Assembly: GCF_000337675.1 (NCBI RefSeq)
Contig: NZ_AOIB01000014.1
Location: forward strand, 56,942 to 120,941
Length of the DNA stretch: 64,000 nucleotides
Direction of reading: 5' to 3'
Source of the DNA: Natronococcus amylolyticus DSM 10524
GTDB lineage: Archaea; Halobacteriota; Halobacteria; Halobacteriales; Natrialbaceae
Shown piece by piece: positions 1 to 64,000 of this stretch (the stretch's first letter is position 1; each line of letters opens with the position of its first letter). The translations under genes and the position numbers were made by a program. Under the pieces are notes generated by a model, which made no database searches, was not told where the DNA came from, and saw only the letters and a list, made by a program, of their open reading frames with translations.

Positions 1-26
1 CGCTCAGAGATGTGTATAAGAGACAG
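1..26. other. Sequencing adapter (Nextera/Tn5 mosaic end) at contig edge
   Basis: Bases 8-26 read AGATGTGTATAAGAGACAG, the exact 19-bp Tn5 mosaic end used in Nextera libraries. Bases 1-7 match 5 of 7 bases of the adjoining read-2 adapter. This is not genomic DNA. Translating it adds a false N-terminus (MCIRDR or MYKRQ) to the first open frame. Genomic sequence begins at about base 27. Confidence 0.96.
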
Positions 27-27
27 G

Positions 28-585
28 TTTTACCTGCTCAAGAGCGGCGACGACCTCATGGACTGGATCCGAGCGCGGACGCCCCTTCCCGACGACGTTC
101 AGGACGACCTCTACGGCGATCTCAACGAGGTCACGTGGGCCGTCCTCGCGGGCCACGTTCTGATCGCGATCATCGAGGGCGTCATCGCGGGCCTCGGACT
201 GTTCGCGGTCGGCATCCCCAACGCCGCGTTCTGGACGTTCATCATGGTGATCCTCTCGCTGGTGCCGCTGATCGGCGCGCCGTTCGTCTGGGTCCCCGCC
301 TCGCTGTACCTCTTTGCAACCGGCGAACCCATCCTCGCCGCGGCGCTTGCCATCTACAGCGCGGTCATCGTCGGCATCTGTGACGACTACCTCCGACCGG
401 TCGTCGTCGACCGCTACGCCGAGATCAGCCCCGCGGTGATCATCCTCGGCGTGCTCGGCGGGATCTACGCCTTCGGAATCATGGGCGTGTTCTTCGGTCC
501 CGTCGTCGTCGGTGCGTTCATCGCCGCCGTCAACGTCCTCGACGAAAACTACGACCGGCTCGGGGCTGAGTCGGGATCGAGGTAA
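28..585 (+). CDS. AI-2E family transporter, C-terminal part (truncated by contig end)
   Basis: About 185 genuine residues remain of a polytopic membrane protein. At least four hydrophobic segments are visible, including one with VPLIGAPFVWVPASLYL and a glycine-rich C-terminal one (FGIMGVFFGPVVVGAF). The PLIG, LRP and FGPVV landmarks and the overall pattern fit the C-terminal half of the AI-2E/PerM permease family (usual length near 340-400 aa). The family has been linked to autoinducer-2 export and sodium/proton antiport, but the substrate in haloarchaea is unknown. The 5' half is missing because the contig begins here; the apparent start lies in adapter sequence. Confidence 0.85.
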   Translation, partial: FYLLKSGDDLMDWIRARTPLPDDVQDDLYGDLNEVTWAVLAGHVLIAIIEGVIAGLGLFAVGIPNAAFWTFIMVILSLVPLIGAPFVWVPASLYLFATGEPILAAALAIYSAVIVGICDDYLRPVVVDRYAEISPAVIILGVLGGIYAFGIMGVFFGPVVVGAFIAAVNVLDENYDRLGAESGSR

Positions 586-600
586 GAGTCACGGAGCCGG

Positions 601-1656
601 CTACCGCGCTCGGCGCCGCATCATCCTGTAACCGGCGTACGCGAGTCCGGCGAGCCCGAGCCCGAACCCGAACGTCGCCTTCCCGGGCGTTCGCCCGCGC
701 TGTCGCAGCCTGGTGTAAAGACTCGACTCGGCGACGTACCCCTCGTAGTCGCCGCGTTCCTCGAGGTCACCCGCGGGCACCTCGAGCCCGCTCTCGGCGT
801 CCGGCCGCGGCGGCTCGTCCTTGCGCTGCTGAGGGCCGAAGACGGTCTTCATCAGCGTGTCCATCAGCTTCGGGGTGTACTTCCCGAGCAGCGTGAACTG
901 TTTCCCCCCGCCCCCGACGGTAACCTCCCGCTGGGGGTGTTCCGCGGCGTGGAGGATCGCCCGCGCGACCGTGTCGGGCGCGTACACCGGCGCCGGTACC
1001 GTCGCCGCCTCGTCCATGTGGTTCTCCGCGTTTTGCGGGTAGGGCGTGTCGATCGCGCCCGGTTTGACCAGCGTTACGGTGATCGGTCGCCCCTCCTCCT
1101 CGAGCTCCATCCGCAGGGCGTCGGTGAAGGCCTTGACCGCCTGTTTCGACGCCGAGTAGCTGCCCTGCAGCATGATCGAGCGATCGGAGACGATGCTGCC
1201 GACGTTGATGATCGTCCCGCCCTCTTCGAGGACGTCGAGGGCCTCGAGCGAGCCGTACAGCAGGCCCCAGACGTTGGTGTCGAACTGCTCACGCATCTCC
1301 TCGACGGGGATCTCCTCGAGGCGGCCGTAGATCGAGACCGCGGCGCCGTTGATCCAGGTGTCGACCCCGCCGTAGGTCTCCTCGGCGACGCGGGCGATCT
1401 CGCGGACGTCCTCCCGGTTGCCGACGTCAGCGACGACGGAGGTGGCGTCGCCGCCGTCGGCCTCGATCCCCGCGACGGCCTCCCGGAGGACGTCCTCGCT
1501 ACGCGCCGCGAGGACGACCCGCGCGCCCCGATCGGCGGCCATCCGTGCGGTCGTCAGTCCGATTCCCGACGAGGCGCCGGTGATCACGATCACCTGCTCC
1601 TCGAGCGGTTTCGGCTCGGTCTCGGTCTCTCGTCCGCTGGTGAGTCCCTGGAACAT
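601..1656 (-). CDS. SDR family oxidoreductase with C-terminal membrane anchor
   Basis: This is a short-chain dehydrogenase/reductase of about 351 aa. The NAD(P)-binding motif TGASSGIG is near residue 26, a catalytic Ser lies in NVGSIVSD, and YSASK supplies the catalytic Tyr and Lys. It is longer than a classical SDR (about 250 aa). The C-terminal extension ends in a hydrophobic stretch (GLGLAGLAYAGYRMM) followed by RRRAR, a likely membrane tail. The frame is open further upstream, but that part overlaps the divergent methylthiotransferase gene and is arginine-rich as a shadow would be, so the ATG at 1656 was chosen. A GTG a few codons upstream is possible. Substrate unknown. Confidence 0.9.
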   Translation of the reverse strand: MFQGLTSGRETETEPKPLEEQVIVITGASSGIGLTTARMAADRGARVVLAARSEDVLREAVAGIEADGGDATSVVADVGNREDVREIARVAEETYGGVDTWINGAAVSIYGRLEEIPVEEMREQFDTNVWGLLYGSLEALDVLEEGGTIINVGSIVSDRSIMLQGSYSASKQAVKAFTDALRMELEEEGRPITVTLVKPGAIDTPYPQNAENHMDEAATVPAPVYAPDTVARAILHAAEHPQREVTVGGGGKQFTLLGKYTPKLMDTLMKTVFGPQQRKDEPPRPDAESGLEVPAGDLEERGDYEGYVAESSLYTRLRQRGRTPGKATFGFGLGLAGLAYAGYRMMRRRAR

Positions 1657-1804
1657 CGCTATCGTCCCAACGGGGACGACGGGTTTGCGCTCGGGGCCTG
1701 TATGCGCGTGCACGGCGTCGCTCGAGCGCCGCCTCGGAGACTGACGCGAACGGCCCCGATCCGTCGGGCTTTTGGCTCGCGGGATCCGAACGGTACTAAC
1801 GACG

Positions 1805-3058
1805 ATGGCCCGGTACCACATCGAGACGTACGGCTGCACGTCCAATCGCGGGGAGAGCCGCGAGATCGAGCGACGGCTCCGCGACGCGGGCCACCACCGG
1901 GTCGACGGCCCGGACGAGGCCGACGTGGCCATCCTCAACACCTGCACGGTCGTCGAGAAAACCGAGCGCAACATGCTCCGCCGGGCCGACGAGTTGGCAG
2001 ACGAGACCGCCGACCTCTACATCACGGGCTGTATGGCCCTGGCCCAGGGCGAGGAGTTCGCCGCGGCCGACGTCGACGGACGAGTGCTCCACTGGGACGA
2101 GGTCCCCGAGGCGGTCACAAACGGCGAGTGTCCGACGACGACCCCAGACGCCGAGCCGATCCTCGACGGCGTCGTCGGCATCCTCCCGATCGCGCGGGGC
2201 TGTATGTCCGACTGCTCGTACTGCATCACCAAGCGCGCGACGGGCAAGATCGACTCCCCGAGCATCGAGGAGAACGTCGAGAAGGCCCGGGCGCTCATCC
2301 ACGCCGGTGCGAAGGAACTCCGGATCACGGGCCAGGACACCGGCGTCTACGGCTGGGACGAGGGCGAGCGCAAGCTGCATCGCCTGCTCTCCGAGATCTG
2401 CGACCTCGAGGGCGAGTTCCGCGTCCGCGTCGGAATGGCCAACCCGAAGGGGGTCCACGGCATCCGCGAGGAACTCGCCACGGTCTTCGCCGAGAACGAC
2501 GAACTGTACGACTTCCTGCACGCCCCGGTGCAGTCCGGCTCGGACGACGTGCTCGGCGACATGCGCCGCCAGCATCAGGTCGAGGAGTACCTCGAGGTCG
2601 TCGAGACGTTCGACGACCACCTCGACTACTGGACGCTGTCGACGGACTTCATCGTCGGCTTCCCGACCGAAACGGATCACGACCACGCCCAGTCGATGGC
2701 GCTGCTCCGCGAGACCCGCCCCGAGAAGGTAAACGTCACTCGCTTCTCGAAGCGGCCCGGCACCGATGCAGCCGAAATGAAGGGCCTCGGCGGGACGATC
2801 AAGAAGGAACGGTCGAAGGAGATGAGCGCAGCGAAGCGAGAGATCGTCGGCGAGGCCCACGCGTCGATGGTCGGCGAGGTCCGCGAGGACTGTCTCGTCG
2901 TCGAGGACGGAACTGCCGACTCGGTGAAGTGTCGCGACTCGGCGTACAGACAGATAATCGTCCAGAACGCCAGCGACCACGGCATAGAGCCCGGCGACTT
3001 CGTCGACCTCGAGGTCACGGCCCACGAGACGATGTACGCCTTCGGCGAGCCCGTCTGA
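1805..3058 (+). CDS. MiaB-like tRNA methylthiotransferase (archaeal/CDKAL1 type)
   Basis: This radical-SAM enzyme of 417 aa probably converts N6-threonylcarbamoyladenosine-37 of tRNA to its 2-methylthio form. The N-terminal UPF0004 domain has three cluster-binding cysteines (C11, C47, C76). The radical SAM motif CMSDCSYC supplies C133, C137 and C140 for the second 4Fe-4S cluster. A TRAM-like region follows near the C-terminus. Length and the pattern of six cysteines match the archaeal MtaB/CDKAL1 branch. The ATG at 1805 was preferred over one 33 bp upstream because family homology begins at MARYHIETYGC. The gene is divergent from the SDR at 601-1656. Confidence 0.93.
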   Translation: MARYHIETYGCTSNRGESREIERRLRDAGHHRVDGPDEADVAILNTCTVVEKTERNMLRRADELADETADLYITGCMALAQGEEFAAADVDGRVLHWDEVPEAVTNGECPTTTPDAEPILDGVVGILPIARGCMSDCSYCITKRATGKIDSPSIEENVEKARALIHAGAKELRITGQDTGVYGWDEGERKLHRLLSEICDLEGEFRVRVGMANPKGVHGIREELATVFAENDELYDFLHAPVQSGSDDVLGDMRRQHQVEEYLEVVETFDDHLDYWTLSTDFIVGFPTETDHDHAQSMALLRETRPEKVNVTRFSKRPGTDAAEMKGLGGTIKKERSKEMSAAKREIVGEAHASMVGEVREDCLVVEDGTADSVKCRDSAYRQIIVQNASDHGIEPGDFVDLEVTAHETMYAFGEPV

Positions 3059-3134
3059 ACCGCTTCGACCCGTTCGACTGTCCCCTCCCGGGCGCCACCG
3101 ACACTTTTGCCACACCCGTCCGTACCCGCACGCG

Positions 3135-3371
3135 ATGCTCGAACTCTACCAGCTCGAGGGCTGTCCGTACTGCGAGGTCGTCGCCGACCGGCTCGACGAA
3201 CTCGAGGTCGACTACGAGAGCGTCTGGGTCGAAGCGCTCCACTCCGAACGCGACGAGGTAAAACGAGTCTCGGGCCAGCGGGGGGTTCCCGTCGTTGTCA
3301 ACGAGGCCTACGGCGTGACGATGGCCGAGTCCGAGCGCATCCTGGAGTTTCTCGAGTCGACGTACGCCTGA
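3135..3371 (+). CDS. Glutaredoxin-like protein
   Basis: This 78-aa thioredoxin-fold protein has the dithiol active site C10-P-Y-C13 directly after the first beta strand. A typical cis-proline segment follows (QRGVPVVV, near residue 52). It is the usual size for a minimal glutaredoxin. Haloarchaea generally use gamma-glutamylcysteine rather than glutathione, so the low-molecular-weight thiol partner is probably gamma-Glu-Cys. That is inference from the lineage, not from this sequence. It stands alone 76 bp after the methylthiotransferase gene. Confidence 0.9.
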   Translation: MLELYQLEGCPYCEVVADRLDELEVDYESVWVEALHSERDEVKRVSGQRGVPVVVNEAYGVTMAESERILEFLESTYA

Positions 3372-3395
3372 ACGGCAGCGCGAAGCGGGCGACCG

Positions 3396-3806
3396 CTACT
3401 CGCTCCCCTCGTCGAACTCGCCGGGATCCCGCCCCGGGTCCTCGACGTTCGGCGCGCCGACCGCGAGGACGATCCCCTCCTCGTCGCCGACGTTGCGGTG
3501 GCCGTGGCCGACCTCGGGTCTGGCCAGCCAGAACGCGCCGGCCTCGACCTCGCGGCGCTCGGTGTCGCCGTCGGGGCCGAGGGTCAGCTCGAACTCCCCC
3601 TCGAGGGCGAAGTACAGCTCCTCCTGTTCGGCGTGGGCGTGGTACCGGATCTCCTCGTCGGGCTCGAAGTACCAGAGCTTGAGCTGGACGTGCTCGCTCG
3701 GGAGGAAGTCGTCGATCGCCCGCATCTGTAGATCCGAGGGCACCTCGTCGATCTCCGAGAGGTCGGTTAGCGGGACGTCGTCGGTGTGTACCACCTCGTA
3801 CTCCAT
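3396..3806 (-). CDS. Cupin domain-containing protein
   Basis: A 136-aa single-domain cupin. The first conserved motif is visible as YHAHAEQEELYFALEGE (two His and a Glu that usually hold a metal). The second is partly seen as AFWLARPEVGHGHRN. The N-terminal 50 residues are acidic and contain no recognisable domain. Enzymatic or regulatory roles are both known among cupins, and nothing nearby narrows this one. It is convergent with the glutaredoxin gene, 24 bp away. Confidence 0.85.
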   Translation of the reverse strand: MEYEVVHTDDVPLTDLSEIDEVPSDLQMRAIDDFLPSEHVQLKLWYFEPDEEIRYHAHAEQEELYFALEGEFELTLGPDGDTERREVEAGAFWLARPEVGHGHRNVGDEEGIVLAVGAPNVEDPGRDPGEFDEGSE

Positions 3807-3890
3807 AGCGTCCTACGTCGAGGCGACGAGAGGGAAAAAACGTCCGGTCGAGCGGTCGAGCTTGCCGGCACCGACCGTTCCCAAGGGACG

Positions 3891-4811
3891 TTAGCGATCG
3901 AGCGCACTCTCGTCGGTCGCCGCGGACCTCGACACGACGCCGATCTCGCCCGCGATCTCCTGGGGACCGGTCCGTCCGAGATCGACGCCGGCCTCCTCGA
4001 GCCGATCGACGATCTCGCGGGCGTACTCCGATCGGATGCGACCGTACGTGATCCGATCGGGTTCTGCGATCCACAGCGAGGCGACGACCTCGACGGTCTC
4101 GCCGAGGTCCGTAACCCGCACGATCGGCTCCGGCCGCTCGAGGACGTCCGGATGGTCGGCCGCCACCTCCGAGAGAATGCGGACGACGGCGTCGAGGTCG
4201 TCACCGTAGTCGACCCGCACCGGGACCGTCAGGCGGAGTCGACCGTTGAGTACGGTGTTGGTGACCGCGTTCGCGGTCAGCTCCGAGTTCGGGACCGCGA
4301 TCACCTCGTTGTCGAAGGTTCGAACTCGCGTCGACCGGAACCTGATGTCCTTGATCACCCCCTCCTTGTCGTTCCAGCGGATCCAGTCGCCGATGTTGAA
4401 CGTCGGGTCGGTGACGATGAAGACGCCGCTGACGAGATTGCCAACCACGTTCTGGGCCGCGAACCCGAGCGCGACGGTGAAGGCGGCGACGAGGATCGCG
4501 GCGCGCTCGAGGACGAAATCGAGGCCGGCCAGTGAGAGGCCGGCAACGACCGCGGCGACGACAACGCCGACGGTGGCGACCCGCTCGATCCCCTCTCTGA
4601 GGGTCCGCTCGGTTCCCCGAAGCTCGAGCGCGAGTCCGAGGGCCGGAAGGACGACGAACCGTCCGACGGCGTAGATCAGCGCGACCGTCACCAGAAACGT
4701 CGCGAAGTTGTCGAGCAGAGTGAGGTACGCGCCGAGCAGCTCCTCGAGCGGACGCAACGCGGACACGACGTTCGTGTTCGGTCCCGTCCCGCACAAGGGT
4801 TCGGCCGGCAC
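3891..4811 (-). CDS. Small-conductance mechanosensitive channel (MscS family)
   Basis: A 306-aa MscS-type channel that would open under membrane tension and release solutes after hypo-osmotic shock. Three hydrophobic segments come first (roughly residues 38-60, 80-103 and 108-135). The third, with ALGFAAQNVVGNLVSGVFI, is the pore-lining helix TM3, including the conserved AAQN..GN turn. The soluble beta domain (GDWIRWNDKEGVIKDI, then VPNSELTAN) follows, and an alpha/beta C-terminal domain ends the protein. The start is a GTG at 4811; no ATG occurs in the first 100 residues of this frame, so the exact N-terminus is uncertain. Confidence 0.92.
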   Translation of the reverse strand: MPAEPLCGTGPNTNVVSALRPLEELLGAYLTLLDNFATFLVTVALIYAVGRFVVLPALGLALELRGTERTLREGIERVATVGVVVAAVVAGLSLAGLDFVLERAAILVAAFTVALGFAAQNVVGNLVSGVFIVTDPTFNIGDWIRWNDKEGVIKDIRFRSTRVRTFDNEVIAVPNSELTANAVTNTVLNGRLRLTVPVRVDYGDDLDAVVRILSEVAADHPDVLERPEPIVRVTDLGETVEVVASLWIAEPDRITYGRIRSEYAREIVDRLEEAGVDLGRTGPQEIAGEIGVVSRSAATDESALDR

Positions 4812-4853
4812 TCGCGGCGTTCCCCGGTCTGCGACCGCCCGCAGTCGGCTCGC

Positions 4854-5387
4854 TTACTCGAAGATGACGGCACCAGCATCGGAAACGGTCGCACCCTCCT
4901 GGTCGGCGAACGCCTCGCGGACGCGCTCGTAGGTGTCCTCGAGGGCCTCGACGATCACCGACGTATCGCCGATGACCGGCATGAAGTTGGTGTCGCCCTC
5001 CCAGCGCGGGACGACGTGGGTGTGGAGGTGGTCGTCGATCGAGCCGCCCGCGCCGTCGCCCAGGTTAAGTCCGGCGTTGAACCCGTCGGGGCCGAGTGCG
5101 GTCTCGAGGGCGTCGAAGGTACGCTGTTTCAGGCGCGCGTGATCGAGCAGCTGCTGGTCGTCGAGTTTACCGTAGTCGCCGGTGTGTGCGTCGGGGATCA
5201 CCATCGCGTGGCCAGGGTTGTACGGGTAGTTGTTCAGCAGGACGAACGCGTGCTCGCTGCGCGCGACGACCAGGTTCTCCCGGTCGGCGTCGTCCGCCGA
5301 GAACGTACAGAACACGCAGCTGTCGTCGGGGTCTCGCTCGTCCCGTTCGACCCACTCGATCCGCCACGGTGCGAACACCTGGTTCAT
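4854..5387 (-). CDS. HIT family nucleotide hydrolase/transferase
   Basis: A 177-aa histidine-triad protein. The active-site motif HLHTHVVPRW (H-x-H-x-H) is near residue 118, preceded by a glycine-rich GDGAGGSIDD loop. The N-terminus carries CVFC (C24, C27), a zinc-binding pair seen in many microbial HIT proteins related to Ap4A hydrolases and GalT-like enzymes. The ATG at 5387 (MNQVFAPWR) was chosen because family similarity starts there; the 19 codons upstream look unrelated. Likely cytoplasmic hydrolysis of nucleoside phosphoramidates or dinucleoside polyphosphates. Confidence 0.92.
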   Translation of the reverse strand: MNQVFAPWRIEWVERDERDPDDSCVFCTFSADDADRENLVVARSEHAFVLLNNYPYNPGHAMVIPDAHTGDYGKLDDQQLLDHARLKQRTFDALETALGPDGFNAGLNLGDGAGGSIDDHLHTHVVPRWEGDTNFMPVIGDTSVIVEALEDTYERVREAFADQEGATVSDAGAVIFE

Positions 5388-5608
5388 ATCGCGGTACACT
5401 CGAGGGATCCCTATAATCGGATCGAAGGACGGCGGGGAGGCCATTCGAGAGACGAACCACAGTATTCCGGTTGTATGACGGAACGTGGCGCCGAGTGGGA
5501 AACGTTTCGGAGAAGGGCCGATGAACGATATAAGCGGATCTGAGGGCGTATCGGGGACGAGATCCGGTCGACGAACACGTCAGTTTACTTCTCGAAACGA
5601 TACAGAGG

Positions 5609-5614
5609 TTTAAG
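5609..5614 (+). promoter_or_regulatory. Putative TATA box of the zinc-ribbon gene at 5640
   Basis: A TTTAAG hexamer lies 26 bp before the ATG at 5640, the spacing expected for a leaderless haloarchaeal transcript. It is identified by position and composition only. Confidence 0.4.
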
Positions 5615-5639
5615 ATGGTACTCCGAGAAGAGAGAAGTA

Positions 5640-5840
5640 ATGGCAACCACAGACGACTCGTTTAACGGGCTGACCGAACACTGCGAGGACTGCGACCTCG
5701 ATACCCCACACGAGGTGTCGGTCCAGCTCCGAACCGAGAGCCGAAAGGAGGAGAACGCACAGTTCTCCCGGGAACCCTACCGCGTCGCCGAGTGCAAACG
5801 CTGTGGTACGCGGACCAGCCAGCGGATGAACAACGCCTAG
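5640..5840 (+). CDS. Small zinc beta-ribbon protein
   Basis: A 66-aa acidic protein with two CxxC knuckles: C15-E-D-C18 and C52-K-R-C55-G. They are separated by a charged segment of about 33 residues, the layout of a single zinc ribbon. Such short CxxC...CxxC proteins are abundant and mostly uncharacterised in haloarchaea. The second knuckle (CKRCGTRTSQ) resembles those that contact nucleic acids or ribosomal partners, but the function cannot be assigned. It is convergent with map, 13 bp away. Confidence 0.82.
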   Translation: MATTDDSFNGLTEHCEDCDLDTPHEVSVQLRTESRKEENAQFSREPYRVAECKRCGTRTSQRMNNA

Positions 5841-5853
5841 CGATCCGAAACGA

Positions 5854-6750
5854 TCAGGCCGTCGTCACTTCGCAGCCGTCCTCGGTGACGATGACCGTGT
5901 GTTCTTTCTGACTGACGAGACAGCCCTCATCCTCTTTCAACACCGGATAGCCGTGGACGATGTCGTTTCGCTTGAGTCGGCGCAGCGCCATCTCCGGACG
6001 ACTGGTCTCGAGCCAGCGGGTCGCGAACGGGAGCGTGCGGAACTCCTCGGTGATCTGTTCTAAGGCCTTGCGGGCGTCCCGGTTTCGAACCGATCCCTCG
6101 CGCTCGAGCGCGAAGATCTCCTCGCTTGCCCCCTCGGTTACCTTCCCGCCGCCGTCGGTCGCGAACGGCTCGATCGCGACGACGTCGCCGACCTCCAGGG
6201 TCGTCCCCTGCGAGACCGCGCGGTTCGGGATCGTCGGACTGGTGTGTTGCTCCCAGTGGCCCAGCCCGTGACCGGTGAGGTTGACGACGGGGTTGTAGCC
6301 GTAGCTGGTGATGACGTCCTCGATCTCGGCGCCGATATCGCCGGTCTCGACACCGGGCTCGATCATGTCGATCGCCGCCTCGAGGGCCTGCTCTGGCGCC
6401 TCGGCGAGCTCGGGGTTGCCCGAGTGGTCAACGGTGATCGCGGTGTCGGCGAGCCAGCCGTCGATGCAGACGCCGATGTCGAGGTTGATCATCTCCTCGC
6501 CGAACGTCGACTCGTCGCCGATCGAGGGGGTCGCGTGGGCCGCCTCCTCGTCGATCGAGATGTTTACGGGAAACGCCGGCTTCCCGCCGAGTTCCCGGAT
6601 GCGGTCCTCGGCGTACTCCGCGATCTCGAGGTGGCTCGCGCCGACCTCGACGCGGTCTGCGGTCTCTGCGCGCACCTTCGAGAGGATCTCCCCGGCTTCG
6701 CGGAGCTTCTCGTACTTCTCGGAGTCGAAGTCCACCTCGGATTCGGCCAT
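5854..6750 (-). CDS. map: Type II methionine aminopeptidase
   Basis: A 298-aa enzyme that removes the initiator methionine from nascent proteins. The pita-bread fold metal ligands are visible in order: two Asp in NLDIGVCIDGWLADTAIT, the His in GHGLGHWEQH, a Glu in VAIEPFAT, and a final Glu in KEHTVIVTEDG. The roughly 60-residue helical insertion before the C-terminus, which separates archaeal/eukaryotic type II from bacterial type I, is present (about residues 195-255). Full length and apparently intact. It is the only methionine aminopeptidase seen in the window. Confidence 0.97.
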   Translation of the reverse strand: MAESEVDFDSEKYEKLREAGEILSKVRAETADRVEVGASHLEIAEYAEDRIRELGGKPAFPVNISIDEEAAHATPSIGDESTFGEEMINLDIGVCIDGWLADTAITVDHSGNPELAEAPEQALEAAIDMIEPGVETGDIGAEIEDVITSYGYNPVVNLTGHGLGHWEQHTSPTIPNRAVSQGTTLEVGDVVAIEPFATDGGGKVTEGASEEIFALEREGSVRNRDARKALEQITEEFRTLPFATRWLETSRPEMALRRLKRNDIVHGYPVLKEDEGCLVSQKEHTVIVTEDGCEVTTA

Positions 6751-6808
6751 GTACCGGAGTTACACCGGTCGGCAAAAAGAGGTTCCGTCTCCCGACGGGC
6801 GAGGCGTT

Positions 6809-6934
6809 CTACCGTTCGGACGCCGACGACGCGATCCAGCGACACGCCGGACAGGTTTCGAGACCCTGGACATTCGAGAGGGTGGTCTCACACTCCGGAC
6901 ACTGTCGAGCGCCGTGGTGGGGTGGCTTGAGCAT
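6809..6934 (-). CDS. Small CPxCG-related zinc finger protein
   Basis: A 41-aa protein dominated by one zinc-finger layout: CPEC at residues 12-15 and CPAC at 28-31, with LSNVQGLET between. Many such microproteins of under 70 residues occur in haloarchaea, and a few have roles in biofilm or swarming in Haloferax; this one has no assigned function. The ATG at 6934 fits other members better than the one 63 bp upstream. The gene follows map in the opposite reading direction to transcription order, 58 bp upstream of its start. Confidence 0.72.
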   Translation of the reverse strand: MLKPPHHGARQCPECETTLSNVQGLETCPACRWIASSASER

Positions 6935-7196
6935 CGACTCGGAACTCGGTACGACAATAAATAAAAGTATTTCACGACGATCGTCGATATCAGCCAACTG
7001 GCCGAGTGCAGTGGTACCGATGAACTAGCCGTTACGCGGAGTAACCAGGCGCAACTGCGCGAAACGGTCGTCGCGGTTTTGTCGCTCGAGAGCGTCCGTG
7101 CTCGCGGCGTGAGAGACGCCAGTTCGGGTACCGCACGTGCCGACCGATCCCCGGGGTCGACGGTTCGCACCCGGCGTAACGACTCCCCGGGGATCG

Positions 7197-8114
7197 TTAC
7201 CGGTCAGTCGCTCGAGCGGTTTGCATTCCGTCGCTGTTGTATGCCGAGCCCAGCCGACCCCGAGCGTCGATGGCGATGACACCGGCGGTCGCGCCGGTGA
7301 GTTCGGCGAACTCCTCGATCGCGAGCTCCGCGGCGGCGTCGGCGTCGAGGCCGCGCTCGACGTGGCCGGCGACCCGTTTCGAGAGGGTTACCCGCGCGAT
7401 GTCCTCACCGGCACCGGTCGCACTCACCGCCGCCGAGGGACAGCAGTAGAAGCCGGAGCCGACCTGCGGAACGTCCCCGACGCGGCCGGCCAGCGCGAGC
7501 CAGCGTCCGCCCGTCGACGTCGCGGCGGCGAGTGCCTCGCCGTCGAAGGCGACCGCACCCACCGTATCGTGGTCGAGGTCCGCGGCGTCCGCATCGACCT
7601 CGGTCCCCTCCTCGTCACGGCCGTCGGGATCCGTCCGGCCGTAGCGTTCTCGGATCCACTCGAGTTCGCTCTCGGTACCGCCGCTCGGCGGCTCGAGGTC
7701 GGCCCACTTCTCGCGCGTGCGTTCCGACCAGAGGTCGACACCCGTCTCGACGCCGAACGCCTCGGCCAGCGAGACGGCGTGCTCGCCCGAGACGAACCCG
7801 TGGGGCGTCTCCTCCATGACGAGTCGAGCGACCTCGACGGCGTGTTCGACGTCGGGCATCGAGCAGGCCGCGCCGACGGAGCGGTCGTCGGTCATAATCC
7901 CCGCGTCGGTTCGGATGCGGCCGTCGCTTTGAACCGCGCTGCCGACGCCCGCGTTGAATCGGGGCGAGGACTCGAGAACCCCGACCGCGGCCTCGACGGC
8001 GCCGACCGGGGTCGGTCGCTCGGTTCCGGTTTCGGCCGCCCGCTCGAGTACTTGTCGTCTCCGTTCCGGCTCTTCAGGCGTGCTCCCGGCACCGCCGTGG
8101 ACGAGTAGCTGCAT
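7197..8114 (-). CDS. Isoaspartyl peptidase/L-asparaginase (plant-type, Ntn hydrolase)
   Basis: A 305-aa N-terminal-nucleophile hydrolase of family T2. The proenzyme is expected to cleave itself before Thr184 in DHDTVGAVAF, which becomes the catalytic nucleophile. Other family marks are the start LLVHGGAG, the SSPRFNAGVGSAV loop and the substrate loop GGRWLALAGRVGDVPQVG. The enzyme hydrolyses beta-aspartyl dipeptides and asparagine and so helps clear isoaspartate damage. The ATG at 8114 was chosen because HGGAG must lie at the N-terminus. The C-terminal motif GVIAIDARGRLGSAYNSDGM is intact. Confidence 0.94.
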   Translation of the reverse strand: MQLLVHGGAGSTPEEPERRRQVLERAAETGTERPTPVGAVEAAVGVLESSPRFNAGVGSAVQSDGRIRTDAGIMTDDRSVGAACSMPDVEHAVEVARLVMEETPHGFVSGEHAVSLAEAFGVETGVDLWSERTREKWADLEPPSGGTESELEWIRERYGRTDPDGRDEEGTEVDADAADLDHDTVGAVAFDGEALAAATSTGGRWLALAGRVGDVPQVGSGFYCCPSAAVSATGAGEDIARVTLSKRVAGHVERGLDADAAAELAIEEFAELTGATAGVIAIDARGRLGSAYNSDGMQTARATDR

Positions 8115-8206
8115 ACCGACCCCTGGTGAGGCGAGCACGGTAACGGTTTCGTGACGGTCTGAAACCCTACACACTTACCAGCGGGGGCTGAGTAGCAACG
8201 TCGAGG

Positions 8207-8497
8207 ATGACGTCGGCCCTCCTGCTCGCCGGGTTCTGTGCCGCGATGACCGCAGTCGCCGTCGGTCGGCTACTGGCCGGCGACGAGCCGACCCCCTACC
8301 AGGGCGGGATCGCGCTCTTCGTACTCGGGATCACGTTACTGGCCGGTTTCTGGAGCGCGATCAGGATGGGATGGTGGACGGAAACGGGACGAGCGCTGCT
8401 CGGGGCGAGCGGCGTCGCCGTCGCGGTTGTCGGTGCCGTCCTTCTCGTCCGGTACTGGGGAGCGGCGACCGACGGGGCGCGCGATCCCGCGGGGTGA
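8207..8497 (+). CDS. Small three-helix membrane protein, unknown function
   Basis: A 96-aa protein with three predicted membrane helices, at about residues 3-22, 33-50 and 63-82. No catalytic motif is visible. It is divergent from the asparaginase gene (92 bp between starts) and precedes icd. Its codon use and acidic short tail match the neighbours, so it is probably a real gene, but no family could be recognised. Confidence 0.7.
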   Translation: MTSALLLAGFCAAMTAVAVGRLLAGDEPTPYQGGIALFVLGITLLAGFWSAIRMGWWTETGRALLGASGVAVAVVGAVLLVRYWGAATDGARDPAG

Positions 8498-8662
8498 TCG
8501 CCGTTCGTCGGAGACGGGTTCGACAGCCGACGAACGAGTGTGTAACGATCGAAACTGTGTTTTACCGGTATGAGGGGTGCTCGAGCGGATTTTTCGACGA
8601 TCGGCTGCGGTCGACCGATTGACGGTGGAAATCGGACGCAACATCGGCGGAAATGGGAGCCC

Positions 8663-8668
8663 TTTTAG
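8663..8668 (+). promoter_or_regulatory. Putative TATA box of icd
   Basis: TTTTAG lies 26-27 bp upstream of the icd ATG at 8695, the usual haloarchaeal spacing for a leaderless messenger. It also supports the 8695 start over the in-frame ATG at 8653. Confidence 0.45.
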
Positions 8669-8694
8669 CCCCATCGGAGCACGGTACAGACGAG

Positions 8695-9957
8695 ATGAGC
8701 TACGACAAGATCGAGGTCCCCGAGGAGGGGGAGAAGATCACGCTGAAGGAGGGAACCGACAACGAGCTGGAGGTCCCCGACAACCCGATCATCCCGATCA
8801 TCTACGGTGACGGCGTCGGCAGCGACGTCGGCCCCGCCGCCCAGAAGGTTCTGGAGGCCGCTGCCGAGGCGACCGGTCGCGATATCAACTGGATGCGCGT
8901 CTACGCCGGCGAGTCCGCCCGCGAAAAGTACGACGAGAACCTGCCCGACGAGACCGTCGAGGCGATCAAGGAACACCGCGTCGCGATCAAGGGTCCGCTG
9001 ACGACGCCCGTCGGCGCCGGCTTCCGCTCGCTGAACGTCGGTCTGCGAAAGCTGCTCGACCTCTACGCGAACGTTCGGCCGACCTACCACCTCGACGGCG
9101 TCCCGTCGCCGGTCAAATCGCCCGAGCAGATGGACATGGTCACCTTCCGCGAGAACACGGAGGACGTCTACGCCGGCATCGAGTGGGAAGCCGGAACTGA
9201 CGAAGTCGAACAGGTCAAGGAGTTCGTCGAGGACGAGATGGGCGAGACCGACATCATCCACGACGGCCCCGTCGGCATCGGCGTCAAGCCGATCACCGAG
9301 TTCGGGACGAAGCGACTCGTCCGCCGCGCGATCGACTACGCCCTCGAACACGACCGCGACTCGGTCACGCTGGTCCACAAGGGTAACATCATGAAGTTCA
9401 CCGAGGGCCAGTTCCGCGACTGGGGCTACGAGGTCGCAGAAGAGGAGTACGGCGACGAGGTCATCACCGAGGACACCCTCTGGGAGGAGAACGACGGCGA
9501 GGTCGACGACGACACGCTCGTCGTCAACGACCGTATCGCCGACAATATGCTCCAGCAGATCCTCACCCGTACCGACGAGTACGACGTCATCGCGACGATG
9601 AACCTGAACGGCGACTACATGTCCGACGCCGCCGGCGCCCAGATCGGCGGCCTCGGCATCGCGCCCGGTTCGAACTTCGGTGACGGCCGTCTGCTGGCCG
9701 AGCCCGTCCACGGCTCCGCGCCCAAGTACGAGGGCCAGGACAAGGTCAACCCGACCGCGATGATCCTCTCGGGCCGCATGATGCTCGAGTACCTCGGCTG
9801 GGACGACGCCGCCGACCTCGTCCGCGACGCCGTCGAGGAGACCATCTCCGCGGGCAAGGTTACCTACGACTTGGAGCGCCAGCTCGAGGACGCCGAGAAG
9901 CTCGCCACCAGCGAGTACGCTGACGAAGTCGTCAGCAATATCGAAAAGCTCTCGTAG
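8695..9957 (+). CDS. icd: Isocitrate dehydrogenase (NADP-dependent)
   Basis: A 420-aa TCA-cycle enzyme that oxidises isocitrate to 2-oxoglutarate and CO2. It belongs to the Icd/LeuB beta-decarboxylating family. Visible are the N-terminal GDGVGSDVGPAA motif, the substrate-binding segment SLNVGLRKLLDLYANVRP, ENTEDVYAGIEW, and the late metal/cofactor motif NLNGDYMSDAAGAQIGGLG followed by GSNFGDG. The length is that of the homodimeric bacterial-type NADP enzyme. The ATG at 8695 (MSYDKIEVPEEG) was preferred over 8653 because the extra 14 residues resemble untranslated leader. The stop codon lies in the loop of a hairpin. Confidence 0.97.
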   Translation: MSYDKIEVPEEGEKITLKEGTDNELEVPDNPIIPIIYGDGVGSDVGPAAQKVLEAAAEATGRDINWMRVYAGESAREKYDENLPDETVEAIKEHRVAIKGPLTTPVGAGFRSLNVGLRKLLDLYANVRPTYHLDGVPSPVKSPEQMDMVTFRENTEDVYAGIEWEAGTDEVEQVKEFVEDEMGETDIIHDGPVGIGVKPITEFGTKRLVRRAIDYALEHDRDSVTLVHKGNIMKFTEGQFRDWGYEVAEEEYGDEVITEDTLWEENDGEVDDDTLVVNDRIADNMLQQILTRTDEYDVIATMNLNGDYMSDAAGAQIGGLGIAPGSNFGDGRLLAEPVHGSAPKYEGQDKVNPTAMILSGRMMLEYLGWDDAADLVRDAVEETISAGKVTYDLERQLEDAEKLATSEYADEVVSNIEKLS

Positions 9958-9967
9958 GGAGCTTTTC
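9943..9967 (+). terminator. Hairpin enclosing the icd stop codon
   Basis: A perfect 9-bp inverted repeat, GAAAAGCTC (9943-9951) and GAGCTTTTC (9959-9967), with the TAG stop codon (9955-9957) in the 7-nt loop. Its position suggests a transcription terminator or 3'-end processing site. The last codons of icd form one arm. Confidence 0.5.
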
Positions 9968-9988
9968 AAACGATTAGGTGCCTTCGGC

Positions 9989-10026
9989 GTCTGATAATAT
10001 TAACGAGCTCTCGTAGAGAGCTTCTC
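9989..10026 (+). repeat. Imperfect copy of the icd 3' end, with its own hairpin
   Basis: This stretch resembles 9931-9967, including the core CTCTCGTAG followed by GAGCTT. It contains a 7-bp stem AGCTCTC (10006-10012)/GAGAGCT (10016-10022). It looks like an ancient local duplication of the icd stop-codon region or of a terminator. Confidence 0.4.
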
Positions 10027-10525
10027 GGGCGGATATATCTCTGATTCTGGCATTTTTGATAACTGTCGTGGACCGTACTCCGGCTCGTCCGCTCTTCCAG
10101 GGCTCGGCGGTTCTCGGCGGGCAGTTTAGGTAGTGGATAGTCTCGTCTCGGCCGGATCGACGGGGAGCACGGTCTCGTTTAGAGACGACATAGATACAAA
10201 TCTTAAAAATTTAGAGGGGCCATATGTGGAAGAAGCAATATTAACAAGGTGGATACGCCCGACTGCTCCGAAGATCGAGACAATATCCATCAGTTTCGTC
10301 GATTACGACGGAAGCTATAGAGAAGATTATGAAGTAGCGCCGAAGAGACGTCGGAACGAAGGCATGATACTCGAGGGAGCACACAGTCGGATCTCGACGG
10401 GGGAAGGCCACCGATCGGTCGGCGCTAGCGAGGCCGAGCGAACCACGGACAGCGCGTCCGAGCGACGAACGGGCACCGGAGTCGGGGGACCTCCGAGCCG
10501 GCTGCCGGCTCGAGGTGAGCCGTAG
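10027..10525. other. Low-GC intergenic stretch, possible gene remnant
   Basis: About 500 bp without a convincing gene. From about 10185 to 10345 the sequence is clearly richer in A and T than its neighbours. A GTG-initiated frame of 130 codons runs from 10133 to 10525. Its middle (near NLEGPYVEEAIL and ISISFVDYDGSYRED) looks protein-like, but its last 50 residues look like shadow translation. It may be a decayed gene or horizontally acquired fragment. Confidence 0.3.
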
Positions 10526-11614
10526 ATGCGTCGGCGGAATCTGCTGGCGGTCCTGGGGGTCACCGCGGCCGGCGGCGCCGCTACCGCGTACAGGGTTTCT
10601 CAGCGCGACTCCGACGAGAACGGCGGGACCGGCGACGATCAAAACGAATCGGACGGAAACGGGGACGACGAGTCGGGAAGCGAGGAGTCGAGCGACGAGT
10701 CGGCCGACGACGAACAGGCGGACGACCTCGAGGAACGCCTCGAGGGCAGCGAGGGGATGCTCGTCTTCACGTACGACGACAGTCCGATCGAGGACTACAC
10801 GCTCACCTACCAGGTTCACAAGGAGTACGACGTTCCCGGCTGCGTCGCGGCCTGTCCCGGCTGGATGCAAGACGACGGCGGCGGCGAGTACCTCTCCCCG
10901 GACCAGCTTCGCGAGATGTACGACGACGGCTGGGGGGTCATGTCCCACACCTACTACCACCGCGCACTCGGCGAGATAGAGCTGACCGAAACGGCTCAGG
11001 AGGGAGACGACCGCATCTACGTCGAGGCGAACCGACACGCGGACATCGAGGAGGATCCGCTGGTGATCTTCGACGACGAGAACAGAGCGACCGCGACCGT
11101 CGCCGGCGGGGGGAGCGACTCCACCGGGGAGTACGTCGAACTCGCCGAGCCCCTCGAGGAGACGATCGACGCCTCGGGCCACGTCAGGTATCCGGAGGAG
11201 TTCATGCAGGATATCCTTGACGACACGGACGCACAGCTCGAGGAGTGGGGGCTCACGGTCGTCGGATTCGTCTACACGTACACGCGCTACCACGGACTCA
11301 TCGAAGATCTCGTTCGGGATCACTACGACGCTGTCGCGAACCACCGCTTCGGCGGCGGCCACAACGAGATCGACGGACTCGATCCGACGACGATGCAGCG
11401 CCAGTACATCGAAACCGATCGGGCAACCGAGGAGGAGATCGAGGAGTTCATGCAGACCGCCGCCGAGGACGACGTCCTCTCGATCGTCGGCGGCCACTCG
11501 CAGTTCGAGACGATCACCGAGGAGCGACTCGAGTACACGATCGAGACCGCTCTCGAACACGACCTCGCGATCGTCACGATGGAGGAAGCGCTGACCGAAC
11601 TGGGACACCTGTAG
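10526..11614 (+). CDS. Tat-exported polysaccharide deacetylase-like protein
   Basis: A 362-aa predicted surface protein. The N-terminus MRRRNLLAVLG followed by an Ala/Gly-rich helix is a twin-arginine-type signal. An extremely acidic Ser/Asp/Glu linker (residues 27-70) follows, typical of extracytoplasmic haloarchaeal proteins. The NodB-like catalytic domain begins near residue 78. TYDDSP (82-87) holds the catalytic and metal Asp, and SHTYYH (140-145) gives the two metal His. A beta-rich insertion sits at about 150-205 between canonical motifs. The likely activity is deacetylation of a surface glycan; the substrate is not evident. Confidence 0.88.
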   Translation: MRRRNLLAVLGVTAAGGAATAYRVSQRDSDENGGTGDDQNESDGNGDDESGSEESSDESADDEQADDLEERLEGSEGMLVFTYDDSPIEDYTLTYQVHKEYDVPGCVAACPGWMQDDGGGEYLSPDQLREMYDDGWGVMSHTYYHRALGEIELTETAQEGDDRIYVEANRHADIEEDPLVIFDDENRATATVAGGGSDSTGEYVELAEPLEETIDASGHVRYPEEFMQDILDDTDAQLEEWGLTVVGFVYTYTRYHGLIEDLVRDHYDAVANHRFGGGHNEIDGLDPTTMQRQYIETDRATEEEIEEFMQTAAEDDVLSIVGGHSQFETITEERLEYTIETALEHDLAIVTMEEALTELGHL

Positions 11615-11670
11615 CCCCTCAGCCGGTCGGATCGTAACGCTCTCGAGTCACATCGCCGTAGTCGCCCACG

Positions 11671-12099
11671 ATGACCGAAACCCGCGTCGTCGACTCCGAC
11701 GACGAGCGCGAGGACGCCCTCGCCGTTCGTCACGCGGTGTTCGTCGAGGAGCAGGGCGTCGACGAGAACCTCGAGTACGACGAGCACGACGCCGACGCCG
11801 TCCACGTCGTCGCCTACGATGGGTGCGAGCCCGTCGGCGCCGCGCGACTTCGAGAACTCGAGGACGGCGCCGGCAAGGTCGAGCGCGTGGCCGTCCTCGA
11901 ACCGCGACGGGGCGAGGGGATCGGCCAGGAGCTGATGGCCGTCCTCGAGAAGCGAGCTCGAGCGGACGGGTTCGACGAGCTGAAACTTCACTCCCAGACG
12001 CACGCGGCCGAGTTCTACGCGGAGCTGGAGTACGAGCGGTACGGCAAGGTGTTCGAGGAAGCCGGCATCCCCCACGTACGGATGCGAAAGAAGCTGTAG
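11671..12099 (+). CDS. GNAT family N-acetyltransferase (ElaA/YjcF-like)
   Basis: A 142-aa single-domain acetyltransferase. The N-terminus RHAVFVEEQGVDENLEYDEHD is characteristic of the ElaA/YjcF branch. Motif A, which binds acetyl-CoA pyrophosphate, is KVERVAVLEPRRGEGIGQELM (R-x-x-G-x-G near residues 81-86). The conserved LHSQTHAAEFY segment follows. The acceptor substrate is not known for the haloarchaeal proteins. The gene stands 56 bp after the polysaccharide deacetylase and convergent to the Nramp-like gene. Confidence 0.9.
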   Translation: MTETRVVDSDDEREDALAVRHAVFVEEQGVDENLEYDEHDADAVHVVAYDGCEPVGAARLRELEDGAGKVERVAVLEPRRGEGIGQELMAVLEKRARADGFDELKLHSQTHAAEFYAELEYERYGKVFEEAGIPHVRMRKKL

Positions 12100-12117
12100 C
12101 TGCGAGCGGGCCCGTCG

Positions 12118-13500
12118 CTATCCCGAACGGGTACGAAGCCGATCCCGAACCGCGGTTCCGACGAGTCCGACGATCGCGAGCGCCATCGCCGCGGCGAAGG
12201 CGACGACGAACAGCGCGGTCGGATCGCCCGCCGACGCCGCCGGCAGCTCCTCAAGGACGAACTCGCCCGCCAATACGACCGCGACCGCGAAAAGGGCGAG
12301 CCCGCCGAGGTTCTCGAGGAGGGAGTTGGTCTCGCCGACGACGTCGGTATCGTTCAGCAGGACGAGGATCACCGCGAGCGCGAAGGGAGTTCCGACGAGA
12401 CCGAAGGCGAGCACGAGCACGAGCAGTTCGAAGAAGGCGCCCTCGAGGAAGGCGCCGACGGCGGACGCGAGCGCGACGGCCACGAGGGCGACCCGATAGC
12501 GCGGGTCCTCGACGGACTGTTCCCAGCCGAGTTTGTCGGCCAGCAGATATGGCGGAACGATCGTGTTTCCGCCGAGCGTCGAGACCGCGGCGCCCCAGAG
12601 TCCGAACAGGAACAGCCAGGTCGCGTATTCGCCCGCAACCGGACCCAGCGCCTGCGCGGCCTGGATCTCGTCGATGGTCGCGGGATCGACGCCGGCCTCG
12701 GGGAGGACGCTCGCCGCCACGAGAAAGACCGCGAGACTGAAGATCCCGAAGGCGACGAGCATCGAGCTGACGACGTCGAAGCGCGCGATTCCGCGGTCGC
12801 GCTCGGTCCACCCTCGAGCGCGCATCGTGTAGCTCTGCATCGTCAGCAGCGTGATGTGGACGGCTCCGCCGAGGACGCCCGCGGCGACGACCGCCCCGCC
12901 GACGCCGGCCGGCATCGATGGAACCAGTCCGGTCGCGGCCTCGGTCGGATCGATCGGGACGACGAACGCCGAGGCGACGAACGCCAGTACGACGAGCGAG
13001 ACGAGCAGTTTCGCGCCGAGTTCCGCGACCCTGTACCCTCCGCCCGCGAGTCCGAGCGCGAGAATCACCGCCCACGTCACGCCCCACAGCCGTGGGTCGG
13101 CCAGCGCCGCGATTCCCGCCGAGCCGACGATCGTCGCGCTGACGTCGGCCAGCGTCTTCATGATCACCAGCTGTGCGAGCCCCGCCGCGAGCACGACGTC
13201 GATCACGAGCACCCATGCCCAGAACGAGCCGAGGCGGTCCTCGACGACGGCGACGATCCCCGCCTCGGTGAGCAGGCCGAGCCGCATCGCGAGGTACTGG
13301 CCGAACGTTCCCAGGATCGCCGAGAGGACGACGACCCACAGCAACGTGTAGCCGAAGCTCGCGCCCGCGACGAGCAGGCTGACCATCGTCGCCGGCCCCG
13401 CGGCGATCGCGCCCGCGAGCCAGGTCGGCCCCAGCCGCTCGAGATAGCCGGTCACGCGTCCGATTCCCCAGCGATCCGACGATCGCGTCTCCGTTCCCAT
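12118..13500 (-). CDS. Nramp-like transporter lacking canonical metal-site motifs
   Basis: A 460-aa membrane protein with about 11 hydrophobic segments and the overall Nramp/LeuT-fold pattern. Aligning the GP...AGxxFGY frame of helix 1 by hand places G35-P36-A37-T38 where manganese/iron Nramps have D-P-G-N. Helix 6 has H215-I216-T217 where MPH is expected. The key Asp, Asn, Met and His ligands are therefore absent, as happens in Nramp-related transporters with other substrates. The protein is otherwise full length and not degraded. It is probably a cation or other small-solute transporter whose substrate cannot be read from the sequence. Confidence 0.85.
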   Translation of the reverse strand: MGTETRSSDRWGIGRVTGYLERLGPTWLAGAIAAGPATMVSLLVAGASFGYTLLWVVVLSAILGTFGQYLAMRLGLLTEAGIVAVVEDRLGSFWAWVLVIDVVLAAGLAQLVIMKTLADVSATIVGSAGIAALADPRLWGVTWAVILALGLAGGGYRVAELGAKLLVSLVVLAFVASAFVVPIDPTEAATGLVPSMPAGVGGAVVAAGVLGGAVHITLLTMQSYTMRARGWTERDRGIARFDVVSSMLVAFGIFSLAVFLVAASVLPEAGVDPATIDEIQAAQALGPVAGEYATWLFLFGLWGAAVSTLGGNTIVPPYLLADKLGWEQSVEDPRYRVALVAVALASAVGAFLEGAFFELLVLVLAFGLVGTPFALAVILVLLNDTDVVGETNSLLENLGGLALFAVAVVLAGEFVLEELPAASAGDPTALFVVAFAAAMALAIVGLVGTAVRDRLRTRSG

Positions 13501-13572
13501 CGGTGTCCCTTTCGCCGAGACGGGTATAACTCCGTGGTATTCGTCAGTTGGGGAGGAATGGTCCGACGCTCG

Positions 13573-14961
13573 TTAGTCGTCGCCTGGGATCCGGTCCGTC
13601 GGGGAGACGTCCGACGCGAACGCCGCGGACGGCCGAGAGACGAACGCGAACGCGAGGAGTCCGAAGGCGAACATCACCAGCGCGACCGGGCCGGCGACCT
13701 CGCCGTAGCCGACCTCGGGATCGATTCCGATCGCGGCGGCGCCGCCCAGGAACGCGACGGCGACCGTTGCCGCCGGGAGCGAGCCTCGAGCCGGAATCGC
13801 TGGCGGTCGGGAGACGCGCCCGGCGACGGCATCCAGGCTCGCGTGACGGCCGGCGAGAGTGGCGGCGACGATCGCGCTCGCGAAGACGAGGGGAGCGAGG
13901 CGAACGAGTCCAAGCGCCGTCAGCAGCGTGAGATAGCCGACGGCGGCGACCCCCGCGACTCGCGTGCGATAGCCGACGAGTAGTGCGATTCCGATCACGG
14001 TCTGAACCGCGGCGAACGCGAGGACCCACGCGCTCATCGCCGGCAGCACCGCCAGTTCGATGAACGCGCTCACCGGTGCGACGTGGGATGCGGCGATCCC
14101 CTCGAACACCTCGGCCTGGGCGTCGGCGCTCGCCCAGCCCGGGAGGGCGTTCGCGCCCGGCTCGGATCGGACGACGATCTCCTGGAGGAACCGGTAGCCG
14201 ACGAAGACCCGGAGCACGTCTGCGGCGACTGCCATCGGGTTCGCTCCGCGATAGACGTACGAGAGTCCCCCGGCGACGAGTCCGGCGAAGACGGTCAGCT
14301 CGAGGCTCGTGAGGTGGACGCGGGTGTCGACAGTCTCCGGAATCGAGAGCAGGTAGTACGCCCCGACGACGGCGACTGCCGCAGCCAGCGGCGGGTACCA
14401 GGCGCGACGGATCGGCAGCGAGGCGTTGACGGCCCGCGTGAGCCGGCCGAGCACGTCCGAACGGTTCCAGAGGACGGCGTCGAGCCCGTAGTACCGTCCG
14501 GCGTTCGCCACGAACGCGAACGCGATCGGGACGGTAAACAGCGGCGACGTCCTGATCATCCCGAGGTGAAACACCGGGAGGAAGTAGACGATGCCGAGCA
14601 GGGCTGCCGGGCGCGTCCAGAGACCGAGAATCAGTCCGACGGCGGTGGCGATCTGTGCCGCCAGCGCGAGGACGGTCCAGAGCTCGGGAGCCGGGAGGAC
14701 GACGGCCTCGAGCAGCGCCGCGAACCAGCCAAACGTGCCCTCCTCGATCGCCTGTTCGGAGACCCCGTACACCTCCGCGCCGGCGTCGGCACCGACCCAC
14801 TCGGGATTCGGCCCAGTCGTGATCCAGCCGAGTTTCCACCAGCCGCCGAGGGTCAGTTCGTACAGCAGGAGAAAACCCGCGAAAATTCGGGCGAACGCGA
14901 TCCACGGTTCCGCGCGGTCGTCGAGCAGCGATTCCGTCTCCGTGTTCCGAATATTTGGCAT
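13573..14961 (-). CDS. DoxX/DoxD-type membrane protein with internal duplication
   Basis: A 462-aa protein with roughly ten to twelve membrane helices. Two halves look alike. Near residue 20 and near residue 245 an arginine-containing segment (ARIFAGFLLLYE; LRVFVGYRFLQE) begins a DoxX-like four-helix unit. Each is followed by a loop with tryptophans or small residues and by an LxxGxxTR motif (LILGLWTRPAALLG; LLVGYRTRVAGVA). DoxD is the small subunit of thiosulfate:quinone oxidoreductase in Acidianus. A role in quinone-linked redox is possible, but the large subunit DoxA is not seen here. The start is an ATG 58 bp from an AT-rich promoter-like region. Confidence 0.8.
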   Translation of the reverse strand: MPNIRNTETESLLDDRAEPWIAFARIFAGFLLLYELTLGGWWKLGWITTGPNPEWVGADAGAEVYGVSEQAIEEGTFGWFAALLEAVVLPAPELWTVLALAAQIATAVGLILGLWTRPAALLGIVYFLPVFHLGMIRTSPLFTVPIAFAFVANAGRYYGLDAVLWNRSDVLGRLTRAVNASLPIRRAWYPPLAAAVAVVGAYYLLSIPETVDTRVHLTSLELTVFAGLVAGGLSYVYRGANPMAVAADVLRVFVGYRFLQEIVVRSEPGANALPGWASADAQAEVFEGIAASHVAPVSAFIELAVLPAMSAWVLAFAAVQTVIGIALLVGYRTRVAGVAAVGYLTLLTALGLVRLAPLVFASAIVAATLAGRHASLDAVAGRVSRPPAIPARGSLPAATVAVAFLGGAAAIGIDPEVGYGEVAGPVALVMFAFGLLAFAFVSRPSAAFASDVSPTDRIPGDD

Positions 14962-15116
14962 GTGATGCTAGTGAATTAGTAACTCTTAATAATTCTATCG
15001 AAGATGTTGTTATGGTGTGGGCTGGCTGAAAGCTGCCCCCTCGAGCCTCGAGCGAAACCGGTGTCGCCGCTGTCGAGCGGTATCGTCGGAGAACGAGCCG
15101 GTCGGCCGTGCCTTCG

Positions 15117-15455
15117 CTACTCCTGCCAGGTCGGGTTCTCGCGGGGCGGGCTGAAGATGTCGACGCCCCGAACCGTCTCGTCGCCGCGGTTCTCGGCGGC
15201 GTGGGGCTGGTCGCCCGGAATCGCGTAGGAGTCGCCCGGACCGCAGACGGTCTCGTCCCCGTCGCTGTGGAAGGTCAGCTCGCCCTCGTAGATGAACCCC
15301 GTCTGTTCGTGGGGGTGGCTGTGCTCCTCGACGGCGGCACCCGGCTCGATCTCGAAGTGCTGGACGTTCATCTCCTCGGCGCCGGCCATGATCGCGAGGT
15401 GGACGCCGTCGGCGGCTTCCGAGGTCTCGCTGTCGGAAAGGGACACGCGTTCCAT
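15117..15455 (-). CDS. Cupin domain-containing protein
   Basis: A 112-aa single cupin. Motif 1 is HSHPHEQTGFIYEGELTFH, with three His and a Glu for metal. Motif 2 is GPGDSYAIPGDQPHAAEN, with the fourth ligand His. It is of the RmlC-like small stand-alone type, often annotated as mannose-6-phosphate-isomerase-like or regulatory. The 3' neighbourhood gives no hint of substrate. It is unrelated in detail to the cupin at 3396-3806. Confidence 0.87.
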   Translation of the reverse strand: MERVSLSDSETSEAADGVHLAIMAGAEEMNVQHFEIEPGAAVEEHSHPHEQTGFIYEGELTFHSDGDETVCGPGDSYAIPGDQPHAAENRGDETVRGVDIFSPPRENPTWQE

Positions 15456-15560
15456 ACGTCTCGAGAGGCGAGGGCGGAGCTAATAGTAGTACGCCTCAAC
15501 TATCACTTTCGCTCCGCGTACCGAACTTTGAACTGCGGTCCGATCCCATCTCGAGCTAGC

Positions 15561-16085
15561 ATGTACGCCGTCGTCGGCTGCAGCGACTGTTCGCACCTCT
15601 GGATGATCGAGGGCCGCTCCGAGACGACCCAGTGTCCCCGCTGCGGTTCCAGGAAGGCCTACGAGAAGCGCAAGAAGTTCGTCGAGACCGACGACGCCGA
15701 CCACGCTCGCGACGTCCGGGCCTCGATGCTGGCGAACCGCCAGGGGGAGGGCGAAGCCTTCGCGAAGCTAGATTCCTTTTCCGATCTCGAGGGCGATGTC
15801 GCTGACGGCGTCGTCGACGACGAGGAGTACCTCGAGGCGTCGGGACTGGACACCGACGAACTCGAAGCGGCGGGCGAGCGCGACCCCCGCGGTTCGACGA
15901 ACAGCGGCAGCAAGAAGGAAATCGTCGAGCGGGCGCTGGCGGAACTCGAGCGACCGACCGAAGCGGAGGTCGCCGACTACGCGAGCGAACGCGGCGTGTC
16001 GGCCGGCTACGTCGAGGACGCCCTCGAGAAACTGACCAGACGCGGCGAGGTCAGCGAGAGCCGAGGGCGGTACCGGCGTCTTTGA
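15561..16085 (+). CDS. Zinc-ribbon/winged-helix protein of unknown function (DUF5817-like)
   Basis: A 174-aa protein. An N-terminal zinc ribbon has C7-S-D-C10 and a CPRCG knuckle near residue 29. A charged middle region follows, and a C-terminal winged-helix-like domain (about 120-174, with VADYASERGVSAGYVEDALEKLTRRGEV) is typical of a small DNA- or RNA-binding module. I recall the family as DUF5817 but could not verify this. The ATG at 15561 begins directly at the ribbon. The layout suggests a transcription- or RNA-associated factor, which is inference. Confidence 0.8.
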   Translation: MYAVVGCSDCSHLWMIEGRSETTQCPRCGSRKAYEKRKKFVETDDADHARDVRASMLANRQGEGEAFAKLDSFSDLEGDVADGVVDDEEYLEASGLDTDELEAAGERDPRGSTNSGSKKEIVERALAELERPTEAEVADYASERGVSAGYVEDALEKLTRRGEVSESRGRYRRL

Positions 16086-16158
16086 GCGCGGCGCCCTGCT
16101 CCACAGCCACGGCCCTCGAGCGGCAGTTCTTTGCATCCTCAGAGGGTACGAAACGACA

Positions 16159-16515
16159 ATGGACGAGACGGTCGACGTGCAGGCAGTGACGATCGGCGTC
16201 GGGACGGTGGTTGCGATCGCGGCGCTGGTCTACGGCGCCGCCGTCGGCGATTCGCTGCTCGGCGTCGACACCACGACACTCGCGGTCGGTGCGTTCGCCC
16301 TGACGTTCGGCGCCCTCGCGGTCCTCCACGGCGCGTACGGCCGACGAGACTTCACCGCCGCCTACGGTGTCGCCGGAATCGGACTGGGAGTCGTCGCCGT
16401 CGCCTCGAGCGGGTTCGGGGTGCTCGGCGGCTACCTGCTGCTCGCCGTCGGCGGGGGGTACGTCGCGGTCGCGACGGTCCGAGCACGGGCCGACGGGCCG
16501 ACGCTGCCGCAGTAG
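16159..16515 (+). CDS. Small membrane protein, unknown function
   Basis: A 118-aa protein with four predicted membrane helices, at about 10-28, 38-58, 68-83 and 86-107. A short acidic N-terminus (MDETVDVQ) precedes them. No recognised family motif is visible. It follows the zinc-ribbon gene by 73 bp in the same direction and is convergent with the TrkA-domain gene. Codon pattern and hydrophobicity profile support it as genuine. Confidence 0.72.
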   Translation: MDETVDVQAVTIGVGTVVAIAALVYGAAVGDSLLGVDTTTLAVGAFALTFGALAVLHGAYGRRDFTAAYGVAGIGLGVVAVASSGFGVLGGYLLLAVGGGYVAVATVRARADGPTLPQ

Positions 16516-16549
16516 CGTTGTGAGACGAGTTTTCGGCGGGGCTCGCGGA

Positions 16550-17230
16550 TCAGGGGCCGGTTCCAACCGTTTTGACCGTCCCCGAGAGAAGCATTGCCAC
16601 TTCGTCCAGGTCGTCGGGATCGACCGCGACGACATACTGGTGGTTCGCCTCGAGGATCGTGTCGGGCCTGGCGACGTGGCTGGCGTCCGCATCGGTGATG
16701 ACAAGACAGCCCTCGGGGAGAGGCGCGTCGGCGAGGGTCTCCCCGACGAGCGGGGCGTCCTCCCCAACCTTTACGCGAACGATCTCGATGTCCCCGGTCA
16801 GCGCGTTGAAGACGCGGGGCGCGTTGCCGACGATCTCGTTCGCGATGAGCCTCGCCCCGGCCGCCTCGGGGTAGACGACGCTATCGACCAGTTCGCCGTA
16901 CTCGTGTCTGGACTCGGTATCCGTTCGCAGGATCGTGTAGATCGACTCGTTCATTCGCTGGGCCGCCAGGCAAACCGCCAGGTTCGTCGCGCCGTCCTCC
17001 GTCAGCGCGGCGATCGTCTCGCTCGCCGCCGGGTCGGCCTCTCGAAGCACAGGCGGCAGCGTCGCGTCGGCCTCGATCACGGTCGGGAAGTGTTCGTCGA
17101 TCTCCGCACAGCGGGACGGATTCCGTTCGATGACGACGACCTCGTGGCCGTACCCGTCGAGCAGTCGGCCCGCGCGGTAGCCGACGCGTCCGCCGCCGAC
17201 GATGATTACGCGCAGCGAATCTGTAGACAT
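16550..17230 (-). CDS. TrkA family NAD-binding potassium-channel regulator
   Basis: A 226-aa cytoplasmic protein with an N-terminal Rossmann RCK_N domain: VGGGRVGYRAGRLL (about 11-24), then EADAT and acidic residues at the end of beta 2. The C-terminal TrkA_C (RCK_C) domain spans about 145-226. One copy of each domain suits a stand-alone gating subunit for Trk/Ktr potassium uptake. No membrane subunit is nearby. Potassium accumulation is central to salt-in osmoadaptation, so several such regulators per genome are normal. Confidence 0.9.
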   Translation of the reverse strand: MSTDSLRVIIVGGGRVGYRAGRLLDGYGHEVVVIERNPSRCAEIDEHFPTVIEADATLPPVLREADPAASETIAALTEDGATNLAVCLAAQRMNESIYTILRTDTESRHEYGELVDSVVYPEAAGARLIANEIVGNAPRVFNALTGDIEIVRVKVGEDAPLVGETLADAPLPEGCLVITDADASHVARPDTILEANHQYVVAVDPDDLDEVAMLLSGTVKTVGTGP

Positions 17231-17301
17231 GCGATCGATCGTTTCTACCCTTCGCGCTCGGCTTTCTTAGTGGTATGCCAACACATATATCAGTAGATAC
17301 G

Positions 17302-17329
17302 CTCTCAGTCGAGCGAAGCGACTCGAGAG
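17302..17329 (-). terminator. Hairpin between hmgA and the TrkA gene
   Basis: Arms CTCTCAGTCG (17302-17311) and CGACTCGAGAG (17319-17329) can form a 10-bp stem with a single bulged C and a 7-nt loop. It lies 42 bp beyond the hmgA stop codon on the minus strand and is a plausible terminator. Confidence 0.4.
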
Positions 17330-17370
17330 ACGGTTCACGCGGTGCGAAAACGGGTTCGATTCCCCTGGCG

Positions 17371-18597
17371 CTACCGCCCGAGGTCCTCGTGGGCGCTCGC
17401 GAGGTGGTTCGACGCCAGCGCCGCGAGAAGCGAGAGTTCGCCCGCGAGTGCCGCGACGGCGATGATCTCCGCCAGGGCGTCGGCGTTCGAGCCCGCGGGG
17501 TCGCCTCCGCCTCGAAGTCCGAGGACGTCGAGGGCCTCCGACTGCGTGGGGAGCTTGGTACCGCCGCCGACGGTGCCGACCTCGAGCGAGGCCAGCGAGA
17601 CCGAGGCGTAGAGGTCGGTCGCGCCGTCCTCCGCGTTTCGGGTGTCCATCGTCGTGATCGCGTTCGCGCCCTCGACGACCTGGGCCTCGTCCTGGCCGGT
17701 CGCGAGGAAGGCGGCGCCGACGACGTTGGCGGCGTGGGCGTTGAAGCCCAGGCTGCCGGCCTTCGCGCTCCCGACGAGGTTCTTCCGGGTGTTGGCCTCG
17801 ACGATCGCTTCGGCGGTGGTGTGCAGGCGGTCCTCGACGAGTTCGCCGGGAATCACGACGTCGGCGGTAACCGACCGACCCCGCCCCTCGACGGCGTTGA
17901 TCGCCGCGGGCTTCTTGTCCGAACAGAGGTTGCCCGAGAGCGCGACCAGCGAGGCCGGCGTCTCGCTCTCGACGACCTCGCAGGCCACCTCGGTCGCGAT
18001 CGTGGCCATGTTCATCCCCATCGCGTCCTTCGTGTCGTAGGCAAAGCGCAGGTAGACCGAGTCGCCGACGACGTACGGTTCGACCCCCAGCAACTCGCCG
18101 TGGCTCGTCGTCGATTCGGCCGCCTCGCGAAGCGCCTCGAGGTTGGCCTCGAGCCACTCGACGGTCTCGGCGGCCTCGGCGACGCCGTCGACCCGAAACA
18201 CGGGGGCGCGGGTCATTCCGTTCTTCGTGACGCGGGCGTCGGCGCCGTCCGCGGATCCGATCACCGAGAGCCCGCGGTTGACCGACGCTAAAAGCGCGCC
18301 CTCGGTCGTCGCCAGCGGAAGGTAGTGGTCGCCGTCGGCGGCGCCGCCGGAGACGGCGACGGGGCCGACGATACCTAACGGAATCTGTGCCGCACCGATC
18401 ATGTTCTCGATGTTCGGTTCGGCTCGTTCGGCCGGGAACGCGTAGTCGCCGATCGTCTCGAGGTCGGCGTCGGTCTCGCGCTCGACGAGCAGCCGGCGGG
18501 CCTCGGCGGCGGTGTCGAAGTCGGCCTCGGCCTCGAGTTCGTGGATGCGAAGCTCCCCCTCCTGGACCCTGTCGGCGAGGGACGCGGGATCTGTCAT
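17371..18597 (-). CDS. hmgA: 3-hydroxy-3-methylglutaryl-CoA reductase (class I)
   Basis: A 408-aa soluble enzyme that reduces HMG-CoA to mevalonate with NADPH, the committed step of archaeal isoprenoid lipid synthesis. Signature segments are ENMIGAAQIPLGIVGP, the NADPH motif DAMGMNMAT, the catalytic Lys in CSDKKPAAINAVEGRGR, GQDEAQVVEGANAIT with the catalytic Asp, GTVGGGTKLPTQ, and the C-terminal catalytic His in NHLASAHEDLGR. The eukaryotic membrane domain is absent, as in other archaea. In haloarchaea this protein is the target of statins, so gene dose and promoter strength affect resistance. Confidence 0.98.
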   Translation of the reverse strand: MTDPASLADRVQEGELRIHELEAEADFDTAAEARRLLVERETDADLETIGDYAFPAERAEPNIENMIGAAQIPLGIVGPVAVSGGAADGDHYLPLATTEGALLASVNRGLSVIGSADGADARVTKNGMTRAPVFRVDGVAEAAETVEWLEANLEALREAAESTTSHGELLGVEPYVVGDSVYLRFAYDTKDAMGMNMATIATEVACEVVESETPASLVALSGNLCSDKKPAAINAVEGRGRSVTADVVIPGELVEDRLHTTAEAIVEANTRKNLVGSAKAGSLGFNAHAANVVGAAFLATGQDEAQVVEGANAITTMDTRNAEDGATDLYASVSLASLEVGTVGGGTKLPTQSEALDVLGLRGGGDPAGSNADALAEIIAVAALAGELSLLAALASNHLASAHEDLGR

Positions 18598-18645
18598 AGT
18601 GGGGCCAACACGCGGCCCGGCCCTAAGGATTGCTGATCGCCTCGA

Positions 18646-19041
18646 CTACCGTCGGGATGCGGTGTCGTCGTTCGCATTGCCGCTCCCGATCGACTCTCGG
18701 TAAGCCGCCTGGATCTCGCGCCGGCAGACGACCAGTAGCGCGATCCCCGCGGCGCCGAACAGAAGCAGTGACGGCGTTCCGGTCGGCGCCGCGACGAACC
18801 CGACCGCGAACAGCCCCGCGAGGACGGCGGCAACCCCCAGCCTGGTTCGGGACGCGACCTCGTCGTCCGTCAGCGCGAGGTACAGCTGTGGAAGGACGAT
18901 CGCAACGGCGAACGCGAGTGCGGCGAGCGGGCCGTCGCCGACCGGGACGCCGAGCGTCCCCTCGAAAACCGCGAGGACGGCGAGGGCAAGCACGAACACG
19001 CCGAAGGAGGCCATGATTGCCCGGTTCTCGCGGCTTGGCAT
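18646..19041 (-). CDS. Small membrane protein, unknown function
   Basis: A 131-aa protein with four or five hydrophobic segments (about 8-28, 33-57, 67-85 and 88-108) and a basic-acidic C-terminal tail. No motif is recognised. It lies upstream of hmgA in the same direction, separated by 48 bp, and is divergent from the amidohydrolase gene. Whether it shares a transcript with hmgA cannot be told. Confidence 0.7.
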   Translation of the reverse strand: MPSRENRAIMASFGVFVLALAVLAVFEGTLGVPVGDGPLAALAFAVAIVLPQLYLALTDDEVASRTRLGVAAVLAGLFAVGFVAAPTGTPSLLLFGAAGIALLVVCRREIQAAYRESIGSGNANDDTASRR

Positions 19042-19160
19042 GCGTGTATCTTCGATTCCAGGATACTACTAGATTCTGGCCTGACAGGGTTGGCTCGCAG
19101 CGAGACGTTCTCGAGACGGCGACCACTATCGTTTTGCTCCTCGCGTGTAGGATTTTACCT

Positions 19161-20741
19161 ATGACCGAGGCTGCCGATCTGGTGGTGACGAACGCGCGGA
19201 TCTACACGCTCGCGGGCGAGGACGACGGTGACGGGGAGGCCGAACCTGACCCCGAGGAGGCGCTGGCCGTCCGGGACGGCGAGGTCGTCCGCGTCGGCGA
19301 CACGTACGAAATCGAGTTCCTCGAGGGCGTCGAGACCGAGCGGATCGACTGCGAGGGGCGGGTCGTGCTCCCGGGCTTCGTCGACGCCCACACCCACGTC
19401 GAGAACGCGGGCCGATACCTGGTCCACGCCGACCTCTCGGACGCCGACGACGCGGCGGACTGTCTGGACCGCCTCGCCGAGCGGGCCGCGGAGACGGAAT
19501 CCGGGTGGGTGCAGGGCTTCGGCTACGACGAGAGCGAGTGGGACGGCGACGACGGCTACCTCACCCGCGAGCAGCTCGACGAGGTGAGCGAGGACCGTCC
19601 CGTCGTCGCCCTGCGGATCGACATGCACGCCGCGTCGCTGAACTCCGTTGCCCTTCGGGAACTCGAAGGTGAACTCCCCGAGGACGACGTTCGCCGCGCG
19701 GGCGGGGAGCCCACCGGGGTCGTCGTCGAGGACGCCGCCGAGCGGGTTCGCGAGCACATCGCGCCCGGCTACGACGAGACCCGAGAACTCGTCACGTCGG
19801 GCCTCGAGCGAGCGGCCGAGAAGGGCGTGACGGCCGTCCACGACATGGTTCGCAACTCCCGCTCACCGCAGGTGTACCGCGACCTCGAGGCCGCGGGCGA
19901 GCTGCCGATCCGGGTGCGGATCAACTACTGGGCCGACCACCTCGAGAGCGCGATCGAGGTCGGGCTCGCGACGAACGCGGGCAGCGACCGGGTGCGGACG
20001 GGCGCGATCAAGACCTACACCGACGGCAGCATCGGCGCGCGGACGGCGAAGCTGTTCGAGCCCTACGAGCCCGACGAGAGCGAGGCCGAACCCGTTCCCG
20101 GGGACGACGGCGAGTGGGTCATCACCCCCGACGAACTCGAGGAGATCGTCGAGCGGGCCGACGGCGCGGGCTTTCAGGTGACCGCCCACGCCATCGGCGA
20201 CGAGGCGATCGAGGAGGCGCTGTCGGCACTCGAGACGACCGCCGATCCCGGCGGCTCGCGCCACCGGATCGAACACCTCGAGCTAGCGACTGACAACCAG
20301 CTCGAGCGGATGGCGGAGGCGGGCATCGTCGCCTCGATACAGCCGAACTTCCACCAGTGGGCCGGCGAGGGGGGCCTCTACGACCAGCGGCTCGGCCGGG
20401 AGCGACGGAACCGGACGAACCGCCTTCGTCGGGTCCTCGAACACGGGATCCCCCTCGCCTTCGGATCCGACTGTATGCCGCTGGATCCGCTGTTAGGGAT
20501 CCACCACGCGGTGAACGCGCCGACCGAGGCCCAGCGGCTCTCCGTGACCGAGGCGATCCGGGCCTATACTCGAGGAGCGGCCTACGCCGGGTTCGACGAG
20601 GACCGGCTGGGAACGCTCGAGGTCGGTATGCGAGCCGATCTGGTCGTCCTCGAGGACTCGCCGTGGGCCCAGCCGGAGCGGATCGACGGGATCGACGTGG
20701 CGACGACGATGGTCGACGGCGAGGTCGTCTTCGAGGGGTAA
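19161..20741 (+). CDS. Amidohydrolase (YtcJ-like, COG1574)
   Basis: A 526-aa metal-dependent hydrolase of the amidohydrolase superfamily. Visible are the beta-strand start TNARIYTLAGE, the metal motif DAHTHVENAG, HAIGDEAIEEAL, the downstream His in HRIEHLELA, and the late Asp in FGSDCMPLDPLLGIHHAV. A C-terminal composite beta-sandwich part (LEVGMRADLVVLEDSP) closes the fold. Members act on amides or imidazole-type C-N bonds; the substrate is generally unknown. The ATG at 19161 is preferred over longer frames that run into the divergent promoter region. Confidence 0.92.
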   Translation: MTEAADLVVTNARIYTLAGEDDGDGEAEPDPEEALAVRDGEVVRVGDTYEIEFLEGVETERIDCEGRVVLPGFVDAHTHVENAGRYLVHADLSDADDAADCLDRLAERAAETESGWVQGFGYDESEWDGDDGYLTREQLDEVSEDRPVVALRIDMHAASLNSVALRELEGELPEDDVRRAGGEPTGVVVEDAAERVREHIAPGYDETRELVTSGLERAAEKGVTAVHDMVRNSRSPQVYRDLEAAGELPIRVRINYWADHLESAIEVGLATNAGSDRVRTGAIKTYTDGSIGARTAKLFEPYEPDESEAEPVPGDDGEWVITPDELEEIVERADGAGFQVTAHAIGDEAIEEALSALETTADPGGSRHRIEHLELATDNQLERMAEAGIVASIQPNFHQWAGEGGLYDQRLGRERRNRTNRLRRVLEHGIPLAFGSDCMPLDPLLGIHHAVNAPTEAQRLSVTEAIRAYTRGAAYAGFDEDRLGTLEVGMRADLVVLEDSPWAQPERIDGIDVATTMVDGEVVFEG

Positions 20742-20885
20742 CGGGCCGATCCGCGACGCCGCTGCGGGAGCCGTTGGGAGTCGGCGACGCGCCGACCGAT
20801 CGGTTCCGTCGGGGGCCATCGAACACGTCGGAAGACGATCATGTTGTAAGGGTTAAGACGACAAGTCGTGTACACCCAATGACAG

Positions 20886-21671
20886 ATGGTGGCACACGAC
20901 ACTGGTCCGGGGGCGGCCGCGGTAACGGCCGAGAGCGTCCGCCGAACGTACCACCTCGCCGAGCCGGTTCACGCTATCGACGGCGTCTCGCTGTCGCTGG
21001 GTAAGGGTTCGTTCACGGCCGTTATGGGGCCGAGCGGCTCCGGGAAATCGACGCTGATGAACCTCGTCGGCTGTCTCGACACGCCAGACGAGGGACGGAT
21101 CGAGGTCGGCGGACACTCGGTCGGGGAGCTGTCCGATGCCGAACGGGCGCGGCTGCGGGGTACCGAGATCGGATTTGTCTTCCAGACGTTCAACCTGATG
21201 CCGCGGCTGACCGCCGTCGAGAACGTCCGGCTGCCGATGGTGTTCCACGACGGCGTCGAGGCCGATCGACAGGAGCGCGCGCGGAGCCTGCTCGAGCGAG
21301 TCGGTCTCGGCGACCGTCTCGAACACGAGCCAAGCGAGCTCTCGGGCGGCCAGCGCCAGCGGGTCGCCCTCGCGCGGGCGCTGGCGAACGAGCCGACGCT
21401 GGTGCTGGCCGACGAGCCGACGGGAAACCTCGACACGGAGACCGAAGCCGAGATCATGGAGCTGCTGGTCGAACTCAACGAGGCGGGCGCGACGATCCTG
21501 CTGGTCACCCACGAGCGGGCGGTCGCCGAGTACGCTGACCACGTCGTCAACCTGCTCGACGGCGAGATCGAGTCCCTCGAGCACCTGAGCGACGCCCGTG
21601 ACGTGACCGCCCGCGAGCAAGCGGCGGGCGGGGCGGGGAACCGACGGTCGACGGGGGAGGGTGAGGCATGA
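20886..21671 (+). CDS. ABC transporter ATP-binding protein (MacB/LolD type)
   Basis: A 261-aa ATPase subunit. The Walker A is GPSGSGKST (48-56), the Q-loop is in GFVFQTFNLMPRLT, the signature is LSGGQRQRVALARAL, the Walker B plus D-loop is LVLADEPTGNLD, and the H-loop is LLVTHE. The FNLMPRLTAVENV segment is typical of the mechanotransmitter MacB/LolD/FtsE group. The last codons overlap the permease gene by 4 bp, so the two are translated together. Confidence 0.96.
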   Translation: MVAHDTGPGAAAVTAESVRRTYHLAEPVHAIDGVSLSLGKGSFTAVMGPSGSGKSTLMNLVGCLDTPDEGRIEVGGHSVGELSDAERARLRGTEIGFVFQTFNLMPRLTAVENVRLPMVFHDGVEADRQERARSLLERVGLGDRLEHEPSELSGGQRQRVALARALANEPTLVLADEPTGNLDTETEAEIMELLVELNEAGATILLVTHERAVAEYADHVVNLLDGEIESLEHLSDARDVTAREQAAGGAGNRRSTGEGEA

Positions 21672-22891
21672 ACCTCCGGGAGAGCCTGCGGATCAGCTGG
21701 CGCTCGATCAGAGCCCACAAGCTGCGGTCGGCGCTGACGACGCTGGGCGTCATCATCGGCATCGCCGCCGTCATCACGTTCATGGTGCTCGGTGGCGGGT
21801 TCTCCGAGGACATCGTCGGTGACATCGAGGCCGAGCAGGAGCCCGCGATGACGGTCCAGACCCAGACCACGCCGGAGGACGGGTTCGGCGTCATGCTCGT
21901 CGAGACGCCGATCTACACCGAGAGCGACGTCGACGCGCTCGAGCAGCGGGAAGGAGTCGAGTACGTCGCGCCACAGGGATCCCTCGACGTCGTGCAGGCG
22001 GAGTCCGGTGGCGAACAGCTGACGGGCGTCGTCGACGCCCAGGCGACCACGGCCGACCGGTTCGAACACGCGACGTTCGTCGACGGCGGGCCGTTCGACG
22101 GCGCGGACGAGGCGGTCGTCAACGAGCAGGCCGGCCAGGCCTTCGAGGGGAACGTCTCGGTGGGCGACGAACTCGAGCTCACCTTCGAGGACGGCGAGAC
22201 GACGACCGTGACGGTCACCGGCGTCGTCGAGAGCGAGCTCGGCGAGCAGACGCCGCCCCAGGTGTTCGTTCCCGCGGACGAACACTACACGACGACCGTC
22301 GAGACGCCCGACGGCGACGAAGAGCGGGCGTACCCGACCCTCCAGATCGGCGCCGAGGGACTCGACGACGTCGACCCGGTTCAGGAGACCGCCGTCGACT
22401 ACCTCGAGGAGGAGTCCCACGCCGCGGAGCTGAAAGGGGACGACGACGAGATTGCCGTCCAAACCGTCGAGGACGCGATCGAGCAGTTCGACGACCTCGT
22501 CGGACAGCTCACGGTGTTCATCGGCGCCGTGGCCGGGATCGCGCTCGTCGTCGGCTCGATCGGGATCGCCAACATCATGATCGTCAGCGTCACCGAGCGA
22601 ACCCGGGAGATCGGGATCATGAAGGCCGTCGGCGCCACGAAGCGCGATATTATGCAGCTGTTTCTCGTCGAGTCGGTGGTCCTCGGCGTGATCGGCGCGG
22701 TCGTCGGCGTCGCCGCCGGCCTCGGCTTCGGCTACCTCGGCGTGTGGCTGCTCGGCTGGCCGATGGTCTACCCGCTCGAGTGGGTCGCTATCGCGGTCGC
22801 CGTCGGGACCGGCGTGGGGGTCGTCTCCGGGCTCTACCCCGCCTGGCGGGGCGCCCGCGTAGATCCGATCGAGGCGCTGCGCCACGAGTAG
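21668..22891 (+). CDS. ABC transporter permease (MacB-like, FtsX domain)
   Basis: A 407-aa permease with the MacB topology. One N-terminal helix (about 20-42, TTLGVIIGIAAVITFMVLG) is followed by a large extracytoplasmic domain (about 45-280) and three C-terminal helices of the FtsX domain (about 285-310, 335-358 and 365-388). Landmarks are the motif TERTREIGIMKAVGATKRDI and the end VSGLYPAWRGARVDPIEALR. With the preceding ATPase it would form a homodimeric mechanotransmission exporter. The cargo, possibly a peptide, lipid or drug, is unknown; no membrane-fusion protein is expected in an archaeon. Confidence 0.95.
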   Translation: MNLRESLRISWRSIRAHKLRSALTTLGVIIGIAAVITFMVLGGGFSEDIVGDIEAEQEPAMTVQTQTTPEDGFGVMLVETPIYTESDVDALEQREGVEYVAPQGSLDVVQAESGGEQLTGVVDAQATTADRFEHATFVDGGPFDGADEAVVNEQAGQAFEGNVSVGDELELTFEDGETTTVTVTGVVESELGEQTPPQVFVPADEHYTTTVETPDGDEERAYPTLQIGAEGLDDVDPVQETAVDYLEEESHAAELKGDDDEIAVQTVEDAIEQFDDLVGQLTVFIGAVAGIALVVGSIGIANIMIVSVTERTREIGIMKAVGATKRDIMQLFLVESVVLGVIGAVVGVAAGLGFGYLGVWLLGWPMVYPLEWVAIAVAVGTGVGVVSGLYPAWRGARVDPIEALRHE

Positions 22892-22972
22892 CGCATCCGG
22901 GGGCAACCCCTGCGCCAACGTGTCGCTTTCCGTACCGGTATCATTATTGTCATCTCGCGACGATACGGACGC

Positions 22973-23734
22973 ATGTTCGGCCCACTGCTCGTCCTCGGCG
23001 GACTCATCGCCCTCGCGATTGGGCTGTTGAAGCTCAGGCCGGCCTACCACGTCTACCGGGGCGAGACCGACGACATTGTCGCGGTCGAGCGCGCCGAGGG
23101 GCCGGTCGAGATCGAGGGAACCGCGACGTCGCTCGGCGACTCGCTTCGGGCACCGATTACGGGGACGGACGCGATTGCCTACGAGTACGAGGTCGAAGAG
23201 TACCGCTCGAGCGGGAAGAACTCCTCGTGGAAGACCGTCGACGAGGGACGGGATGCGACGGTGTTCCGGCTCGAGGACGAGACCGCGAGCATCCGGGTCG
23301 AGCCTGCGGGCGCCGAGCTTGCGCTGTCGACCGACACGACGATCGAGGTCGGCGGCGGCGAGCCCGAACCCGAGCCGATTCGGGAGTTTCTCGCCCACGA
23401 GTCCGACCTCGAGTCGGAGAACACCTCGCTCGATCTGAAGGTGGTCGAGCTCGCGACCGGAAACGATCGACGGTATCACGAACGTCGGCTCGAGCCCGGC
23501 GGCGAGGCGTACGTGTTCGGCCAGTCGAGCTACGACGTCGACGCCCGGGAGATGATGCGTGACGTGAGCGCGGTCGTGAGCGACGGCGACGGAACGCCGG
23601 CGTTCGTCGTCTCGGACTCCGGCCAGGAGGGGACGGCGCGGCTGCTGGTGAAGCGACAGCTGCCCTGGCTGGTCGGCGGTCTGCTCGCGATCGGCGTCGG
23701 CGTCTGGCTGTTGCCCTCGTCGGGGCTGTTCTGA
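22973..23734 (+). CDS. GIDE-like membrane protein, unknown function
   Basis: A 253-aa protein anchored by an N-terminal helix (about 5-24) and a C-terminal helix (about 228-247), with a beta-rich soluble domain between them. The start of this domain (EGTATSLGDSLRAPITGTDAIAYEYEV) and its end (RMLVKRQ-like RLLVKRQLPWLV) resemble the GIDE domain of mitochondrial MUL1/MAPL E3 ligases and of many prokaryotic homologues. No RING finger is present. Prokaryotic GIDE proteins are uncharacterised. It stands alone 81 bp after the ABC permease gene. Confidence 0.75.
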   Translation: MFGPLLVLGGLIALAIGLLKLRPAYHVYRGETDDIVAVERAEGPVEIEGTATSLGDSLRAPITGTDAIAYEYEVEEYRSSGKNSSWKTVDEGRDATVFRLEDETASIRVEPAGAELALSTDTTIEVGGGEPEPEPIREFLAHESDLESENTSLDLKVVELATGNDRRYHERRLEPGGEAYVFGQSSYDVDAREMMRDVSAVVSDGDGTPAFVVSDSGQEGTARLLVKRQLPWLVGGLLAIGVGVWLLPSSGLF

Positions 23735-23808
23735 GCCGACGGGGCGACGCTGCGTCGATCCCGGCGACGGCACCGACGCTTTTGTCCCCGCCCCTCGTCG
23801 GATCCTCC

Positions 23809-24783
23809 ATGGACACGGGACTGTTAACGACGAGCACCGACGAGCTCTCGGAGGCCGACGTCGCCGTTCGCGCCGAGGAGCTGGGATACGACGACGTCTG
23901 GCTGCCCGAGCTGTGGGGCGAGAGCGGCGTCGTCCGGGCGACCGAGATCGCCACCCGAACCGACGAACTCGGGATCGGGTCGGCGATTCTGAACGTCTAC
24001 TCGCGTTCGCCGGCCGTCCTCGCGATGACCGCCGCCTCGTTGCAGCGGGTCTCGGACGGTCGGTTCGTTCTCGGAGTCGGCACGAGCACGAAGAAATCGA
24101 TCGAGGACCTCCACGGCGAGGCGTTCGACCGTCCCGTGCGGCGCGCCCACGAGACCATCGAGCTCGTCCGCGCGTTCACCGCGGGAGAGGGTCGGGTCGA
24201 GTACGACGGCGAGTTGCTCGAGGCGAAGGACTTCCCCTCCCTCGAGGCGCCGACGCCGATCTACCACGCCGGGCTGGGCCCCGCGAACCGCCGGGTGGTC
24301 GGTCGGCTCGCCGACGGCTGGATCCCGCACAACATCCCCTTCTCACGGCTCGAGGACGCCTTCGAGGAGGTTGCGGCGGCGGCCCGAGAGCGGGACCGAG
24401 ACCCCGAGGAGATCGCCGTCGCGCCGTACGTTCCCGCGGCCGTCAGCGAGGACCTCGAGGCGGCCCGGGACGCGATCCGCGGCCACGTCGCCTACTACGT
24501 CGGCAGCGGGGAGGGGTACCGACGGGCCGTCGGCGCGGCGTACCCCGACGAGGCCGATCGGATCGCCGAGGCCTGGCGCGACGGAAACAGGGGCGAGGCA
24601 GCCGACGCGGTTACGGACGAACTGGTCGCCGACCTCGGCGTCGCGGGGACGCCCGAGGACGCCCGAGATCGCCTCGAGTCCCTCGTCGCCGAAACCGGGA
24701 TCGACCACCCGATCGTGGTGGTTCCCGACCCCGCCTCGGACGAGATCGTCGAGCAGACGCTCGAGTCGCTCGCACCGAGCTAG
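23809..24783 (+). CDS. LLM class flavin-dependent oxidoreductase (probably F420-dependent)
   Basis: A 324-aa luciferase-like TIM-barrel enzyme. Family marks are the N-terminus GLLTTSTDELSEADVAVRAEELGYDDVWLPE, which is split by the active site, then SRSPAVLAMTAASLQRVSDGRFVLGVGTS and the ligand-binding YHAGLGPANRR. Haloarchaea make coenzyme F420 and many of their LLM proteins are thought to use it, but FMN cannot be excluded. The ATG at 23809 begins at the first beta strand. The substrate is unknown. Confidence 0.9.
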   Translation: MDTGLLTTSTDELSEADVAVRAEELGYDDVWLPELWGESGVVRATEIATRTDELGIGSAILNVYSRSPAVLAMTAASLQRVSDGRFVLGVGTSTKKSIEDLHGEAFDRPVRRAHETIELVRAFTAGEGRVEYDGELLEAKDFPSLEAPTPIYHAGLGPANRRVVGRLADGWIPHNIPFSRLEDAFEEVAAAARERDRDPEEIAVAPYVPAAVSEDLEAARDAIRGHVAYYVGSGEGYRRAVGAAYPDEADRIAEAWRDGNRGEAADAVTDELVADLGVAGTPEDARDRLESLVAETGIDHPIVVVPDPASDEIVEQTLESLAPS

Positions 24784-24816
24784 CGGAGGGCGGATAAACG
24801 GGTTGAAGCCGCCGCA

Positions 24817-25053
24817 CTAACGGCTCCGCCGTCGGTCCATCCGTTCTCGCAGTCGATTCATAATCGGTATCTCGAGCGCACGTCGTCGAATTTCTCCCGA
24901 GCCGCTCGGTTCCGGGGTTTCCTCGTCGAGTCCGCCGTTCGTCTGTCGCACGACCTTGAGCTCGTCCCACGGTCCCAGGACCAAAACCGGTCGTCGGCCC
25001 CAATTAAGGGTATTATCCTTCCAATCCCTAACCAGTTGATGGTACCTGTGCAT
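24817..25053 (-). CDS. Small basic hypothetical protein
   Basis: A 78-aa possible protein, MHRYHQLVRDWKD onward, with an aromatic-rich first half and an arginine-rich end (RLRERMDRRRSR). The ATG at 25053 is preferred over 25110. It sits in the 338-bp space between the LLM gene and nadA and is divergent from nadA by 68 bp. No family is recognised. The frame looks coding in its first 50 residues, but it could be a chance frame. Confidence 0.4.
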   Translation of the reverse strand: MHRYHQLVRDWKDNTLNWGRRPVLVLGPWDELKVVRQTNGGLDEETPEPSGSGEIRRRALEIPIMNRLRERMDRRRSR

Positions 25054-25121
25054 GGTCCTATATCGAATAGAAAAGTTATTCAATAGTGGTTGGTGTGTGC
25101 TACTAGCCACAGGTAACCCAA

Positions 25122-26255
25122 ATGGCCAAACTAGAAACCACGGAGCTCGAAACTGACCTGAGCCTGTTCAAATATGACCACCTCGAACAGCTTCCCTCGG
25201 AGTATCGAGGTCTCGAAGAGGACGAGCGAACGAAGCGAATCGAGGCCGCCCTCGAGATCCTCGGCGACGACGTCGTCGTCCTCGGGCACAACTACCAGCG
25301 ACGGGAGATCGTCGAGCACGCCGATTTCGTCGGCGACTCCTACGGGCTCTCGAGGGAGGCGGCCGCGGCCGACGCCGAGTACGTGATCTTCGGCGGCGTG
25401 ACGTTCATGGCCGAGAGCGCCGACATCATCACCGACGACGACCAGACCGTGATTCTCCCCAGTATGGAGGCGTCCTGCCCGATGGCCGGGATGGCCGAGG
25501 CGCTGCAGGTCGACGCCGCCTGGGCGGAGATCACGGCAGCCGCGCCCGACGCCGAGATCGTTCCGATCACGTACATGAACTCCTACGCGGACCTGAAAGC
25601 GTTCTGTGCGAGCCAGGGCGGACTGGTCTGTACGTCCTCGAACGCCCACGAGGCCTTCGAGTGGGCCCTCGAGCGCGGCGACAAGGTCCTCTTTCTGCCC
25701 GACAAGCATCTCGGGGAGAACACGGCCCACCGGCTGGGGATGGCCGACGAGACCGTCGCGTGGGATCCGTGGGATCCCGAAGGAAAGGACGACGACGAGG
25801 TCGCCGAGAAGGACCTGATCCTCTGGAACGGCTACTGCCAGGTTCACGAGCGGTTCAGCGAGGCTCACGTCGAGCGAGTACGGAAGGAGCATCCCGATGC
25901 GAACGTGGTCGTCCACCCCGAGTGTCGCCGCGAGGTCGTCGAGGCCGCCGACGTCGTCGGCTCGACGGCGACGATCCGGGAGACCGTCGCCAACGCCGCC
26001 CCCGGCGAGACGTGGGCGATCGGGACCGAAATCCACCTCGCCGAGCACCTGCAGCGCTGGCACCCCGAGGTCGAGGTCGTCCCGCTGTGTGGCGACGCCT
26101 GCATGGACTGCAACGCCATGCGCCAGATCGACCCCAACTACCTCGCCTGGGTCCTCGAGGAGCTCGTCGCGGGCCGGGAGCGCAACGTGATCGAGGTCGC
26201 TCCCGAAGAGAAGGAGCTGGCCGAACTGGCACTCGAGCGCATGCTGGAGCTCTGA
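25122..26255 (+). CDS. nadA: Quinolinate synthase A
   Basis: A 377-aa iron-sulfur enzyme that condenses iminoaspartate with dihydroxyacetone phosphate to give quinolinate. The three cysteines that hold its 4Fe-4S cluster are visible: one in MEASCPMAGMAE, one in VVHPECRREV and one in LCGDACMDCNAM. HNYQRREIVEHADFVGDS is the family's early substrate motif. It is first in an operon with nadB (6 bp gap) and nadC. Length and motifs are complete. Confidence 0.97.
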   Translation: MAKLETTELETDLSLFKYDHLEQLPSEYRGLEEDERTKRIEAALEILGDDVVVLGHNYQRREIVEHADFVGDSYGLSREAAAADAEYVIFGGVTFMAESADIITDDDQTVILPSMEASCPMAGMAEALQVDAAWAEITAAAPDAEIVPITYMNSYADLKAFCASQGGLVCTSSNAHEAFEWALERGDKVLFLPDKHLGENTAHRLGMADETVAWDPWDPEGKDDDEVAEKDLILWNGYCQVHERFSEAHVERVRKEHPDANVVVHPECRREVVEAADVVGSTATIRETVANAAPGETWAIGTEIHLAEHLQRWHPEVEVVPLCGDACMDCNAMRQIDPNYLAWVLEELVAGRERNVIEVAPEEKELAELALERMLEL

Positions 26256-26261
26256 TCGACG

Positions 26262-27788
26262 ATGCCCGAGACACCACCCCACGACACTGCGGACGTCCTC
26301 GTCGTCGGCAGCGGCATCGCGGGCTGTGCGGCCGCGCTGCAGGCCGCACGCGAGGATGCAGAGGTGCTGCTGGTGACGAAGGCCGAGCGACCCGCCGACG
26401 CCAGCACCGACTGGGCCCAGGGCGGCATCTCGACCGCTCGCGGCGACCCGGAGGCGCTGAAACGCGACGTCCTCGCGGCCAGCGACGGAACCGCAGATCC
26501 CGACGCCGTCGACGTCCTCGTCGACGAGGCCGACGTGGCCGTCGAGGACGTCCTCCTCGAGACCCTCGAAATCCCCTTCGACGAACGCGAGGACGGCGCG
26601 TTCGACTACGCGCGCGAGGCGGCCCACTCCGAGCGACGCATCCTCCACGTCGACGCCGCAACCGGGACTCACATCCTGCGCCCGTTCCTGAACTACCTCG
26701 ACGACCACGAGCGCGTCGAGGTTCGACAGGACACCGCCGCGCTCGAGCTGATTACCCACGAGGGCCGCGTCCACGGCGTCCTCACCGACGAGGACGCGAC
26801 GGGCCACCCCGTCTACGCCGGGGCGACGGTGCTGGCGACGGGCGGAATCGGCGCGCTCTACCCGCGCTCGACGAACCCCGACGGCGCCACCGGCGACGGG
26901 ATCGCGATGGCTGCGCTCGCTGGCGCCGACGTCGCGGACCTGGAGTACGTGCAGTTCCATCCGACCGCGTATGCCGGCGACGACCCGTTCCTCCTCTCGG
27001 AGGCGCTGCGCGGCGAGGGCGCCGTCCTTCGGAACGCGGACGGCGACCGCTTCATGCCCGACTACCACCCTGACGCCGAACTCGCGCCCCGGGACGTCGT
27101 CGCCCGTGCCGTCGAAACCGAACGCGAGGAGACCGGCGAGGTCATTCTGGACGTACGGACGCTCGAGGGCGGTTTCGAGGACGAGTTCCCCGGCATCGCC
27201 GAGAGCTGTCGCGACCGCGGGATCGACGGCGACGAAATTCCGGTCGCGCCCTGCGAACACTTCCTGTGTGGCGGGATCGACGTCGACCACCACGGACGAA
27301 CCACCCTCGAAGGACTGTACGCCGTCGGCGAGTGCGCCAGGACGGGCGTCCACGGCGCAAACCGCCTGGCGAGTACGAGCCTGCTCGAGGGGCTGGTCTG
27401 GGGATTGCGGGCGGGCGAAACTGCGGCCGGCTGCGAAGCGAACCCACAGATACTCGACGCCCCCGAACTCCGGAACAGCGATCCTGCCCTCCCCGAGCGC
27501 TTTGCGGCCGAGAAGTTCGACCGACTGCAGCGGACGATGGACGACTCGCTGGGCCTCGAGCGCGACCCCGACGAGATCGCCCGTGCGAGCGCCGTCCTCC
27601 GACGGCTCAAGGGCGAGGTCGACGCTTACACCCGCACCCGGACCTCCCGCGAACTCTATGAGCTCCGGAACGCCTGCGTCACCGCACTGTTGATCGCGCG
27701 GGCCGCGGGCGAGAACGGGGAATCGCGAGGCTGTCACCACCTCGTCCGCGAGGACGGACCGACCGCCGAGCCGGAGGCACCCCGATGA
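26262..27788 (+). CDS. nadB: L-aspartate oxidase
   Basis: A 508-aa FAD enzyme that oxidises L-aspartate to iminoaspartate for NadA. The dinucleotide fold starts at VLVVGSGIAGCAAALQAA. STDWAQGGIS, the VQFHPTAY substrate loop, GALYPRSTNPDGATGDG and the C-terminal FAD motif GLYAVGECARTGVHGANRL are intact. The helical C-terminal domain of the succinate-dehydrogenase flavoprotein family follows. Its last codons overlap nadC by 4 bp. Confidence 0.97.
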   Translation: MPETPPHDTADVLVVGSGIAGCAAALQAAREDAEVLLVTKAERPADASTDWAQGGISTARGDPEALKRDVLAASDGTADPDAVDVLVDEADVAVEDVLLETLEIPFDEREDGAFDYAREAAHSERRILHVDAATGTHILRPFLNYLDDHERVEVRQDTAALELITHEGRVHGVLTDEDATGHPVYAGATVLATGGIGALYPRSTNPDGATGDGIAMAALAGADVADLEYVQFHPTAYAGDDPFLLSEALRGEGAVLRNADGDRFMPDYHPDAELAPRDVVARAVETEREETGEVILDVRTLEGGFEDEFPGIAESCRDRGIDGDEIPVAPCEHFLCGGIDVDHHGRTTLEGLYAVGECARTGVHGANRLASTSLLEGLVWGLRAGETAAGCEANPQILDAPELRNSDPALPERFAAEKFDRLQRTMDDSLGLERDPDEIARASAVLRRLKGEVDAYTRTRTSRELYELRNACVTALLIARAAGENGESRGCHHLVREDGPTAEPEAPR

Positions 27789-28609
27789 TCACCGACGCGC
27801 AGGTCGAGCGCTGGCTCCGCGAGGACGTCGGCCACCACGACGTCACGAACCAGGTCCCCGGCGAGACGACCGGGCGTCTCGTCGCGAAAGAGCGGGGAAC
27901 CGTCGCGGGGCTCGAGGCCGCCCGCGCAGTCTTCGAGTATCTCGGCGTCGACGTCCGCGAGGCACTCGAGGCGGGGACGCCGATCGAGCCCGGCGACGAG
28001 GTCCTCCGCGTCGAGGGGGCCACGCGCGAGGTCCTCCGAGGCGAGCGCGTCGCGGTGAACCTGGTCGGGCACGCCTCGGGCATCGCAACCCTGACCCGCA
28101 GGGCGGTCGACGAGGCACGCACGGAGTCGGACGACGTCCGGATCGCCGCGACCCGAAAGACGACGCCTGGCCTGCGGGGTCTCGAGAAGCGAGCCGTCGT
28201 CGCTGGCGGGGGCGACACCCACCGCCTCGACTGCTCCCATATGGCGATGGTCAAGGACAACCACGTCGCCGAGCTGGGCCTCGAGGACGCCGTCTCGCGA
28301 TTCCGGGAGCGAGCCTCGTTCGCGACGAGGGTCGAGGTCGAGGTCGAGTCGCCGGGGGACGCCCCCCGGGCCGTGGAGGCCGGTGCGGACGTCGTCCTGC
28401 TCGACAACCTGTCTCCGGCGGAGATCCGGCAGAGCGTCGACCTGCTCGCCGACCGTGGGGGCGTGCTGACGGAGGCAAGCGGCGGCATCACGCTCGAGGA
28501 CGTCCCCGAGTACGCCGCGACGGGCGTCGACGTGATCTCGATGGGGTCGCTGACCCACTCGGCGCCCGCGCTGGATCTATCCTTTCGAACCGGCGAGAGA
28601 GTAGCGTAG
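27785..28609 (+). CDS. nadC: Nicotinate-nucleotide pyrophosphorylase (quinolinate phosphoribosyltransferase)
   Basis: A 274-aa enzyme that converts quinolinate and PRPP to nicotinate mononucleotide, PPi and CO2, the last step of this operon's pathway. Visible motifs are ATRKTTPGLRGLEKRAVV (phosphate binding), CSHMAMVKDNH, VEVESPGDAPRAVEAGADVVLLDN, and ASGGITLEDVPEYAATGVDVIS. All three nad genes are contiguous and coupled, so de novo NAD synthesis from aspartate is complete here. A T-rich run at about 28632-28637 may terminate the operon. Confidence 0.97.
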   Translation: MITDAQVERWLREDVGHHDVTNQVPGETTGRLVAKERGTVAGLEAARAVFEYLGVDVREALEAGTPIEPGDEVLRVEGATREVLRGERVAVNLVGHASGIATLTRRAVDEARTESDDVRIAATRKTTPGLRGLEKRAVVAGGGDTHRLDCSHMAMVKDNHVAELGLEDAVSRFRERASFATRVEVEVESPGDAPRAVEAGADVVLLDNLSPAEIRQSVDLLADRGGVLTEASGGITLEDVPEYAATGVDVISMGSLTHSAPALDLSFRTGERVA

Positions 28610-28662
28610 AACGCGCCGCTTCGCACACGGTCTTTTTTGTTCTCGAGCGCTACCGACCTCTC

Positions 28663-29337
28663 GTGACGGAGCCAGCTCGAACCTGCGCGGAGCACGGCCC
28701 GTTTGCGACCGACGACGGGAGCTGTCCGCGCTGTGGTGCCCGCGGGACGGAGCTGCTTTCGGGGGCGCGGCGGCGTCGCCTCTCGAAGTTCACGAGCGGT
28801 GCTCTCCGACACTTCCCGGAGGACGCCGGTCTCGAACTCGACGACCGAGGGTGGACGACCCTCGAGGAGGTGGTTGCCGCTGTCGAGGGGAACTACGACT
28901 GGGCGGAGGCCGAGCACGTCGCGGCCGTGATCGCAACCGATCCAAAGGGGCGGTTCGAGCGAACCGATGGGACGGACGGCGACGACCGCGTCCGCGCGGC
29001 CTACGGCCACTCAGTCGACGTCGACCTCGAGCCGATCGACGCGCCGGTGCCTGACGAGCTCTACCACGGCACCGCCCCGGAGAACCTCGCGTCGATCCGC
29101 GAGTCGGGCCTGCGGCCGATGTCCCGCCAGCACGTCCACCTCTCGGAGAGCCCTGGGGCCGCCCGCCGAGTCGGGCGTCGTCACGCGAGCGATCCCGTCG
29201 TCATCGCCGTCGACGCCGCGGGGATGCTCGCGGACGGCCACCGGATCACGAAACGCGGTCGCGAGACGTACACGATCGATCGGGTGCCGCCGGTGTATCT
29301 CGAGGATTTCGTCGCGAGCGACAATCCCCGTCGTTAG
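28663..29337 (+). CDS. kptA: RNA 2'-phosphotransferase (Tpt1/KptA) with N-terminal zinc ribbon
   Basis: A 224-aa protein. The C-terminal 185 residues are a KptA domain that transfers an RNA 2'-phosphate to NAD, giving ADP-ribose 1'',2''-cyclic phosphate. Visible marks are SKFTSGALRHFPE, AYGHSVDV, LYHGTAPENLASI and SRQHVHLSESP. An extra N-terminal zinc ribbon (C8, H11 and CPRCG near 21-25) precedes it. The start is GTG, 26 bp after a TTTTTT element that may be a promoter. Its position next to the NAD operon may be coincidental, although the enzyme consumes NAD. Confidence 0.92.
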   Translation: MTEPARTCAEHGPFATDDGSCPRCGARGTELLSGARRRRLSKFTSGALRHFPEDAGLELDDRGWTTLEEVVAAVEGNYDWAEAEHVAAVIATDPKGRFERTDGTDGDDRVRAAYGHSVDVDLEPIDAPVPDELYHGTAPENLASIRESGLRPMSRQHVHLSESPGAARRVGRRHASDPVVIAVDAAGMLADGHRITKRGRETYTIDRVPPVYLEDFVASDNPRR

Positions 29338-29658
29338 AGCAGGAGCGACGGTTCAGACCCGGTCGGTGCCCGTTTTTGGCATTGGACGAGGGCCGCCCGT
29401 AACGGATCCTGCGCTGTATCCGACGCGGACTGAGACGCGCCGTACCTGGGCGGCGAGCGGGTTGATCACCGCCGCGGCGGACACGGTCCCTCGAGACTGG
29501 CGGCGAGAGCGACGCGGAGGCGGTCGAACTCGCGAACGGCAGGATCCACGGGCCGCCGGGATCGGTCCGCGTCGAGAGGGTCGCGCAGGCCCGCTGTTTG
29601 CGGACTGCTACCAGGAATCGACAGGAAATTTATCCGTTTCGGTAGCCATTTCGCGGAC
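29338..29658. other. Intergenic region, no gene recognised
   Basis: There are 321 bp between kptA and the histidine kinase gene. Frames crossing it give arginine-rich shadow translations. No tRNA, repeat or hairpin stands out. An AT-richer segment at about 29620-29645 (AAATTTATCCG) lies near the expected promoter position for the kinase gene. Confidence 0.5.
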
Positions 29659-32600
29659 ATGAGTACGGGAGCGAGTCCCGAGGAAGGGGACGGACGGCTC
29701 TGGGGGAGCGTCGACGACGACGCGGCGCTCGAGCGGTATCGGGCGCTCGTCGGTGCGATCGACGACGGCGTCTACCAACTCGATGCGGACGGGACCTTCG
29801 TCGCGGTCAACGACGGTCTCGTCGAGATAACGGGCTACGAACGGGCCGATCTCCTGGGGGAACACGTCTCGCTGATTCTGGACGACGGCGACGTCTCAGC
29901 TATCGAGGACGCGGTGTCGGCGCGTCTGGAGGGGGCGAGCGAGGGACGCGAAACGTTCGAACTGGGCGTTCGGGCCGCCACCGGCGAGGTCGTCCCGTGC
30001 GGACTCCGAGTTAATCCGCTCGCGGACGACGGCGAGCTTCGGGCCACGATCGGCGTGGTGCGGGACCGAACCGAGCCGAAACGGCGACTGGACACGTTCG
30101 AGTCCCCGGACGCGCCGTCGGGATCCGTCACCGACGTCCTCGACGAGGCCGACATCGGGGTGTTCGTCCTCGACGACGCGTTCGAGGTCGCGTGGGCCGA
30201 CGAGACCGTCGAACGGTACTTCGGACTGGATCGGGACGCGATCGTCGGCCGCGACAAACGGACGCTGGTGGAGGAAACGGTAAAACACGAACTCGAGGAT
30301 CCGGAGCGGTTCGCCGAGACCGTGCTGGCCACCTACGACGACAACAGCTACATCGAGCGCTTCGAGTGTCGCGTCACGGCGGACGACGGTCGGGACGGTC
30401 GGTGGCTCGAACACTACAGCAAACCGATCGAGTCGGGCCGCTACGCCGGCGGGCGGATCGAGTTCTACTACGACATTACCGACAGGAAACGCTCGGAGAG
30501 CGCCCTCCGGGAGAGCAGGGAGGAGTTTCGCTCCCTGGTCGACGCGATCGAGGAGTACGCCATCTTCCGACTGGATCCGGCGGGTCGCGTCATCAGCTGG
30601 AACACGGGCGCCGAGCGGATCAAGGGGTACGACCGCGAGGAGATCCTCGGCGAGGAGTTCTCGGTCTTTTACACGCCCGAGGACCGCGCGGCGGGCGTTC
30701 CGGAGCGGAACCTCGAGCGGGCGACCGAGCGCGGCTCGTTCGAGGACGAGGGGTGGCGCGTCCGTGCTGACGGGTCGCGGTTCTGGGCGAACGTTACCAT
30801 CACGGCGGTCCGGGACGCGGACGGCACTCACCGAGGCTACCTGAAGGTGACGCGGGACGTGACCGAGCGCCGACGATACGAGCAACGGCTCGAGAGCGAA
30901 CTCGAGGAGGTCTTCGGGCGGATCTCCGACGCGTTCTACGCGGTCGACGAGGAGTTCCGGTTTACCCACGTCAACGACCGCGCCGAGGACCTCCTCCAGC
31001 ACTCCGCGGACGAACTGCTCGGCGAACGCCTCTGGGACGTCTTTCCGTCGGCCGCCGAGATCGACGAGGTCTGGGACGCGTTCCACACGGCGCGGGAGAC
31101 CCAGGAGGCGACTAGCTACGAACTCTACTACGACACGCTCGGGTTCTGGGTCGAGGCAAACCTCTATCCCTCGGAAACCGGGATCTCGGTCTACTTCCGG
31201 GATATCACCGAACGCAAGGAACGCGAGCAGTATCTGGAGGAGACCAAAGAACAGCTCGAGGCCGCGACCGAGGCCGGCGCGGTCGGGACCTGGGAGTGGG
31301 ACGTAGCCGAGGACACGTTCGTCACCGGCGCCTCCTTCGCGCGAACGTTCGGACTCGACCCGGAGCGCGCCCGAAAGGGGGTCCCCCTCGAGCGGGTGCT
31401 GTCCTCGATCCACGAGGACGACCGCGACCGGGTCGTCGCACGGATCGAGGACGCTCTCGAGACCGGGGGCGAGTACCAAGCGGAGTACCGGGTTCGAAAC
31501 GCCGACGGCGAGATCCGCTGGGTCTTCGCTCGCGGCCACGTCGAGTGCGACGGGGCGGGCGAGGCCGAGACGTTCCCCGGCGCGCTCACCGATATCACGG
31601 AGCGCAAACGGGCCGAACTCGAGGCCGAGAGCCAGCGCCGGCAACTCGAGACGCTGTTCCGAGTGTTACCCGTCGGCGCCGTGGTCGCGGACGGGGAGGG
31701 ATCGCTGATCAGAGCGAACGCCACGGCAAAGGAGATCTGGGGCGGCGACGTCTTCGATGCCGACTCCGTCGCCGAGTACGAGAAGTACACCGCCGTCTGG
31801 GCCGACTCCGGCGAGCCGGTCGAACTCGAGGAGCGGACGATGTCCCAGGTGCTCCGCGGGGAAGAGGTGACCGAACCGAACGTCTACGAGATCCGGACGT
31901 TCGACGGCGAACGGCGGATTGTTATGGAACACGGGATGCCAGTCAGAGACGAACGCGGCGACGTGCGTCGTGCGGTCGTTACGGTCACGGATATCACCGA
32001 GCGCCGCGAGTACCAGCGGAAGCTCGAGGAGACGATCGAACAGCTCGAGACCTCGAACGAACGCCTCGAGCAGTTCGCCTACGCGGCCTCCCACGATCTG
32101 CAAGAGCCCTTGCGGATGGTCTCGAGCTATCTGCAGCTCATCGAGAGCCGCTACGGCGAGCTGTTCGACGCCGACGGCGAGGAGTTCCTGCAGTTCGCTA
32201 TCGAGGGTGCAGAGCGGATGCGAAGCATGATCGACCGCCTGCTCGCGTACTCTCGCGTCGAAACCGGCGGAAGCTCCTTCGAACCGATCGATCTCGATCG
32301 GCTCCTCGACGACGTTCTCGACGACCTTCAACTCCGCCTCGAGGAAAGCGGTGCCGGCGTGACGGTCGAAACCCTCCCCCGGGTGAACGGCGACGCCGAT
32401 CAGCTCCGACAGGTGTTCCAGAACCTGCTCGAGAACGCGATCGAGTACAGCGGCGACGAACCGCCGACGATCCGCGTCGACGCCGAACGGCTGGACGGGA
32501 CGTGGAAGATCGCGGTCCGCGACGAGGGGATCGGGATCGCTCTCGACGATCAGGAGCGCGTGTTCGAGGTCTTCCAGCGGCTCCACGGCCGCGGCGAGCA

Positions 32601-32733
32601 CGAGGGAATGGGGATCGGGCTGGCGCTCTGTCAGCGGATCGTCGAGCGCCACGACGGCGAGATCTGGGTCGACTCCGACCCCGGCGAGGGGACGACGGTC
32701 TTCGTTACGCTCCCGGCGGTCGAGGGGTCGTAA
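29659..32733 (+). CDS. Soluble multi-PAS sensor histidine kinase
   Basis: A 1024-aa cytoplasmic kinase without membrane helices. Six PAS/PAC units can be traced by their starts at about residues 25, 155, 285, 415, 530 and 665, most ending in a D-I/V-T-E/D-R/K-K/R linker. The HisKA dimerisation helix contains the phospho-acceptor His812 (ASHDLQEPLRMV). The HATPase_c domain shows QNLLENAIEYSG (N box), DEGIGIALDDQERVFEVF (G1/F box), GMGIGLALCQRIVERHDG (G2) and GEGTTVFVTLP. No response regulator is adjacent. Likely input is redox, light or small-molecule cues through PAS ligands, which cannot be identified here. Confidence 0.95.
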   Translation: MSTGASPEEGDGRLWGSVDDDAALERYRALVGAIDDGVYQLDADGTFVAVNDGLVEITGYERADLLGEHVSLILDDGDVSAIEDAVSARLEGASEGRETFELGVRAATGEVVPCGLRVNPLADDGELRATIGVVRDRTEPKRRLDTFESPDAPSGSVTDVLDEADIGVFVLDDAFEVAWADETVERYFGLDRDAIVGRDKRTLVEETVKHELEDPERFAETVLATYDDNSYIERFECRVTADDGRDGRWLEHYSKPIESGRYAGGRIEFYYDITDRKRSESALRESREEFRSLVDAIEEYAIFRLDPAGRVISWNTGAERIKGYDREEILGEEFSVFYTPEDRAAGVPERNLERATERGSFEDEGWRVRADGSRFWANVTITAVRDADGTHRGYLKVTRDVTERRRYEQRLESELEEVFGRISDAFYAVDEEFRFTHVNDRAEDLLQHSADELLGERLWDVFPSAAEIDEVWDAFHTARETQEATSYELYYDTLGFWVEANLYPSETGISVYFRDITERKEREQYLEETKEQLEAATEAGAVGTWEWDVAEDTFVTGASFARTFGLDPERARKGVPLERVLSSIHEDDRDRVVARIEDALETGGEYQAEYRVRNADGEIRWVFARGHVECDGAGEAETFPGALTDITERKRAELEAESQRRQLETLFRVLPVGAVVADGEGSLIRANATAKEIWGGDVFDADSVAEYEKYTAVWADSGEPVELEERTMSQVLRGEEVTEPNVYEIRTFDGERRIVMEHGMPVRDERGDVRRAVVTVTDITERREYQRKLEETIEQLETSNERLEQFAYAASHDLQEPLRMVSSYLQLIESRYGELFDADGEEFLQFAIEGAERMRSMIDRLLAYSRVETGGSSFEPIDLDRLLDDVLDDLQLRLEESGAGVTVETLPRVNGDADQLRQVFQNLLENAIEYSGDEPPTIRVDAERLDGTWKIAVRDEGIGIALDDQERVFEVFQRLHGRGEHEGMGIGLALCQRIVERHDGEIWVDSDPGEGTTVFVTLPAVEGS

Positions 32734-32878
32734 CGGCCGGGCGACCCTCGAGAGGAACTGGGACGGCGGGCGACCTCGAGCCGAGACCCGGGAAACGGCG
32801 CTCCGGCGTCTCGCATATTCCGTGCGGCGGCGCCGGGGTAGCCGGTTCGCTCGAGGCAGGCTTGACGGTTTTTTGAAC

Positions 32879-32900
32879 TGCGAGGGAAGAGATTTGAACC
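32879..32900 (-). repeat. Displaced copy of tRNA-Leu 3' end (att-like)
   Basis: This 22-bp segment matches the 3' end of the tRNA-Leu gene (32994-33015) with one mismatch (A for G at 32890) and the same orientation. It lies 93 bp beyond the tRNA. Duplicated tRNA 3' ends are the classical scar of integrase-mediated insertion, though no integrase gene is seen nearby. Confidence 0.75.
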
Positions 32901-32964
32901 ACGCCCGAGAACCTGCTCGCTCCGCTCGCAGAACCTCGGTCTGATTCGAACCCTTCGTTTCGCA

Positions 32965-32992
32965 GCTACCGCTCACGGGTGTTCGCGGTAGC
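32965..32992 (-). terminator. Hairpin directly downstream of tRNA-Leu
   Basis: A perfect 8-bp inverted repeat, GCTACCGC (32965-32972) and GCGGTAGC (32985-32992), begins 2 bp beyond the 3' end of tRNA-Leu on the minus strand. It may act in transcription termination or 3' processing. Confidence 0.45.
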
Positions 32993-32993
32993 A

Positions 32994-33077
32994 TGCGAGG
33001 GAAGGGATTTGAACCCTCGGACCCCTACGGGAGCGGGTCTTAAGCCCACCGCCGTTGGCCTGCTTGGCTACCCTCGC
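32994..33077 (-). tRNA. tRNA-Leu (anticodon TAA)
   Basis: The minus strand folds as a class II tRNA of 84 nt. The acceptor stem GCGAGGG pairs with CCCTCGC plus a discriminator A. The D arm contains AGCAGGCCAACGGC. The anticodon arm has loop CTTAAGA (anticodon TAA) closed by a stem GTGGG/CCCGC. A long variable arm TCCCGTAGGGGTCCG and the T arm AGGGTTCAAATCCCT follow. CCA is not encoded. Confidence 0.95.
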
Positions 33078-33200
33078 ACAGAAGTGCGCTCGAGGGTAGC
33101 CACTGGGCGGGAATGTGTGTTTCGGTGTCCGCTCGGTTCCTGGCTTCGGCGGCCGATCTCGGAGCGTAGTTATTTGAGGAGCGACCGATTATCGGAGTGT

Positions 33201-33722
33201 ATGAGTGAGAGTAACTTGCAAGAGGAGCAGGAACCGCTGAAGGCCGAGTACGAGGAGGACCCGGAGTCGGCCCAGATCACGCTGACCGCGACCGGCGAGG
33301 AGCAAGACGACAGCCGGAGCTGTAACGTAGACATCGGCCGGGCGATCTACGAGGCAGAACTCCACGAGGGCGCCGGCGGTCCCGGAACCGGGGCCTGTTC
33401 GGGCGACCTGTTGCTGGGCGCGCTGGCGGCGTGCTCGCAGCTCACCGCCCAGGCCGTCGCGGAGAACTTCGGCCTCGAGGTCGATATCGGCGTCGAGGCT
33501 AGCGGTGACCTCGACCTCCGCGGGACGATGGGCGTCGACGCGGACGCAGCCGTCGGCTTCCAGGACATCCGCCTCGACGTGACTGTCGACGGCGACGTCG
33601 ACGACGATACGAAGGCCGCACTGCAGAAGTACACCGAGCGGTACTGCGTCGTCTACCAGACCCTCGCGGAGCCGTCGGCTCTCGAGACCGAGTGGACGTT
33701 CCGGGAGGAAGAAGCGGACTGA
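33201..33722 (+). CDS. OsmC family protein
   Basis: A 173-aa OsmC/Ohr-fold protein, a family that reduces organic hydroperoxides with a cysteine pair. Candidate active cysteines are C78 (ALAACSQLT) and C149 (ERYCVVYQTL), the usual spacing for the OsmC branch, with another at C66. The family Glu/Arg residues near the N-terminus are less clear. The ATG at 33201 is preferred because upstream translation would cross the divergent tRNA gene. Likely part of oxidative stress defence. Confidence 0.9.
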   Translation: MSESNLQEEQEPLKAEYEEDPESAQITLTATGEEQDDSRSCNVDIGRAIYEAELHEGAGGPGTGACSGDLLLGALAACSQLTAQAVAENFGLEVDIGVEASGDLDLRGTMGVDADAAVGFQDIRLDVTVDGDVDDDTKAALQKYTERYCVVYQTLAEPSALETEWTFREEEAD

Positions 33723-33755
33723 TCGAGCGAACGACACGTCGGGGCTGTGCCCTCG

Positions 33756-34094
33756 CTACCAGTCGACGCTCAGCGTGCCGTCGCCGTGGGGATCTGGAGC
33801 GATCTCCTCGTCCGTGCGGCGGTCGATAACGTGGATACAGCCGTCGCCCTTCTTGGCTGGGCAGACCTCCGCGGCCCGAACGTTGTGCTCGAGGTCGTCC
33901 TCGCCGAAGAAGTAGGCCTCCAGCTGAGCGATTCCCGACTCGAGGGACATCCCCCAGTTGTCGCTGACCTCGGCGCATTTGCCCGCGCCGAAGCACTTGT
34001 TGGCCTCGAAGACGATCTTGTACGGCTTCTCCGAGACCGGCGGCGCGTCCGCGGAGCCGACGTCGCTCGCGCGCGTAATCTCCTCGTCGCTCAT
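33756..34094 (-). CDS. Ferredoxin (single cluster, probably 3Fe-4S)
   Basis: A 112-aa acidic electron carrier. Cluster cysteines are C34 and C40 (C-F-G-A-G-K-C, with a non-cysteine in the middle position) and C78 in VCPAKK. That leaves three cluster ligands, as in 3Fe-4S ferredoxins. An additional C86 could serve as a fourth. The first 20 residues and the C-terminus are acidic haloarchaeal extensions. Convergent with the OsmC gene. The redox partner is unknown. Confidence 0.87.
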   Translation of the reverse strand: MSDEEITRASDVGSADAPPVSEKPYKIVFEANKCFGAGKCAEVSDNWGMSLESGIAQLEAYFFGEDDLEHNVRAAEVCPAKKGDGCIHVIDRRTDEEIAPDPHGDGTLSVDW

Positions 34095-34152
34095 TGCGTA
34101 GGGATTCGGCCGAACCGTCTTTCACGTTACGGTCGGCTCGAGGAACGGCCGA

Positions 34153-35109
34153 TTAACTCCGGGCCGGAACGCCGGCTTTCGGCTCCGGGAGGTCGTACGT
34201 GACACCGGTCAGGTCGCTCGAGACCGCCCACAGCCAGCGGGCCGTCTCCTCGTCGTACGATCGCTTCGAGGAGGCCTGGCGTTCAGGTGTCCCCTGTATG
34301 CTCGCGAGTCCGCTAGGGCCGTAGTAGGCGCCGCCCTCGGCCTCGGGCGCGGTCGCGGCGTACAGCGTCGGCAACGCGCCGTCCGTCGAGGGCTGGGCGA
34401 TCACCGCGTTCATGAGTTTCATCGCCGCCATCCGGAGCCGACTCCCCCGCATTTCGGGGCCTCGGTACTGCAGGTTCGTGTCCGCGTAGCCCGGGTGAAC
34501 CGCCATGCTGTCGGCGTTCAGCCCGGCCGTGAGAAACCGACGCTCGAGCTCGTACGCGAACAGCACGTTCGCCAGCTTCGACTGCGCGTAGGCCTCCCAC
34601 TCGTCGTAGGATCGCTCGCCGTGGAGATCCTCGAAGCGGATCCGGCCCCGCTCGTGGACGGCACTCGAGACGGTGACGACCCGCGCGGGCTCCTCTCCGT
34701 CGGTCGCGAGGTTCCCGAGGAGCAGGCCGGTCAGCGCGAAGTGGCCGAGGTGGTTGACACCGAACTGCGTTTCGAACCCGTCCGCGGTCTCCGAACGGGG
34801 GATCGCCATGACGCCGGCGTTGTTGATCAGGACGTCGATCTCGTTGCCCTCGAGCCGATCGGCGAAGGCCCGAACCGACTCGAGGTCGCCCAGGTCACAC
34901 TCCTCGACGCGAAGGTCGGCGTCGGGCGCGTCCCGGCGGACCTCGCGTGCGGCCTGCTCGCCCCGGTCGGTGCTTCGACAGGCCATGATCACCCGAGCGC
35001 CGTTGCGTGCGAGTTCGCGGGTCGTCTCGAGGCCGATCCCGCTGTTGGCGCCCGTGACGACGATCGTCCGGTCGCGCTGGTCGGGAACGTCCGCAGCCGT
35101 CCAGTTCAT
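34153..35109 (-). CDS. SDR family oxidoreductase (retinol dehydrogenase-like)
   Basis: A 318-aa short-chain dehydrogenase. TGANSGIGLETTREL is the cofactor motif (about 18-32), NNAGVMAIPRS is the conserved NNAG, VTVSSAVHERG has the catalytic Ser, and YAQSKLANVLFAYEL supplies the catalytic Tyr and Lys. This pattern is that of the retinol-dehydrogenase/WW-oxidoreductase branch. The C-terminal lid is longer than in classical SDRs. The substrate is not evident; a lipid or ketone is typical. Confidence 0.93.
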   Translation of the reverse strand: MNWTAADVPDQRDRTIVVTGANSGIGLETTRELARNGARVIMACRSTDRGEQAAREVRRDAPDADLRVEECDLGDLESVRAFADRLEGNEIDVLINNAGVMAIPRSETADGFETQFGVNHLGHFALTGLLLGNLATDGEEPARVVTVSSAVHERGRIRFEDLHGERSYDEWEAYAQSKLANVLFAYELERRFLTAGLNADSMAVHPGYADTNLQYRGPEMRGSRLRMAAMKLMNAVIAQPSTDGALPTLYAATAPEAEGGAYYGPSGLASIQGTPERQASSKRSYDEETARWLWAVSSDLTGVTYDLPEPKAGVPARS

Positions 35110-35191
35110 ACGACAGCCAGGGAGGGCATGCTCCTAAGCGTAGCCGTTGCATCGTTCGGCCGAACCGGGAGTCGATCCGGCTCCGTCGATC

Positions 35192-37255
35192 TCAGTCCTC
35201 TCTGAGCGACGGCGACGCGGCGTCGATCGTCGCCTTGAGCTTGAACCCGTCGTAGACGGCGGCGACGGGAAGCTCGAGGAGATCGCCGTCGGTGTCGGTG
35301 TAGCCATAGTGTTCCTCGTCGGGTTCGAACTCGCCGAAGACCCGCAGCTCCTCGGCGTCGGTGGTGGCGAGGAACTGCTGGAGGTCGCCGGTGTCGTACC
35401 CGATCCAGAGGAGGCCGTCCTCGATCTCGGCGGAGACGGGGTCCGGTGCGTCCTCGTCGACGTCGGCCGTCGCGCCGAAGAACGTCTCGGCGTCGCCGAT
35501 CTCGGCCGCCCCCTCGGGGACGTCGAAGCAGAGCAGCGTTCGGCCGTCCTCCCGACGAACGGCTCGATAGCTCCCGACGTCCTCGTCGACCCGCAGGATG
35601 CGGTTCTCGAGTTCGGGCTCGACCGGGCTGTGCTCCTCGACGTACTCCATCACGGCGGGGCCAAGGACGATCCCGCCCTCCCAGAGCAGCTCCGCGTCGC
35701 TGAACGGTGCGTAGTCCTCCGCGGTGTTCTTGAGGTAGTCGGTCGTCGAGACGACGTACGTCTCGTCGGGCTCGAGGGGTTCGCCCTCGACGTAGACGTC
35801 ACCGACCTCGGGCTCCTCGTGGCCGCTCCACTCATACTGGAGGCCGCCGACCTGCTGGCCCTGCTGGGCGCCGAAGGTGTTGTCCGGGAGCGTGTCGATG
35901 CGGTTCTCGAGCACCTGCAGGATCTCCTCGCCGGTCGCCTCGAAGACGACCGCCTCGTTGCCGAACGGGAGGATTCCCAGTACGTCGCCCGCGGTGAGTT
36001 CGCCCGGACCGTACGTGGTGTTCGTTCGGATCCCGCCGCCGTTCTGGAAGGCGACCTGCGCGTCGGGGTGCAGGTCGAGCATCGTGTCCGTGAGGAGGTT
36101 GCCGATCAGGGCCTCGCGGCCGTAGGTGATCGAACCCGAGGTGTCGAGTTCGACGGCCGTCTCGCCGATCACCTCCGAGAGCTCCTCGTCGAGCTCGTCG
36201 TACTGGGCCTCGATGCGCTCCTTGAACTCCGGATCGGCTTCGGTGTCCTCGTCCAAGTCGAGGCGCTCCCAGCTCACGAGATTCCCCTCGGAGTCGAGGG
36301 TCATCACGCCCAGGTGGAAGTAGGCGTAGCCGACTTCGCTAATGACGGTTCCTTCGTATTCCTCCGCGGTATCCATCGTGTAGTGGGAGTGCGAGCCGAA
36401 GATCGCGTCCAGCCCGTCGACCTCCTCGGCGAGCTCGAAGTGGGTCTCGTGGGGCGTGTGCGACGAGCAGACGACGACGTCGGCGTCCTCCTCTTCGCGA
36501 AGCAGCTGGGTCATCTCCTGGGCCGTCTCGACCGGGTCGCGCTGCTCGTAGTCGTCCGGGTAGTCCGTAATCCCATGAAAACCCCGTAGAACGACGTTGA
36601 ACAGGCCGACCGTGAGGTCGCCGATCTCGAGGGTGGTGTACTCCTCGGTCTCGGGGAACAGCTCGCCGTCGGGCGTGTACAGCGCCGAGTTCAGCCACGG
36701 GAACTCGCTGTCAGCGAACCGTTGCTCGGCGACCTCGACGCCGTAGTCGAAGTCGTGGTTGCCGACGCCCGCGGCGGTAAGGTCCATGTCGTTCATGAAG
36801 TCGATCTTGTGCTCACCCTCGGTGAAAAACGAGATCGTCGAGGAGCCGAGCTCGTCCCCGTTGGCGAGGAAGACGGCGTCGTCCCGATCCCCGAGTTGCT
36901 CCTGGACCACGTTCCAGTAGCGCGCGATGTTCGGCTCGCCGGGTTCGCCGATCTCGCTGTGGGTGTGCAAGTCGTGGACGATCGTGACGGTGTCGCCCTC
37001 GGGCTCCTCGGCCGCGACGCCGGAGACCTGCGAGCCGAGCGTCAGCGCACCGGTGGCGGCCGCGGTCGCCCCCATGAACGTTCGGCGGGTGTGCGTTCGT
37101 CCGCAGCCACACTCCCGAGCTACCTCCGAGGGCTCCTTGGGACGGAGTTCGCCGTCGTCCTCGACCGCGTAGACCTGGCTCCGCTCCGTCGCCGGTTCGC
37201 CCCGCGTCGATCGACTCCCCGTTCGCCGTCCGCAGTCCGACTTGTCGGAAGACAT
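35192..37255 (-). CDS. Tat-exported 5'-nucleotidase/metallophosphatase
   Basis: A 687-aa extracellular enzyme of the UshA/5'-nucleotidase family. A cytoplasmic acidic leader ends in the Tat motif HTRRTFMGATAAATGAL (about 55-70). The calcineurin-like phosphoesterase domain has HDLHTHSEIG, LANGDELGSS, GNHDFDYGVE, SSHTPHETHF and GSHSHYTMD. A 5'-nucleotidase C-terminal domain follows (DTMLDLHPDAQVAFQNGGGIR). About 110 further residues form a C-terminal extension not typical of the family. It probably releases phosphate and nucleosides from extracellular nucleotides. The ATG at 37255 fits better than 37276. Confidence 0.93.
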   Translation of the reverse strand: MSSDKSDCGRRTGSRSTRGEPATERSQVYAVEDDGELRPKEPSEVARECGCGRTHTRRTFMGATAAATGALTLGSQVSGVAAEEPEGDTVTIVHDLHTHSEIGEPGEPNIARYWNVVQEQLGDRDDAVFLANGDELGSSTISFFTEGEHKIDFMNDMDLTAAGVGNHDFDYGVEVAEQRFADSEFPWLNSALYTPDGELFPETEEYTTLEIGDLTVGLFNVVLRGFHGITDYPDDYEQRDPVETAQEMTQLLREEEDADVVVCSSHTPHETHFELAEEVDGLDAIFGSHSHYTMDTAEEYEGTVISEVGYAYFHLGVMTLDSEGNLVSWERLDLDEDTEADPEFKERIEAQYDELDEELSEVIGETAVELDTSGSITYGREALIGNLLTDTMLDLHPDAQVAFQNGGGIRTNTTYGPGELTAGDVLGILPFGNEAVVFEATGEEILQVLENRIDTLPDNTFGAQQGQQVGGLQYEWSGHEEPEVGDVYVEGEPLEPDETYVVSTTDYLKNTAEDYAPFSDAELLWEGGIVLGPAVMEYVEEHSPVEPELENRILRVDEDVGSYRAVRREDGRTLLCFDVPEGAAEIGDAETFFGATADVDEDAPDPVSAEIEDGLLWIGYDTGDLQQFLATTDAEELRVFGEFEPDEEHYGYTDTDGDLLELPVAAVYDGFKLKATIDAASPSLRED

Positions 37256-37423
37256 CGATCGGTAATTAAAAATCATCAGTGAAAGTTGTTCTCATACACA
37301 TCTATACCTGGTGTAATCTGACACGACGGGTAAAACAATCCGCTCGAGCAGCGCATCAAATCGACAGGAGCAGCTCGAAACCGTGGAAACGACGGGCGCA
37401 AAACGAGAGAAACGCTCGGGTCC

Positions 37424-37942
37424 CTACTCGTAGTCGACCGACACCGACTCGAGGACGACGTCCTCGCGCGGTCGGTCGTTGGCGTCGGTCTCGACGTCGC
37501 CGATCTCGCGGACGACGTCCATCCCGTCGGTGACCTTGCCGAAGACGGCGTGGCGGTCGTCGAGATGTGGCTGGGCGCCGAGCGTGATGAAGAACTGCGA
37601 GCCGTTGGTGTCGGGTCCGGAGTTGGCCATCGAGAGGATCCCGGCGTCGTCGTGGCGCAGGTCCTCGTGGAACTCGTCGTCGAACTGGTAGCCGGGGCCG
37701 CCACGACCGGTTCCGGTCGGGTCGCCGCCCTGGATCATGAAGTCCTCGATGATCCGGTGGAAGACCACGTCGTCGTACAGCGGCTCGTCCTCGACCTCCT
37801 CGCCCGTCTCGGGGTCGGTCCACTCCTGGCCGCCCGTCGCGAGTCCGACGAAGTTGTCGACGGTTCGCGGCGCGCGCTCGTCGTAGAGTTCGACCTCGAT
37901 GTCGCCCTCGCTCGTGTGCAGGGTTGCAGTAACGTTGCCCAT
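37424..37942 (-). CDS. Peptidyl-prolyl cis-trans isomerase (cyclophilin type)
   Basis: A 172-aa cytoplasmic cyclophilin that speeds prolyl isomerisation in folding proteins. Family motifs are [17 protein letters not shown], with the catalytic Arg, then [17 protein letters not shown] and HAVFGKV. It has the short haloarchaeal form without a signal peptide. The ATG at 37942 begins exactly at the first beta strand ([15 protein letters not shown]); the longer frame upstream is unrelated sequence overlapping the divergent gene's leader. Confidence 0.96.
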
Positions 37943-38040
37943 ACGTCGGCCGACGGCCGGACGGGTGAAAACGGTAGTGGTCTCGGAACGGTGTGACCGC
38001 CTGCCGCAGGTACATACCGCCGGGCGTAAAACGGTCGTCC

Positions 38041-39012
38041 ATGACCGCCGGAACGCACACGACCGAGGAGGTGACGCTCGCACGGTTGCCGTCGGGCGTC
38101 GAGATCACGACGACGGTACACAGCTACGACGGCGCCGACGACGGGCCGACGCTGTACGTCCAGGCCGCCCAGCACGGCCGCGAGATCAACGGCACCGAGG
38201 TGTTGCGCCGGTTTCACGACCGCCTCCCGCTCGAGTCGCTGTCGGGACGGATCGTCGCCGTCCCCGTCGCGAACCCGCTGACGTTCGATCGGGTCTCCTA
38301 CACGACCCCGGAGATCATCGACAGCGTCAACCCGAACATGAACCGGGTGTGGCCGGGCAACGCCGACGGAAGCCTCCACGAACGCATGGCCGCTCGGCTC
38401 TGGGAGCACGTCGGCGACGCCGACGCCGTCGTCGACCTCCATACCGGGAGCCCGGACATGCTCCCCCACGTCGTCTTCCTCGAGGGCGACGAGGAGTCGC
38501 GAGCGCTGGCCGAGGCGTTCGGCACCGACCTCCTGCTCTCGGAGGAGGCCGACGACGAGGCGAGCGAGGAGTGGCACCGCCGCGGGTTCGCCGGCAAACT
38601 GCGGGTCGCGGCCGCCAACGAGGGGATTCCGTCGATCACGCCCGAACTGGCCCACAACAAGCAGATCCTCGAGGACGCCGTCGAGATCGGCGTCGACGGG
38701 CTGCTCGATGTCTGTCGTCAGCTCGGACTACTTCCCGGTGAGGTTCCCGCGCGCGAGCAGACCCTCGCCAGGAACCACCTCGGCCAGGTCGTCGCCGACC
38801 ACTCGGGGCTGTTCCGGCCGGATCCGGCCCTCGAGATCGGCCAGCCAGTCTCGGAGGGCGACGTGCTCGGCACGGTGTACGATCCGACGACCTACGAGGC
38901 GCTCCAGGAGGCCGTCGTCGGTCGCGAGGGACTGTTGTACACGCTCACCCAGGAGGCGACCGTCCCGGCCGGCGAAAAGCTCGCCAGCGTCGCGTTGATC
39001 CGCGAGGAGTGA
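38041..39012 (+). CDS. Succinylglutamate desuccinylase/aspartoacylase family protein
   Basis: A 323-aa zinc carboxypeptidase-like hydrolase. The metal motif [11 protein letters not shown] and [14 protein letters not shown] supply the zinc His, Glu and His. [15 protein letters not shown] is the arginine-containing substrate loop. The C-terminal beta domain ([22 protein letters not shown]) is the biotinyl-like lid seen in this group. Members remove an acyl group from amino acids or derivatives; the specific substrate is unknown. The ATG at 38041 is preferred over 37993. Confidence 0.9.
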
Positions 39013-39016
39013 GCGG

Positions 39017-39517
39017 CTACGACAGCCCGAGCGCGGAGAGGCCGGCCACCGAGCCAGCGACGAGCACGACGGTCCAGGCGCCGAGACCGATCGTCAGCCA
39101 GACCGCGACGCGTCGCGGACGGCCGTCGACCGTGACGGCGATCAGTGCCGCAAGGTGGATTCCCGCAAGTATCGGCCCGACGAACGCGAACGCGACGAGC
39201 CCGTACCGCTCCCAGACGCGTCGCGCGCGCCCGGCTCGGCCGCTCGAGGGTGACCCGTCATCGCCGGAGTGTCGCCGCCACAGGGCGAGTAGGCGGTCCT
39301 GGAAGGCGACGAGCAGGAAGACCACGGTGACGCTCCCGGCGAACGCGGCGACGCCCGTCGCGACGGGGTCGAGTCCGAGCCCGATGGCGACCGGAATCAC
39401 GGCAAACGGTTCGACCGCCGGCACCATCGCGAGCACGAAGACGAGCGCGTACCGGACGAGCCCGCCCGCATCCTCGAGTTCGGTGCCGACGTCGACGAGT
39501 GCAATCGAGATCGACAT
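39017..39517 (-). CDS. Small multidrug export protein-like membrane protein (COG2426)
   Basis: A 166-aa protein with four to five membrane helices. The sequence VFVLAMVPAVEPFAVIPVAIGLGLDP is characteristic of the COG2426 family, and a charged loop with the GRAGRARRVWERYG segment separates the halves. FVGPILAGIHLAALIA and a terminal helix complete the pattern. A few members were named multidrug exporters, but the evidence for that role is thin. The ATG at 39517 was chosen over an upstream start in arginine-rich sequence. Confidence 0.82.
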   Translation of the reverse strand: MSISIALVDVGTELEDAGGLVRYALVFVLAMVPAVEPFAVIPVAIGLGLDPVATGVAAFAGSVTVVFLLVAFQDRLLALWRRHSGDDGSPSSGRAGRARRVWERYGLVAFAFVGPILAGIHLAALIAVTVDGRPRRVAVWLTIGLGAWTVVLVAGSVAGLSALGLS

Positions 39518-39599
39518 ACGAGTGGCACGACGTACCGACGTCGCTAGTGACGACGCAAACAGGCGAGAAAGCGATTTTGGTTCCCTCTCCAAGCGAGCC

Positions 39600-40361
39600 T
39601 CAGCAGGTCGAAAAGCCGCCGTCGACGACCAGCCCGTGACCGCTGACGAACGAGGCCTCGTCGCTCGCGAGAAACAGGATCGCGTCGGCGATCTCCTCGG
39701 CTTCGCCGAGCCGCTTGAGCGGGTACTCTTCGGCCATCGCCTCGCGGGCCGCCTCGGGGTCGTCCCGCATCGCCAGATACTGCTCGAGCAGCGTCGTGTC
39801 GGTAAAGCCCGGACAGACGGTGTTCGCCCGAACCCCGTAGGGACCCGCCTCGGCGGCGATCGCCCGCGTGAGGTTGAGCACGGCGCCCTTGCTCAGCGAG
39901 TAGGCGGCCTGCTTGGGTAACCCGAGGATGCTCGCCAGCGAGCCGACGTTGACGATCGACCCCTCACCCTGCTCTTTCATGTGCGGCAGAGCGGCGTGAC
40001 AGCCGTTCCAGACGCCCTTGATGTTGACGTCGATGACGAAGTCCCGGATCGAGTCGTCGGTCTCCTCGAGCCGCGAGGAGGGGTGGCCCGTCCCCGCGTT
40101 GTTGACGACGATATCGAGCCCGTACTCCTCGGCGACCGTGTCGACGACCGCGTGAAACTGCTCGCTGTCGGTGACGTCGAGGTCGTAGAACTCCGCTTCG
40201 GTGTCGCCGTCGGCGAGTTCGGCCGCAACGGCTTCCCCGCCGTCGCTGTCGATATCGGTGACGATGACGCGTGCGCCCTCGTCCGCGAAGCGTTCGGCCG
40301 TTGCGCGTCCGATCCCCGACGCTGCTCCCGTGATGAGGGCCGTCTCGTTCTCGAGTCGCAT
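39600..40361 (-). CDS. SDR family oxidoreductase (FabG-like)
   Basis: A 253-aa classical short-chain dehydrogenase. TGAASGIGRATAERF (about 11-25) binds the cofactor, and an Asp at the end of beta 2 (VTDIDSDGG) suggests NAD preference. VNNAGTGHP, the Ser in NVGSLASILGL and the YSLSKGAVLNLTRAIA segment form the active site. The end GHGLVVDGGFSTC is typical. Members include 3-oxoacyl reductases and sugar dehydrogenases, and this one's substrate cannot be named. Upstream AT-rich sequence (40380-40392) probably holds its promoter. Confidence 0.94.
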   Translation of the reverse strand: MRLENETALITGAASGIGRATAERFADEGARVIVTDIDSDGGEAVAAELADGDTEAEFYDLDVTDSEQFHAVVDTVAEEYGLDIVVNNAGTGHPSSRLEETDDSIRDFVIDVNIKGVWNGCHAALPHMKEQGEGSIVNVGSLASILGLPKQAAYSLSKGAVLNLTRAIAAEAGPYGVRANTVCPGFTDTTLLEQYLAMRDDPEAAREAMAEEYPLKRLGEAEEIADAILFLASDEASFVSGHGLVVDGGFSTC

Positions 40362-40478
40362 ACCACGATGCTCGGACGGCTACTATATAAATTCGTTCGT
40401 GGTTTCGACCGATTCTCAAACTTCGTTCGAGATATCGGCACAGATTCAAAACACTGGTAAGCCCGCTCGAGCCGATCG

Positions 40479-40889
40479 TTAGAACTCGCTTTCGGCGTAG
40501 ACGCCGATAACGCCACCGAGGGCGCTCAAACCGACGGTGTATATCGTCACGAAGAGGAGCGCGACCAGTCCCAGCAGGCCCAGCACCGCCGAGTTTGCGC
40601 CGAATCCGAGGAGAAAAAGCAGGAAGAACCCGATGACGCTCAGCGGGAGCAGCACGACCAGTCCGGCGAGCGCGCCGACCCTCAGTCCATCGTTGGTGTC
40701 GCCACCCTCGAGGTAGCCCGCGACGGCGCCCCCGAGCACCGGCGACAGCGGAACGAACGAGAGGACGATCCCGACGACGCCGCCGAGGACGGCGTTGAGC
40801 GCGGTACTCGTGCCGCGTCCGGGATCCTGTTCGTCGACCGGGGGCGGCGTCGAGTTCTCGAGCGACGACGGCGGATCGTTCGGAGCCAT
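40479..40889 (-). CDS. DUF5518-like membrane protein
   Basis: A 136-aa protein. An acidic-proline N-terminus of about 28 residues is followed by four hydrophobic segments (about 30-58, 68-86, 90-110 and 112-130). GGAVAGYLEGGDTNDGLRVGALAG is the family signature as I know it from haloarchaeal DUF5518 proteins. No function is known for this family. The gene starts at an ATG at 40889. Confidence 0.82.
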   Translation of the reverse strand: MAPNDPPSSLENSTPPPVDEQDPGRGTSTALNAVLGGVVGIVLSFVPLSPVLGGAVAGYLEGGDTNDGLRVGALAGLVVLLPLSVIGFFLLFLLGFGANSAVLGLLGLVALLFVTIYTVGLSALGGVIGVYAESEF

Positions 40890-41042
40890 ACGCCAACCAA
40901 TACACGATAGTTGATATATCTGGCTGTCAGGTCGCCGTAGTGGGCGGGACGATTACCGGCGAGGACTCGATCAGTACGTGCCGACCGCCAGCGGGCTCGA
41001 CCGTGACGGCTCCTCGTGCGAGTCCGAAGGAAACTCCTCGGC

Positions 41043-41115
41043 TCAGAACTCGCGTAGCTCCTCGAGGACCGCCTGCGCACTGCTGTCGGCGATCACGTCG
41101 CGGGCCCGCTCGAGG
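41043..41115 (-). repeat. Direct repeat copy 1: displaced 3' end of the TrpD-like gene
   Basis: These 73 bp match 41927-41999, the last 73 bp of the TrpD-like gene including its stop codon, with only two mismatches. Read on the minus strand it encodes the same 23 C-terminal residues with one Gly-to-Ser change and then stops. Homology ends abruptly at both sides. Together with copy 2 it brackets the toxin-antitoxin pair. Confidence 0.93.
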
Positions 41116-41168
41116 ACGTGGACGGTTCGGAACGAACGCTTATCCGATACTCCGTCCTATCGTTGGCT

Positions 41169-41417
41169 ATGACCGCAATCGAAATTCCGGAGGAGGTCTA
41201 CGACGCGCTTCGGCTTCCGGAAGACGAGCGAGAGGGGGTCATGCGCGAGGAGCTCGCGTGTTCGCTGTACAATCGGGGGGCCCTTTCGTTCGGGAAGGCA
41301 CGGGAACTCACGGGGCTGTCGAAACGGGAGTTCGGCGAGCTACTCGGGAAACGCGGTATCGAACGCCACTACACCGACGAGGAATTGGCCGAAGATCTCG
41401 ACTATGCCGACCGATGA
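41169..41417 (+). CDS. UPF0175 family antitoxin
   Basis: An 82-aa small DNA-binding protein. The central segment ALSFGKARELTGLSKREFGELLGKRGI is the helix-turn-helix of the UPF0175 family, which is commonly paired with DUF3368 toxins. An N-terminal IEIPEEVYDALRLP strand precedes it. The ATG at 41169 is preferred to the one 51 bp upstream. Its last 14 bp overlap the toxin gene, so both are translated together. It probably represses its own promoter. Confidence 0.9.
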   Translation: MTAIEIPEEVYDALRLPEDEREGVMREELACSLYNRGALSFGKARELTGLSKREFGELLGKRGIERHYTDEELAEDLDYADR

Positions 41418-41910
41418 GGGCGTCGTCGCCGACACGTCACCCCTGCTCAACCTCGCGCTGATCGATCGACTCGAGTTGCTCCGGTCGCAGTTCTCATCGA
41501 TCACCGTTCCCGAGGCGGTTCGCTCGGAACTGCTCGCCGGTGAGGGCGAGGTCGATCGGCTCGAGTCGTTTCTCGAAAGCGGGTTCGTGACCGTAACCCG
41601 GCCACAGCGGACCGATCTCGTTCGAGAGTTTCAAACTGAACTTGACGAAGGCGAGGCCGCCGCGATCGCGCTGGCGATCGAACACGGCGCCGAACTGGTG
41701 TTGATCGACGAGCGGGACGGGCGGCAGGTCGCACGCCGTCACGATCTCCCGGTAACCGGCGTTGTCGGTGTCCTGTTGAAAGCCGCCGAACGCGGCGAAC
41801 TCGCGATCGCGCCGGCCCTCGATGCGCTTCGCGACGCCGGATTCTGGATCGACGACGAGTTGTATCAGCAGGCGATCGATGCCGTCGACGACGGTCAAGA
41901 CGGAACGTGA
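41404..41910 (+). CDS. DUF3368 PIN-like toxin
   Basis: A 168-aa PIN-fold protein. The N-terminal strand VVADTSPLLNLALI carries the first active-site Asp, followed by VPEAVRSELL with an acidic residue. DEGEAAAIALAIEHGAELVLIDERDGRQVARR provides the remaining conserved acidic residues. The family is expected to act as an Mg-dependent RNase held in check by the UPF0175 partner. It overlaps the antitoxin gene and ends 16 bp before the second 73-bp repeat. Confidence 0.9.
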   Translation: MPTDEGVVADTSPLLNLALIDRLELLRSQFSSITVPEAVRSELLAGEGEVDRLESFLESGFVTVTRPQRTDLVREFQTELDEGEAAAIALAIEHGAELVLIDERDGRQVARRHDLPVTGVVGVLLKAAERGELAIAPALDALRDAGFWIDDELYQQAIDAVDDGQDGT

Positions 41911-41926
41911 TTCGTGAATCTGCGTT

Positions 41927-41999
41927 TCAGAACTCGCGTAGCTCCTCGAGGACCGCCTGCGCGCTGCCGTCGGCGATCACGTCGCGGGCCCGCTCGAGG
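41927..41999 (-). repeat. Direct repeat copy 2: intact 3' end of the TrpD-like gene
   Basis: This is the terminal 73 bp of the TrpD-like coding sequence, including the TGA stop. It is the partner of 41043-41115, with 71 of 73 bases identical. Confidence 0.93.
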
Positions 42000-42994
42000 C
42001 CCTCCTCGAGCGAGTCGACGTCCTGACGGGCGTACATCCGGAACGCGCCGTTGAGCGCGATGGCGTCGGCGAACTGATCCTCGCGCTCGCCAGCGAGCAC
42101 CTCCTCGGTGATCGTCGCGGAGTCGGCGGCGACGTCGTCGACCGCGAGGTCTTCGCTCTCCATCTCCATGCCGTACTCGGCGGTTTCGATCTCGTAGTCG
42201 GTCAGGTCCTCCCCCGCGTTCCACTCGGCGACCTTCGTGTACCCCGGCCGAATGTCGTCGTACCCCTCCATCCCCTGGAAGAAGATCGCCCTCGAGTAGT
42301 CGAGTTCCTCGCTTTCTCTGAGCAAGTCGGTCAGCTTCTTCGCGAACGCGAGGTGGTAGAAGGAGCCGAGGTGGACGTCAGCCTCGGCGGGGTTGGCGAC
42401 TGTCTCGATCGTGTTGACGAACGTCCGGACGCCCATCTCGTCGCGTCGCTCGAACAGGTCGTCGATTCCCGGATTGAACGCGGGCTGGTAGTAGAAGCCG
42501 AAGCCGGTCTCGTCGACCATATCGGCGCTTTCGTCGGGCTCGAGTTCGGTCCGAACGTCGAGCTCGTCAAGCACGTGCTTGTAGGCGGTCTCCTTCTGGG
42601 TCGGAACGCCGTCGCCGGAGTGGACGACGACCGGAGTGCCGGCGGCCGCGGCGACGACACCAGCACCGACGCCGAGCAGCGCGGAGGTGTGCTTGCCGTC
42701 GTAGTTCGCGCCGCAGTCGACGGGGTCGCAGTCGGGGGCAGCGGTGACGACCGACTCCTCGCGCATGACGTCGGTGTAGGCCGCCAGCTCCTCGGGGGTG
42801 TTTCGCTTCCAGCGGTTGGCCAGCCAGAACGCGCCGAGTGTCGTCTCCTCGGGCTCGCTGGCGAGGATGCGCTGGAACGCCTCGCGGGCCTGTTCGCGGG
42901 TCATGTCGTCGGCCGATTTGGGACCGGAGCCAACGATCTCGGTCAGCAGCCGCTTGAGCGGCCACTCGCCGAACGTCTCGGAGTTGTTCGTCAT
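41927..42994 (-). CDS. TrpD-like glycosyltransferase family III protein
   Basis: A 355-aa protein of the anthranilate phosphoribosyltransferase fold. The helical N-terminal domain (about 10-80) is followed by the alpha/beta domain. CGANYDGKHTSALLGVGAGVVAA stands where TrpD has its GTGGDxxxTFN PRPP-binding loop, so the canonical motif is altered. VHSGDGVPTQKE and the FNPGIDDLFERRDEMGVRTFVNTIE stretch match the family. No trp genes are nearby. It is probably not the tryptophan-pathway enzyme but a TrpD2/YbiB-like paralogue of unknown role. Its 3' end is duplicated beyond the toxin-antitoxin pair. Confidence 0.88.
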   Translation of the reverse strand: MTNNSETFGEWPLKRLLTEIVGSGPKSADDMTREQAREAFQRILASEPEETTLGAFWLANRWKRNTPEELAAYTDVMREESVVTAAPDCDPVDCGANYDGKHTSALLGVGAGVVAAAAGTPVVVHSGDGVPTQKETAYKHVLDELDVRTELEPDESADMVDETGFGFYYQPAFNPGIDDLFERRDEMGVRTFVNTIETVANPAEADVHLGSFYHLAFAKKLTDLLRESEELDYSRAIFFQGMEGYDDIRPGYTKVAEWNAGEDLTDYEIETAEYGMEMESEDLAVDDVAADSATITEEVLAGEREDQFADAIALNGAFRMYARQDVDSLEEGLERARDVIADGSAQAVLEELREF

Positions 42995-43153
42995 GGATCG
43001 TCGTTACCGAAGCGGGCGCAAAAGATTCGCGTTTCCGGCGCTTTTTCGGGGCCGTCTCCGACGCCGAGCGACGTGGCTGGATTCGGACCGGGCCTCGCTC
43101 TCGAGGCGTCTTGCGGTTCGTGACCGATCCGAGTGCCAACACCGAGGGCTGTC

Positions 43154-43588
43154 TCAGCGGACGATCGTAACAGGCACCGGCGAGCGGCGAGTGACGGTCT
43201 CGGCGACGCTACCGAGCAGGATGCGACTCGCGCCCGAGCGACCGTGGCTTCCCATGATGATCCCGTCGACGTCGTGGTCGGTCGCGTAGTCGACGATCGA
43301 CCGAGCGACCGAACCAGTGACCCACTCCGTCTCGATCTCGGCGCCGCGTTCGGCGGCCGTTTCCTCGACTTCCTCGAGGAGCATCCGGGCCTGCTGCTCA
43401 TAGTTCTCCTGGATCTGCTCGTAGTTGGTCGTGATGCTGCCCTCGATTCCGGTCCCGGAGTAGAACTTCCGCGGATCGACGACGTGGAGTGCCGTGATCG
43501 TCGCGTCGGGGTGGACCTCGAGGGCGTACTCGAGGGCCTCGTTCGAGCGCTCCGAATCGTCGATCGGGACGAGTACGGTGGAGACCAT
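43154..43588 (-). CDS. Universal stress protein (UspA family)
   Basis: A 144-aa ATP-binding Usp protein. The start STVLVPIDDSERSNEALEYALE and the motif GSHGRSGASRILLGSVAE (G-x2-G-x9-G-S) show the ATP-binding type. Usp proteins support survival under stress in haloarchaea. The ATG at 43588 is chosen over 43615 because the first beta strand follows at once. Confidence 0.95.
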   Translation of the reverse strand: MVSTVLVPIDDSERSNEALEYALEVHPDATITALHVVDPRKFYSGTGIEGSITTNYEQIQENYEQQARMLLEEVEETAAERGAEIETEWVTGSVARSIVDYATDHDVDGIIMGSHGRSGASRILLGSVAETVTRRSPVPVTIVR

Positions 43589-43611
43589 GGCGAGTCCTAC
43601 GACAGGCAGTG

Positions 43612-43620
43612 CCATAAACC
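43612..43620 (-). promoter_or_regulatory. Putative TATA box of the universal stress protein gene
   Basis: Read on the minus strand, GGTTTATGG lies about 24-32 bp before the ATG at 43588. That is the normal distance for a leaderless haloarchaeal transcript and supports that start. Confidence 0.5.
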
Positions 43621-43814
43621 GACTCCTCGAGTGCTGATCGGTCGACTGCTCGCTTGATTCGTCGCTCCGAATCGCACTCCGTCCGCCGATGGATTCCTCT
43701 TTCGATGTTTCTGACGAGTAATATTCGGATTGAACGTATATAGTTCACAGAATATATCGATCGGTTGTATCCATAGATTATTTTACACTATCCTGGTAAC
43801 GTATCTCGCGCCGT

Positions 43815-44690
43815 ATGACACGAAACAGATCGCGTCGAGCAGTGCTAGCGGGAACGGGCGCCGCGGTCGCCGGACTCGCAGGGATCGGATCCCAGGCGGC
43901 CGCCGACGGACACGACGTGCCGGTCGTCATCGGGTCGGTGACGCCCGAGCAGGACCTTATCGTCCTGCGCAACGAGGGGGAGTCGACCGTCGATCTTTCC
44001 GGCTACATCGTCGACTGGCTGTACAACAATCCGGACTACGACCAGTCCGACTCGCTGCCGAGCGGAACCGAGATCGCGGCGGGAGGAGAGCTTCGCATCA
44101 CCTCCGGATACTACGACACCGACGCCGACGTCACCTACGACTACGAGGCCGGACGGATCGACAACGAGGGCACGAACGTGATCGCCCTGTACACGCCGAG
44201 TCGGTCCAACGCAGTCTCGGTCTACGACACCTCGACGGGTGAAACGGAACCCGGCGATCCCGTCGACGACCCGGAGGACGAGGAGGGCGAAGACGAGGAG
44301 CCGGAGGACGAGGAAACTGAAGACGAAGAGCCCGAAGACGGTGAGGAAGAGCCTGACGAGCCGGAGCCCGAGGACGGAGAACGCGAAGACGAGGGGGAGG
44401 AAACTGAGGAGAAGCCGGACGAGTCGGAGCCTGAGGCCGAGGAAGAGGAGACGGCCGAACGGAAGGAAGACGACTGCCCCGAGGGGGAAGCTGAAAAAGA
44501 GGAGCCCGAAGAGGACGATTGCCCCGAAGAAGAGAAGGAGAAGAAAGATTCCGAAGACGACGACTGCCCGGAGGAAGAGGAGGAGCCCAAGCCCGAGAAC
44601 GACGACTGTCCCGACGAAGAAGCGGCGGAGCGATCCGAAAAGGGGGAGACAAAGACGGACGAATCGGAGCGCACGGAAGACGACTGCTAA
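43815..44690 (+). CDS. Tat-exported lamin-tail-like protein with Cys-punctuated acidic tail
   Basis: A 291-aa predicted secreted protein. The Tat signal TRNRSRRAVLAGTGAAVAGLAG is cleaved near residue 30. A lamin-tail (LTD) beta-sandwich follows at about 35-135, with DLIVLRNEGESTVDLSGYIVDW and LPSGTEIAAGGELRI. From about residue 140 the tail is almost only Glu, Asp, Pro, Lys and Ser. It contains five evenly placed cysteines, four in the motif DDCP(E/D) and the last at the very C-terminus, at spacings of 15, 15, 14 and 26 residues. No anchor helix is seen. LTD domains often accompany nucleases or surface proteins; no catalytic domain is present here. Confidence 0.85.
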   Translation: MTRNRSRRAVLAGTGAAVAGLAGIGSQAAADGHDVPVVIGSVTPEQDLIVLRNEGESTVDLSGYIVDWLYNNPDYDQSDSLPSGTEIAAGGELRITSGYYDTDADVTYDYEAGRIDNEGTNVIALYTPSRSNAVSVYDTSTGETEPGDPVDDPEDEEGEDEEPEDEETEDEEPEDGEEEPDEPEPEDGEREDEGEETEEKPDESEPEAEEEETAERKEDDCPEGEAEKEEPEEDDCPEEEKEKKDSEDDDCPEEEEEPKPENDDCPDEEAAERSEKGETKTDESERTEDDC

Positions 44691-44759
44691 CCAGTAACCG
44701 GGTAGCGCGATTCGTACCCGGGCCGTAATTTCTTGTAACGAGAACGGCTCGAGCGGGAG

Positions 44760-47700
44760 CTACCGAAGCGCGGCGTCGACGAGCTGGATCGGCGTCGGGG
44801 GCTCCTCCGTGTCTCCGTCGCGGTTCTGCAGCTGGGTCCGACACGAGGCGCCAGGGGCGACAACCCGCTCCCCGGGACTCGAGTCGACCTGGTCGTAGAG
44901 GATCGAGGCGATCGCGTCACTCATCGAGCCGTGTTCGGCCTCGTACCCGAAGCTGCCGGCCATGCCACAGCAGCCCGAGTCGAGAGGGTCGACAGCGTAG
45001 CCGGCCCGCCGGAGGACGCCGACGGCGTGGTGGTCCTTTGCCGTCGCCTTCTGGTGGCAGTGACCGTGGTAGGTCAGTGACTCCTCGGGCGCGTCGAACG
45101 CGAGGCGTTCGTCGAGTCGGAACGCATCGATGTACTCACAGATTCCGTAGCTCGCCTCCGCCAGGGTCCGAGCCTCCTCGTCGGAGAGCAGGTCGAGGTA
45201 GTCCGACTGGAGCATCACCGCGTCGGAGGGTTCGATCACGACCACGTCCCACCCTTCCTCGGCCAGCGGGGCGAGCGCCCGGACGTTCTCGCGAGCGGTC
45301 TCGCCGGCCTGCTCGAGAAAGCCCTTCGAGAACGCGGGTCGGCCCGTGTCGTCCAGGTCGTCGGGCACCCTGACGGGGACGCCCGCGGCCTCGAGGACGC
45401 GCACGGCAGCCTTCCCCGCCTCGGGGTGGCTGTAGTTGGTGTAGGTGTCGGGGTAGACGATCGCCTTCCGATCGGCGCCGCGCTCGGGAACGCGCGAGCC
45501 ACCTCGCTCCTCGAACCAGTCCCGAAACGTCATCGGCTGGAACGACGGCAGCGGTCGGCTCGAGTCGATCCCGATCGTCGCCTCGAGCAGCTTGCGGGCA
45601 CCGGGGAGCTTCGGGGCAGCGCTCGAGAGCAGCGGGAACTTCGACCCCCACTTCGAGAGGGTCGAAACGTTCGCGAAGAGCCGATCCCGCAGCGACGAGC
45701 CGTTTCGCTCGTGGTACTCGTGAGTGACCTCGGCCTTGAGCTTCGCCATGTCGACCTCGCTCGGACAGTCGATCGCACAGCCCTTGCAGCCGATACAGAG
45801 GTCCATCACCTCCTCGACGAACTCGTCGGAAAAGGCCTCACCGGGCTCGAGGTCGCCGCTCATCGCCTGCCGGAGCGCGTTCGCCCGGCCGCGGGTGCTC
45901 GTGATCTCCTCCTCGCTCGCCCGGAACGTCGGACACATCACGCCACCCGTCGTCGACTGCTCGCCCCGACAGCCGCCACAGCCGTGACAGAGTTCGACCA
46001 TCCCCTGAAAGCCGTTGTCGTTGTCCCACTCGAGGGTGGGGTCGAAGCCGGGTTCGAACTCGTAGTCGGGGCCGAAGCGGTGGTGCTCGGTCATCTCCGT
46101 GGGATCGTCGTCGCGGAAGACGACCTGGCCGGGATTCAGGAGCCAGTCGGGGTCGAACGCCGTCTTCAGCTCCTGGAAGGTCTCCCACAGCTCCTCGCCG
46201 TACAGCTTGCGGTTCCACTGGGTTCGCGCGCGGCCGTCGCCGTGCTCGCCCGAGACCGAGCCGTCGTACTCGACGACCAGGTCCGTCACCGCGTCGGCGA
46301 TCGATCCCATCTCCTCGAGGCCCGCCTCGGTCTTCGTGTCGATCAGGGGTCGGATATGCAAAACGCCGGGTCCCGCGTGGGCGTAGAAGCTGGCGTAGGT
46401 GTCGTGATCCTCGAGTACTTCCTGGAAGTCCGCGACGAACGCCGGGAGGTTCTCCGGCGGGATGGCGGTGTCCTCGAGGAAGGCGATGTGTTTCTCGTCG
46501 GTCGTCCGCGAGAGCAGGATCGGGAGTCCCGACTTTCGTAGCTTCCAGATTTGGCTCCGGCTCTCGGCGTCGTGGGCCTCGATCGCGTCGAAGGCTCGGA
46601 CCTCCTCGTCGGCGACGACCCGCTCTTCGGGTGGGTCTACCTCGCCGACGGGATCCACTGACGGACAGCGGTCCGCGAGCAGGTTCGCGACTCGTCGTTT
46701 TCCGTCGGCGTCGTTCTCGGCGTAAAACTCGACGATGAGGACGGCGCCGGTCCCCTCGGGTAGCATCTCCGTGACGGACGCGAACTCGGCGGTGTCCCGC
46801 GCGAGGTCGATCAGTACGTCGTCGATGACCTCGACCGCGGCCGCGTCGTGGTCGACAATCGCCGCCACGTCGTCCATCGCGTCGAGGACGGTGTCGTAGG
46901 CGAGCAGCGTCATGCTCTTCTCGGCGGGGATCGGCTCGAGCGAGACGGTCGCCTCGGTGACGATCGCGAGGGTCCCCTCGCTGCCACAGAGGAGCTTCGC
47001 GAGGTTGACCGTCCCGCCCTCGGCGTCGGGCTCGCCCACCCCGCGCTCGGCTCCGCGGGCGTCCTCGACGAGCCAGTCCAAGTTGTACCCCGAAACGTTG
47101 CGCTTGAGATCGGGGTACGTTTCTGCGATCAGGTCGCCTCGCTCCTCGAGGATCCGCGCGACTTCGGCGTAGATCGCCGACTCGAGGTCGTCGCCGGCGG
47201 CGAGCTCGGGCAGGTCCTCTACGGCGACCTCGCCGAACCGCGTTCGGGTGCCGTCCGCGAGGACGACCTCCACTTCCTCGACGTAGGCGTCGGTCTTGCC
47301 GTACTGCAGGGAGTGGGCGCCCGTCGAGTTGTTCCCGATCGCGCCGCCGAGGGCGCTCTTGTCGCCCCAGGCGGGGTCGGGCGCGAACTTCAGTCCGTGG
47401 GGCTCGAGGGTCTCGTTCAGGGTCTCGAGGTAGATTCCGGGCTGGGCGGTCGCCCGACGTGCGTCGGGGTCGACGTCGACGACGCCGTCCATAGACAGCG
47501 TGAAATCCAGGACGACGGCCTCGTTGACCGTCTGGCCGGCGAGGCTCGTCCCGCCGCCCCGCGGCAGTACCGGGATCCCCCGTTCGGCGCAGTACTCGAC
47601 GGTCGCGGCGACGTCGTCGGCCGACAGCGGGAAGACGACGGCGACGGGCGTCACCTCGTAGATGCTCGCGTCGGTCGCGTACAGCTCCCGCGAGTACGAG

Positions 47701-47837
47701 TCCGCGCGGACGTCGCCGTCGATCAGCCCGCCGATGTCCTCGACCAGCGCCGGCCGATCGACGTCGTCGCTCCGGTAGTCGTAGTCGGCTCTGGGATTGT
47801 CGGCCGGGTCGGATCGGGAGGGTGGCGTCGTAGTCAT
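44760..47837 (-). CDS. Fused FAD/iron-sulfur 2-hydroxyacid dehydrogenase (GlcD-GlcF or D-lactate dehydrogenase type)
   Basis: A 1025-aa protein joining two subunits. The N-terminal half is GlcD-like: the FAD_binding_4 loop PVLPRGGGTSLAGQTVN near residue 90, ASVTEM and related parts, and the FAD-oxidase C domain (about 290-570). The C-terminal half is GlcF-like: 4Fe-4S motifs CHGCGGCRG and CIGCKGCAIDCPSEVDMAK, then CCG-domain motifs GHCHQKATA and SGCCGMAGSFG. The likely reaction is oxidation of D-lactate or glycolate with electrons passed to quinone. It is divergent from the Lut-like genes, so a role in lactate use is likely. Confidence 0.95.
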   Translation of the reverse strand: MTTTPPSRSDPADNPRADYDYRSDDVDRPALVEDIGGLIDGDVRADSYSRELYATDASIYEVTPVAVVFPLSADDVAATVEYCAERGIPVLPRGGGTSLAGQTVNEAVVLDFTLSMDGVVDVDPDARRATAQPGIYLETLNETLEPHGLKFAPDPAWGDKSALGGAIGNNSTGAHSLQYGKTDAYVEEVEVVLADGTRTRFGEVAVEDLPELAAGDDLESAIYAEVARILEERGDLIAETYPDLKRNVSGYNLDWLVEDARGAERGVGEPDAEGGTVNLAKLLCGSEGTLAIVTEATVSLEPIPAEKSMTLLAYDTVLDAMDDVAAIVDHDAAAVEVIDDVLIDLARDTAEFASVTEMLPEGTGAVLIVEFYAENDADGKRRVANLLADRCPSVDPVGEVDPPEERVVADEEVRAFDAIEAHDAESRSQIWKLRKSGLPILLSRTTDEKHIAFLEDTAIPPENLPAFVADFQEVLEDHDTYASFYAHAGPGVLHIRPLIDTKTEAGLEEMGSIADAVTDLVVEYDGSVSGEHGDGRARTQWNRKLYGEELWETFQELKTAFDPDWLLNPGQVVFRDDDPTEMTEHHRFGPDYEFEPGFDPTLEWDNDNGFQGMVELCHGCGGCRGEQSTTGGVMCPTFRASEEEITSTRGRANALRQAMSGDLEPGEAFSDEFVEEVMDLCIGCKGCAIDCPSEVDMAKLKAEVTHEYHERNGSSLRDRLFANVSTLSKWGSKFPLLSSAAPKLPGARKLLEATIGIDSSRPLPSFQPMTFRDWFEERGGSRVPERGADRKAIVYPDTYTNYSHPEAGKAAVRVLEAAGVPVRVPDDLDDTGRPAFSKGFLEQAGETARENVRALAPLAEEGWDVVVIEPSDAVMLQSDYLDLLSDEEARTLAEASYGICEYIDAFRLDERLAFDAPEESLTYHGHCHQKATAKDHHAVGVLRRAGYAVDPLDSGCCGMAGSFGYEAEHGSMSDAIASILYDQVDSSPGERVVAPGASCRTQLQNRDGDTEEPPTPIQLVDAALR

Positions 47838-48137
47838 GGGAACGATCGGTGTTCGCCCGCGGTGAAAGTTCCTGTCGCGATACTTGAACGACCGCCGAGA
47901 ACCGAAGGGGGACGGTCACTGCCGCGCTCGAGGGAGAATCGAACGGCCATTATCCGACCATGAGTGGACCCCACATATAGTTGCTGGGCTAGAGGACGGT
48001 TTTCGTCACAGCCCCTCGCGGTCGACCCGCGAACCGACCCCTCGACGGCACCGGGGAGTCGCTCCCAGTGAGTGAGACAGCCACTCGAGGGAACGGGTTG
48101 CACAACAGTAATGTGGATCGGGTCGCAGGGTCGAGAT

Positions 48138-48659
48138 ATGAGTACCGAATCAGGGTCGCTTCGACGGCGGTTTCAGGATTCCCTCGCCGACCTCGAGGTC
48201 GGAGTGAGCCGAACCGAGCCCGCCTCGTTCGAGGCGACGCTCGAGGACGTCGTCGACGACCCCGTCGTGGGAACCCCCCTCCCGTTCGACGGCGTCTCGC
48301 TGCCGGCGTGGGTCGACGAGGAACCGTCGCCGCGGACGCTCGAGGCGGCGACGACGGGCGTCACCGCCGCCTCGTTCGGGATCGCCGACTACGGCAGCGT
48401 CGTCCTGCCCTCGACCGAGGACGGCGCCGAGCAGGTGAGCCTCTTCCCGGACCTCCACGTCGCCGTCCTCCGGGAGGCGGATCTGGTCCCCGACATGCCG
48501 ACGGCGATCGACTGTCTCGGGCCGACGCTTCGCGACGGGGAGAGTGCGATCCTCGCGACGGGTCCGAGCGCGACCGCCGACATGGGGTCGCTCGTGAAGG
48601 GCGCCCACGGGCCGAAGGACGTCCACGTCGTCCTGCTCGAGGAGGGAACCGATGAGTAA
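48138..48659 (+). CDS. LutC-like LUD domain protein
   Basis: A 173-aa LUD-domain protein like LutC/YkgG of the lactate utilisation complex. Recognisable parts are TGVTAASFGIADYGSVVLPS, the LHVAVLREADLVPDMP segment and the end TADMGSLVKGAHGPKDVHVVLLE. The ATG at 48138 lies after an AT-poor leader and is preferred over 48072. Its final codons overlap the next gene by 8 bp, indicating translational coupling. Its exact job in the complex is not established in any organism I know. Confidence 0.92.
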   Translation: MSTESGSLRRRFQDSLADLEVGVSRTEPASFEATLEDVVDDPVVGTPLPFDGVSLPAWVDEEPSPRTLEAATTGVTAASFGIADYGSVVLPSTEDGAEQVSLFPDLHVAVLREADLVPDMPTAIDCLGPTLRDGESAILATGPSATADMGSLVKGAHGPKDVHVVLLEEGTDE

Positions 48660-50871
48660 GTCCGACGACCGACAGGCGAAGGCGGCCCGGATTCGCCACC
48701 TCCTCGAGACCGAGGGCGACGCCGTCGAGGCCAACACCGCCGGCTTCAACCGGGGACGGTACGAGGCCGTCGCCGATCTCGAGGCCTACGAGGAGCTGAA
48801 AGGTGAGGCCCGGGCGATCAAGGAGGACGCGATCGAGCGCCTGCCGGAGCTGCTCGAGCAGGTGACCGAAACCGTCGAGGCAAACGGCGGGACGGTCTAC
48901 CTCGCCGAGGACGCGGCCGACGCCAACCGCTACATCCGGGAGGTCGCCGCGGAGAAGGAGGCCGACCGCGTCGTCAAGTCGAAGTCGATGACCAGCGAGG
49001 AACTCGAGGTCAACGAGGCCCTCGAGGGCGACGGCGTCGACGTCGTCGAGACCGACCTCGGCGAGTGGGTGTTACAGGTCGCCGACGAGACCCCCTCCCA
49101 CATCGTCGCGCCGGCGATCCACCGCTCGCGCGCCGAGATCGCCCGGCTGTTCAACGAGCGGTTCGACCTCGAGGAACCGCTCGAGACCGCCGAGGAGCTG
49201 ACGATGTTCGCCCGGGAGCGACTCGGCGAGCAGATCCGCGGGGCCGACGTCGGGATGACAGGCGCGAACTTCATCACGGCCGACTCGGGGACGATCATGC
49301 TCGTCACCAGCGAGGGCAACGCCCGCAAGACGGCCGTCGTTCCCGACACCCACGTCGCCGTCGCGGGCGTCGAGAAGGTCGTCCCCTCGGTCGAGGACCT
49401 CTCGCCGTTTATCGAGCTGATCGGTCGGTCGGGCACTGGCCAGGACATCACCTCCTACATCTCCCTGCTGACGCCGCCAGTGGAGTCGCCGACCGTCGAT
49501 ATCGACGAGCCCGACGTCGCCTTCGCCGACCGCGAGGACGACCGCGACTTCCACCTCGTGTTGATCGACAACGGCCGTACGGCGATGCGCGAGGACGACC
49601 AACTCCGCGAGACGCTGTACTGCATTCGGTGTTCGGCGTGTGCGAACTCCTGTGCGAACTTCCAGTCGGTCGGCGGCCACGCCTTCGGCGGGGAGACCTA
49701 CTCGGGCGGGATCGCGACGGGCTGGGAGGCCGGCGTCCACGGCGCCGACAGCGTCGCCGAGTTCAACGATCTCTGTACGGGCTGTTCGCGCTGCGTCAAC
49801 GCCTGTCCGGTCGAGATCGACATCCCCTGGATCAATACGGTGGTTCGGGACCGGCTCAACCGCGGGGGCGACCCAGGTCGATTTGAGTTCCTCTACGACG
49901 AGCTCGTCCCCGACGAGGAGCCGAGCGGACTCGACCTCCAGAAGCGACTGTTCGGCAACTACGAGACGCTCGCGAAGCTCGGCAGCGCGACCGCACCGCT
50001 GTCGAACCGGGTGGCTGAACTCGGGCCGGTTCGGTCGCTGCTCGAGCGGTCCGTCGGCGTCGACAGCCGGCGCCCGCTGCCGTCGTTCGAGCGCGAGACG
50101 CTCCGTGAGTGGTACGACGAGCGAGGCCCCCGAGTCGCGGCGAGCGAGGCCGATCGCGAGGTCGTCCTCTACCCCGACACGTACACGAACTACGTCGACG
50201 TCGATCGCGGGAAGGCCGCAGTCAGGGTACTCGAAGCGCTCGACGTCCGCGTTACGATTCCCGACGTCGGCGAGAGCGGGCGGGCGCCGCTCTCCCAGGG
50301 GATGATCGCGACCGCCGACGAGCAGGCCAGCGAGGTGTACGCGGCGCTGGCCGAACACCTCGACGCGGGCCGGGACGTCGTCGTCGTCGAACCCTCGGAC
50401 CTGGCGATGTTCCATCGGGAGTACGAGAAGCTGCTTCCGGAGCGCTCGTTCGAACGGCTCCGGGACGGGAGCTACGAGATCCTCGAGTACGTCTACGGCT
50501 GCCTCGAGAACGGCGCCGATCCCACTGTCCTTCACGCGCCCGAGAAGCCGATCGCCTACCACAGCCACTGTCAGCAGCGAACGCTGGGACTCGAGGCGTA
50601 CACGACGGCCGTCCTCGAGGAGCTCGGCGCCGACGTCTTCGAGAGCGACGTCGAGTGTTGCGGGATGGCCGGTAGCTTCGGCTACAAGCAGGAGTACTAC
50701 GAGCTCAGCATGGACGTCGGCGACCGACTGCGCGACCAGTTCCAGAGCCCGACCGCCGAGGACCGACTGGTCCTCGCCAGCGGCACCTCCTGTGAGGATC
50801 AGCTCGACGACCTGCTCGAGCGCGAGGCGAGCCATCCGGTCGAAGCGATCGATCCAGGTGGTGGCGTCTAG
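48652..50871 (+). CDS. Fused LutB-LutA-like iron-sulfur protein
   Basis: A 739-aa protein. An N-terminal LUD domain (about 60-290, including SKSMTSEELEVNEAL and MTGANFITADSGTIMLV) is followed by two 4Fe-4S motifs, CIRCSACANSCANF and CTGCSRCVNACPV (about 320-385). These parts equal LutB. The C-terminal 300 residues have two CCG-domain motifs (SHCQQRTLG and VECCGMAGSFG) and equal LutA. In bacteria LutA, LutB and LutC are separate and oxidise L-lactate to pyruvate. The fusion suggests the same complex in two chains. Coupled to the LutC gene by an 8-bp overlap. Confidence 0.93.
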   Translation: MSKSDDRQAKAARIRHLLETEGDAVEANTAGFNRGRYEAVADLEAYEELKGEARAIKEDAIERLPELLEQVTETVEANGGTVYLAEDAADANRYIREVAAEKEADRVVKSKSMTSEELEVNEALEGDGVDVVETDLGEWVLQVADETPSHIVAPAIHRSRAEIARLFNERFDLEEPLETAEELTMFARERLGEQIRGADVGMTGANFITADSGTIMLVTSEGNARKTAVVPDTHVAVAGVEKVVPSVEDLSPFIELIGRSGTGQDITSYISLLTPPVESPTVDIDEPDVAFADREDDRDFHLVLIDNGRTAMREDDQLRETLYCIRCSACANSCANFQSVGGHAFGGETYSGGIATGWEAGVHGADSVAEFNDLCTGCSRCVNACPVEIDIPWINTVVRDRLNRGGDPGRFEFLYDELVPDEEPSGLDLQKRLFGNYETLAKLGSATAPLSNRVAELGPVRSLLERSVGVDSRRPLPSFERETLREWYDERGPRVAASEADREVVLYPDTYTNYVDVDRGKAAVRVLEALDVRVTIPDVGESGRAPLSQGMIATADEQASEVYAALAEHLDAGRDVVVVEPSDLAMFHREYEKLLPERSFERLRDGSYEILEYVYGCLENGADPTVLHAPEKPIAYHSHCQQRTLGLEAYTTAVLEELGADVFESDVECCGMAGSFGYKQEYYELSMDVGDRLRDQFQSPTAEDRLVLASGTSCEDQLDDLLEREASHPVEAIDPGGGV

Positions 50872-51229
50872 CCCTAATCTATCAGTCTCGGGATAATCAA
50901 TTGAAATTAACAGGTTCGATCGATCGCCGTCGGGGGAAGTGATTCCGTCGAGCCACTCCACGGGGGCAAACTTCAAACCAGATGTCGATTCGCCTACCGG
51001 TAGGCGGCCTCGGACAGGAGGTCTCTCTCCTCGAGCGATCGTCTTCCGGAGCGTACAAGACCGTATTCGAACGAGAGGAGGTCCGAACTAGTTGGTTAAT
51101 CTATTCTGATACTACACAGTTCCACTTCATATTGGTGTCAGTGTTTTCATCCGGACAGGAAGAGTCGAACACATTGCCGCGCGAAATGACCAGGTTTCGT
51201 CGACCGAACGCCTCCCGCCCCGGGAGCGA
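50872..51229. other. Intergenic region with a perfect 16-bp palindrome
   Basis: There are 358 bp between the Lut-like gene and the acyl-CoA dehydrogenase gene. An 86-codon frame starting at 50982 has no protein-like features beyond chance. The palindrome CGCCTACCGGTAGGCG (50991-51006) is perfect and could bind a dimeric regulator or be a processing hairpin. AT-rich patches at 51090-51150 lack a clear gene to serve. Confidence 0.4.
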
Positions 51230-52369
51230 CTACAGCAGTTGATCGGCGATGATGTTCTTCTGGATCTCGCTGGTTCCCTCGTAGATCTTCGTGATCCGGG
51301 CGTCGCGGTAGTACCGCTCGGCCGGGTAGTCGGTGACGTAGCCAGAGCCGCCGTGAACCTGGATCGCCTCGTCGGCGACGTCGACCGCGTGCTCGGAGGC
51401 GAACAGCTTCGCCATGCTCGAGAACCGGGCGGCGACCTCCTGGTTGCCCTGCTCGACCTGGGTCGCGGCGCGGTAGGTCAGCGAGCGAGCGGCCTCGACG
51501 TTCGTCGCCATCTCGGCAAGCTTGTGCTCGATCGCCTGGAACTCGCTGATCTTCTGGTCGAACTGCTCGCGCTCGGTGGCGTACTCGAGGGCCGAGTCGA
51601 GCGCTCCCTGGGCCGCGCCGACCGCCTGGGCGGCGACGCTGGTTCGTCCGGCGGCAAAGAACTCCATCAGCTGGTAGAAGCCCTTGTCGACCTCGCCGAT
51701 GACGTTCTCCATGGGGACGCGGACGTCGTCGACGATGACCTCCGCGAGGTCGGAGGCACGGATGCCGAGCTTGTTGTCGATCTTCTCGGTCTGAATCCCG
51801 TCAGAATCCATCTCGACGAGGAAGGCGGTAATACCGCGGTGGCCCTCGTCGGGGCTCGTCTTGGCCATCAGGACGCCGACGTCGGCGACGGTGCCGTTGG
51901 TGATCCACATCTTGTTCCCGTTCAGCACGTACTCGTCGCCGTCCTTCTCTGCGCGAGTCTCGATCCCGGCGACGTTCGAGCCGTGTGCGGGCTCGGAGAT
52001 CATCGAACACGACGCCGTCTCGCCGTTGGCGATCTTCGGCAGCCACTCCGACTTCATCCACTCGTCGCCGAACTCGAGGATCATGTTCGTCCCGAAGCCC
52101 GCGGAGCCGACTGCGGAGCCGATTCCCGGATCCGCGCGCCACAGCTCCTCGGTGACGATCGTCGAGGAGAGCTTGTCCATCCCCGCGCCGTCGTACTCGA
52201 GCGGAATTCCTGGCGCGACGAGATCGTACGTCGCCGCCTCCTTGCGGATCTCCTCGGGATACGTGCAGTTCCGGTCGTACTCCTCGGCGACCGGCTCGAT
52301 CTCGTTTTCGCCGAACTCGCGGACGGCCTCGCGGATCGCGCGGTGCTCGTCGGACAGGGCGAATGCCAT
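51230..52369 (-). CDS. Acyl-CoA dehydrogenase
   Basis: A 379-aa FAD flavoenzyme that dehydrogenates acyl-CoA at the alpha-beta bond, the first step of beta-oxidation. Recognised segments are EPAHGSNVAGIETRAEKDG, NKMWITNGTVADV, ASDLAEVIVDDVRVP and the catalytic-base region RITKIYEGTSEIQKNII (Glu in the position of the short- or medium-chain enzymes). Length and motifs are complete. An AT-rich stretch follows upstream of the ATG and separates it by 204 bp from the divergent acyl-CoA dehydrogenase gene. Confidence 0.96.
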   Translation of the reverse strand: MAFALSDEHRAIREAVREFGENEIEPVAEEYDRNCTYPEEIRKEAATYDLVAPGIPLEYDGAGMDKLSSTIVTEELWRADPGIGSAVGSAGFGTNMILEFGDEWMKSEWLPKIANGETASCSMISEPAHGSNVAGIETRAEKDGDEYVLNGNKMWITNGTVADVGVLMAKTSPDEGHRGITAFLVEMDSDGIQTEKIDNKLGIRASDLAEVIVDDVRVPMENVIGEVDKGFYQLMEFFAAGRTSVAAQAVGAAQGALDSALEYATEREQFDQKISEFQAIEHKLAEMATNVEAARSLTYRAATQVEQGNQEVAARFSSMAKLFASEHAVDVADEAIQVHGGSGYVTDYPAERYYRDARITKIYEGTSEIQKNIIADQLL

Positions 52370-52573
52370 ACCCGGATATCGGAACCTGCGTACAAAATAC
52401 CTTCGCCTCTGCTAAACATTGTAAGGTATTGTAAGATATATGGAATTAGTGTAAGGAGTTGTCAGCGAGAGGTTCGCTCGAGCAACCCTGTAGACTGAAC
52501 GGACGACCCCGATCGCGACGTGTGACAGAATGCGTACCACAATGCCTATTGGCTCGTTGGCGTACTATCCGGT

Positions 52574-53737
52574 ATGCTGGATTTCGTCCAACTCGAGGCC
52601 GATCTCGACCAGGAGGAGCGCATGATCCGGGATACGGCCCGGGAGTTCGTCGAGGAACACGTCAAACCCGACATCGGCGACCACTTCGAGGCCGGAACCT
52701 TCCCCGAGGAGCTCATCCCGAAGATGGGAGAGCTCGGCTTCTACGCGCCGAACCTCGAGGGGTACGGCTCGCCGAACGTCTCGGAGACCGCGTACGGACT
52801 GCTGATGCAGGAACTCGAGGCCGGCGACTCGGGGCTGCGCTCGATGGCCTCGGTCCAGGGCGCGCTCGTGATGTATCCGATCCACGCCTACGGCAGCGAG
52901 GCCCAGAAGGAGGAGTGGCTCCCATCGATGGGACGAGGCGAGGCGATCGGCTGTTTCGGCCTCACCGAACCCGAGCACGGCTCGAACCCCTCGGCGATGG
53001 AAACCTACGCCGAGGCCGACGCGGACGGCTACGTCCTCAACGGCTCGAAGACCTGGATCACGAACTCGCCGATCGCCGACGTCGCCGTTGTCTGGGCGCG
53101 GGACCGCTCGAGCGAGGACGACCCCGTTCGCGGATTTCTCGTCGAAACCGATCGGGACGGCGTCTCGACGAACAAGCTCACCGAAAAGCTCTCGCTGCGC
53201 GCGTCGATCACGGGCGAGATCGGGCTCAACGACGTTCGCGTCCCCGAGGAGAACGTCCTGCCCGGCGTCTCGGGGATGAAGGGGCCGCTGTCGTGTCTCA
53301 CGCAGGCCCGGTTCGGGATCGCTTGGGGTGCGGTCGGGGCCGCGCGGGACTGTTTCGAGGAGGCCCGCGCCTATGCTACCGAGCGCGAGCAGTTCGGCGG
53401 GCCGATCGGCCGCTTCCAGCTCCAACAGGAGAAGCTGGCCGAGATGGCAACCCAGATCACGCTCGCTCAGCTGCTGGCCTACCGTCTGGCGGAGCTCAAG
53501 GAGCGCGGCGAGATGCAACCGCAGCACGTCTCGATGGCGAAGCGAAACAACGTCCGAACCGCCCGGGACCAGTCGCGAGTCGCCCGCGAGATGCTCGGCG
53601 GGAACGGGATCACGACCGACTACTCGCCGATGCGCCACATGGCGAACATGGAGACGGTCTACACCTACGAGGGGACCCACGACATCCACACGCTCGTCCT
53701 CGGCGAGGAGCTGACGGGCTTTCAGGCGTTCACATAG
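52574..53737 (+). CDS. Acyl-CoA dehydrogenase (glutaryl-CoA dehydrogenase-like)
   Basis: A 387-aa flavoenzyme of the acyl-CoA dehydrogenase family. Early marks are GCFGLTEPEHGSNPSAM, NGSKTWITNSPIADV and TGEIGLNDVRVP. The late active-site segment TVYTYEGTHDIHTLVLG has the YEGTHDIH form typical of glutaryl-CoA dehydrogenases, whose general base is this Glu. Whether it is truly decarboxylating or acts on another short acyl-CoA cannot be decided. The gene is divergent from the acyl-CoA dehydrogenase at 51230-52369, and the two may serve the same catabolic route. Confidence 0.94.
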   Translation: MLDFVQLEADLDQEERMIRDTAREFVEEHVKPDIGDHFEAGTFPEELIPKMGELGFYAPNLEGYGSPNVSETAYGLLMQELEAGDSGLRSMASVQGALVMYPIHAYGSEAQKEEWLPSMGRGEAIGCFGLTEPEHGSNPSAMETYAEADADGYVLNGSKTWITNSPIADVAVVWARDRSSEDDPVRGFLVETDRDGVSTNKLTEKLSLRASITGEIGLNDVRVPEENVLPGVSGMKGPLSCLTQARFGIAWGAVGAARDCFEEARAYATEREQFGGPIGRFQLQQEKLAEMATQITLAQLLAYRLAELKERGEMQPQHVSMAKRNNVRTARDQSRVAREMLGGNGITTDYSPMRHMANMETVYTYEGTHDIHTLVLGEELTGFQAFT

Positions 53738-53801
53738 CGGTGGTGATCCGCGACGACTGATCCGCCTATTACCGAAAACAGCAGCCGCTCGAGCCGAACC
53801 G

Positions 53802-55769
53802 CTAGATCTCGGAGACGACGTCGTGGCTCTGGGCCAGCTGTTCGGCGTCCTCGTCGAGCAGCGCCACGACGAGGTACGGCGCGTACGACTCGAAGTACTC
53901 GACCAGCGCCGTGATCCGCTCGGCGTCGATCGCCTCGAGGGAGTCGAGCAGCATGAACGGCACCGTCTCGTAGACGTCGTGGACGAGGTAGCCCGCCAGC
54001 GCGAACACCAGTCCCGTCACCTCGCGTTCACTCTCGCTCAGGTGCTCGATCGCGTCCTCGTAGGCCGCGCCCTCCTCGGTACTGCGGACGATCTTCAGAT
54101 CGAACGAGGACCGCGAGACCTTCCGGCGACCCTCGCGGACCTCCCGCGTGGTGCGGTCGATCCAGATCCGATCGAGGTTGCCGTAGCCCAGCGTCTCGAG
54201 CAGGTTCTCCATGTGCTCGTTGAACGCCTCGACGGCGTCCTCCTCGATGCGATCGATGCGGGTTCGAAGGTCGGTCAGCTCCTCGGTCGTCTCCTCGCGG
54301 CGGCTCTCGAGACCCTCGCGCTCGCCGAGTCGGTCCTCGACGTTGGCGATCTCGTCTTCGATCTCGTCGCGCTCGCGCTCCTTGCGCTCGAGTTCGAACT
54401 CGAGCTGGTTGACCTCGCGGTGTTGCTCGAGAATGTCCTCGGAGCCGTCGCTCTCGAGGTCGTCGATCTCGCTTTCGAGGTCGTCGATCTCCTCGGTGAG
54501 CGACTCGCGCTCGTCGGTGAGATCGTCGGTGCGGTCGCGCCGGCGCTCGATCTCGTCGTCGATCGAGTCGAGGCGCCGATCTGCCCGGTCGTACTCCGTT
54601 CGGTTCTCGTTTATCTCGGTGAGCGTCGCCCGCTTCTCGTCGAGTTCGTCGTCGATCGCCGAGCGCTCCTCGAGTCGGTCCTGGTGGACCCCGCGAAGCT
54701 GCTCGAGCGTGCTCTCGATCTGATCGGTAGCGACCGACGAGCCGCAGGTCCAGCAGGTGACCGTCTCGGAGTCGCTGTCGGCCAGCAGCTGGTCGGTAAC
54801 GGCGCCGCCGTCGTGTTCGTGACCGTCGTCGCCGAGGAACTCCCCGGCCTCCTCGAGCAGCCGTTCGTTGAACTGCACGGTCCGCTGGAGCTGCGAGATC
54901 TCCTCGTTGAGATCGTCCTTCTGGGACTGTAGCGAGTCGATTTCGGCCTCCAACCGGCTGACGTCGGCTTCCTCACCCGTCGAGAGCTCCTCGAGCTGTG
55001 CCTCGACCTCCTCGCGTTCGTCCTCGAGGGCCTCGATACTCTCGCGTTCGGTGTCGATCCGGTCGCGGGTGCGCTCGAGGTCGGACCGGGTGCCGCGGAG
55101 TTCGTCCAGTTTCGTCTCGAGCTCGGAGCGTTCCTCGCGGCGGGTTTCGACGTCGACGTTCGTCGCCTCGAGCTGTGCTTCCGCTTCCTCGAGTTCTTCT
55201 CGGAGAGACTCGATCTCGTCACTCACTCGCGTCCGCTTGGCCTCGAGATCGGGAAGCCGATCCTCGAGGTCGTCGAGTTCGTCGAGTTCGTCGTCGATAC
55301 GCTGCTTTCGCTGTTCGAGCTGCTGGATCTCGGCCTTGATCGCGTCGGTGTCGACCGGACGCATGATCAGGTCCCGGAGCTCGTCGCCTCGAGCGACGGC
55401 CCGACGCGCTTCGTTGGACTCGAGCAAGAACGCGAACAGATCCGCAACCTCCGGATCCTCGAGGTAGGGGTCGCCCTCCGTGACGACGGTCCCGTTCTGA
55501 CGGTGGAGCGTTCGGCGGTACGTCTCGTCGCCGAACTCGAGGGTAGCTTCACCTTCCTTCGCGTCGGCCTTGAGACTCGCCCGGTCGCTGCCGAGTGCGG
55601 CCATGATGCCCTGGAGCAGCGACGTTCTGTTGGTCGCGTTTCGGCCCGAGAGGACGGTGATCCCCTGCTGGAACGAGACGGTCGTCTCCTCGATACCGCC
55701 GATGTTGCTTACCGAGAGCGTCGTCTGGTCTGGAGTCTCCCGATTCGATACGTTCTGGCTCGTCTTCAT
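53802..55769 (-). CDS. Archaea-specific SMC-related protein (Sph-like coiled-coil ATPase)
   Basis: A 655-aa SMC/Rad50-type protein. The N-terminal nucleotide site is G42-R-N-A-T-N-R-T-S50, a P-loop where Lys is replaced by Arg. Two long coiled-coil arms (about 140-330 and 350-520, rich in heptads of Glu, Leu and Arg) flank a zinc-hook-like C339-W-T-C342. The C-terminal lobe has SESEREVTGLVFALAGYL (signature) and VPFMLLDSLEAID (Walker B with Ser where Glu is usual). Such proteins are common in Natrialbales and sit beside rdfA. Probably a structural ATPase with the upstream gene's product. The ATG at 55769 was chosen over 55820. Confidence 0.93.
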   Translation of the reverse strand: MKTSQNVSNRETPDQTTLSVSNIGGIEETTVSFQQGITVLSGRNATNRTSLLQGIMAALGSDRASLKADAKEGEATLEFGDETYRRTLHRQNGTVVTEGDPYLEDPEVADLFAFLLESNEARRAVARGDELRDLIMRPVDTDAIKAEIQQLEQRKQRIDDELDELDDLEDRLPDLEAKRTRVSDEIESLREELEEAEAQLEATNVDVETRREERSELETKLDELRGTRSDLERTRDRIDTERESIEALEDEREEVEAQLEELSTGEEADVSRLEAEIDSLQSQKDDLNEEISQLQRTVQFNERLLEEAGEFLGDDGHEHDGGAVTDQLLADSDSETVTCWTCGSSVATDQIESTLEQLRGVHQDRLEERSAIDDELDEKRATLTEINENRTEYDRADRRLDSIDDEIERRRDRTDDLTDERESLTEEIDDLESEIDDLESDGSEDILEQHREVNQLEFELERKERERDEIEDEIANVEDRLGEREGLESRREETTEELTDLRTRIDRIEEDAVEAFNEHMENLLETLGYGNLDRIWIDRTTREVREGRRKVSRSSFDLKIVRSTEEGAAYEDAIEHLSESEREVTGLVFALAGYLVHDVYETVPFMLLDSLEAIDAERITALVEYFESYAPYLVVALLDEDAEQLAQSHDVVSEI

Positions 55770-55841
55770 ACAGCCCGATAACGCGGCCGGGCAAATAGGT
55801 ATTGTCCATTCAGCTTCCACCAGGACCGGATTCAGCTCTCG

Positions 55842-56450
55842 TTAGGCTGAACAGTCGCAGGCTCGCTCCTCGAGGAGTTCGCGCACTGTATACTGCTGCT
55901 GGCACTCCTCGCAGGTCACCGTCACGGAGACGAGCACGTCGAACTTACCGATGTCGACGACGTCGTTGCGTCGCAGTTGGGCGATCGTATCGCCCGTGAC
56001 CGCCTCGGTCCGGTTCTGGAGCGCACCCAGTTTCTCCTCGGCTCGCTCGAGCCGTTCCTCGTCGCTCGGGGTCGCGAGCTCGGCCTCGAGACACTTGGTG
56101 AGGTGGTTGTAGACGGTCTGGTGGGAGACGAAGTTCGATTCGACGTCGTCGACTGGGACGCCGTCGCGCTCGAGTTCGTTGCGCGTCTGGACTCGAGTCC
56201 CGCTCGTCACGTCGTCGGCGCTGAGCAGCCGATAGGTGTTCTCGATCTCCCCTTCCTTGTACGAGACGCCGGCCGTCTCGAAGGCCGCCTCGAGGATCCG
56301 TTGGTTGACGATCCTCGCCAGCTCTCGCGTGCTGTACTGTTCGTCGCCCGTCCCGGTCCAGTACGAGACCAGATCCTCGTCGAGTCCCGAGAGCGAGTAC
56401 GTCTCGGCGACTCGGCCGAGCTTGCAACACGTCGCGTCACGGTCAGCCAT
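55842..56450 (-). CDS. rdfA: Rod-determining factor RdfA-like protein
   Basis: A 202-aa protein that I match to haloarchaeal RdfA, a factor required for rod cells in Haloferax; the match is from memory of the family. The N-terminal half has a conserved helical block, YSLSGLDEDLVSYW then STRELARIVNQRILEAAF. A heptad-like middle segment (about 125-150) and a C-terminal zinc ribbon follow, with CEECQQQY and CDCSA. It is transcribed ahead of the SMC-like gene with a 72-bp gap, so both probably form one operon and act together. The ATG at 56450 was chosen over 56477. Confidence 0.85.
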   Translation of the reverse strand: MADRDATCCKLGRVAETYSLSGLDEDLVSYWTGTGDEQYSTRELARIVNQRILEAAFETAGVSYKEGEIENTYRLLSADDVTSGTRVQTRNELERDGVPVDDVESNFVSHQTVYNHLTKCLEAELATPSDEERLERAEEKLGALQNRTEAVTGDTIAQLRRNDVVDIGKFDVLVSVTVTCEECQQQYTVRELLEERACDCSA

Positions 56451-56858
56451 TAGTACGGCGAACGGCGTACCAAGCAAAAAGGGTTCCGAGACCGCGGTGC
56501 GTTTACACAGGTATGTCCGTAATACGGACTGGAAGGTCAGTAGTAAGTACCAGGTAAGAATGATACTAGCTTTCTCTATCTATCGACACAAGCTCGAACG
56601 ATACAGCGACGAGCTGATCTTCAGTTTCGAAATATTCCATGAAATTTATTCTAATTATTATGCCCAAATTTTCCTAAGTATCGTCTTTAGGTCCCAAAAT
56701 GGCTCCTGGCCGATTCATCACCGAGGTGCCCTATTCAGGCACCTCGTACTCGAATCCGGCTTCGTGTATTTGTCTATTTTCGTAGTACTACTTCTATACA
56801 TATAGAGTATGATTGGTTGCGGCATTTGTGATCGAACTGTCCCTTCCGGTTCCACGAA
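56451..56858. other. AT-rich intergenic region with a hairpin
   Basis: About 400 bp between the rdfA-like gene and the DUF3006 gene. It is conspicuously AT-rich (56560-56700 and 56765-56820) compared with its surroundings. A perfect 9-bp inverted repeat CGAGGTGCC (56722-56730)/GGCACCTCG (56738-56746) with a 7-nt loop lies within. No protein-like frame is seen. It may hold promoters in both directions or be a short foreign insertion. Confidence 0.4.
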
Positions 56859-56867
56859 TTTATATAT
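56859..56867 (+). promoter_or_regulatory. Putative TATA box of the DUF3006 gene
   Basis: TTTATATAT lies 21-29 bp before the ATG at 56889, a strong haloarchaeal TATA-like element at the distance of a leaderless transcript. Confidence 0.6.
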
Positions 56868-56888
56868 CAAACCGAGGCCAACCGGGGT

Positions 56889-57230
56889 ATGACAGATCGA
56901 ACGAAACTGTCGCGACGAACCGTCCTTCGAACTGCGGGCGCACTCGGGATCGCTTCGGTCGCCGGATCGGGCGCGGCCGCTGCGCGATCGGAGTCGGCCT
57001 CGAGCGAGGGCGTCGACCAGTACATCGGCGTCGTCGATCGGATCGTCGACGGCCGACACGTCGTAATCCTGCTCGAGGAGGACAACCAAGTGGTCGACCA
57101 GCTCGTCGTCGACGTCGACGAGTTCGACGAGATCGACGAACGAGACGTTTTGCTCGTCGTTGTCGAGGACAGAGCGCTCCGTCGCTACCAGCACCTGCCG
57201 GAAAAACCCGAGAGCACCGGTCGGCCCTGA
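56889..57230 (+). CDS. Tat-exported DUF3006-like protein
   Basis: A 113-aa protein. The N-terminal Tat motif LSRRTVLRTAGALGIASVAG (about 7-26) leads to a short mature part: IGVVDRIVDGRHVVILLEEDNQVVDQLVVD, matching the DUF3006 small beta-domain. These domains occur in bacterial and archaeal exported proteins of unknown function. The mature protein is only about 80 residues, and no anchor is seen. Confidence 0.83.
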   Translation: MTDRTKLSRRTVLRTAGALGIASVAGSGAAAARSESASSEGVDQYIGVVDRIVDGRHVVILLEEDNQVVDQLVVDVDEFDEIDERDVLLVVVEDRALRRYQHLPEKPESTGRP

Positions 57231-57371
57231 CGCTCTCGGGAGCGGCGGCGGCGATTCACGACGAGTCAGGTCGACGACGCGGCGATTCGCGATCGAAACG
57301 ATGTCGACCAGCGACGACACGGGCAGCGACGACAACAGTTCGCGCTCACGCGTCAGTTGGCCGCCCGAACG

Positions 57372-58055
57372 TCACGACTTCGGGCCACGGTTCGAACGGG
57401 ACTGCTCACCGGAGCGTCCGTGGCCCGTTTCGTCGTCGCCGCCGAAGCCGGCGCTGATGATCCGCGTCAGCGCGGACTCGGTGCTCTCGTCGAGCTCCGT
57501 GATGTCGTCGGGGTCGGCCTCGAGTACGAAGCCCGTGGAGATGTTCGGCGCCGTCGGCAGGAACAACAGTATCTGGTCGTCGTCCGTCTGGTGGCCGGTT
57601 TTGAACGCCGTCATTCGGACCCCGCGCCAGATCTCGAGTTTGACCGGTCCCTGGACGGAGTCGGAGCCGACCGTCACCTCGGTCGTCGTCTTCGAGGCGT
57701 TGTAGACGAGCCGCAACCCCGGCACGCGGTTCGCGGCGCGGTCGAGCCAGGCCTCGAACAGCTCTCCGGCCGTCGTCCGCGCGAGGTGGCCGAGCAGGTA
57801 CATCAACGCGGCGACGATCGAGAGGACGGTAACGACGCGCAACAGTCCTGCAATGGCCTCGCGCGCTCGGTCACCGACGCCGGGGAGGACCGGCTCGAGA
57901 GCGGCGCCGTCGAGCAGCATCGTTGGAACGAACGTCGAGACGAACAGGTAGAGCACGTAGACGAGAAACGCCGTGATCGTGATCGGAACGATGACGATGA
58001 GTCCGCGCCCGAAGTCCCGCTTCCACGTGCTCAGGTCGGTTCGTTCCACACTCAC
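57372..58055 (-). CDS. DUF502 family membrane protein
   Basis: A 227-aa protein with two membrane helices, RGLIVIVPITITAFLVYVLYLFV (about 15-37) and VVTVLSIVAALMYLLGHLAR (about 70-89). A soluble DUF502 domain follows with RVPGLRLVYNASKTTTEV, then LPTAPNISTGFVLEA. The family is widespread and has no assigned function in prokaryotes. The start is one of two GTG codons (58055 or 58049); no ATG is suitable. The acidic-Ser tail is haloarchaeal in style. Confidence 0.82.
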   Translation of the reverse strand: MSVERTDLSTWKRDFGRGLIVIVPITITAFLVYVLYLFVSTFVPTMLLDGAALEPVLPGVGDRAREAIAGLLRVVTVLSIVAALMYLLGHLARTTAGELFEAWLDRAANRVPGLRLVYNASKTTTEVTVGSDSVQGPVKLEIWRGVRMTAFKTGHQTDDDQILLFLPTAPNISTGFVLEADPDDITELDESTESALTRIISAGFGGDDETGHGRSGEQSRSNRGPKS

Positions 58056-58104
58056 GGGTAACCGCCTCGTCCTATGAATAGGTTTAGATCGCGACCGACG
58101 GGGA

Positions 58105-58770
58105 TCAAACCGTCCGCCGGAGTTCCGCGAGCAGGGACGCCGGCAGATCCAGCCCCGCAAGCAGCGTCTCGCGCTGGCTTCGATCACCGTATCCGGCGAC
58201 GAATCCGTTCAGTCGCGCAATGATCGTCGAGTCGACGAACGAGTCGCCGTACAGCGTCTCGAGTTCGTCCCCGACCGTCGGTCTCGAGCAGAGCTCGTAC
58301 TTCTGGTGGGATGGCTCGGCCGAATAGAACGCCGAGAGTCGTTCGATATCGGTCGCCGGCGACCGTCCCGTTCGGTCCGCGATCGCGGCCCGCTCCCGAC
58401 TCGCGGTTTCGTACTGGTTGTCGTCGTGAGCGAGAACGACGCTGCGGTACTGTCGCTTCGGCGCGCTCGAGTGCCAGTCGTGGTTCGCCCAGAACGTCTC
58501 GAGAAGCTCCTCGTAGGACAGCAACTCGGGGTCGTAGGCGACCCGGACGACTTCGGTGTGGTCGCCCAGCGCGAAGTAGGTCGGATCGGGCTCGGTCCCG
58601 CCCGCGTAGCCGACCCAAGTTCGGGCGACGCCCTCGAGCGCGCCGAAGCGGGCGTCGGGTCCCCAGAAACAGCCCATCCCGAACGTCGCCGTCGCGGTGC
58701 CGTTCGGGAGTTCTAGTGGGGCGTCCTCGAGCAGTGCCGGCTCGTCGGCCGTAGACTCCGTCGGTTCCAT
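58105..58770 (-). CDS. msrA: Peptide-methionine (S)-S-oxide reductase
   Basis: A 221-aa MsrA that reduces methionine-S-sulfoxide in oxidised proteins. The catalytic Cys is in GMGCFWGPDARF (near residue 33), followed by VGYAGGTEPDPTYFALGDHTEVV. A further cysteine in YELCSRPT may resolve the disulfide. The C-terminal 50 residues extend beyond the core. It is full length, with an ATG at 58770, and divergent from the polysaccharide deacetylase gene. Confidence 0.95.
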   Translation of the reverse strand: MEPTESTADEPALLEDAPLELPNGTATATFGMGCFWGPDARFGALEGVARTWVGYAGGTEPDPTYFALGDHTEVVRVAYDPELLSYEELLETFWANHDWHSSAPKRQYRSVVLAHDDNQYETASRERAAIADRTGRSPATDIERLSAFYSAEPSHQKYELCSRPTVGDELETLYGDSFVDSTIIARLNGFVAGYGDRSQRETLLAGLDLPASLLAELRRTV

Positions 58771-58885
58771 ACCGGCTCTTCGGGCCGAGCCTGATGGGGC
58801 TGTCGCCGTCCACCGGACGGGGCCGTGCCCATCGGCACGTGCAGCCCCTAGTTCCTTGCTCCCCGTCGGTGGCTCTCCGAACGTT

Positions 58886-59785
58886 ATGGGAACAGTTGAC
58901 GTAGCGATCGGCGTCGACGCGGACTGCGTCGCCGGCTGGCTCGGCTCGTACGGCGGCGAGGACTCCCCCGCTGACCTCTCTCGAGGACTGTCCGCCGGAA
59001 GCGAGGGGATCCCCCGAATGCTCGCGCTGTTCGAGGAGCAAGATATCGAAACCTCCTGGTACGTTCCCGGTCACACGATCGAGACCTTCCGCGACGAGAT
59101 CGAGGCGGTCGCGGCCGACGGCCACGAACTGGGCGTCCACGGCTACTCCCACGAGAATCCGACTGACCTCTCGCGGGAGCAGGAAGACGAGATTCTCGAG
59201 GTCTCGATCGAGCTTATCGAGGACGTCACCGGCTCCGAACCTGTTGGCCACCGGGCCAGCTGGTGGGAGTTCAGCGAGAACACGCCGGAACTCGTCCAGA
59301 AACACGGCTTCGACTACGACAGCAGTCTGATGGAACGGCAGTTCGAACCGGGCTGGATGCGCGAGGGCGACAGCTGGGAGAAGATCGACTACGACGAGAG
59401 CCCGGAGAGCTGGATGGAGCCGTACCAGTACGGCGAGGAGACCGACGTCGTCGAGATCCCGATCAGCTGGTACCGCGACGATATCCCGCCGATGCTATTC
59501 ATTAAGCAGCCGGTCTACCACGCCGGCTACAAGGACCCCGAAATGATGTACGAACAGTACTACAAGCGTCAGTTCGACTACCTCTACAACCGGCGAGGAT
59601 CGGGCGTCTACACGTTCACGATCCACCCCGACCTCCACGGACTCCCGCACATGATCCCGCTGTTCGAGGAGTTCATCCAGTACGTCAAGAGCCACGAGAA
59701 CGCGCAGTTCGTCACCCTCGAGACGGTCGCCGAGCGGTTCAGGGACGATCCGTCGGTGTACGAAAGCGAGAGTAACTACGTGTGA
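58886..59785 (+). CDS. Polysaccharide deacetylase family protein
   Basis: A 299-aa cytoplasmic NodB-fold enzyme. The N-terminal IGVDADCVAGW carries the first metal-site Asp, GHTIETF and LGVHGYSHENP give the metal His residues, and GHRASWWEFSENTPEL and FTIHPDLHGLPHM are later active-site loops. The pattern fits the PuuE/PgdA-like allantoinase-chitooligosaccharide deacetylase branch. No signal peptide is seen. The gene is convergent with the ATP-grasp gene, but together these genes may concern a glycan or peptide modification. Confidence 0.9.
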   Translation: MGTVDVAIGVDADCVAGWLGSYGGEDSPADLSRGLSAGSEGIPRMLALFEEQDIETSWYVPGHTIETFRDEIEAVAADGHELGVHGYSHENPTDLSREQEDEILEVSIELIEDVTGSEPVGHRASWWEFSENTPELVQKHGFDYDSSLMERQFEPGWMREGDSWEKIDYDESPESWMEPYQYGEETDVVEIPISWYRDDIPPMLFIKQPVYHAGYKDPEMMYEQYYKRQFDYLYNRRGSGVYTFTIHPDLHGLPHMIPLFEEFIQYVKSHENAQFVTLETVAERFRDDPSVYESESNYV

Positions 59786-59821
59786 TCGGCCGAATCGGAG
59801 CCGGTCTGCGGACGACGACCG

Positions 59822-61024
59822 TCAGCCGAGTCGTCGGCCGACGGCATCCCCGATCTCGTTGCGAACCTGCCGGACGGTCGGCATCGGATCGTCGCGGTGG
59901 AGGAAGTCGAACGATCGGTCCTCGACGCACGATCTGGCGATCTCGCCGGCCCGCCCCGCGAGCGATGGCCGTTCGACGAACGGCGACTCCTCGCGAGCGA
60001 CGCTGACGAGGTGCTCGAGCTCGCCGTAGAGGTAGTGCGTGCTGACGCCGGTCTCGTAGGTGGGATCGATCAGCTCGCTGCGACCCGTCGCTGCGAGCCA
60101 GTACCAGGCCGGGAAGTCCGCGCCGGCCTTGACCGCACAGGCCAGCGACTGCCACATCCGCGGGTTGATCTCGACGATCGAGAACTCGCCGGTTTCGGCG
60201 TCCTCGATGTACTCGATGCAGGCCAGCCCGTGCCACTCGAGTTCGTCGAGGATCGCCCGACCCGCTTCCTCGAGTTCGGGGATGTGGACCGATTCCCGAT
60301 AGACGCCGCCGCTGCCGGTGTAGGAGTCGCCCCGGAGCTGACGGTGCTGGAAGGTGCCAAGCGCCTCGCCATGTTCGTACATCGCGCCGAAGACGTACTC
60401 GTCGGCGCCCTCGACGTACTCCTGAACGATCGGCTCGTGGCCCATCTTCTCGATCAGCGCGTCCGTATCGGGCGTCTCGCCGGGCGCGATATGTTCGACG
60501 GACTTGGCGATCTTCGAGTCCTCGAGTTCGAACTCCTCGAGATAGGCGTCGGTGAGCAGGTTGTAGCGGGACTTGACGATCCGGTTGTCACTCCAGTCTT
60601 CGACCTCGGAGAGCAGTTGCGTCTCCGGGATCGCCACGCCCGCGTCGGTCGCGATCTCCGCGAGCCGTTTTCGATCGTGGACGTTGCGAAGCATCTCCAT
60701 CGGCGGGACGACGAGGTCGACGTGGCGGTCGAACGCCTCGTACTCCCGCGAGAGGATGTAGGTGTCGTGGGGACGGTGGGGGATGATCGTTCGAACGTCG
60801 GGACGGGCGGCCAGGCCGAGCAGCGCGTCCCGGTAGGCCGGGAGATCGCTCGGCGGCGGTACGAGCGCGGCCTCGTCGCAGTACCGCGAGGCGGTGACAC
60901 TGAGGTTCAGATCGTCGACCGCGGCGATCGTGTACACGCCCTTCGACCCCAACGAGCGGACCGAGGTGTAGCCGTGTGGATACCGGGATGCGGGGATGAC
61001 GACCGCGTCGCGTTCGTCACTCAA
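59822..61024 (-). CDS. ATP-grasp carboxylate-amine ligase
   Basis: A 400-aa ATP-grasp enzyme. The pre-ATP-grasp region is ASRYPHGYTSVRSLG. Glycine- and Lys-containing ATP loops lie near IVKSRYNLL. EPIVQEYVEGADEYVFGAMY and CIEYIEDAETGEFSIVEINPRMW contain the Glu and Asn that bind Mg. The latter is the hallmark of carbamoyl-phosphate-synthase-like ligases. It probably joins a carboxylate to an amine. Its start overlaps the end of the AsnB-like gene by 8 bp, so the two are translated together. The product is unknown. Confidence 0.9.
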   Translation of the reverse strand: MSDERDAVVIPASRYPHGYTSVRSLGSKGVYTIAAVDDLNLSVTASRYCDEAALVPPPSDLPAYRDALLGLAARPDVRTIIPHRPHDTYILSREYEAFDRHVDLVVPPMEMLRNVHDRKRLAEIATDAGVAIPETQLLSEVEDWSDNRIVKSRYNLLTDAYLEEFELEDSKIAKSVEHIAPGETPDTDALIEKMGHEPIVQEYVEGADEYVFGAMYEHGEALGTFQHRQLRGDSYTGSGGVYRESVHIPELEEAGRAILDELEWHGLACIEYIEDAETGEFSIVEINPRMWQSLACAVKAGADFPAWYWLAATGRSELIDPTYETGVSTHYLYGELEHLVSVAREESPFVERPSLAGRAGEIARSCVEDRSFDFLHRDDPMPTVRQVRNEIGDAVGRRLG

Positions 61025-62933
61025 CGTCGATCACCCTCGATTGACGGTACCGCGAGGCGTTCGGTTTCGCTCGGTTCGGGTCGGTCGTCTCGGAGTCGGT
61101 GAGGTGGGCGGTTACTGGCATGGTCAGGACGGTCAACAGCGTGTACAGCTCTCCGACGCGGTCCTCGTCGTGGCAGTGCGTGTGGTACAGTCTGCGGATC
61201 GCATCCGCGTTCGGACCGGGGAACGCGTCGGCCAGGTGGCCGCGCTGCTCGAGGACCTCGCCTGTGAAATCGAACGACCGGAGCAGTTCGGCGTCGTCCA
61301 ACCACGGACCGTCGGTCAGGTACGGCTTCGGCGGCGTCCGCTTGGTCACGTGCTTTCGCCAGAACTCCAGGAAGTGTTCGCCGGCGTACTCCACCGGGAA
61401 CGATCGAGAGAGCGAGACGCCGGTGCTGGCGTGTGGGATCGCCGCGAGGTCGGGATCGAGCCGAGTAACGGCCTGTCCGATCAGATCCCGACGCAGCTTG
61501 TACCGGGGCGGCATCGACAGCGAGAGATCGAGCAGTCGGTTGTCGAGGAACGGCGATCGGTACGGAAGCATCCGGCGGAGATCGCTGTGGAACCGCATAT
61601 CGTCGTCGTTCGAGAGCGGGTAGCAGTCGCCGTAGTAGACGACGTCCTTGAGCGACTCGTAGGTAACGCCGTGGTGGACGACCTGATCGCCATCCCGGTA
61701 AATGTTCGACTCGAGGATCGTGCGGAGATCGGTCGGCATCTCGAGGTCGTCGGCTGCGGTCTCGAGCAACAGGTCGATGTACTCGTCGACGGAGTCGACC
61801 GGCCGTTCGATCGGGACCGTCATCGAACCCAGGGGCCCGAGCGAGACGTTCGGCGACGGCACGCCGTACTCGCCGAACAGCGAGTCGCTGTACAGTCCCG
61901 ATAGCACGCCGTCGACCTGACTGGTGATCTCGGTTTCGAACCCGCTGGTGTACGGCTGACTGAACCAGCCGTTGAAGGAGTCGGCCCAGCGGTTCCGTTC
62001 GAGCGCACCGATTCGGTAGTCGGCCCCGCGCTCGAGCAGTCGGAACTCGGCGCCGGCCTCGAGGGCCACCCGCTCGGCGATGCGCGCCTCGCGGTTCATC
62101 CAGTCGTTCATGTGGAACGCGGTGGCGTTGTCGAGAGCGGCGAGGACGAGCCGGGAGTCACTGCCCCCCGACAGTAACACGCCGTACTCGCAGTCGTCGT
62201 GTGTCCACTCGTCGACGACGGTCCGGAACCGGTCGGTGAACTCCTCGACGAACCACTCGAAGGACTCGTCACGTGGTTGGTACTGGGGTCGCCAGTACTG
62301 GTCGGCCCGAACCGATCCGTTCTCGAGTCCGATCGACGTGATCGCTCCGGGCTCGAGCTTTTCGACGCCCTCGAGCGGTGTCTTGACGCCAAACGTGCGC
62401 CGGAACGCGAGATACTCGTGGAGATATGCCGGATGGAACGCGGTGTCGACGTCGGGGTGGAACGGGATCAGTTGGACGTTCGTCGAGAAGACGATCCTGT
62501 CGTCGTCGGTTCGCGTCCAGTAGACCGGAACCGTCCCGAACCGATCCGTACAGAGAGTAAAGTGGCGGTTCTCACGATCGTAGAGCAACAGCGTGTAGTT
62601 CCCGTTGAGTCCCTCGAGGAACTCGAGTCCCGTTCGTTCGTACAGAGACAGACAGTACTGTGCGGGGTCGATGTCGGCGGGACGGGGCTCGTAGCCACCG
62701 GATCGACCCACGCCGCCGGCTTCGTAGCCGTAGACGTCACCGAGCAGCCAACAGCGAACGGACTCGTTCCCGGCACCCGCAGACTGACCCGACGAGTGAC
62801 ACTCGTTGGGGTCGGTCGCGATCGCAACGTGGTCGGTCGTGTACTGAATCGCCGGTTCGGACGGAAGCCACTCGTCGAACGCTCCGTCCGACAGCGACCC
62901 ATCAGCACAGACCACACCGTTCGTACACCTCAC
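61017..62933 (-). CDS. Asparagine-synthetase-like protein with altered glutaminase N-terminus
   Basis: A 638-aa protein built like glutamine-dependent asparagine synthetase (AsnB). The C-terminal synthetase domain has the PP-loop S255-G-G-S-D-S260. The N-terminal domain keeps parts of the Ntn glutaminase fold (LEGLNGNYTLLLYDRENRH), but position 2 is Arg and C3 follows, so the nucleophilic Cys2 of true AsnB is missing at this start. It may use ammonia or form amides or beta-lactam-type bonds. It is coupled to an ATP-grasp ligase. An alternative start could change the N-terminus, but none restores Met-Cys. Confidence 0.9.
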   Translation of the reverse strand: MRCTNGVVCADGSLSDGAFDEWLPSEPAIQYTTDHVAIATDPNECHSSGQSAGAGNESVRCWLLGDVYGYEAGGVGRSGGYEPRPADIDPAQYCLSLYERTGLEFLEGLNGNYTLLLYDRENRHFTLCTDRFGTVPVYWTRTDDDRIVFSTNVQLIPFHPDVDTAFHPAYLHEYLAFRRTFGVKTPLEGVEKLEPGAITSIGLENGSVRADQYWRPQYQPRDESFEWFVEEFTDRFRTVVDEWTHDDCEYGVLLSGGSDSRLVLAALDNATAFHMNDWMNREARIAERVALEAGAEFRLLERGADYRIGALERNRWADSFNGWFSQPYTSGFETEITSQVDGVLSGLYSDSLFGEYGVPSPNVSLGPLGSMTVPIERPVDSVDEYIDLLLETAADDLEMPTDLRTILESNIYRDGDQVVHHGVTYESLKDVVYYGDCYPLSNDDDMRFHSDLRRMLPYRSPFLDNRLLDLSLSMPPRYKLRRDLIGQAVTRLDPDLAAIPHASTGVSLSRSFPVEYAGEHFLEFWRKHVTKRTPPKPYLTDGPWLDDAELLRSFDFTGEVLEQRGHLADAFPGPNADAIRRLYHTHCHDEDRVGELYTLLTVLTMPVTAHLTDSETTDPNRAKPNASRYRQSRVIDVE

Positions 62934-63585
62934 GAAATGTCACCTCAGCTCCGGATCGGCGACACCGGTTCGGCCGATCGGTAGCAGTCGGTGGTTACGG
63001 ACTGGCAACATCACAGTCAGGAGAAATCTATTCTGGCTGTTTATTATAGCGTCGGTAAAGATCACTCGGCGGGAATCGGGATGACCGAAGATCGATGACG
63101 CCCACAGTCGCGGACGGATTCGGTCCCAAACCGATCCTCGAAAAGCGCTTAATTGACTGTTAACCGTCCTGACTGGAACGTGGACGTGTCACGGCGAACC
63201 GACTCGAACCGCTGCAACGATGGACGAAACGAATTGAAGAAGAGGCTATATTGTACCGGCACGACCACCAACAGTTCCTCACGGGCGGACCACTCGACTG
63301 ACCGACGGTCACCGCCTCGAGACGCTGTCCGTAGAACGGGGTGACTCGGACAGTGCTTGGGCTGTCTGTCCGAGCCGACACCGGTTGGAAGTTCGGGGTC
63401 GTGTCTTCACAACAGTTTGGTAGGGCCACTCTCGAACTCGGTCGCTACAAAATGATGGACACGATCAGACCGTAGTCGACTCGAACTCATTTCGCTCCCG
63501 TTCGCGATCAGCGGCCAGCACGACAGCGTCTCAACTCTCGAAGCAGCACGTGCTCATCGTTTACGGATCAGTTCGGAGCGAGAAG
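62934..63585. other. Intergenic region with hairpin and possible coding remnant
   Basis: About 650 bp without a confident gene. An AT-rich part at 63030-63055 (TGTTTATTATAGC) may be the promoter of the AsnB-like gene. The stretch 63173-63301 (plus strand) translates in one frame to 42 haloarchaeal-style residues bounded by stop codons with no start, possibly the tail of a lost gene. A 9-bp inverted repeat CTCGGACAG (63345-63353)/CTGTCCGAG (63366-63374) follows. Confidence 0.35.
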
Positions 63586-63659
63586 TGGGCCAACTCGGAT
63601 TTGAACCGAGAGCCTCCACCTTATCAGAGTGGCGCTCAACCTAATTGAGCTATTGGCCC
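63586..63659 (-). tRNA. tRNA-Ile (anticodon GAT)
   Basis: The minus strand folds as a class I tRNA of 74 nt: acceptor GGGCCAA pairs with TTGGCCC, discriminator A. The D arm is TAGCTCAATTAGGTTGAGC. The anticodon arm is CCACT/GGTGG-like with loop CTGATAA (anticodon GAT), and the T arm is CTCGGTTCAAATCCGAG. CCA is not encoded. Confidence 0.95.
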
Positions 63660-63727
63660 GCGTCCGCATCAGTCAGTTGTGCGCTGGGATGGTTAAGTGT
63701 TTCTTTCTGGAAGAGGCGTGAGAATCG

Positions 63728-64000
63728 CTACCGGGCGTAGGGGTCGTCGGGATCCTCGTCGCTCGAGTCGGTACGTTCGTCGCCGAACTCGACCGTGTAC
63801 GACTCCTCGCTGTCGACGCTGTAGTCGTCCTCGCTGAGGTCGTAGGTGTTGCCCCCGTCGGACCACTGGGCCTGTCCCTCGCTTCCGTTGGCGCTGCCCT
63901 CCGGGAAGCCAAACGTCCAGACGTTCCCGCTCGCGAAGCCGCCGGTCTTCTTGTCCGCGTACGGAACGATCACGTAGCGTTTGAGGGCGGTTCGGATCGG
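63728..64000 (-). CDS. Hypothetical protein, C-terminal part (continues beyond window)
   Basis: Ninety codons are open to the window end, with a TAG stop at 63728-63730. The visible segment begins PIRTALKRYVIVPYADKK and ends in an acidic tail SSDEDPDDPYAR. A GTG at 63973 could be a start, but the upstream codons look protein-like, so a longer gene is more likely. It has aromatic and Gly-rich character (NVWTFGFPEGSANGSEGQ). No family is recognised. Confidence 0.65.
   Translation of the reverse strand, partial: PIRTALKRYVIVPYADKKTGGFASGNVWTFGFPEGSANGSEGQAQWSDGGNTYDLSEDDYSVDSEESYTVEFGDERTDSSDEDPDDPYAR

Follow-up and report, generated by a model that had tools for sequence, protein, structure and literature searches.

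The SMC-like protein encoded in the window, by which we mean the whole stretch of 64,000 nucleotides analysed, is an archaea-specific SMC-related protein (ASRP) of the Sph2-4 type, in which Arg and Ser stand in place of the P-loop Lys and the catalytic Glu of the ATPase head. Judged from its relatives, this catalytic-residue swap is not peculiar to the window locus and belongs to the whole known family. We favour, with moderate confidence, a reading in which the protein would bind nucleotide but be deficient in hydrolysing it, and would serve as an SMC-like clamp or scaffold that helps, together with the neighbouring RdfA, to organise the chromosome and set cell shape.

A profile search assigned the protein to the NCBIfam family NF045487 (ASRP, which holds Sph and coalescin) with 684.8 bits against a cut-off of 300 and over the full model, in agreement with the Sph-family membership proposed in the preliminary description. 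Its reading frame starts with an ATG at 55769 and is open over the full length. The AlphaFold2 model (pLDDT 89.8; 91 for the Walker A block) found its closest PDB folds among the heads of Rad50, SMC, and MukB, the top match being a Rad50-ATPgammaS complex, and by this model the fold of the ATPase head is intact. The hook Cys residues, Cys-339 and Cys-342, are located between two helices (residues 141 to 313 and 348 to 527) that are predicted to form coiled coils, as the same description had stated. Rad50/SbcC shares the head fold and the zinc hook with the window ASRP, which in contrast is shorter, falls far below the Rad50 cut-offs, and has none of the Lys, Glu, and switch His. Both Rad50 proper (31–60 bits against family cut-offs of 700–1087) and SMC proper (38.7–43.2 bits against 567–729; a zinc hook instead of a hinge) were ruled out, and the genome has its own Rad50 besides the ASRP. 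The closest known counterparts are the haloarchaeal Sph proteins (Sph1-4; PMC9389158, PMC11276520), with which the window protein shares sequence family, zinc hook, length, and an rdfA neighbour; nothing essential differs, and H. salinarum Sph2 carries the same Arg and Ser. In the trees, the window ASRP is nested among the haloarchaeal ASRPs; it is an unremarkable representative of the Sph2-4 type. A second ASRP in the same genome (L187, 5065–7029) is similar in sequence, has the same Arg and Ser, and is without any rdfA; its contig also carries integrase-like and Orc1/Cdc6-like genes.

Table 1. Features of the rdfA-ASRP locus, in window coordinates.
Feature	Position	Strand	Basis or conservation
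rdfA, 202 aa, 72-nt gap to the ASRP gene	55842..56450	-	PF21811
Promoter-like element AATACCTATTTG; its ATACCTA ends 26 nt before the ASRP ATG	55792..55803	-	Unique in genome, spacing kept
ASRP/Sph gene, 655 aa	53802..55769	-	NF045487 and AlphaFold2 fold
Derived Walker A, residues 42-50, GRNATNRTS, Arg48 for Lys	55620..55646	-	Arg in 113/115
Zinc hook CWTC, residues 339-342	54744..54755	-	Both Cys in 115/115 homologues
Derived signature motif, residues 577-581, LSESE	54027..54041	-	Invariant, 115/115
Derived Walker B, residues 606-610, MLLDS, Ser610 for catalytic Glu	53940..53954	-	Ser in 113/115

In ABC-type ATPases, the P-loop Lys touches the phosphates, the Glu of Walker B polarises the water molecule that attacks, a switch His senses the gamma-phosphate, and a Ser/Thr together with an Asp holds Mg. 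Instead of the residues of a competent SMC-superfamily ATPase (P-loop Lys, Asp-Glu in Walker B, an LSGGQ-type signature, and a switch His), the window ASRP presents Arg-48, Asp-609 followed by Ser-610 (residues 605 to 613, FMLLDSLEA), the signature LSESE, and ALLDEDA in the switch loop, where the His is gone. We evaluated these positions in 115 distinct haloarchaeal homologues of the window ASRP. The Walker A pattern is GxNATNRTS, with Arg-48 in 113 and Thr-49 in 114 of the 115; Asp-609 is invariant, and the two homologues without Ser after it have Ala. Also invariant are Glu-581, Glu-612, and Asp-615, and the switch-His loop reads ALLxEDA. Arg-48 and Ser-610 are part of a wider derived signature, GxNATNRTS ... 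LSESERE ... LDSLEAID ... ALLxEDA. These pocket motifs rank among the best-conserved columns of a protein whose median column identity is 61%, only 85 of its 655 columns reaching 98%.

The preliminary description had noted Arg and Ser in these places and had allowed that canonical relatives might expose them as sequencing errors, proposing an alignment with the Sph family as a check. That alignment argues for the opposite. Across 131 loci, the Arg is encoded by CGA, CGG, CGC, CGT, AGA, and AGG, and the Ser likewise by six codons; the fixation of both residues in 113 of the 115 homologues from many genera, together with this synonymous codon variety, indicates that the swap is real and selected on the residue. 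That the locus holds a sequencing mistake, a decaying pseudogene, or a gene under relaxed selection is a negligible prospect, refuted by the conservation and the codon variety alike; the full-length open frame also speaks against it, as do the genome's own SMC and Rad50 (L030, L036), which are canonical and retain GKST, Asp-Glu, and SH between them.

In some ABC transporters, degenerate sites bind nucleotide with little or no hydrolysis. The loss of Lys, Glu, and His in the window ASRP, with Thr and Asp frozen, fits nucleotide binding of that kind. The window ASRP belongs to the haloarchaeal Sph branch and is a zinc-hook, Rad50-like member of the SMC superfamily, presumably a homodimer, encoded beside its partner RdfA. 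In this branch the head has been rebuilt: the Thr that coordinates Mg and the Asp of Walker B stay, while the P-loop Lys, catalytic Glu, and switch His gave way to other, nearly invariant residues. Under the favoured reading, the heads would bind nucleotide, or at least hold the engaged geometry, with very slow hydrolysis or none, and the protein would serve as a clamp or scaffold, not as a motor, much like the slow or non-hydrolysing scaffold that the preliminary description had called plausible. RdfA would tether or load Sph, a contact suggested by genome context; together the two would organise DNA and also, by a direct or an indirect route, rod shape.

A point against this reading is that binding or turnover can survive a Lys-to-Arg change in a P-loop. 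The head could still be a working, slow ATPase, with Arg-48 making the phosphate contact and another acidic residue acting as base; the invariant Glu-581 and Glu-612 could be such substitute catalytic residues. The invariance of Asp-609 and Asp-615, the Mg site kept by Thr-49 and Asp-609, and the intact modelled fold would all suit such an enzyme. We nevertheless regard it as rather unlikely, since the canonical Glu is gone from every haloarchaeal ASRP sampled and its place is taken by Gly, Ser, Ala, or Arg according to clade, unlike the conservation of a working site, and in the clade of the window ASRP the Lys is lost as well.

A search across the phylum found ASRPs outside Halobacteria, all of which kept the Lys where inspected. 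Four of the nearest (L150, L152, L153, and L155) have a Walker A of the PNA[ST]GKTS type and a Walker B of the LDEL type. One of them, on a plasmid of Methanohalobium evestigatum (L150), belongs to the same family and shares the CxxC hook and an adjacent RdfA homologue, already so named in the public record; it differs from the window ASRP in its canonical APNASGKTS and Asp-Glu and in the position of the RdfA gene, which lies downstream there and upstream in the window. Within Halobacteria, a second branch that includes H. salinarum Sph1 (ASNFQGKSS, LLDGIG; Lys kept, Glu to Gly) retains the Lys, with Gly, Ser, or Arg for Glu. H. salinarum Sph2 reads GRNATGRTS and LLDSLEA, and a few haloarchaeal copies pair Lys with Ala (GPNASNKTS/MDALEP and GENASNKSS/VDAIEM).

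Trees inferred after removal of the motif columns split haloarchaeal from methanosarcinal ASRPs with 100/100 support, and the loss of Glu maps to one change on the haloarchaeal branch. The Lys/Arg changes number two to three depending on the tree; support for most inner branches is weak, and the outgroup branches are long. From these sequences, it is likely that Glu was lost first and Lys later. In a more specific account, an ancestral active RdfA-ASRP pair, still present in Methanosarcinales, would have lost Glu on the haloarchaeal branch, and the Sph2-4 type would have changed Lys to Arg as well, making the haloarchaeal Sph proteins pseudo-ATPases. These would work as hydrolysis-independent clamps that act in gene conversion and cell shape, their engagement being set by RdfA or by protein levels. 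We hold this account tentatively, at somewhat less than even confidence.

The pairing with RdfA, drawn in the preliminary description together with the remark that missing co-occurrence would speak against it, is strongly reflected in the genomes. Among 81 Halobacteria genomes, 67 carry both families, none an ASRP alone, one RdfA alone, and 13 neither (Fisher p 4e-14, a value overstated because the genomes are related). An rdfA gene lies within 400 nt of about 85% of the Arg-type ASRPs with readable flanks, of 14 of 15 Sph1-type ASRPs, and of all four methanosarcinal ones. Distances between RdfA proteins track those between their partner ASRPs (Mantel r 0.82; 0.75 inside the Arg type), a value reached by none of 2000 permutations, which leave shared species history in the correlation. 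Adjacency in Halobacteria has been reported before in 42 of 54 cases (PMC10869688), and the adjacency seen here is a confirmation of this published synteny. Outside Halobacteria, RdfA homologues stand directly downstream of the four canonical ASRPs of Methanohalobium and relatives; two of the four pass the PF21811 cut-off and the other two fall just below it. Since these homologues adjoin catalytically canonical ASRPs, the sequences indicate that the ASRP-RdfA pairing is older than the catalytic loss. Orphan ASRPs with no adjacent rdfA also exist, the second copy in the window's genome among them, which leaves room for an RdfA that is dispensable or that acts in trans. Sulfolobus coalescin ClsN is likewise of the ASRP family and, per the literature, has a zinc hook; in the S. 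acidocaldarius genome, used as a control, the ASRP family cut-off was passed and a PF21811 search found no RdfA.

Published phenotypes of Haloferax paralogues, distinct from the window copy, concern rod shape, motility, and gene conversion. RdfA (HVO_2174) is needed for rod formation in Haloferax, and rods are lost in delta-sph3 as well as delta-rdfA (PMC10869688); sph2 has the opposite effect on shape, and gene conversion is reduced in all four sph mutants (PMC11276520). The introduction of PMC13286277 states that Sph3 deletion gives only rods, contrary to the original report, in which delta-sph3 gave only disks. The Haloferax genetics fits an architectural factor acting on DNA and shape. Sph could alternatively be a coiled-coil protein of purely cytoskeletal function, similar to intermediate filaments, in which nucleotide plays no part and which has no role on DNA. 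The loss of the catalytic residues would agree with this, as would two observations of PMC10869688, rods on overexpression of H. salinarum Sph1 and the abolition of rods by deletion of sph3; its authors suggest a cytoskeletal-like role. We consider it improbable: few columns of the protein are as well conserved as those of the pocket motifs, and the need for all four Haloferax Sph proteins in normal gene conversion (PMC11276520) points to DNA.

SMC-type proteins are usually explained as ATP-driven machines. If the whole studied archaeal branch gave up hydrolysis, the published Sph phenotypes would need a hydrolysis-free explanation, and the branch would be a case in nature in which an SMC-like fold keeps its architectural role apart from its motor role; the canonical pairs of Methanosarcinales would provide a matched active comparison. 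The ASRP family, the rdfA adjacency, and the shape phenotype are already published. A statement that haloarchaeal ASRPs lack catalytic residues was not found in the ASRP description (PMC9389158), in two reviews (PMC9764264, PMC11946384), or in the genetics papers; subscription literature was largely outside this search, and an earlier mention is possible.

The gene directly upstream of the ASRP gene, described beforehand as rdfA-like, matched PF21811 with 240.5 bits against a cut-off of 27, over model positions 1 to 195 of 195. The AlphaFold2 model of its product (pLDDT 94.9) is small and all-helical, and a search of solved structures with it returned no PDB fold match (best E 0.46). Towards the C-terminus, RdfA has a CxxC..C arrangement, with Cys-180, Cys-183, and Cys-200 each kept in 90% or more of 79 homologues. 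By its model, RdfA is a small helical protein of apparently new fold that carries this Cys motif. Its Pfam matches to HTH_40 and zinc-ribbon are weak and below cut-off and, given also the lack of a PDB match, the idea that RdfA binds DNA is no more than a guess. Searches of a phage collection found no RdfA. Two other genomes of the phylum, both non-haloarchaeal, have lone RdfA homologues with no ASRP nearby (L195, 1526–2104; L196, 5273–5965), and one haloarchaeal genome (G072; L198, L199) has three RdfA-type genes or fragments and no ASRP at E 1e-40.

The preliminary description took the two genes probably to share a transcript. The sequence casts doubt on this, since a conserved promoter-like element of the ASRP gene itself, AATACCTATTTG, lies 26 nt ahead of the ASRP start codon. 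A TATA-like box is expected at about this distance before the start of a leaderless haloarchaeal transcript. The string AATACCTATNTG has a single match in the whole 4.4 Mb genome, namely the element before the ASRP gene, and the spacing of 26 nt recurs in Natronococcus, Natronorubrum, and Natrinema (Natrialbaceae). The element could be the site of a specific regulator and not a TATA box alone. The two genes lie on opposite strands in 25 of 126 adjacent pairs, which also speaks against a common transcript; read-through from rdfA into the ASRP gene is possible. Variant forms of AATACCTATTTG precede orphan ASRPs without rdfA.
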